This document shows, in pieces, positions 1 through 22,677 of a stretch of 22,677 bases of DNA. The stretch is from a virus. Location of the stretch: IMG/VR virus record IMGVR_UViG_3300008448_000711, positions 1 to 22,677 of that record, one strand, 5' to 3'. A program made the translations under genes and the position numbers. The stretch's first letter is position 1. Each line of letters opens with the position of its first letter. A model generated the notes under the pieces. The model ran no database searches. It saw nothing but the letters and a program-made list of their open reading frames with translations, and was not told where the DNA came from.

Positions 1-1356
1 TTTGGAGTAACTCAAGATGAAGGCAAGCATTATTACCCTTATGCTGACGCAGACGGAACTAAATGCGCTGTTAAAGTGCGCTCAGTTGCTGACAAGGGTT
101 TCACCATTGCAGGAAACTTCAAAGATGCCGCTCTATTCGGTCAATCTCTCTTTCACTCCGGTGGGAAGTACGTCACGGTATACGAAGGAGAACTTGATGC
201 ATTGGCAGGATACCAACTTACAGGCTCTCAGTGGCCTAGTGTCTCTATCCGAAACGGAGCCAGTGCAGCCCTGAAGGACTGTAAAGCACAGTATGAGTGG
301 CTGAACAGTTTTGAGAACATTGTTATCTGCTTTGATAACGATGAGCCGGGGAAGAAGGCTGCTAAAGAGGTGGCTGAGGTGTTCGGTCAGAAGGCCAAGA
401 TTGTGAAGCCTAAAGGTGCTTTTAAAGATGCCTGTGACTACCTCAAGGCAGGGGCTACCAAGGAGTTTGTTAATGAGTGGTGGAGGGCTGAGACGTATAT
501 CCCTGATGGTATCGTTAATGCTGCCTCACTGTGGGAAGAAGTGGTTAAGCCTGAGCCTGTTGCAGAGGCACAGTACCCATGGGAAGGCTTGAATAAGCTG
601 CTCTATGGTCTGCGCCCTGCTGAGCTTATCACGGTCACTGCTGGTAGTGGATTGGGTAAGAGTCAGTTCTTGCGGGAGATTCTGTATCACCTGCTCAAGA
701 CGACATCGTGGAACATTGGTGGTCTCTTTTTGGAAGAGTCAACAAGGAAGACAGCACGGAGTATTATGAGCCTCCATGCTAACAAGCTGTTGCATCTCCC
801 AGACACGCCTGTAACTGAGGCTGAACTGAAGGAATCGTTTGATGCTACTCTTGGTACTAATCGTATTTATCTGTTCGATCACTTCGGTAGCTCTGATGTG
901 GACAACATCGCCAACCGGATCAGATACATGGCTAAAGCTTGTGATTGTCGTGTTGTATTCTTGGATCACATTAGCATTGTTGTATCTGGTCAAGATGTGG
1001 GTGATGAACGAAAGGCCATAGATAACATGATGACGAAACTGCGGACACTGGTACAGGAACTTGAGATCACCTTGATTTGTGTGTCTCACCTTCGTAGGCC
1101 GCAAGGCAACAGTGGGCACGAGGATGGTCAAAGTGTCTCTTTGTCGCAACTGCGTGGTTCAGGTGCTATTGCACAACTGAGTGATGCTGTGATAACATTG
1201 GAGCGTAACAGCATGGCAGAGAACGAAGAGGAGCGACACACCACTAAGGTAGCTGTTGCAAAGAATCGCTACAACGGGTATACTGGCCCTGCTTGTAACC
1301 TGAAGTATGAGAAGATTAGTGGTCGAATGATTGAACAAAAGGAAGAAGTGCTATGA
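1..1356 (+). CDS. T7 gp4-like primase-helicase, 5' end missing
   Basis: The reading frame is open from base 1 with no start codon in view, so the gene begins outside the window; 451 codons remain, against about 566 residues for T7 gp4. Residue numbers count from base 1. A TOPRIM primase core is visible (EGELDALA near residues 63-70, then FDNDEPG near 111-117). A RecA-like hexameric helicase follows: Walker A GSGLGKS near 215-221, Walker B VVFLDHISIVVSG near 318-329, the SHLRRP strand near 362-367 and the LRGSGAIAQLSD segment near 384-395. The helicase half aligns by eye with T7 gp4. The protein should unwind DNA at the fork and lay primers for the polymerase three genes downstream. The N-terminal zinc-binding domain that reads priming sites lies outside the window, so its presence cannot be judged. 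An internal GTG at 76 is not the true start. Confidence 0.95.
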   Translation, partial: FGVTQDEGKHYYPYADADGTKCAVKVRSVADKGFTIAGNFKDAALFGQSLFHSGGKYVTVYEGELDALAGYQLTGSQWPSVSIRNGASAALKDCKAQYEWLNSFENIVICFDNDEPGKKAAKEVAEVFGQKAKIVKPKGAFKDACDYLKAGATKEFVNEWWRAETYIPDGIVNAASLWEEVVKPEPVAEAQYPWEGLNKLLYGLRPAELITVTAGSGLGKSQFLREILYHLLKTTSWNIGGLFLEESTRKTARSIMSLHANKLLHLPDTPVTEAELKESFDATLGTNRIYLFDHFGSSDVDNIANRIRYMAKACDCRVVFLDHISIVVSGQDVGDERKAIDNMMTKLRTLVQELEITLICVSHLRRPQGNSGHEDGQSVSLSQLRGSGAIAQLSDAVITLERNSMAENEEERHTTKVAVAKNRYNGYTGPACNLKYEKISGRMIEQKEEVL

Positions 1357-1583
1357 ACCAACCAATGAAACATTGTATACTGTCCTTGAGTGTGTATCGT
1401 CAAGGGGATAATCCTGTGTTTGGAGAGACCGTCACAAAGGTTAGCCTTGATGATGAGGCTGCTGGTTTATTCTTTTTAATGGAGCAAGAAGCTGGTACAC
1501 TACGCTTTGATTTTGATGAGTTTGAGGAAGTCGTCAAAGCAGTGAATACACTACAACAAGTTGCTAAAGGATTTGAGAAATGA
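1353..1583 (+). CDS. Hypothetical protein, 76 aa
   Basis: I do not recognise this protein. It begins at an ATG overlapping the helicase stop by 4 bases (ATGA), and its own stop overlaps the next start, which argues strongly for a real, translationally coupled gene. It is acidic in the second half, with a DFDEFEEVVKAVNTLQQVA stretch near residues 52-70 that looks like one amphipathic helix, after a likely beta-strand N-terminus (HCILSLSVY). There is no membrane segment or cysteine cluster. Position between the helicase and polymerase suggests an accessory role in replication, but nothing in the sequence names it. Confidence 0.75.
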   Translation: MNQPMKHCILSLSVYRQGDNPVFGETVTKVSLDDEAAGLFFLMEQEAGTLRFDFDEFEEVVKAVNTLQQVAKGFEK

Positions 1584-1810
1584 ACGGAACTATCTGGAAA
1601 CATGAAGGTCAGCGAGGTATTGAGGTGGGACGTACACCGGAGGGGCAGTACCTGTCTATCTCTGTTATCAATGATAACTGGCCTTTCCCCTCTGAGCCTG
1701 TCTGTTGGGAACTGAAGCGATGTGTTCGTGAACGTGAACCCACTGATGTATGGAAACAGAAAAGTGAGTTTGACCATGTGTTTGTGCAGAACGGAGAAGC
1801 ACCTCTGTAA
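1580..1810 (+). CDS. Hypothetical protein, 76 aa
   Basis: An unrecognised small protein whose ATG overlaps the preceding stop by 4 bases. It is rich in aromatic and charged residues (five Trp in 76 aa) and lacks a membrane segment. The N-terminal half, with alternating hydrophobic residues (GQYLSISVINDNWPF), suggests a small beta-sheet fold. It lies 12 bases upstream of the DNA polymerase start, so it belongs to the replication operon. No catalytic motif is visible and I assign no function. Confidence 0.7.
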   Translation: MNGTIWKHEGQRGIEVGRTPEGQYLSISVINDNWPFPSEPVCWELKRCVREREPTDVWKQKSEFDHVFVQNGEAPL

Positions 1811-1822
1811 TTAAGGATTGAG

Positions 1823-3544
1823 ATGAAACGTATCCTACTGGATATAGAAACAAACACCAAACATGACAAGATTTGGGTTGTTATTACAAAAGACATTGAT
1901 AGAGGTGAGACAAAGATATGGAAACAAGCAAAGCCCCTCGTGGAGTATTTAAAGGACACTACGCTGATAGTCGCACACAACGGAATCAGCTTCGATTTTC
2001 CTCTATTGAACAAGCTATGGGGTACGAAGATTCATGGGAATCAGGTATTCGATACGTTGATCGTAAGCCGCCTACTAGACCCGAGCATAGAGAACGGACA
2101 CAGCCTAGAGGCATGGGGAGAAAGGCTTGGCTTACAGAAGATTAACTATCGTGCTGTGTGGCTTTGGATTACCCATCGTAGCGAGAAGGATACACCTAAG
2201 CTGCTGGAGTTTGACGAGCCGCACGAAGGACTGATGGATGTTTACTGTGGGCGGGATGTGGATGTGCTGGAGGTGTTGTACCATCACTTGGTTAAGGAAC
2301 TCAAAGAGAAAGAGTTTAGTGACGATAGTGTGGTGCTGGAACACAAGGTAGCTGCTATCCTCTCTAAGCAGGAAAAGAATGGCTTTAAACTGGATCAAGA
2401 GTATGCAACAAATTTGTTGGTTGACATTCAAGGGAAGCTGGATGGAATTTATGAGCAGATGCAGCAAAGGTGGCCTCCAGTCACCCTTGAGCGAGTCTCA
2501 GAAAAAACCGGAAAGCGACTCAAAGACTCCATTGTTACTTTCAACCCCGGATCAAGACAGCAAATTGCTGAGAAAATGATTGAACTGGGATGGAAGCCTA
2601 CGAAGAAGACGGAGAAGGGTCAGGTCATTGTGGACGAATCTGTGCTGTCTGAGTTACAGTATCCAGAGGCTAAACTGATTGCAGACTATCTGTTACTACA
2701 GAAGCGAGTAAGTCAGGTCAAGTCTTGGTTTGAGGCTGTCGGTAAGGATGGTAGGGTGCATGGCAGGGTCATCACCAACGGGGCTGTAACAGGGCGTATG
2801 ACGCACAGCAGCCCTAACATGGCTCAGATACCTAACTCAGGTTCTCTGTATGGGCCTGAGTGTCGTGAGTGCTGGACAGTGGGGGAAGGCAATGTGTTGG
2901 TAGGTGCTGATGCCAGTGGTCTTGAGCTACGGATGCTGGCGCACTACATGAAGGATGATGATTATGTCAAGACAGTCGTTGAGGGATCAAGTAAGGACGG
3001 AACGGATGTCCATACGAAGAACCAAAAAGCTGCTGGTTTACAGACGAGGGATCAGGCGAAGACGTTTATCTACGGCTTCCTCTACGGGGCTGGTCCGGCG
3101 AAGATCGGTGCTATTGTTGGTGGATCGGCTAAAGATGGGCAGCGACTTATTGATTCCTTCCTTAAAGCGACTCCCTCTCTTCAGCGTCTACGAGATACAG
3201 TTGCCAAGTATGCGAGTAAGGGCTTTGTACCGGGGCTTGATGGTAGAAAGATATGGGTACGTTCCGAACATTCAGCGCTCAATAGCCTACTTCAAGGAGC
3301 AGGGGCGATTGTGATGAAACAGGCTTTGGTGATGCTGGAGAAAGATATTAGGGTGAACAAACTACGTGCTAAGTTCGTGGCTAATGTCCATGACGAATGG
3401 CAGATAGAGTGTCATCCTGATGATGCTGAAGCAGTAGGGAAACTTGCTGTGGCTGGTATCAAAGCAGCAGGGGAACACTTTAACCTTCGCTGTCCTTTGG
3501 ATGGTGAGTATAAGGTGGGGAAGAGTTGGCGACACACGCATTAA
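1823..3544 (+). CDS. T7-like family A DNA polymerase with proofreading exonuclease
   Basis: The replicative polymerase, 573 aa against 704 for T7 gp5. The 3'-5' exonuclease acidic residues are present: D7 and E9 in LLDIET, D58 in HNGISFDF, and Y141/D145 in YCGRDVDV. Polymerase motif A is GADASGLELR (D363), motif B is RDQAKTFIYGF (R409, K413, Y417) and motif C is VHDE (H523, D524, E525). Y417 corresponds to the T7 Tyr526 position. Between W217 and the conserved FNPGSR at 240-245 only about 23 residues remain, where T7 carries the roughly 75-residue thioredoxin-binding insertion, so processivity is probably achieved differently. The start has a good ribosome site (TAAGGA, 1812-1817). Family assignment is secure; independence from thioredoxin is inference. 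Confidence 0.97.
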   Translation: MKRILLDIETNTKHDKIWVVITKDIDRGETKIWKQAKPLVEYLKDTTLIVAHNGISFDFPLLNKLWGTKIHGNQVFDTLIVSRLLDPSIENGHSLEAWGERLGLQKINYRAVWLWITHRSEKDTPKLLEFDEPHEGLMDVYCGRDVDVLEVLYHHLVKELKEKEFSDDSVVLEHKVAAILSKQEKNGFKLDQEYATNLLVDIQGKLDGIYEQMQQRWPPVTLERVSEKTGKRLKDSIVTFNPGSRQQIAEKMIELGWKPTKKTEKGQVIVDESVLSELQYPEAKLIADYLLLQKRVSQVKSWFEAVGKDGRVHGRVITNGAVTGRMTHSSPNMAQIPNSGSLYGPECRECWTVGEGNVLVGADASGLELRMLAHYMKDDDYVKTVVEGSSKDGTDVHTKNQKAAGLQTRDQAKTFIYGFLYGAGPAKIGAIVGGSAKDGQRLIDSFLKATPSLQRLRDTVAKYASKGFVPGLDGRKIWVRSEHSALNSLLQGAGAIVMKQALVMLEKDIRVNKLRAKFVANVHDEWQIECHPDDAEAVGKLAVAGIKAAGEHFNLRCPLDGEYKVGKSWRHTH

Positions 3545-3552
3545 GGAATAAA

Positions 3553-4035
3553 ATGGGCAGACTAAAGCGAACAAAAGAAGAGATAAAAGAGGACATAAGA
3601 CAGCAGAGTAAAGTTTGTTGTGTCTGTAACATCCGACAGCCTTTTTCTTCTTTCTTTAACTACATGAATAAAAGTGATGGGAAATCTTATCGTTGTAAAA
3701 ACTGTGATACTGAGGCACGTCAAAAGTGGGCAGATCAGAACCCCGAACGATCCTACAATTCAGCCAGAGGACGACAGCTTAAACACAAGTATGGTATTTC
3801 ATTGCTTGAGTACGAACAGATGCTAGCTGAGCAAGGAGGAAAATGTTATTTGTGTGGGGCAACTGAGAACAGCACAGGAGGGGAAAGAAAAGATTGGAAT
3901 TTCGCTGTAGATCATAACCACACAACCGGTAAGGTTCGTGGGTTGCTTTGCAACAACTGCAACAGGGGCTTAGGGCTGTTTCGAGACAACCCAGAACTGT
4001 TGCGGAAAGCTGCTGAGTATGTGGAAACTCATTGA
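3553..4035 (+). CDS. Endonuclease VII-like HNH nuclease
   Basis: A 160-aa zinc-binding nuclease. I place the start at ATG 3553, preceded by AAGGA 6 bases upstream; an in-frame start at 3526 lies inside the polymerase gene and has no ribosome site. Two CxxC pairs near the N-terminus (CCVCNIRQ and CKNCDTEA) suggest a zinc ribbon. The C-terminal half carries the recombination endonuclease VII signature: GGKCYLCG, then VDHNHTTGKVRGLLCNNCN, where DHNH gives the catalytic His and the CxxC pairs bind zinc. T4 endonuclease VII cuts branched DNA such as Holliday junctions; many free-standing phage relatives are thought to be homing or nicking enzymes. Position directly after an intact polymerase gene fits either reading. 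A second resolvase-type enzyme, endonuclease I, is encoded at 5714. Confidence 0.88.
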   Translation: MGRLKRTKEEIKEDIRQQSKVCCVCNIRQPFSSFFNYMNKSDGKSYRCKNCDTEARQKWADQNPERSYNSARGRQLKHKYGISLLEYEQMLAEQGGKCYLCGATENSTGGERKDWNFAVDHNHTTGKVRGLLCNNCNRGLGLFRDNPELLRKAAEYVETH

Positions 4036-4071
4036 AAATTCATGCAAATTGAAAATAAATGTAGAAAACAC

Positions 4072-4101
4072 TTGACAAGCTACACGAAAGTGTGGCATCA
4101 T
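4072..4101 (+). promoter_or_regulatory. Sigma-70-type promoter candidate for ssb and downstream genes
   Basis: A perfect TTGACA (-35) at 4072-4077 is followed 18 bases later by CATCAT (4096-4101), which matches the -10 consensus at 4 of 6 positions and is preceded by TG at 4093-4094 (extended -10). A-rich DNA just upstream resembles an UP element. The first gene downstream is ssb. No phage RNA polymerase gene is in the window, so use of host polymerase is plausible. Confidence 0.6.
4079..4096 (+). repeat. Inverted repeat with GAAA loop inside the promoter spacer
   Basis: GCTACAC (4079-4085) and GTGTGGC (4090-4096) form a 7-bp stem with one G-T wobble, closed by a GAAA tetraloop. It fills the spacer between the -35 and -10 elements, so it could be an operator for a repressor, or an RNA hairpin if transcripts come through from upstream. 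No T-run follows, so it is not a normal intrinsic terminator. Confidence 0.55.
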
Positions 4102-4204
4102 GTAGGTCTGTTGTAAAAGATTAGCTTGATCCGTCACCCTGACTGTGGATACATGGTTGGGAAAGTCTTCAAAATACTTCGATAACTGCGTAGCGGGCGT
4201 TGAG

Positions 4205-4280
4205 GTGAGGACAGCAGTGACCCTGTAGTATGGTAAGCAGGACTTTTCCGCAGCGCAGCGAGAATCCTCACTTCGTTGCG
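4205..4280 (+). ncRNA. Structured leader RNA element, possible pseudoknot
   Basis: CGCAGCGAG (4254-4262) pairs with TTCGTTGCG (4272-4280) in a 9-bp stem with two G-U pairs. Its 9-base loop (4263-4271) contains TCCTCAC, which is the exact complement of GTGAGGA at 4205-4211, so loop and upstream strand could form a pseudoknot. The element ends 16 bases before the ssb ribosome site. A role in RNA processing or translational control is inference; no known riboswitch class is recognised. Confidence 0.4.
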
Positions 4281-4312
4281 ATTAAAACTTGAAATTAAAA
4301 GGAAATTGAAAT

Positions 4313-4744
4313 ATGAATAACTCGCTGAAACCAGTTAAAATCGAAGGCGTGCTTTTTTGGTCTCGTTGGATGGGTGAATTTAACACTAAGTTCAACGATG
4401 CCAATGAGAAGTATGAAGCAACCATTGGAGAACTCAGCGCAGGTGCTGTAGCAGCTTTGACTGCTTTGGGTATCAAGGTGAAGAACAAGCCTGACATGGG
4501 TGACTACATTGTCTGTAAGTCTAAGTTCTTGTTTGAACCTAAAGACACTGCTGGTAACCCTGTGGCTATCAAAGATATCGGTAACGGCACTAAAGGTGTG
4601 TTTCTTGTATCTAGCTACTCTCACAAGCTCTCTAGCAAGCACGGTAATGCTCCTTCTTTGAAGACCATTACCATCACTGACTTGAAGAAGTATGCGCCAG
4701 CGGATGAGCCTGTGGTTGAAGTCGAGGAAGACGCTGTTCTGTAA
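4313..4744 (+). CDS. Phage single-stranded DNA-binding protein
   Basis: A 143-aa protein resembling the OB-fold SSBs of T7-like podoviruses. The core has the typical beta-rich pattern (FNDANEKYEATIGEL, then DYIVCKSKFLFEP, then GVFLVSSYSH), and the C-terminus ends in an acidic tail of the type that SSBs use to contact polymerase and helicase (residues 130-143, EPVVEVEEDAVL). It is shorter than T7 gp2.5 (232 aa). A good ribosome site lies 9 bases upstream, and the gene follows the structured leader, so it is probably the first gene of a separately controlled transcript. Its stop overlaps the exonuclease start by one base (TAATG). The protein should coat single-stranded DNA during replication and recombination. 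Confidence 0.75.
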   Translation: MNNSLKPVKIEGVLFWSRWMGEFNTKFNDANEKYEATIGELSAGAVAALTALGIKVKNKPDMGDYIVCKSKFLFEPKDTAGNPVAIKDIGNGTKGVFLVSSYSHKLSSKHGNAPSLKTITITDLKKYAPADEPVVEVEEDAVL

Positions 4745-5454
4745 TGGAGCAAGAGCCTAAGCTGGCTCTCGTTGATGCCGACTTTCTTGTCTATCGTATT
4801 TCGTTCGCGGATAGAGATGCGAGTGAAGGGATAGCAAAAAGTCGGCTGACGAAACTGCTGTTTGACATTGTTTATGAGAAGCTCAAATGTGATGACTACA
4901 AGGCTTGGATAACAGGCAAGAGTAACTATCGCTTTGAGCTAGCTGTTACAACCCCGTACAAGGGCAACAGGAAGGACATGGAGAAGCCTCCGCATTACGA
5001 GGCACTCCGAGAACACCTGATGCGTCTAGGGGCTGTAATGACTGATGGTGATGAAGCTGATGATGCTGTGGCTGAGGCTAGTGTCGATGGTGGATGGATT
5101 GTCCACGTTGATAAAGACCTCAACCAGCTTCAAGGCTGGCACTACAACCCTGTGAAAGATGAGAAGTACTATGTTACGGAAGAAGATGGACACCGTAGCT
5201 TCTACACTCAGCTTTTGACAGGTGATAGAGTGGATGCAATTCTTGGATTAGACGGTATCGGGCCGAAGAAGGCTGAGAAGATACTGAAAGATGCTAAGAC
5301 CGAGTTAGAGATGTATGAGGCTGTTAAGGCTGCATACGAAGATAAGGGAGTATCACATGAACGGTTACTGGAGTCAGGAAACTTGTTATGGTTAAGGCGA
5401 AAGAAGGGACAAATGTACAGCTTTCCCCAAACATCCCCTGTGCCTTCAAGTTAG
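4744..5454 (+). CDS. T7 gp6-like 5'-3' exonuclease (FEN family)
   Basis: A 236-aa flap/5' exonuclease. Metal-binding acids are visible in order: D11 and D13 (LVDADFLVYR), E104/D106/D107 (DGDEADDAVA), D123 and D125 (HVDKDLNQLQ), D161 and D164 (GDRVDAILGLDGIG). The last begins the helix-three-turn-helix (GLDGIGPKKAEKIL, residues 168-181) that grips DNA. T7 gp6 (about 300 aa) removes primers and degrades host DNA; the same roles are expected here. The gene is coupled to ssb by a one-base overlap. Its last 67 bases overlap the start of the next gene in another frame, so the C-terminal tail is probably dispensable for the fold. Confidence 0.92.
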   Translation: MEQEPKLALVDADFLVYRISFADRDASEGIAKSRLTKLLFDIVYEKLKCDDYKAWITGKSNYRFELAVTTPYKGNRKDMEKPPHYEALREHLMRLGAVMTDGDEADDAVAEASVDGGWIVHVDKDLNQLQGWHYNPVKDEKYYVTEEDGHRSFYTQLLTGDRVDAILGLDGIGPKKAEKILKDAKTELEMYEAVKAAYEDKGVSHERLLESGNLLWLRRKKGQMYSFPQTSPVPSS

Positions 5455-5714
5455 CAGGGTGTTACTGGAAGGTTATTGAAACTGAAGCCTTTTACGATCA
5501 AGGTATGTGTTATCCTGAGGAACACACAATCCGTATCCGTAAGGAGTTGTCGAAGCAGTCTAAAGAGACTACCTTCTATCACGAGTTGGTTCACGCTATC
5601 TTGTTTACAATGGGTGAGAATAACCACGATGAGAAGTATGTCGATACGTTTGGAGCTTTCTTGCATCAGTTCAATGAGAGTAAGATGTCTCGACCACAGT
5701 CATTGGGGGCTTGA
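5388..5714 (+). CDS. Small HExxH zinc metallopeptidase-like protein
   Basis: A 108-aa protein with a clear gluzincin-type HExxH helix (TTFYHELVHAILFTMGE; H65, E66, H69). The region before it (CYWKVIETE through EEHTIRIRKEL) is beta-like, as in phage SprT/ImmA-like mini-metalloproteases. A candidate third zinc ligand lies about a dozen residues on (H80, E82 or D86 in NNHDEKYVDTFG). The ATG at 5388 sits 67 bases inside the exonuclease gene and no later ATG would keep the upstream strands. Substrate is unknown: it could process a phage or host protein, or use the fold only structurally. Its place between exonuclease and endonuclease I suggests a link to DNA metabolism. Confidence 0.7.
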   Translation: MVKAKEGTNVQLSPNIPCAFKLAGCYWKVIETEAFYDQGMCYPEEHTIRIRKELSKQSKETTFYHELVHAILFTMGENNHDEKYVDTFGAFLHQFNESKMSRPQSLGA

Positions 5715-6115
5715 TGTCAAAACACAGCGACAAACGGAAGGCTGCTTTGAAGGCGGGATACCGGAGTGGTCTTGAAGATGACATTGCGAAGCAGTTGGAT
5801 GCGATGCGAGTCAAGTACACGTATGAGGAATTGAAGATTTCCTATACTGTACCTGAGTCTCAGCATAAATATACTGCTGATTTTGTGTTACCGAACGGGA
5901 TTGTGGTGGAGTCAAAAGGACGCTTCGTGACAGCAGATAGGAAGAAACACTTGTTGATTAAGCAGCAGTATCCTGAGCTAGACTTACGCTTTGTGTTCAG
6001 TAATCCCCGGTGTAAGATCAGTAAGGTAAGTAAGACTACGTACGGAGACTGGTGCGACAAATACGGGTTTAAATACTCGACTAAGACTATCCCTAAGGAG
6101 TGGGTTGATGAGTGA
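5714..6115 (+). CDS. T7 gp3-like endonuclease I, Holliday-junction resolvase
   Basis: A 133-aa protein that follows T7 endonuclease I (149 aa) along nearly its whole length: SGLEDDIAKQLD, then YTADFVLPNGIVVESKG, then DRKKHLLIKQQYPELDLRFVFSN, and a C-terminal IPKEW. All four catalytic residues of the PD-(D/E)xK site are present (E21, D56, E66, K68, matching T7 E20, D55, E65, K67). The start is ATG 5714, overlapping the preceding TGA by one base; a TTG three bases earlier is possible but less likely. T7 gp3 resolves branched replication intermediates and helps degrade host DNA. The last bases overlap the small gene that follows. Confidence 0.95.
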   Translation: MSKHSDKRKAALKAGYRSGLEDDIAKQLDAMRVKYTYEELKISYTVPESQHKYTADFVLPNGIVVESKGRFVTADRKKHLLIKQQYPELDLRFVFSNPRCKISKVSKTTYGDWCDKYGFKYSTKTIPKEWVDE

Positions 6116-6251
6116 TGTAGAAGAGTTCTATGAGCGAGCAAGGCAACATTTTCCCGGCGCTAAACCGTGGAATAAGTTAAACGCTTTTGAGCAGATGCAG
6201 TTGGTACAAGGTATCAATTTAATCTTAGGAGTAATGACCAATGAGAGTTGA
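6108..6251 (+). CDS. Small hypothetical protein, 47 aa
   Basis: A short gene starting at ATG 6108 with a strong ribosome site (CTAAGGAG) 7 bases upstream, overlapping the endonuclease I end by 8 bases and the next gene start by 11. The product begins MSDVEEFYERARQHFPG and continues KPWNKLNAFEQMQLVQGIN; it is probably helical and slightly acidic. I do not recognise the family. Ribosome site and overlaps on both sides support translation. Confidence 0.62.
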   Translation: MSDVEEFYERARQHFPGAKPWNKLNAFEQMQLVQGINLILGVMTNES

Positions 6252-6423
6252 ACAAGTACAATCAAATGAAGATGGAAGCACGGACTATGTTATCCTTGAC
6301 ATGACAGAAGAGGAAACAACAGCTTTTGTTCGATTGGGTATCATCAAAGCACTGGAAGATGCTATTGAAGATGCTAAGAAGTATGACCCTAACCTTGTGA
6401 TTGAAGACCGTGAAGACAGCTAA
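6241..6423 (+). CDS. Small acidic hypothetical protein, 60 aa
   Basis: An unrecognised, strongly acidic protein (about a third Asp and Glu). A TTAGGAG ribosome site lies near 6224-6230. The N-terminal half is beta-like (DYVILDMTEEE) and the rest is a predicted helix (TTAFVRLGIIKALEDAIEDA). It overlaps the preceding small gene by 11 bases and the thyX start region. A highly acidic small phage protein could be a DNA mimic or protein-binding inhibitor, but that is speculation. Confidence 0.65.
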   Translation: MRVEQVQSNEDGSTDYVILDMTEEETTAFVRLGIIKALEDAIEDAKKYDPNLVIEDREDS

Positions 6424-7099
6424 ACAAAGTGTAGAACTGATTGACTGGTGTGGGGATGACCTGAGTGTTGTTAACGCAGCACGGGTCAGCTTCTCTAAAC
6501 AAAGTAGTTGGAGTAATGTCGGTGAGTATGAACACGCTGGCGGGGAACTAGAGCTTCCTGAGAAGGACGCCAAGCTGATTAACTACCTTGCAAAGCACAA
6601 GCACAAGAGTCCCTTCAATCACTGCTTTATGTCTTTCCGAGTCAAGGCTCCAATCTTCGTTGCTCGTCAGTTGGTGAAGCACGAATACCTGCCTTGGAAT
6701 GAGGTTAGTCGTAGGTATGTGACGGAGGAGCCTGAGTTCTACTTCCCTGACTATTGGCGCAAGGCTGCTGATAATGTCAAGCAGGGCAGTAGTGAGGAAG
6801 CAGTCAAGTTTACAATGCTTGATCCTACTTCGTCAACACGATGCGCTCTGGTAGACTACCGAGAGATGCTTCGTGATGGTGTATGCCCTGAACAAGCTAG
6901 AATGGTGTTGCCTCAGAACACGATGACAGAATGGATTTGGAGTGGAACCTTGTTTGCTTTTGCTAAGATGTGTAAGCTACGGCTAGACCCTCACACGCAG
7001 AAGGAAACACAGGAGATTGCAAGGATGATTGACGCAGAGGCTGTAATGCAGTTCCCTGTGTCTTGGCAAGCATTAATGGAGTATGGCGAAACAACATGA
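6410..7099 (+). CDS. thyX: FAD-dependent thymidylate synthase ThyX
   Basis: About 229 aa, similar in size to other ThyX proteins. ThyX makes dTMP from dUMP with methylene-tetrahydrofolate, NADPH and FAD. The signature region is present at residues 86-103 (RQLVKHEYLPWNEVSRRY), but the usual RHRxxSxNExSxRY reads KHExxPxNExSxRY: two Arg and the first Ser are replaced. Later conserved parts, including the ARMVLP segment and the RLDPHTQKETQEIA helix, look normal. There is no ATG start: GTG 6410 is chosen, with TTG 6401 as alternative, and no strong ribosome site precedes either, so translation may depend on coupling to the preceding gene, which ends at 6423. It overlaps the next gene by 4 bases. 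Confidence 0.93.
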   Translation: MKTAKQSVELIDWCGDDLSVVNAARVSFSKQSSWSNVGEYEHAGGELELPEKDAKLINYLAKHKHKSPFNHCFMSFRVKAPIFVARQLVKHEYLPWNEVSRRYVTEEPEFYFPDYWRKAADNVKQGSSEEAVKFTMLDPTSSTRCALVDYREMLRDGVCPEQARMVLPQNTMTEWIWSGTLFAFAKMCKLRLDPHTQKETQEIARMIDAEAVMQFPVSWQALMEYGETT

Positions 7100-7407
7100 G
7101 AATGGATGACTATCAAAACAAAGCTATGGGGACGTTGTTGGACTCAGCAAACAATATCCCTTATATGCTTCTGAACCTCAGTGGTGAGGTAGGCGAGTTA
7201 CACAGTCTATTCGCTAAACACCAGCGGGATGGTGGCGATATGGACTTTGCAGCAGCTAAGAAAGAACTTGGTGATGTTCTGTGGCAGGTAGCAGGGGTAG
7301 CTCATGTGTTAGGATACCGCCTAGAGGATATTGCTCAAGGTAACCTAGACAAACTGGCTGCACGTAAGATTAAACAAACTTTGAAGGGATCAGGAAATGA
7401 GCGTTAA
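7096..7407 (+). CDS. MazG-like nucleotide pyrophosphohydrolase
   Basis: A 103-aa, all-helical protein of the MazG/dUTPase-2 superfamily. The metal-binding residues appear as ExxE in SGEVGEL (E31, E34) and ExxD in KKELGDVLWQ (E57, D60), followed by the typical NLDKLAARK near residues 83-91. Such enzymes hydrolyse NTPs or dNTPs to the monophosphate; phage versions have been proposed to clean up non-canonical nucleotides or affect (p)ppGpp. The ATG at 7096 overlaps the thyX stop (ATGA); an upstream TTG frame extension at 7063 is rejected. It sits in a nucleotide-metabolism block with thyX and RNR, which supports a role in shaping dNTP pools. Confidence 0.85.
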   Translation: MRMDDYQNKAMGTLLDSANNIPYMLLNLSGEVGELHSLFAKHQRDGGDMDFAAAKKELGDVLWQVAGVAHVLGYRLEDIAQGNLDKLAARKIKQTLKGSGNER

Positions 7408-7669
7408 TGAAGGCAAATACAAGGTTACTTTTAAGATTGAACACTTGGAGGAAGGCACAACAACCCGAGAGTTTGAGATTGCTGATGATACTGTGTGGTC
7501 AGACCACCTCTGTAAATACCTCGACTTTCTCGGCGGTGTGTATGGTTACAGTCTTCTCGATAAAGTAGCTGTTGGTGGTTTGGCATGGGGTCAGTGGACT
7601 TCCGACCAGCGGCCTACGTTTGATGATGTTAGCGTCAAGCAGTGGAGCGATGAAGGATACGGTCAATGA
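7397..7669 (+). CDS. Hypothetical protein, 90 aa
   Basis: An unrecognised protein starting at an ATG that overlaps the mazG-like gene by 11 bases, with AGGA just upstream; it overlaps the next gene by 4 bases. The N-terminus alternates polar and hydrophobic residues (KYKVTFKIEHLEEGTTTREF), typical of beta-strands, and the rest is rich in Trp, Gly and Asp. There is no membrane segment or obvious active site. Tight coupling on both sides supports a real gene. Confidence 0.72.
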   Translation: MSVNEGKYKVTFKIEHLEEGTTTREFEIADDTVWSDHLCKYLDFLGGVYGYSLLDKVAVGGLAWGQWTSDQRPTFDDVSVKQWSDEGYGQ

Positions 7670-8442
7670 AAATCTTGGTCATTCCAGACTGTCAGGTGAA
7701 GGAGGGTATTCCTCTCCAGCACTTGGCTTGGGCGGGTAAGGCTATCGTTGACTATAAACCTGATGTAGTTGTGAACATTGGGGACTTTGCTGATATGCCA
7801 AGCCTCTCTACACACGATATTAAGGGTTCTAAGTACTTTGAGGGGCTACGTTACCAGAAGGACGTAGAGGCTGTTAAAGAGGCTATGAAGCTTCTTCTAC
7901 AGCCTCTGCGGGATGAACAGGAACGGTTGAAGCGGAACAAAGAGAAAGCCTACAAGCCTCGGATGATTCTGACGCTAGGTAACCACGAGAACCGTATCAA
8001 CCGGGCGGTGAACAACAACCCGATGTTGGAGGGGCTTATCAGCACCAAAGACCTTGGTTATGAGAAGGACTGGGAGGTTCACCCCTTCCTGCACCCTGTG
8101 TTCATTAATGGTGTTGGTTTTAACCACTTCTGGCCTGTAGGGGCTATGGGTCGTCCTGCTAGTTCTGCTGCTGTCTTGGTAAACAAACTCCACATGAGTT
8201 GTGTTGCTGGACACCAACAAGGTAAGCAGGTGGCTTATGGTAAGAGGGCAGATGGGAAATCAATCTGTGGTATCATTGCTGGCAGTTACTACCTCCATGA
8301 CGAGGACTACATGGATCAGTTGTCGAATAAACACTGGCGAGGTCTTGTGGTCTTGAACGAAGTGGAGGACGGTCACTTTGATGAGATGTTCCTCAGTATT
8401 GAGTATTTAAGCCGTAAATACGGTGAGGGAGAAAAAGTATGA
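7666..8442 (+). CDS. Calcineurin-like phage metallophosphoesterase
   Basis: A 258-aa binuclear metallophosphatase. The family's motifs appear in order: IPDCQ (D8, Q10), NIGDFADMPS (D40, D43), LTLGNHENR (N106, H107, E108) and AGHQQGK (H183, Q185). In the usual family, the first motif is DxH and the last GHxH, so two metal-binding His positions are Gln here; from memory this DxQ/GHQQ form recurs in a phage subfamily. An insert of basic and acidic residues (80-98) lies before the third motif. The substrate could be a cyclic nucleotide, a nucleotide phosphate or a nucleic-acid end; the neighbours favour nucleotide metabolism. Confidence 0.88.
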   Translation: MKILVIPDCQVKEGIPLQHLAWAGKAIVDYKPDVVVNIGDFADMPSLSTHDIKGSKYFEGLRYQKDVEAVKEAMKLLLQPLRDEQERLKRNKEKAYKPRMILTLGNHENRINRAVNNNPMLEGLISTKDLGYEKDWEVHPFLHPVFINGVGFNHFWPVGAMGRPASSAAVLVNKLHMSCVAGHQQGKQVAYGKRADGKSICGIIAGSYYLHDEDYMDQLSNKHWRGLVVLNEVEDGHFDEMFLSIEYLSRKYGEGEKV

Positions 8443-8897
8443 CAAAGAACAATGAATGTGGCGGGTGCTTCTACGAAGAAGCAGACCACCGAGATGCTCC
8501 TTGCCGTAGTTGTTGGGAGTCCTCCAAGTATGTGCATCGGGATGTGTTCAAGGATGTCTCTGATAGCCCTGTGTTTTGGAGTAAGCAGTCAGATAAACTA
8601 TCTTGGAAGTTTAACCCTGCGGATGCATTAAGGGAAACCTTCAGTAAGTCAAACTATGACACAGTGAGCAAACCTAAACACTATATGCTCTTTGAGGACA
8701 AAGGCATTGAGGTACGGGATGTGATTGAGAAGCTGGTGCGTAAGTGCAACAGTGAGAACACACCGGGAACTGCTCTGTTTGAGTCGGACTATGTTCAACT
8801 GATGCAATACCTGATGCGCTTCATGGACAAGAATGGTTCGGAAGACCTGAAGAAGGCCCGATGGTATTTGGATAAGATGATTGATGCTTATGAATGA
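8439..8897 (+). CDS. DUF3310 protein with N-terminal zinc-ribbon-like segment
   Basis: A 152-aa, two-part protein. The N-terminus has CxxC pairs with an intervening His (C7, C10, H17, C22, C25) that look zinc-binding. The C-terminal half (about residues 76-151) matches the DUF3310 pattern: KPKHYMLFEDKGIEVRDVI, then DYVQLMQYLMRF, then DLKKARWYLDKMI. DUF3310 also occurs in T7 gp1.7, reported as a nucleotide kinase, but most members lack proven activity. The start overlaps the phosphoesterase stop by 4 bases. Position before RNR fits a role in nucleotide metabolism; the Cys cluster could instead mediate protein or nucleic-acid binding. Confidence 0.8.
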   Translation: MTKNNECGGCFYEEADHRDAPCRSCWESSKYVHRDVFKDVSDSPVFWSKQSDKLSWKFNPADALRETFSKSNYDTVSKPKHYMLFEDKGIEVRDVIEKLVRKCNSENTPGTALFESDYVQLMQYLMRFMDKNGSEDLKKARWYLDKMIDAYE

Positions 8898-9054
8898 GAT
8901 CACTTTCCCTGAATTGAAAGAGCGTCTATGTGATGTAGACGAAGTAACGCTAATTGAGTTACTGAACATTAGAAGCGAGGATATCGTGGAGAAGTTCAGT
9001 GAAGAAATTGAAGAACAACAAGACAAATTAAAGGATTATTTGAATGACGAATGA
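8890..9054 (+). CDS. Small acidic phage protein, 54 aa
   Basis: A short gene starting at ATG 8890, 8 bases before the previous gene ends, and running 11 bases into the RNR gene. The product is acidic and probably helical: DVDEVTLIELLNIRSEDIVE followed by KFSEEIEEQQDKLKDYLNDE. Similar short acidic proteins with the pattern D..EL.E.L.I..EDIVE.F occur in many T7-like phages, as far as I recall, without known function. No strong ribosome site is seen, so it is probably translated by coupling. Confidence 0.72.
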   Translation: MNEITFPELKERLCDVDEVTLIELLNIRSEDIVEKFSEEIEEQQDKLKDYLNDE

Positions 9055-10963
9055 GATTATGACCCCTTGGAGCAGTGTTGGTTATTTGACGATGAAGCGC
9101 ACCTATGCACGGCGCTTGAATGAGTCTGACCCAAACAGCCCAACGGAGGAGTGGGGAGACATTGTTAACCGTGTTGCAGACGCTACCGACAGTCAGTTGG
9201 GTGTGGGCTTCACTGAGGAAGAGAACAAGCGATTCAAGGGCTATCTGATGGGTCTAAAAGGCTCTGTAGCAGGTCGTTTCTTGTGGCAGATGGGTACAGA
9301 CACTGTGGGTAATTTGGGCCTTGCATCCTTGCAGAACTGTGCCTTCCGTGTGGTGAACAAACCAGTGGAACCGTTTACTTGGGCTATGGATATGCTCATG
9401 TTGGGTTCCGGTGTTGGCTATAACATTCAGAAAGAAAATGTTGATAAACTACCTCCCGTCAATTCAGACTTCGTTCGTCCTACTCGTGTTAGTGACTCTG
9501 GTGCTGATTTTATCGTTCCTGATTCCCGTGAAGGATGGGTTGCTTTGTTGGGCAAGACACTTAAAGCAGCGTTTCTGGCCCACGAAACAGGACGACAAAC
9601 CTTCACCTACTCAACACAGTTGATCCGGTCTAAAGGTGCTCCTATCAAAGGCTTTGGAGGCACTGCTTCAGGCCCAGAGGACTTGGTTTGGGGTATCGAC
9701 AAGATCAGTGATGTGCTGGAGAAACGAGCAGGTCGTAAGCTGCGTCCGGTGGATTGCTTGGACATCATGAACATTATCGGTGCTGTGGTCGTGGCGGGTA
9801 ACGTGCGCCGTAGTGCTCAGATTGCTATTGGAGATGCGGACGATGTTGAATATCTGCTTGCTAAACGATGGGACTTGGGCAATATTCCCTCATGGCGTGC
9901 CATGTCCAATAACTCGGTGGTGTGTCACGACATCAACGACCTTCACGACTTCTTCTGGGATGGTTACGAGGGTAAAGGCGAACCATATGGGCTTATCAAC
10001 CTTAAACTGAGCCGTAAGGTGGGTCGATTGGGTGAGACTGAGTATCCTGATCCAGATGTCCAAGGTTACAACCCTTGTGCGGAGCAGAGTTTGGCTGACG
10101 GTGAAACTTGCTGCCTTGCGGAGGTATTCCTTCCCAACATTGATAGCAAGGAAGAGTTGTTAGATGTGTGTAAGTTGTTGTACCGAGTCAATAAGCATAG
10201 CTTGTCGCTCCCCTGCCACCAGAAGGTGACTGAGGCGATTGTGAACAAGAATATGCGTATGGGTATCGGTATGACAGGTGTGCTTCAAGCCTCTGAGGAA
10301 CAGAAGTCATGGATGGGAGATGTCTATAAGGCGTTGCGTGAGTTCGACAAGGTGTACAGTGCAGAGCATGGTTGGAATCCGTCCATCAAGCTGACAACGA
10401 TTAAGCCTTCTGGTACGTTGTCTCTCTTGCCGGGTGTGACTCCGGGCTGTCATCCTGCTTATGCTCGTTACATGATTCGCCGTATCCGTATCATGTCTGA
10501 CCATTCTTTGGTTCAGGTGTGTAAGGATCATGGATACCCTGTGGAGTATCAGCAGAACTTTGATGGTTCAGAGGATCGTTCTACTGTGGTTGTGTCGTTC
10601 CCCTTCCGCCACCCAGACAATGCGGTGTTGGCTAAGGATATGACAGCACTGAGCCAGTTGGAGACAGTGAAGTGGTTGCAAGAGGAATGGTCTGATAACA
10701 GCGTGAGCTGCACGGTTTATTACAAGAAGGAAGAACTGCCTGAGATTCGTAAGTATCTCAAGAAGAACTATAAGAACAGCCACAAGAGCCTGAGCTTCTT
10801 GCTGCACTCTGAGCATGGTTTCAAACAAGCACCGCTTGAAGAGATCACCAAAGAGCAGTATGATGAGATGGTGAAGAACACCACACCGATTACCAGTATT
10901 AACTCGCTGGATATTGGTTTGGATGATGCTGAGTGTGCTACTGGCGCTTGCCCAATTCGTTAA
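9044..10963 (+). CDS. Class II (adenosylcobalamin-dependent) ribonucleotide reductase
   Basis: A 639-aa monomeric-type reductase that converts ribonucleoside triphosphates to dNTPs using a cobalamin-derived radical. The redox cysteines are in place: C99 in LQNCAFR, the thiyl-radical C345 in NPCAEQS, C356/C357 in GETCCLAE, and a C-terminal shuttle pair C631/C636 in ECATGACPIR. Other conserved blocks include AGNVRRSAQIAIGD (252-264) and IKPSGTLSLLPGVTPGCHP. It resembles Lactobacillus-type RTPR (about 739 aa) but is about 100 residues shorter. No ATP-cone-like N-terminal extension is seen. The phage does not appear to encode B12 synthesis here, so the cofactor must come from the host. A ribosome site is weak (AAAGGA near 9029-9034); coupling to the preceding gene is likely. 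Confidence 0.95.
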   Translation: MTNEIMTPWSSVGYLTMKRTYARRLNESDPNSPTEEWGDIVNRVADATDSQLGVGFTEEENKRFKGYLMGLKGSVAGRFLWQMGTDTVGNLGLASLQNCAFRVVNKPVEPFTWAMDMLMLGSGVGYNIQKENVDKLPPVNSDFVRPTRVSDSGADFIVPDSREGWVALLGKTLKAAFLAHETGRQTFTYSTQLIRSKGAPIKGFGGTASGPEDLVWGIDKISDVLEKRAGRKLRPVDCLDIMNIIGAVVVAGNVRRSAQIAIGDADDVEYLLAKRWDLGNIPSWRAMSNNSVVCHDINDLHDFFWDGYEGKGEPYGLINLKLSRKVGRLGETEYPDPDVQGYNPCAEQSLADGETCCLAEVFLPNIDSKEELLDVCKLLYRVNKHSLSLPCHQKVTEAIVNKNMRMGIGMTGVLQASEEQKSWMGDVYKALREFDKVYSAEHGWNPSIKLTTIKPSGTLSLLPGVTPGCHPAYARYMIRRIRIMSDHSLVQVCKDHGYPVEYQQNFDGSEDRSTVVVSFPFRHPDNAVLAKDMTALSQLETVKWLQEEWSDNSVSCTVYYKKEELPEIRKYLKKNYKNSHKSLSFLLHSEHGFKQAPLEEITKEQYDEMVKNTTPITSINSLDIGLDDAECATGACPIR

Positions 10964-10972
10964 GGAGTAACG

Positions 10973-11140
10973 ATGGTTTATACCTGTGAGTGGTTGTCAG
11001 ACTGGTCAGGCTTCTTACTAGTCGTCCATAGCGAAGACGGTAAGGAGTTCTCTAAGCTACTTAGTAGTAAGGAGCAGGTAAAACCATCCTTGCTAGAAGC
11101 TGAAACGTATTTCAGCGTGAAACATAAGGTGAAGGAATAG
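10973..11140 (+). CDS. Small hypothetical protein, 55 aa
   Basis: A short gene 9 bases after the RNR stop with a strong ribosome site (TAAGGAG, 10961-10967). The product starts MVYTCEWLSDWSGFLLVVHS, then EDGKEFSKLLSSKEQVKP, and ends basic. No family is recognised. The hydrophobic patch near residues 14-18 is too short to span a membrane. It is supported mainly by its ribosome site and its place in the operon. Confidence 0.62.
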   Translation: MVYTCEWLSDWSGFLLVVHSEDGKEFSKLLSSKEQVKPSLLEAETYFSVKHKVKE

Positions 11141-11142
11141 AT

Positions 11143-11298
11143 ATGGTATTTGACTTTAGTTGGAAAACAGGTCTGGTCTTCGGGCTGGAATATGAGGAAG
11201 TCTTGGTAATGAATGAGGAGAACGATAAGGATGAAGGGGTGGTGGCTAACTGCATCAACCTGCATCTTGGTATCCTAACCATTGCCATAATGTACTGA
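11143..11298 (+). CDS. Small hypothetical protein, 51 aa
   Basis: Last gene of the rightward operon, 2 bases after the previous stop, with GAAGGAA (11131-11137) as ribosome site. The product has an acidic middle (MNEENDKDEG) and a hydrophobic C-terminus (LHLGILTIAIMY) that might touch a membrane. It ends 10 bases before the terminator stem. No family is recognised, and non-coding remains possible. Confidence 0.5.
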   Translation: MVFDFSWKTGLVFGLEYEEVLVMNEENDKDEGVVANCINLHLGILTIAIMY

Positions 11299-11308
11299 TA
11301 GAAACAAG

Positions 11309-11356
11309 AAAGCCCCGTCAGAGTAGTCCTTATGAGACTACCCTGCGGGGCTTTTC
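11309..11356. terminator. Bidirectional intrinsic terminator between convergent operons
   Basis: AAAGCCCCG (11309-11317) pairs perfectly with CGGGGCTTT (11346-11354), and an inner GTAGTC/GACTAC stem extends the hairpin. On the plus strand the stem runs into CTTTTCTATTT; on the minus strand into CTTTCTTGTTT. It lies between the last rightward gene and the last leftward gene and should stop transcripts from both. Confidence 0.88.
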
Positions 11357-11379
11357 TATTTGTACCTTGGGTTAGTACT

Positions 11380-11433
11380 TCAATACTTCTTTGGTGGCTT
11401 CTTGCCACCCTTCTTTTTAGTTCCACAGGGCAT
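11380..11433 (-). CDS. Very short lysine-rich peptide, 17 aa
   Basis: Reverse-strand ORF MPCGTKKKGGKKPPKKY, with 8 Lys in 17 residues. A strong ribosome site (AAAGGAG, complement of 11440-11446) sits 6 bases before the ATG and overlaps the stop of the large gene upstream. It is the last gene before the terminator. Similar tiny basic peptides turn up at the ends of phage structural operons, as far as I recall. It could bind DNA or the capsid interior; function is unknown and translation unproven. Confidence 0.55.
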   Translation of the reverse strand: MPCGTKKKGGKKPPKKY

Positions 11434-11445
11434 ATTATTCTCCTT

Positions 11446-14034
11446 TCATTGTTGACCAAAACCTTCCAGCAAGGTAGGATCGCTAGGTTGGTAGGGAGCA
11501 GCTCCTTCTTGTTGAGAGCCAACCAGAGCACCTGTTGCGCCTCCAAACATATAAGCACTGCCGCTATTCTTAATCGCTTTGCCCAGAATACCAAGAGCCT
11601 TGTCAGTAAACCCCTTAGTCTCAAACTCTGCCATCAGTTGCGCCGAGAGTTCAAGGTTCTTAGGATTTAACAAGAACTTTTGTACTTCTTCAGATTCAGT
11701 CTTACTAGACTGGCCTTGGAAGAAACGAGACAAGTGATTAATAGCAATCCGAGCAGGAGACATCACTTGGTTTCTAAATTCACCTAAAGAGGTAGAAGGT
11801 TTAGAACCAAACGATTCCTCAAACTTAGTCTTTTGAATAGTTGCAGGGTTGATATTAAACTTAAACGGATTGTCTTTTAAGCGTTGGGATGCTTCTACAA
11901 TAAATTCAATGTTTTTAGTTTCATCCCGACCAAACATCTTCTCAAAAGCTGCACGGTTAGTGGTGAACAGTTCTACACGATCACCTTGGGCTTGAAGAAC
12001 GTCATTCAACAAAGCTGCTTTAACACCTTCCTGCGCCACTTTATCCTTGGAAGTAATGGCGATCAGTTCATCCAGCTTTTGAGGGTTATTCAAGGCTTGG
12101 CGAACCACTCCAGAAATACCATCAGACGTTCCGTAGGATTTAGTCCAGAGATTCTCCACAGTCGCAATCTTATCGTTCTTCTGTGCTTCCAGAATACGAG
12201 TCCGATTTGTTTGTAATTCACCGACACGAGAACCAAGAGTCTCCAATTCCTGACGAAGGCCGGGAACTTGGTCAATCTTGTCCTTATTAGCTCCAATGTA
12301 TCGCTTCAACTGGGAAGGGTTAATCTGTCCTTGAAGGCTCACAACAGAGCGATTCTGGCTAATATCGTACAGGAAAGCATCTTTAACAAGCTGAATACCT
12401 TCTGGTTTATCCCCAATAATAGCCAGAGTCTGCTTCAAAGTAGAAGCGTTCTTAGTCATCCGAGGAACAGTATCTTCAGCAAACTTAGCACGGTTGATAT
12501 TCAACACGCCCTGTTCGTTAAAAGGCATACCCAGACGAAGCGCATACTCTTTATCCAAGGAACGATAAGCCTGTGAAAAAGCAGGATCAACCGCATCAAT
12601 AGCGACATCCACTTGCTCCTTCAACAACAACAATCGGCGCATATCGTCTTTGTTATCGGTGTCTCGAATAGCACGGTTTACTTCTCGCTTTAAACTATCC
12701 AAAGTAGATAAAGGAACATCCTTGGCTACTGGTGCTTGTTTAGCAACCCGATACTTTTCAGCAATCTTTGTCGAAGTAGTAGCAGGAGTAGAAAACTCTT
12801 TTTGAATCAAACCATACAGCCGAGGAAACTTTTGGAAGACATCCTTGTTCAGCTGCTCTGAGGTGAAAGAACGAAGGGTTTTAGCAGCATCTCCGGGAAG
12901 GTTAATCCCCATCTCCTTAGCCGAATTCAACAACTCATCATATTGAGGACTGAGTTCCGAACGAATAGCAGCTTCTTTGGCATCAATTAGATTAGAGAGT
13001 TGTTTACCTGTCTCTAAATTGCCCGGAGCTTGTAGTTTAGAAGTCAGATTGGTAATAGCCTCATCAATACGTCCTAACCCCATTTCTCGTTTAGCTGCCT
13101 TCTGTTGAGCAGTTTCAACCAGTTGAGTATTCTTTTGTTGAGCTTCTACCGCCTTCTTTTTAACATAAGCATCTACTTCCTGCATGGAAGGTGTCTTACC
13201 TCGTTGGGCAGCTTTAAGAGCCTTTTCAGCAGCTTCATACTGTTGTTTCAAAGCAGCAGTAAACTCGACGTTAGCGCCTCGTGACATCTGAGACTGTAGA
13301 TACGTACTGATTGTAGTGTCCCCATCAGCAGCAGCCAGCATAGGAAGACTAATACCAGTCTGTTTCTCTATCTCAGCAGCACGGAGAACCGTGGGGCCAA
13401 GCTGAGGGTTAGCACGGAGAGCAGTCTGTGCTTGGGCAGTTGATTGTGCTTGTCCTAAGACATCAGAAGCACCTTTAACTGTCTGAGAAAGATCAGAACC
13501 TAAACCACGGGAAGCCCACAAATCAAAAGCAGTGCGCCCCATAGAGAACGGAGCAGCCGTCGCAGCGCCAACAGCAGGGCCAACGACTGGTTTCATCCAG
13601 CTATCTTCAGGAGTGGCTCGTTCAGCAGCGCCAGCAGTGACACCTGCAGTGGCCCCAAGAGCGCCTTCAAACGCTAAACCTTTACCAGATTGAGGAATCA
13701 CTGCTTTGGCAAGGTTAGTAGCATAAGGAGCCACTCGACTGCCTTGGCTTAATAGCTGAGCACCACGGGCAGCTCCTGCCATAACAGGCACAGCCATCGC
13801 CCCTTGAATGGCATCATCCACCCATGTTCTAGGCTTGACTTGAGCCACTGGAGTTACAGGTTGTTGTCTAGGCCCAGTGTCGGACTCACCGGGAATCTCC
13901 CATGTCTGTGGATTTAAGCCAAAGTCTTCAGGTTTTGCCATTCCGTTGCGGATAGCAGCGCGAGCTACTTCATCTTTAGAAGTGCCTTCTGGGACACCTT
14001 TAATAATTCTACCGTTTGGCAGTTTCACGTCCAT
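11446..14034 (-). CDS. Large internal virion / DNA-ejection protein (probable)
   Basis: An 862-aa protein, the largest in the window. The N-terminus has a short conserved module (LPNGRIIKGVPEGTSKDEVA, residues 4-23) that I associate with phage internal virion proteins. Gly/Ala-rich hydrophobic stretches follow at about 78-170 and again near the C-terminus (YMFGGATGALVG, about 830-842), separated by a long helical, coiled-coil-rich body. This layout fits podovirus ejection proteins that leave the capsid and form a channel across the cell envelope. No transglycosylase motif (such as the T7 gp16 lysozyme fold) was seen. It is last of three consecutive probable internal proteins; a ribosome site AAGGAAA precedes the ATG. 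Confidence 0.7.
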   Translation of the reverse strand: MDVKLPNGRIIKGVPEGTSKDEVARAAIRNGMAKPEDFGLNPQTWEIPGESDTGPRQQPVTPVAQVKPRTWVDDAIQGAMAVPVMAGAARGAQLLSQGSRVAPYATNLAKAVIPQSGKGLAFEGALGATAGVTAGAAERATPEDSWMKPVVGPAVGAATAAPFSMGRTAFDLWASRGLGSDLSQTVKGASDVLGQAQSTAQAQTALRANPQLGPTVLRAAEIEKQTGISLPMLAAADGDTTISTYLQSQMSRGANVEFTAALKQQYEAAEKALKAAQRGKTPSMQEVDAYVKKKAVEAQQKNTQLVETAQQKAAKREMGLGRIDEAITNLTSKLQAPGNLETGKQLSNLIDAKEAAIRSELSPQYDELLNSAKEMGINLPGDAAKTLRSFTSEQLNKDVFQKFPRLYGLIQKEFSTPATTSTKIAEKYRVAKQAPVAKDVPLSTLDSLKREVNRAIRDTDNKDDMRRLLLLKEQVDVAIDAVDPAFSQAYRSLDKEYALRLGMPFNEQGVLNINRAKFAEDTVPRMTKNASTLKQTLAIIGDKPEGIQLVKDAFLYDISQNRSVVSLQGQINPSQLKRYIGANKDKIDQVPGLRQELETLGSRVGELQTNRTRILEAQKNDKIATVENLWTKSYGTSDGISGVVRQALNNPQKLDELIAITSKDKVAQEGVKAALLNDVLQAQGDRVELFTTNRAAFEKMFGRDETKNIEFIVEASQRLKDNPFKFNINPATIQKTKFEESFGSKPSTSLGEFRNQVMSPARIAINHLSRFFQGQSSKTESEEVQKFLLNPKNLELSAQLMAEFETKGFTDKALGILGKAIKNSGSAYMFGGATGALVGSQQEGAAPYQPSDPTLLEGFGQQ

Positions 14035-14049
14035 GTTAGTTTCCTTACT

Positions 14050-15114
14050 TTATTTAGGCAACTGTGACCACTCAACAGCACCTGTACTTGCATCAACATC
14101 AGGGAACAAGGTTCCAGCGGTTTCTTCAGTGAGTCCGCTTTCTTTTACTGCCACTGTCCGAGCAGCGTTCATTTTCTTGTTAATACGCTGAGTAGAGGTC
14201 TGCTCCAAGATAGTAGCAACGGCATAAAGCTGTTTCATAATATCTTGGTTTGGGACACCCTCAACCTTCTTATTAACCCAATCCAAAGCTCCTTGAATCA
14301 GGCGAGGATCAACACCAGTTCGGCGAATATCCTCGTTAGATAGTTTACCTTCACCAACAGCCTTAGCAATCTGAGTACGAGCAGCTTCCCACGACTGAGA
14401 GTTATTGGAAGAAGCAGCTTGGTTAATCAACTGTTTTGCTGTCTGAGCCGACCCCCGCATCTCGAGTTCTGCTTTAGTTAGGTTTTGTGTTCCTTGCAGC
14501 AAATCAGTGACCCCACTACCTGTCTTCACGTTTGATGTCACATTTACCGTAGTGCGTTTATCTGAAGCAGCGCCCATTACTTTGATTACATTTCCCTTTT
14601 TATCAACAAGTTTGACCTTACCATCAATATCTTGGAATGATGCATCATTCTCTAGCAACTTACGAACAGCAACTTCATCCTGCGCCACGGCAGCGGATTC
14701 TTCAGGGCTAAGACCAGTCTTATCCATCACTAATTTGGTCAGAGCCAGCTGCCTCTGTTGAGCTTTCTGAGCATCAGTACGGGTCTTCATACGCCCTTGC
14801 AACTGAGCATCTACTTTCTGAGCATAGCCTTCCAAACCACGCTTACGCAAGGCATTGGCAAAGAGAGACAAACGCTCATCAGGGTCAGTAGCAACCTCAG
14901 ACTCTTTGATTGCTTGGTTCAGCACTGACTGCTCTGCCATAGCAGAGGTTTTACCACCGAACAAGGCGTTACCAAGCAAGGAGCCAGCATTGGCTGCGTT
15001 CTGGACAATCATTTGCTGAGGAGTACCAGACAAGGCTTGATACTGACTAGCGTAGCTATCAGCCATCATGCTCCGGGGGTCACGGTAGTTAAACAATGAA
15101 GTAGTGTCTTCCAT
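14050..15114 (-). CDS. Probable internal virion protein, 354 aa
   Basis: A 354-aa, mostly helical protein rich in Ala, Gln, Lys and Thr. A small Gly/Ala-rich segment (NAANAGSLLGNALFGG, about residues 39-54) near the N-terminus resembles those in phage ejection proteins; long helices follow (60-140). There are no Cys residues and no catalytic motif. It lies between two other probable ejection proteins, with AAGGAAT as ribosome site. In T7-like phages this position holds the internal core proteins. The call rests on composition and position, not on a recognised domain. Confidence 0.6.
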   Translation of the reverse strand: MEDTTSLFNYRDPRSMMADSYASQYQALSGTPQQMIVQNAANAGSLLGNALFGGKTSAMAEQSVLNQAIKESEVATDPDERLSLFANALRKRGLEGYAQKVDAQLQGRMKTRTDAQKAQQRQLALTKLVMDKTGLSPEESAAVAQDEVAVRKLLENDASFQDIDGKVKLVDKKGNVIKVMGAASDKRTTVNVTSNVKTGSGVTDLLQGTQNLTKAELEMRGSAQTAKQLINQAASSNNSQSWEAARTQIAKAVGEGKLSNEDIRRTGVDPRLIQGALDWVNKKVEGVPNQDIMKQLYAVATILEQTSTQRINKKMNAARTVAVKESGLTEETAGTLFPDVDASTGAVEWSQLPK

Positions 15115-15128
15115 GTTGATATTCCTTA

Positions 15129-15944
15129 TTAACGGCGGGGAGCTTGACCAAACAAACCAGTAGCGTTTTGAGCAGTCTGAGCGTTAGCCAACCGACCAGC
15201 CACGTTATAACCGATAGCCTGTTGACCTGTATTAAACAAGCTTGTAGCTTGGTTTGCACCAGCAGTAGAACCTGCTTTACCAAGGTCAGCACCGAAGCTC
15301 AGAGGCTTCATGCCCAGTTCCTCAACACCAAAGCCTTGAGTAAACAAACCAGTACCACGACCCAAGAGGCGATCCACTTCAGATTGACCGTAGTCATAGG
15401 CACGGGTAGCCAGTTCAGCGTCAGCACGGGAACGAGCCAAGTCACGCTGGTATTGCTCAGGGTTAACATAACCACCAGCACCGCCAGCACCCATAGCCTG
15501 AGTGCTTAGACCCAAGCCAATGCGACCACGACCAAGTTGTTGCTGTCGAAGAGCAATGTCCTCAGCCTCACGGGTAGGAGCCATCAAACCTTGCTGTTGA
15601 GACAAGAAGCGTTGAGCAGCTACGTTAGGATCCATAGCTGCTTGGTCGATAGCACCTGCACCCATAGAGTACAGACGATCACGATACATCGCCAGCATCG
15701 GGTCAATCTCGTAACCAGCAGTGCCCTTCTTGGTATCAAAGTAGCCAGTACCAAAACCAGAGCTTACGCTATAAGGCTTAAACTCTTGGTAAGAAGCAAG
15801 TTTCTCACCCAGTTGATTCTGAGCACGGGCAGCTTCTTCGGCTGCTTTACGGCTTTGGTAGCCAGAATAGATACTAGCACCAGCGTTAAATGCATCCCTT
15901 CCAAAATCATTCCATGAGAAATCATTGTTCGTTTCTTCTGCCAT
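15129..15944 (-). CDS. Probable internal virion protein, 271 aa
   Basis: A 271-aa protein rich in Gly, Ala, Gln and Arg. It begins with acidic and aromatic residues, then GASIYSGYQSRKAAEEAARAQ, a pattern common in phage injection-type proteins, and has a Gln/Arg/Gly-rich middle (DIALRQQQLGRGRIGLGLST, about 129-148) and further Gly-rich stretches to the C-terminus. AAAGG precedes the ATG by about 7 bases. Sitting just after the tail genes and before two larger probable ejection proteins, it is likely the smallest of a set of three internal proteins. Confidence 0.6.
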   Translation of the reverse strand: MAEETNNDFSWNDFGRDAFNAGASIYSGYQSRKAAEEAARAQNQLGEKLASYQEFKPYSVSSGFGTGYFDTKKGTAGYEIDPMLAMYRDRLYSMGAGAIDQAAMDPNVAAQRFLSQQQGLMAPTREAEDIALRQQQLGRGRIGLGLSTQAMGAGGAGGYVNPEQYQRDLARSRADAELATRAYDYGQSEVDRLLGRGTGLFTQGFGVEELGMKPLSFGADLGKAGSTAGANQATSLFNTGQQAIGYNVAGRLANAQTAQNATGLFGQAPRR

Positions 15945-15955
15945 TGTCTTATCCT

Positions 15956-16156
15956 TTAAAATGAACCACAGTCCACCGAGAGGCCATCAGCAGCCCCTGT
16001 GAACGTAGGAGAAGCTGCGTTAGCTTTGGTTGCAATCGCTGTTGCAATGGCATTAAGCTCATCGGTAATGTCAGAGCCTCGTGCAATCTTTTCAGTGTCT
16101 CCCGGCGGAAGTGAATCCTTTGCTGCGAAGTCTGTGATAGGTGTATAGTTTGCCAT
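15956..16156 (-). CDS. Short fibre-anchor-like structural protein, 66 aa
   Basis: Begins MANYTPITDFAAKDSLPPGD, then ITDELNAIATAIATKA and NAASPTFTG. This N-terminal block is familiar from phage fibre and fibre-anchor proteins, where it normally leads into a longer fibre, but here the protein stops after 66 residues (DGLSVDCGSF). Short stand-alone versions also occur in marine podoviruses, as far as I recall, so it may be a complete small virion protein rather than a broken gene. Its start overlaps the nozzle gene's stop by one base (TAATG). Confidence 0.65.
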   Translation of the reverse strand: MANYTPITDFAAKDSLPPGDTEKIARGSDITDELNAIATAIATKANAASPTFTGAADGLSVDCGSF

Positions 16157-17697
16157 TAATTAATCCTTCCCGTCTTAACAAACAGGTCTAGTCGTTGAAC
16201 ACTCAATTCTGCTCCGTTGATGGTTGCTTCAAACAAGATTTGGATGGTCTTACCAGAGCCGTTGGCAGGAGTAAATACCCTGTCTACGTTTACACCAGAA
16301 CTCCACTCCATTGTTCCCCACTCGCCGATCCCCCACTCATATAAGCCATCATCTTTGATAACAAGCTCATAGTTGAAAGAAGGACTGTTAAAGTCTGTAC
16401 CTGAACGAATGGTAAATGGTTGACCTGCTCCACCGATAACCACAGCATTGATCCGTTTAAGAATCTTAGTCACGGTACTGTCTTGAAAGTCAATATGGGT
16501 GCTCTCATACCGCATCCGGTAAGAAACTCCATTGTCCTGATAACCTTCGTATTTACCGATACCGTTTGGTTTACCAATATAAACAGATTGATCCCTAGCC
16601 CGTGTAAAAGCAGTGATTCGGTGGCTTACCCATCGTGTAACCCTTGAAGACCCATCTTCTAATGCTCTACGCATATCCAGACAGTACACAGCCTTCAATG
16701 CAGGGAAAGACAAGAGATAGAAAGCTTCTTTCTCAGAATACACACTCTTAATGCTGTTGTAGTCCACTTCAGCAGCCACATAGCCAGAGATGTCATCCCG
16801 GACGTTACGGCTCAAATCACGCTGAGGCAGGGACTTCTCTTGAACCACTCGACCCAAGCTCCGCACACCTTCGTGGGACAGGAACAAGAGGTCAGTGCCT
16901 GTATGCTGAACAGAGTCCCTAGCAATACAACCAACACCGTCAATCACGTCTGCCAGAGCAAAGGAGTCACTGATAGGGTTGATAGCCCCTGCATAGATAA
17001 CCGTGTTATATTCACAGAAGATAATCAAGAAGTCATTGTGTGCTGCCAAGGCTACGATACGGTCTACGTTCTTAGGCAAGACAGAGGCAATGTTCAAAGT
17101 ACCGCTGGTTCCACCTGCAAAAGCAGGGAAGTTGGTATCAGCAATATCAGTAGACCAGTACACAGTCTCCCCATCATGTACCCAGAACCTGCCATAAGCA
17201 GCCAAAGCCTCTTGGGGATAGCTTGACCCAAAGGAAGGGGTATGAACCTTGTAAGTAACCAGTTTTTGGCAGTTAGGGGATGCCCCTTCGGTATAGACCA
17301 AAGGTTCTTGGTTCTTCTGGACAATCAGTGCCACATCGTTAATAGATGCTGCTTTCCAAAAGTTACTAGTAATAGTATAACTCATTGGGGTCACATCTGT
17401 CAAGGCCCCTGCCACACCATTTTTAAATATTTTATTATTTCCACCGCTCAGGACTGTAACAGTATTGTTAGCATTGGTGTGTTCATGGATGAACTCAATG
17501 TTGTTACCAGACAGAGCAGTAGCACCGCTGGTAGTTTTCATTGTCCAACCCTTACGGGAGCCTAGACGACCATACGTATCAATCACACAATTATCAGCAA
17601 CCAGAGAAAAGCTGCTAGGCAGGGATACACTACTGTCTTGTGTGTTCAACCCGGAGAAGCCCGGAGCTACTACAGAGATGCTTTGTAATTGTTTCAT
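16156..17697 (-). CDS. Tail nozzle / DNA-stabilisation protein
   Basis: A 513-aa beta-rich protein. The N-terminus (APGFSGLNTQDSSVSLPSSF, residues 11-30, then LVADNCVIDTYGRLGSRKGW) is typical of phage stabilisation proteins related to P22 gp10 and functionally to T7 gp12: tail-tube pieces below the adaptor that keep DNA from leaking out. Repeated beta-strand segments such as RFWVHDGETVYWS and LLFLSHEGVRSL suggest a propeller-like body. It overlaps the adaptor gene by 4 bases, matching the usual adaptor-nozzle gene order. The tail role is fairly sure; the exact homologue is not. Confidence 0.72.
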   Translation of the reverse strand: MKQLQSISVVAPGFSGLNTQDSSVSLPSSFSLVADNCVIDTYGRLGSRKGWTMKTTSGATALSGNNIEFIHEHTNANNTVTVLSGGNNKIFKNGVAGALTDVTPMSYTITSNFWKAASINDVALIVQKNQEPLVYTEGASPNCQKLVTYKVHTPSFGSSYPQEALAAYGRFWVHDGETVYWSTDIADTNFPAFAGGTSGTLNIASVLPKNVDRIVALAAHNDFLIIFCEYNTVIYAGAINPISDSFALADVIDGVGCIARDSVQHTGTDLLFLSHEGVRSLGRVVQEKSLPQRDLSRNVRDDISGYVAAEVDYNSIKSVYSEKEAFYLLSFPALKAVYCLDMRRALEDGSSRVTRWVSHRITAFTRARDQSVYIGKPNGIGKYEGYQDNGVSYRMRYESTHIDFQDSTVTKILKRINAVVIGGAGQPFTIRSGTDFNSPSFNYELVIKDDGLYEWGIGEWGTMEWSSGVNVDRVFTPANGSGKTIQILFEATINGAELSVQRLDLFVKTGRIN

Positions 17698-18356
17698 ACT
17701 TCACGCCAAATCAATTCTTCAGGGTGTCGGGCTGAGTCAAGAGCAATCTCATCGCTCAGTGCTGATTGTGCTTGTTGGTATGCCCATGTACTAGCGTTAC
17801 CTCCGTCTTCACCACGCTCCTCAATCGCCATAGCCTGAGCCAGAAGGACGATAGGACGAGTAGGGATCAGAACAGTGTCGGTATCCGCTGAGAGGTCAGG
17901 GCGGCGTTGAACCACGTTAAACCGGAGGGAATACACACCGTCAGGCTTAGGGTAGACATCTACCTGAGTGTCGCCGTTGGAGTCCACACCGTTGAAGCTA
18001 TAGTAGGCAGGACTGCCTCTATTAACAGACCCATCCAGCAAATAGGCTTGGTCAAACCAAGATGCAGGTTGGTAGTGCATAAACCAGTTAGAGGTGTCGT
18101 TTAGGACGTTCAAGACCTCAAAGCGGTTGTTAGAGCCAGTCAGGACATAGTTAAACACATCAGCTTGGGTGGTCACTGTCTGGGTGGTACGCAGTGCAGA
18201 CCAATCCCATGATTGTTCAACCATTCGCTTTGCATCGTTGATAAAATCACCAATCAAACGAACATAGGATGTCTGTCGGGAAGTGCCTTGGAGTGTGGTG
18301 ACTTCGTTCTCACGCAGCCTCCGCAACACCATGTTTACTAATTGTAGATAGGTCAT
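17694..18356 (-). CDS. Head-to-tail adaptor (tail tubular protein A / gp4-like)
   Basis: A 220-aa protein with the layout of podovirus adaptors: a helical start (YLQLVNMVLRRLRENEVTTL, residues 3-22), then the YVRLIGDFINDAKRMVEQSW helix (31-50), a beta-rich centre, and a C-terminal helical region that follows LSADTDTVLIPTRPIVLLAQ. Such proteins form a ring beneath the portal and join head to tail. AAGGAAA about 10 bases upstream serves as ribosome site. The stop overlaps the nozzle start (ATGA), so the two partners are translated together. Expected neighbours (portal, capsid) are not in view. Confidence 0.8.
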   Translation of the reverse strand: MTYLQLVNMVLRRLRENEVTTLQGTSRQTSYVRLIGDFINDAKRMVEQSWDWSALRTTQTVTTQADVFNYVLTGSNNRFEVLNVLNDTSNWFMHYQPASWFDQAYLLDGSVNRGSPAYYSFNGVDSNGDTQVDVYPKPDGVYSLRFNVVQRRPDLSADTDTVLIPTRPIVLLAQAMAIEERGEDGGNASTWAYQQAQSALSDEIALDSARHPEELIWREV

Positions 18357-18373
18357 GTTGTTCTCTTTCCTTC

Positions 18374-18724
18374 TTATTCGTTAGGGAAGGTATACAAAGG
18401 AGGCTCTTTACGCAGATCAAAAGTGACAATCACAGCTATCGTAGCTCCAGTCTCAGTTAATACCTTCATTGAGTCACCGGACTTAAAGACAACAGAACCG
18501 TTTGTAAACTGTACGTATGTCTTAGCAGTTATCGTAGCTTCCTTGAGTATGTATATCTTGTGGTCTGCGTCATGCCCGTGTTGCCAGTAGACTGATGCGT
18601 GTTTGTTGCCTGTACCGTTGTTGGTTACAAACACCATGTCTACATCAGCCACATAGCCGTTAGGGACAGTGAACAGCTCAGTTAATGTGTTGGCAGGAAT
18701 GTCTACCCCAATGGAATGTTTCAT
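18374..18724 (-). CDS. Small beta-rich virion protein, 116 aa
   Basis: Begins MKHSIGVDIPANTLTELFTV, followed by VDMVFVTNNGTGNKHASVYW and later ATITAKTYVQFTNGSVVFKS. The pattern of short strands and Asn/Gly turns fits a small beta-sandwich; similar small proteins sit next to tail genes in podoviruses. It overlaps the preceding gene by 4 bases (ATGA). It may be a tail or decoration protein; no enzyme motif is visible. Confidence 0.6.
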   Translation of the reverse strand: MKHSIGVDIPANTLTELFTVPNGYVADVDMVFVTNNGTGNKHASVYWQHGHDADHKIYILKEATITAKTYVQFTNGSVVFKSGDSMKVLTETGATIAVIVTFDLRKEPPLYTFPNE

Positions 18725-19506
18725 CGGTCATAGTCCGATTGATTACCGCCCACAACGCCGCCACCAGCGTCAGTAAAGCTGCCTCTGGTGTCAAAGCTGC
18801 CACCATCAACACCAACACCAGACTGTCCGCCAACAGGCTCTAAAGACCTTCCTTCAAGCGGAGATGTATTAATAGGCCCACCAACAGTTACATTTGCGTC
18901 ACTACGATAAGCATCATAGTTAGGGTCATTGTAGAAAGTAGCAGGAGAGCCGGGAGCGTAGGTTACACCGCCAGCAGGGAAGTCACTACGATAAGCATCA
19001 TAGTTAGGGTCGTTATAAGCGAGATTTGCAAGGTTAGGATTGGCAGGGTCATACAACTCACCACCAATTTGTTGCATCTCTTGTCCGTACCGATTATAAG
19101 CACGTTCACCTAAGTAGTCAAACAACTTAGGAGCGCCATATCTTACACCAACACCTAACAAACCAAACACAGGATTAACTCTTGAAAGTAAACCAAAACC
19201 AGCACTAATAGCATTTGGATTATTTCTAATACCAGAGGCCATGTCCCGATAACGGGCTGCCTCGTTAAGAGAAGACAATCCGTTTCTAGGAGCAGTCTCG
19301 CTGTTAGGGTTACCAATGAAATCACCCCTACCATCTCCGCCGCCTTGATTACGCTTGATATATTCATCACCAAACAGACCAGTGACCACGCTAGGCTTAG
19401 CCGCTGGAGCAGGCTGTGTAAACAAGCCTTGGTTATTAAATACAGGCTTCTGTCTATTGGCAATCAGGTAGTCAATAGCAGCTTGAAATGAATCTTGTTG
19501 TTCCAT
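18721..19506 (-). CDS. Gly/Asn-rich structural protein with internal repeat, 261 aa
   Basis: Unrecognised as a family. A helical N-terminus (residues 1-20) is followed by a disordered Gly/Asn/Pro-rich stretch, a hydrophobic middle (about 95-123, GFGLLSRVNPVFGLLGVGVR) and a Gly/Ser/Asp-rich tail. The motif YNDPNYDAYRSD occurs twice, 28 residues apart, encoded by a nearly identical stretch of DNA. The middle hydrophobic segment and low-complexity flanks recall ejection or scaffold-type virion proteins. It sits between the endolysin and the adaptor genes, with AAGAGG as ribosome site. Confidence 0.55.
   Translation of the reverse strand: MEQQDSFQAAIDYLIANRQKPVFNNQGLFTQPAPAAKPSVVTGLFGDEYIKRNQGGGDGRGDFIGNPNSETAPRNGLSSLNEAARYRDMASGIRNNPNAISAGFGLLSRVNPVFGLLGVGVRYGAPKLFDYLGERAYNRYGQEMQQIGGELYDPANPNLANLAYNDPNYDAYRSDFPAGGVTYAPGSPATFYNDPNYDAYRSDANVTVGGPINTSPLEGRSLEPVGGQSGVGVDGGSFDTRGSFTDAGGGVVGGNQSDYDR
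18898..18927 (-). repeat. 30-bp in-frame direct repeat, copy A
   Basis: The 30 bases here are identical to 18982-19011, with an 84-bp (28-codon) period, and encode the core of YNDPNYDAYRSD on the minus strand. Flanking codons have diverged. It looks like an internal duplication within the 261-aa protein. Confidence 0.85.
18982..19011 (-). repeat. 30-bp in-frame direct repeat, copy B
   Basis: Second copy of the 30-bp repeat, identical over its full length to 18898-18927. It encodes the first YNDPNYDAYRSD copy in the protein. The unit keeps the reading frame. Confidence 0.85.
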
Positions 19507-19514
19507 ATAACCTC

Positions 19515-19973
19515 TTATTGAATACCGCTATGATAGACAGTCTTACCGTCTACCTTAACTGCTGTCAGGACTTGATTCTTTAGATTCTTAGCATCGTAAG
19601 ACACATGAACCCAACCACTGTCTGGAACACCCTTACGGTAGAATTCCAAGATAAGCTGAGTGAACTTCATGTTGTCACGGATATACTCAGCAAGCTCTTT
19701 GTTGTCCTTATTCAAGACTTCAATATCAGCAGCTTGGCCTTTACAATGGTCAGAGGTAGCAGAACCACCAATGGCCTTGTTAACCGCAGGACTACGATAG
19801 CCAGAGGTCACAATGATAGGGCCGAGCTTGTCACGCAAAGGCTGCAAGACGTTATCCACCAATGCTTGAAGGCAGTCGATAACCTCCATACTAGGGGTGT
19901 TGTCTAAACCTTGTCGGGTAGCAGCTTCAGACTTGGAGAGTTCAGCAACGGAGAAGTTTGTAGAGAGTTTCAT
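19515..19973 (-). CDS. Endolysin, peptidase M15A-like
   Basis: A 152-aa peptidase of the M15 (D-Ala-D-Ala carboxypeptidase/VanY-like) fold that should cut the peptide cross-links of peptidoglycan at lysis. The zinc site is visible: H76 and D83 in SDHCKGQAADIEV (the SxHxxGxAxD motif) and H123 in GWVHVSY. The conserved SGYRSPAVN precedes it (57-65). There is no signal peptide, so release should depend on a holin. Its start overlaps the holin-like gene's stop by 4 bases, a usual lysis-cassette arrangement. Confidence 0.9.
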   Translation of the reverse strand: MKLSTNFSVAELSKSEAATRQGLDNTPSMEVIDCLQALVDNVLQPLRDKLGPIIVTSGYRSPAVNKAIGGSATSDHCKGQAADIEVLNKDNKELAEYIRDNMKFTQLILEFYRKGVPDSGWVHVSYDAKNLKNQVLTAVKVDGKTVYHSGIQ

Positions 19974-20383
19974 GTTTTCTTAGCCTTCATATCAATAATC
20001 TTTTCCAAGGTACGACCACCAAAGTAGAAAGACATAACCAACATACCCCACTGACCAAGCAACGTCACATAAGCTTCGTTGGCATTATAATTAAAAGCAC
20101 TCATCATGGCAAACACAAAGTAGCCCACGAAGATGGCTACAAGGGTCATAGGACGGATATTCTTACTGAGCCATGAGTCAGAGGCCATATCAGCCTTGTG
20201 GCGCTCAGAGAGGTTGTTTTGCTCTGTCTTGTAGAGGTCAGTTTCGTTAGCCATTTGAGCCAATTCACCATCCTGCGCCAGTTTAGCCAAATTAAGCTGT
20301 GCCTGAGCTTTAGCCGCCGGGTCAGGGATAAGCTTGTCTACCAGCTTACCGCCAATCTCTAGGAGTCCTGCTAATGGAATCAT
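19970..20383 (-). CDS. Holin-like protein (GTA 3-TM holin family type)
   Basis: A 137-aa protein with an amphipathic N-terminus (LLEIGGKLVDKLIPDPAA, residues 7-24), a charged helical section (25-70), and two clear membrane segments near 78-97 and 104-122. The layout, including SDSWLSKNIRPMT before the first membrane helix, fits the holin family described for gene-transfer-agent release. It probably forms or triggers inner-membrane holes that let the endolysin reach peptidoglycan. It is coupled to the endolysin and to the membrane protein upstream by 4-base overlaps. Confidence 0.78.
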   Translation of the reverse strand: MIPLAGLLEIGGKLVDKLIPDPAAKAQAQLNLAKLAQDGELAQMANETDLYKTEQNNLSERHKADMASDSWLSKNIRPMTLVAIFVGYFVFAMMSAFNYNANEAYVTLLGQWGMLVMSFYFGGRTLEKIIDMKAKKT

Positions 20384-20634
20384 TCTGCACCTTCTTCTTT
20401 AATAGGTTCTGGGGGCTTCTTGTTCATCGCCAAGAGCGTACCCAGAGAACCAGTGATAAACGTAGCCAGAGGGGTAATTAAGGCAAAGAAAGCCTCATCG
20501 TTAGGGGCCATAGATGTCATCGGTTGGGTTACGAAAACCAAACTGAACAACACTACACCAACAATACCAGCCAAAGTAAGCGAAAGGGTCACACCAATGA
20601 TAAAGCGAAGCAGAGCATCGTAATCAGTCTTCAT
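20380..20634 (-). CDS. Small two-helix membrane protein, 84 aa
   Basis: Two strongly hydrophobic segments (about residues 9-35 and 49-70) with a short polar loop (MAPNDEAF) and a charged, Pro/Glu-rich C-terminus (KKPPEPIKEEGAE). This is the shape of small holins or antiholins, and it sits directly upstream of the holin-like gene. It may be the true holin, an antiholin, or an unrelated phage membrane protein. Overlaps of 4 and 11 bases join it to both neighbours. Confidence 0.7.
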   Translation of the reverse strand: MKTDYDALLRFIIGVTLSLTLAGIVGVVLFSLVFVTQPMTSMAPNDEAFFALITPLATFITGSLGTLLAMNKKPPEPIKEEGAE

Positions 20635-20803
20635 TTTGAACTTTCAATAAGTACTTGGTGCAAGTGCCAGAAGCTTCACACACAGGCGGGTTACAGGAAG
20701 GCGAACTGTGGTTCTTAGGGTCTTGACAGGGGTAGCGATATTGGTCTGAACATCCTACAACCGCCAATAGAGCCAAGGAAGCTACAATGTGTTTTATTTT
20801 CAT
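20624..20803 (-). CDS. Small cysteine-rich lipoprotein, 59 aa
   Basis: An ORF read on the minus strand from ATG 20803. A signal peptide (MKIKHIVASLALLAVVGC) ends in a lipobox (VVGC), giving a lipidated Cys18; Ser at +2 favours the outer membrane. The mature part is 42 residues with four more Cys (26, 37, 42, 48) and a YRYPCQDP segment. It begins 4 bases after the preceding gene ends and overlaps the next start by 11. In a lysis cassette, a short lipoprotein could be an outer-membrane spanin, but the Cys-rich body lacks the usual Pro-rich linker, so an exclusion or structural role is also possible. Confidence 0.75.
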   Translation of the reverse strand: MKIKHIVASLALLAVVGCSDQYRYPCQDPKNHSSPSCNPPVCEASGTCTKYLLKVQNED

Positions 20804-20807
20804 GTTG

Positions 20808-21263
20808 TTATCGTCCTCGTGTCATTGTCCATACAATCTCGCCTAGCCAATAAGCAACGTAGAGTAAACCAAATAGGCAGATAGTCCAAAAGGCGTTCAT
20901 TAACCACTCCATGCGCTTCTCTCGCTTCGCTATCTCAGCCCTAACACGTTCTCTCTCAGCCTCATTTCTACGCTTTCCAGCTTCTACTTGAAACCGCAGC
21001 CAATCTTGCCACATACCGGGGCGACCTTGGTAAATCATCATTTGCTTTAACTCGGCTTCTTGTATCTTAAGCTGCTCTAAAGCCATAAACTCTTCTAAGT
21101 CAGACTTACCTTCACCCTTTTCGTTAGCCCTCTTTTGGATAACACTCTTGGTATCAAAGTAATCAAACAGTGCTTGCCCTGCGTTCATAATGTCGCCAGA
21201 GTTCTGAACTGCTTCTTTAATCACTGCGAAAGCTGCATTGGCGATAGCGAGTTCAGCAAGCAT
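20808..21263 (-). CDS. Coiled-coil protein with C-terminal membrane segment, 151 aa
   Basis: An N-terminal helical region (MLAELAIANAAFAVIKEAVQ), a charged coiled coil (about 60-118, many Glu/Lys/Arg), then one membrane segment near 121-145 (WLMNAFWTICLFGLLYVAYW) and a basic end. I recall similar proteins among podovirus late genes without a proven role. One membrane segment plus a coiled coil would suit an inner-membrane spanin, but here the membrane segment is C-terminal rather than N-terminal, so topology is reversed from classical Rz. It lies directly before the lipoprotein gene, and the pair may act together. Confidence 0.7.
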   Translation of the reverse strand: MLAELAIANAAFAVIKEAVQNSGDIMNAGQALFDYFDTKSVIQKRANEKGEGKSDLEEFMALEQLKIQEAELKQMMIYQGRPGMWQDWLRFQVEAGKRRNEAERERVRAEIAKREKRMEWLMNAFWTICLFGLLYVAYWLGEIVWTMTRGR

Positions 21264-21265
21264 GA

Positions 21266-21493
21266 TTATTTAACCTTTATGTGTTCCCACGCTGCGCCAA
21301 TAGCGACAATAATACCGCCAATCCACAGAAGGGGTTTGGCAGCTTTAGCAAGCCACTCAAGGACTGTAAAAGCACCTTGAGCAGCGTTAAAAGCGACCAC
21401 CATATCTTTGGTGTTGGTATCAATACAATCCACTTTTTGCTCTACAGCAATAAGGCGGTCATATATTTCTTTATGAGTGACTTCTTCTTTCAT
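21266..21493 (-). CDS. Small membrane-anchored protein (XhlA/holin-accessory-like), 75 aa
   Basis: An N-terminal coiled coil (THKEIYDRLIAVEQKVDCI, residues 6-24) is followed by a helical linker and one membrane segment near 53-69 (PLLWIGGIIVAIGAAWEHI). This is the layout of XhlA-like haemolysin/holin-accessory proteins. GGAGTG upstream is the ribosome site. It begins the group of membrane proteins that run down to the endolysin. The exact family is uncertain. Confidence 0.65.
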   Translation of the reverse strand: MKEEVTHKEIYDRLIAVEQKVDCIDTNTKDMVVAFNAAQGAFTVLEWLAKAAKPLLWIGGIIVAIGAAWEHIKVK

Positions 21494-21496
21494 TTA

Positions 21497-21733
21497 TCAC
21501 TCCTGTGGTAGTGCCGCCTTAATTTCCTCCACATCAGCAGCAGCGTCAATAGCAGCTTGCATAGTGGCATACTTTTCACGCACAGCTTGACGTTCAGCCT
21601 CAACAGCTTGAGCATCAGTGCCGGGGATTTGCTTGGAGATTACCTCATCCAAAGGAGCAAACTCTTTGCTACGGGCCTCTCGGCGTTTAGCATGGGCGAT
21701 GTTCTTTGCCTTGTTCAGATCAATGACAATCAT
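21497..21733 (-). CDS. Small conserved phage protein, 78 aa
   Basis: A charged, fully helical protein: MIVIDLNKAKNIAHAKRREA, then EFAPLDEVISKQIPGTD, then a long helix to the C-terminus. I recall near relatives next to tail-fibre genes in various phages, with no proven function; fibre assembly is possible from position only. Its start overlaps the preceding gene's stop by 4 bases (ATGA). Confidence 0.7.
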   Translation of the reverse strand: MIVIDLNKAKNIAHAKRREARSKEFAPLDEVISKQIPGTDAQAVEAERQAVREKYATMQAAIDAAADVEEIKAALPQE

Positions 21734-21984
21734 TGTGGGGACTCCTCTGGGAATTCATTGGTTTCATTGCCAACACCGTCAGAAAGCTCTTCCTCTGCCA
21801 TTGTCCATGCCTCTCGAAAGGTTCGGTCAGATGGAATGTCAGCAGCGTCCACGATTTTGAATGGCTTGCCAGCAGGAACGTCCTTGATGGCGATGGCTTG
21901 GATGCCGTACTTCTCAAGGGCTTCTGGTGTTGGGATGATGACAGCGACCACGCCGTTGTCTTGGTTGTAGATGATTCTGTTCAT
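21730..21984 (-). CDS. Small conserved phage protein, 84 aa
   Basis: Starts MNRIIYNQDNGVVAVIIPTP and has a central AIKDVPAGKPFKIVDAADIP block, then SDRTFREAWTM and an acidic tail. This arrangement recurs in small phage proteins encoded beside tail fibres, as far as I recall. It looks like a small alpha/beta fold without cysteines or an active site. It lies 9 bases after the fibre-like gene and overlaps the next by 4 bases, so the three probably work in one pathway, perhaps fibre folding. Confidence 0.7.
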   Translation of the reverse strand: MNRIIYNQDNGVVAVIIPTPEALEKYGIQAIAIKDVPAGKPFKIVDAADIPSDRTFREAWTMAEEELSDGVGNETNEFPEESPQ

Positions 21985-21993
21985 GGTTGGCTT

Positions 21994-22470
21994 TCAGCGG
22001 AAGATGGCTACATAAATCTCAGCAGCGTCAGTCGCTGGAGTTCCACCAGAAACCGCTGTTCCAATGGTCACCTGAGTTGTTGTTTTTAAGTTTGGTGCGC
22101 TGGCTTCGTTTGCGGCAACGACCCCAACCGTCACAGTGTCCGCAGCCGCCGCCAAATCTGTTGTACTTGACGCAATAACTACGTAATTCCCATCAGGCAT
22201 TGCAGTCGTGAAGTTGATCGTGTAGTTGCCAGTGCTGTTATCCGTGATGCTTGACACGTTACCACTCGCACGAATCGCCACAGTGCCAGTGCCGTCGAAG
22301 TTCACCCATGCCCGGCAGGTATAACTAGGAGCAGAGCCTGAAGGCACAGCCAAAGGAGAAGTACCCAGTGTCAGAGCACCGCTAACAGTAGTGGAACCAT
22401 CAGAGTTAAGAACAATGTTGTTCCCTGCTGCGCCACCATGCTTTAAATTAGTTGTTACAAGTGTACTCAT
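21994..22470 (-). CDS. Tail-fibre-like protein, 158 aa
   Basis: A beta-rich fibre protein. The N-terminus (VTTNLKHGGAAGNNIVLNSD, residues 5-24, then GSTTVSGALT) is a repeat-like fibre shaft start. The C-terminal domain, from YTCRAWVNFDGTGTVAIRAS (50-69) through NYTINFTTAMPDGNYVV, is familiar from the tips of phage fibres and tail proteins. At 158 aa it is short for a receptor-binding fibre, so it may be a fibre tip, a head fibre or a tail accessory. It begins two bases after the end of another fibre-like gene. Confidence 0.75.
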   Translation of the reverse strand: MSTLVTTNLKHGGAAGNNIVLNSDGSTTVSGALTLGTSPLAVPSGSAPSYTCRAWVNFDGTGTVAIRASGNVSSITDNSTGNYTINFTTAMPDGNYVVIASSTTDLAAAADTVTVGVVAANEASAPNLKTTTQVTIGTAVSGGTPATDAAEIYVAIFR

Positions 22471-22472
22471 TA

Positions 22473-22677
22473 TTAACCCTCGTACATGATGTTGATGGAA
22501 CCAGCGTCAAAGGTGTCTGTGCCGTTGACTGTGGTGATGCGAACTTGGGTGAGTGCGTCGGAGAGGGTTTTATTACCCCCAAACAAAGCCGTAAAATAAT
22601 TAGTATTTTCATACATACAGCCGTTAGCTACCCACGTATTTCCGCTAATAACTGTAAGAACTAGGCTGCCTTGATAA
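22473..22677 (-). CDS. Tail-fibre-type protein, C-terminal part only
   Basis: An open frame that enters from beyond the right edge; 67 residues plus a stop are visible. The sequence reads LVLTVISGNTWVANG, then GGNKTLSDALTQVRITTVNG, then TDTFDAGSINIMYEG. The closing TDTFDAGSINI(M/L)YE pattern is familiar as the C-terminus of phage fibre or virion beta-sandwich domains. The N-terminus, and so full length and role, are outside the window. Two fibre-type genes in tandem suggest a multi-part host-recognition structure. Confidence 0.72.
   Translation of the reverse strand, partial: YQGSLVLTVISGNTWVANGCMYENTNYFTALFGGNKTLSDALTQVRITTVNGTDTFDAGSINIMYEG

Follow-up and report, generated by a model that had tools for sequence, protein, structure and literature searches.

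A T7-type DNA polymerase with a 22-residue thumb hairpin in place of the thioredoxin-binding domain, and leucine-ended acidic tails on its helicase and single-stranded DNA-binding protein

How does a DNA polymerase of the phage T7 type remain on its template when the insertion that binds thioredoxin in T7 is replaced by 22 residues? The question is raised by a 573-residue family A (T7 gp5-like) DNA polymerase with a 3′–5′ exonuclease, encoded on the plus strand at positions 1823–3544 (ATG start at 1823) of an IMG/VR virus record, the whole of which (22,677 bases) was analysed and is referred to here as the window. Our proposal, for which we see about as much for as against, is a thioredoxin-free T7-type polymerase made processive by a small hairpin and by tail-mediated tethering to the helicase and the single-stranded DNA-binding protein (SSB).

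The polymerase is T7 gp5-like in its exonuclease and polymerase motifs, its overall fold and its full-length relation to gp5, which is also its closest relative by sequence in the PDB. It matches Pfam DNA_pol_A (4e-55) and phrog_17 (1.3e-156), and its AlphaFold2 model (pLDDT of 91.9, from an alignment of 86 sequences) retrieves T7 gp5 entries at the top of a structural search (38% identity over 559 aligned residues, Z of about 41), followed by the Klenow fragment (Z of 37). Residues D7, E9, D58 and D145 of the exonuclease align with D5, E7, D65 and D174 of T7, and D363, H397, R409, K413, Y417 and D524 of the polymerase with D475, H506, R518, K522, Y526 and D654, the catalytic residues of gp5. 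All of the residues checked against gp5 are kept, as the original prediction of intact exonuclease and polymerase motifs had it, and they are kept across the clade, bar gaps in truncated rows and a single R-to-K substitution. Among the matches listed from the phage collection, the best relatives of the polymerase are those of the Pelagibacter phages HTVC103P, HTVC104P and HTVC115P (45–48% identity). Taken jointly with a hairpin grip on DNA and processivity supplied by tails, the view that the gene product is a true replicative family A enzyme of the T7 type, working independently of thioredoxin, is, in our estimate, evenly balanced.

Located at the tip of the thumb is a hairpin (residues 218–239; positions 2474–2539, plus strand), delineated by the modelled strands, its length and its conservation, in the place of the T7 thioredoxin-binding domain. 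Exactly 22 residues separate W217, where the long thumb helix ends, from F240 of the FNPGSR motif; the residues of T7 gp5 aligned with these, F261 and F334, have 72 between them, and E. coli Pol I has 6–7 at this place. The shortened loop noted earlier is thus real, and the binding domain of about 71–76 residues that marks thioredoxin-dependent T7-type enzymes is absent. Structure prediction of the polymerase alone, suggested in the original prediction, models the loop as a two-stranded hairpin (strands 220–225 and 232–238) flanked by helices 192–216 and 245–254. The T7 loop is given as 71 residues (PMC3997047) and the T7 domain as residues 258–333 (PMC3556154). In simulations of gp5, E319 and E330 form salt bridges with thioredoxin, and a backward loop comprising residues 272–290 touches DNA through K281, K285 and R288 (PMC5984650); crosslinking places residues 269–288 and 294–302 on the template (PMC9198812).

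A profile alignment sets SEKTGKRLK of the window polymerase on HPRTGKPLP of T7 (residues 276–284), with K231 on K281 and S236 opposite E330, and leaves most of T7 residues 285 to 329 without a counterpart. The L-INS-i alignment also pairs TGK with TGK, and a faster MAFFT run does not; the residue-level match between hairpin and T7 loop, with two alignments agreeing on TGK and one differing, is not robust, which counts against our proposal. In the 82 of 83 clade rows that have exactly 22 residues, over which conservation was scored, a basic residue is found at R224 in 78, at K228 in 81, at K231 in all 82 (81 K, 1 R) and at K234 in 81, and the equivalents of all four are basic in 80 of 80 HTVC019P-like rows. 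These four near-invariant residues probably face DNA, and the comparison suggests that the DNA-facing part of the T7 loop is probably kept and most of its thioredoxin-facing part absent. Most of the T7 thioredoxin-facing stretch, E319 included, is missing from the window polymerase, which makes it unlikely that processivity depends on host thioredoxin.

The absence of thioredoxin contacts is not clean: position 236, the serine aligned with E330, is glutamate in 34 of 83 clade rows, which weighs against thioredoxin independence. The earlier claim that processivity comes from something other than a T7-style thioredoxin grip is accordingly carried by the absent E319 stretch and weakened at the E330 position. 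It seems improbable that the hairpin still binds host or phage thioredoxin through a reduced interface and that the enzyme works like T7 gp5; the kept E330 position and the location of the hairpin at the same place between thumb helices favour such binding, the E319 stretch is gone, and 22 residues are left out of 72. A thioredoxin family gene was found in 13 of 14 control genomes, which favours this alternative, and in none of 20 clade records (the window among them, some possibly fragments), which speaks against it. The beta clamp family was likewise found in 0 of the 20 clade records, window included and fragments possible, and in 11 of 14 controls. The fragmentary state of the clade records makes missing genes weak evidence for our own proposal.

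Seven polymerases served as queries for relatives (those of the window, HTVC019P, T7, HTVC104P, SIO1, L326 from the HTVC104P side, and Syn5), each group comprising at most the best 80 loci of its query and being a near-query sample that includes near-identical contigs. Groups are named after the query that fetched them, except that L339 and L418 are placed in the window clade, while the L326 group takes in L307 and L326 itself; L650 and L659 lie on the same contigs as L009 and L036. Among the matches listed, in an alignment of 398 rows that includes references and omits polymerase rows below 400–500 residues, the insert has 22–23 residues in all 81 rows of the window clade, the window counted, and 22 in all 80 HTVC019P-like rows; of 77 rows on the HTVC104P side, 34 have an insert of 33 residues and 38 one of 46; 42 residues are found in 53 of 62 rows on the SIO1 side, and the T7 side has 72 residues in 72 of its 80 rows. 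HTVC103P, HTVC104P and HTVC115P have tails that end in Phe. The insert is 33 residues long in HTVC104P and HTVC115P, 30 in the cyanophages P-SSP7, Syn5 and P60, and 86–95 in SP6. Inserts of about 60 residues or more occur among the sampled polymerases only in the T7 group, VP4, BB8, SP6 and a few SIO1-side rows.

In a tree built on 82 chosen rows, the T7-type insert (T7, VP4 and the T7-side loci, with BB8) is confined to one branch, and other long inserts (SP6, L409, and those of 55–57 residues in the L326 group) are placed elsewhere. In a second tree, made without the insert columns on the 76 rows left after removal of six long-branched ones, joining the window clade and the HTVC019P-like polymerases, the two 22-residue groups, is rejected (p-AU 8e-5); this and the other AU p value below are generous, as groups were named after the first tree with the tail data already seen, and the trees were quick ones. 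HTVC019P-type polymerases (Pelagivirus, Autographiviridae) resemble that of the window in the 22-residue insert, their consensus being equal at 13 of 22 positions including the four basic ones, and differ in their separate branch, in F/Y tails and in a T7-type RNA polymerase present in one record.

The tree method itself gives no direction of change. Because the long T7-type insert is confined to T7's own branch, it is most economical to suppose that T7 has been enlarged and not that the window polymerase has been cut down. What the original prediction called a strongly reduced loop is indeed short relative to T7; a special reduction is not supported, the short loop being the normal state in two unjoined branches and T7 apparently the enlarged one. 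We find it hard to credit that the ancestor of the window phage possessed a complete thioredoxin-binding domain of the T7 type and that the loop was lost in the line of this phage. The TGK motif shared with the T7 domain in two of three alignments would fit such a loss, and it is set against the single branch of T7-type inserts, the two 22-residue branches whose union is rejected, and a loop in E. coli Pol I that is shorter still.

Lying directly upstream of the polymerase, with a four-base overlap each, are two ORFs of 76 residues (positions 1353–1583 and 1580–1810, both plus strand), which had been put forward as candidate processivity partners. Neither is generally conserved: across the 661 loci of all groups, part of which stop short of the stretch upstream of the polymerase, homologs of the first were found in one locus and of the second in five. 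Outside these loci, the first has a weak match to phrog_20561 (function unknown; 3.5e-5) and equally weak ones to three phage records (best E of 0.007), and the second has no match in the phage collection. The gap between helicase and polymerase is shorter than 60 bases in 5 of 73 clade loci with a readable helicase end (some near-identical) and shorter than 230 in 16 of 73, so that a 76-residue gene cannot fit in those loci. Poor conservation and short gaps together rule the two ORFs out as general partners, and both look lineage-specific. That the processivity factor is one of these genes, or some other unrecognised phage protein, is in our judgement very improbable, their adjacency to the polymerase being outweighed by the homolog counts and by the loci with fewer than 60 bases to spare; a gene elsewhere that has escaped recognition may still serve.

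The acidic tails of two other replication proteins may offer a different source of processivity. Open from the first base of the window and cut by its left edge is a gp4-like primase–helicase (positions 1–1356, plus strand), which has Toprim and DnaB-like helicase domains (Toprim_2, 1.7e-10; DnaB_C, 1.8e-26; phrog_239), its N-terminal part lying beyond the edge. Its C-terminal tail (1333–1353, plus strand) ends in EQKEEVL. Encoded at positions 4313–4744 (plus strand) is a 143-residue Gp2.5/Enc34-like SSB, assigned through the profiles of its relatives and its fold. The window sequence itself has no family match in Pfam and PHROG-type profile searches; of its 39 relatives, six match the Gp2.5-like phrog_112 (best 2.5e-12) and four Enc34_ssDNA-bd (best 2.2e-5), and Foldseek places the model with the Enc34 SSB (E 5e-6) and T7 gp2.5 (E 2e-4). 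Two further matches were taken as chance, namely a weak one of the SSB profile to a binary-toxin binding component in the PDB (E 0.006 to 0.09) and a BRCT match in 8 of the 39 relatives (best 0.008). Similar to T7 gp2.5 and the Enc34 SSB in fold and in a disordered acidic C-terminal tail (positions 4703–4741, plus strand; predicted disordered from residue 131, with pLDDT below 50 for 131–143), the window SSB ends in VEEDAVL, and thus in leucine rather than the terminal phenylalanine of gp2.5.

This ending is shared by the clade. A helicase tail was counted where the match covered at least 75% of its query and an SSB tail where it covered at least 50%, provided in both cases that the frame ended in a stop; helicase row L476, counted as G (its match runs past the stop), and SSB row L478 (V), apparently misread, were retained. 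Among the matches listed, the last residue in the window clade is Leu in 71 of 73 helicases (2 Gly) and in 70 of 71 SSBs (1 Tyr), and both tails, which are acidic, end in Leu in 59 of the 61 clade loci with both readable. On the same footing, the endings among the matches listed are F 52 and Y 25 (n = 77) for the helicase and F in 77 of 77 for the SSB in the T7 group; Y 58 and F 14 (n = 72) and F in 45 of 45 in the HTVC019P group; F in 69 of 69 and in 45 of 46 in the Syn5 group; F 66, I 6, V 1 and L 1 (n = 74) and F in 29 of 29 in the HTVC104P group; and G 53, I 4, F 4 and Y 1 (n = 62) and F in 6 of 6 on the SIO1 side. The L326 group, again among the matches listed, is the second to end in leucine (helicase L in 77 of 78; SSB L 47, F 9, V 1 and I 1, n = 58). 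Over the seven groups, 321 loci with both tails readable comprise 190 aromatic/aromatic, 106 L/L and 25 other combinations.

As a control, 194 of the 732 ATG-started ORFs of at least 100 residues in the clade loci (helicase and SSB counted) terminate in Leu, and one other gene, coding for a metallopeptidase, does so in 14 of 39 cases with an ending that is not acidic. An acidic Leu ending is found in 120 such ORFs, 118 of them helicase or SSB. A single clade for all Leu-tailed rows is rejected (p-AU 1e-4), and the tail ending has therefore changed at least twice, by two gains or by a gain and a reversal. Joint change of the two tails is represented by 2 independent pairs only (p 0.5), which counts against our proposal. 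Nine L326-group loci (L429, L430, L437, L438, L440, L442, L444, L453 and L489) combine an SSB ending in SEF or DEF with a helicase ending in Leu, possibly as an intermediate or a reversal of the tail change. In three window-clade relatives (L641, L643 and L645), the helicase ends in QTF and the SSB in EAL or DAL.

What these tails bind is the next question. Both known tail-docking patches of T7 gp5 are lacking or reduced in the window polymerase, which counts against docking of the T7 kind. Besides the thumb insert, alignment lengths show a 12-residue stretch (residues 459–470; positions 3197–3232, plus strand) where T7 has 27 residues that include W579 and the front basic patch. Its length is 12–13 residues in 81 of 81 clade rows and 27 in 76 of 80 T7-group rows among the matches listed, with 27 in VP4, 12–14 in most others, 13 in E. 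coli Pol I and an unrelated 45 in RHEph21. The T7 polymerase has reportedly been solved with a helicase-tail peptide (PDB 6p7e). According to three papers (PMC12593628, PMC5997990 and PMC12230644), the helicase and SSB tails of T7 both bind the polymerase, and the acidic tails hold it at the fork, so that processivity increases from about 5 kb to 17 kb; the helicase's terminal Phe is described as essential.

The closest annotated relative for the window helicase (54%) and SSB (37% over 87%) is MW202701 (Podoviridae sp. ctYwJ313, complete, 54.8 kb), which has Leu tails on both proteins and differs in its polymerase. The window polymerase query, which finds the window, has no match in MW202701; its polymerase belongs to phrog_1252 (1.5e-186), with motifs that look family B in our own reading (the Pfam PolB exonuclease match lies below threshold). 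In L583/L584 (MW202701) and 21 loci within L587–L652, the phrog_1252 polymerase replaces the family A enzyme in phages with a closely related helicase and SSB. Of 79 loci reached through the MW202701 helicase, a family A polymerase is present in 42 (helicase L 39, F 3; SSB L 24, A 1), the other polymerase in 21 (helicase L in 21 of 21; SSB L in 18 of 18 readable) and neither, within reach, in 16 (helicase L 16). Because Leu tails persist with a polymerase of another family, the tail partner need not be a window-type polymerase: either it is not the polymerase, or both polymerase families read the same tail. That Leu tails outlast the family A enzyme weighs against the docking that we propose.

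A possible, if rather doubtful, alternative is that the acidic Leu tails bind each other's protein or another replication protein (the SSB fold and the helicase ring being candidate receptors), with a distributive polymerase that is repeatedly re-recruited. It is supported by the retention of Leu in MW202701 and the 21 loci (several near-identical) where the family A polymerase was replaced. It also gains, and our proposal loses, from the absence of an excess of polymerase columns that track the Leu tails, with 4 such columns for the two Leu groups against 1–13 in the other 27 group pairs. One column, K377, was considered and dropped; it stood out under one combination of threshold and groups. 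Weighing against a non-polymerase receptor are the T7 precedent of two tails that both bind polymerase (PMC12593628, PMC5997990 and PMC12230644), the near-universal presence of acidic tails among the groups whose polymerase is of family A, and the possibility that a replacement polymerase came to recognise the existing tail.

Returning to the thioredoxin-free polymerase, the most likely arrangement is that the 22-residue β-hairpin with its four basic residues would lie along the product duplex as a small built-in grip on DNA, as proposed by analogy with the T7 backward loop (272–290, with K281, K285 and R288). Most of the processivity would arise at the level of the replisome, where the acidic tails of helicase and SSB would, like those of T7, prevent the polymerase from leaving the fork. 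By analogy with T7, the Leu tails would be docking peptides for a putative site on the thioredoxin-free polymerase, with the terminal leucine replacing phenylalanine. A hint in the same direction, from a single case, is provided by the SIO1 group (L341–L405), in which the insert has a net charge of −0.7 (51 rows) against +1.0 to +6.4 in all other groups, the acidic helicase tail is absent as a rule, and SSB queries are unmatched except for six divergent rows.

A wider reading of the tails, which we offer tentatively and rate a little short of even, is that T7-type replisomes use at least two tail dialects, acidic Phe/Tyr in most groups and Leu in the window clade and, separately, in a second clade, which is marine. 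A common receptor would read both the helicase and the SSB tail and be retained when the family A polymerase is exchanged, making the tail code, not thioredoxin, the constant. The SSB tail network of the host is Phe-ended, and a terminal Leu may separate the phage tails from it.

The replication module also contains a 5′–3′ exonuclease (positions 4744–5454, plus strand; phrog_107, 1.4e-57), and a T7-type endonuclease I is encoded at 5711–6115 (plus strand; Phage_endo_I, 4.3e-57). Other genes in the window encode ThyX, a MazG-like protein, a ribonucleotide reductase, tail proteins, a holin and an endolysin. Overlapping the end of the polymerase gene is an endonuclease VII-like gene (3526–4035), whose homologs are variously placed around the polymerase elsewhere, as would be expected of a mobile HNH gene. 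The ribonucleotide reductase (9044–10963) has 26–34% identity in most matching clade loci and 68–69% over a short stretch in L032 and L037, which suggests that it has been exchanged.

In a search of 15 records, a T7-type RNA polymerase was found in those of T7, an HTVC019P-like phage and Syn5 and in the L341 record, and in 0 of 9 clade and 0 of 2 L326-group records (possible fragments, the window being one); three further named records gave no match, with an equally silent control. The L341 record, SIO1-like and at 73,002 bases nearly twice the SIO1 genome, carries its RNA polymerase at 40444–41484 and may be a chimera of two phages. The window belongs to a podovirus-like phage from a clade without close isolates in the phage collection, and probably falls outside Autographiviridae. 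A genome scan for the host gave a 66% match on a 6.6-kb Bacteroidetes MAG contig and five loci at 33–41% in other bacteria, and was not accepted as host evidence.

In the open literature, so far as its texts were available, we recognised nothing on Leu-ended tails, nor on T7-like polymerases of aquatic phages with a short thioredoxin loop. The T7-type thioredoxin-binding domain and the front basic patch lie in T7's own branch, the other sampled aquatic relatives having smaller inserts, so that the textbook replisome of T7, clamped by thioredoxin and with tails ending in Phe, may be the exception. Since helicase and SSB differ from T7 in concert, with Leu in place of Phe, peptides offer a direct way to ask what both tails bind. 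A thioredoxin-free polymerase of this type could reveal the minimal needs of a processive family A replisome, and would be a candidate single-subunit enzyme for biotechnology.
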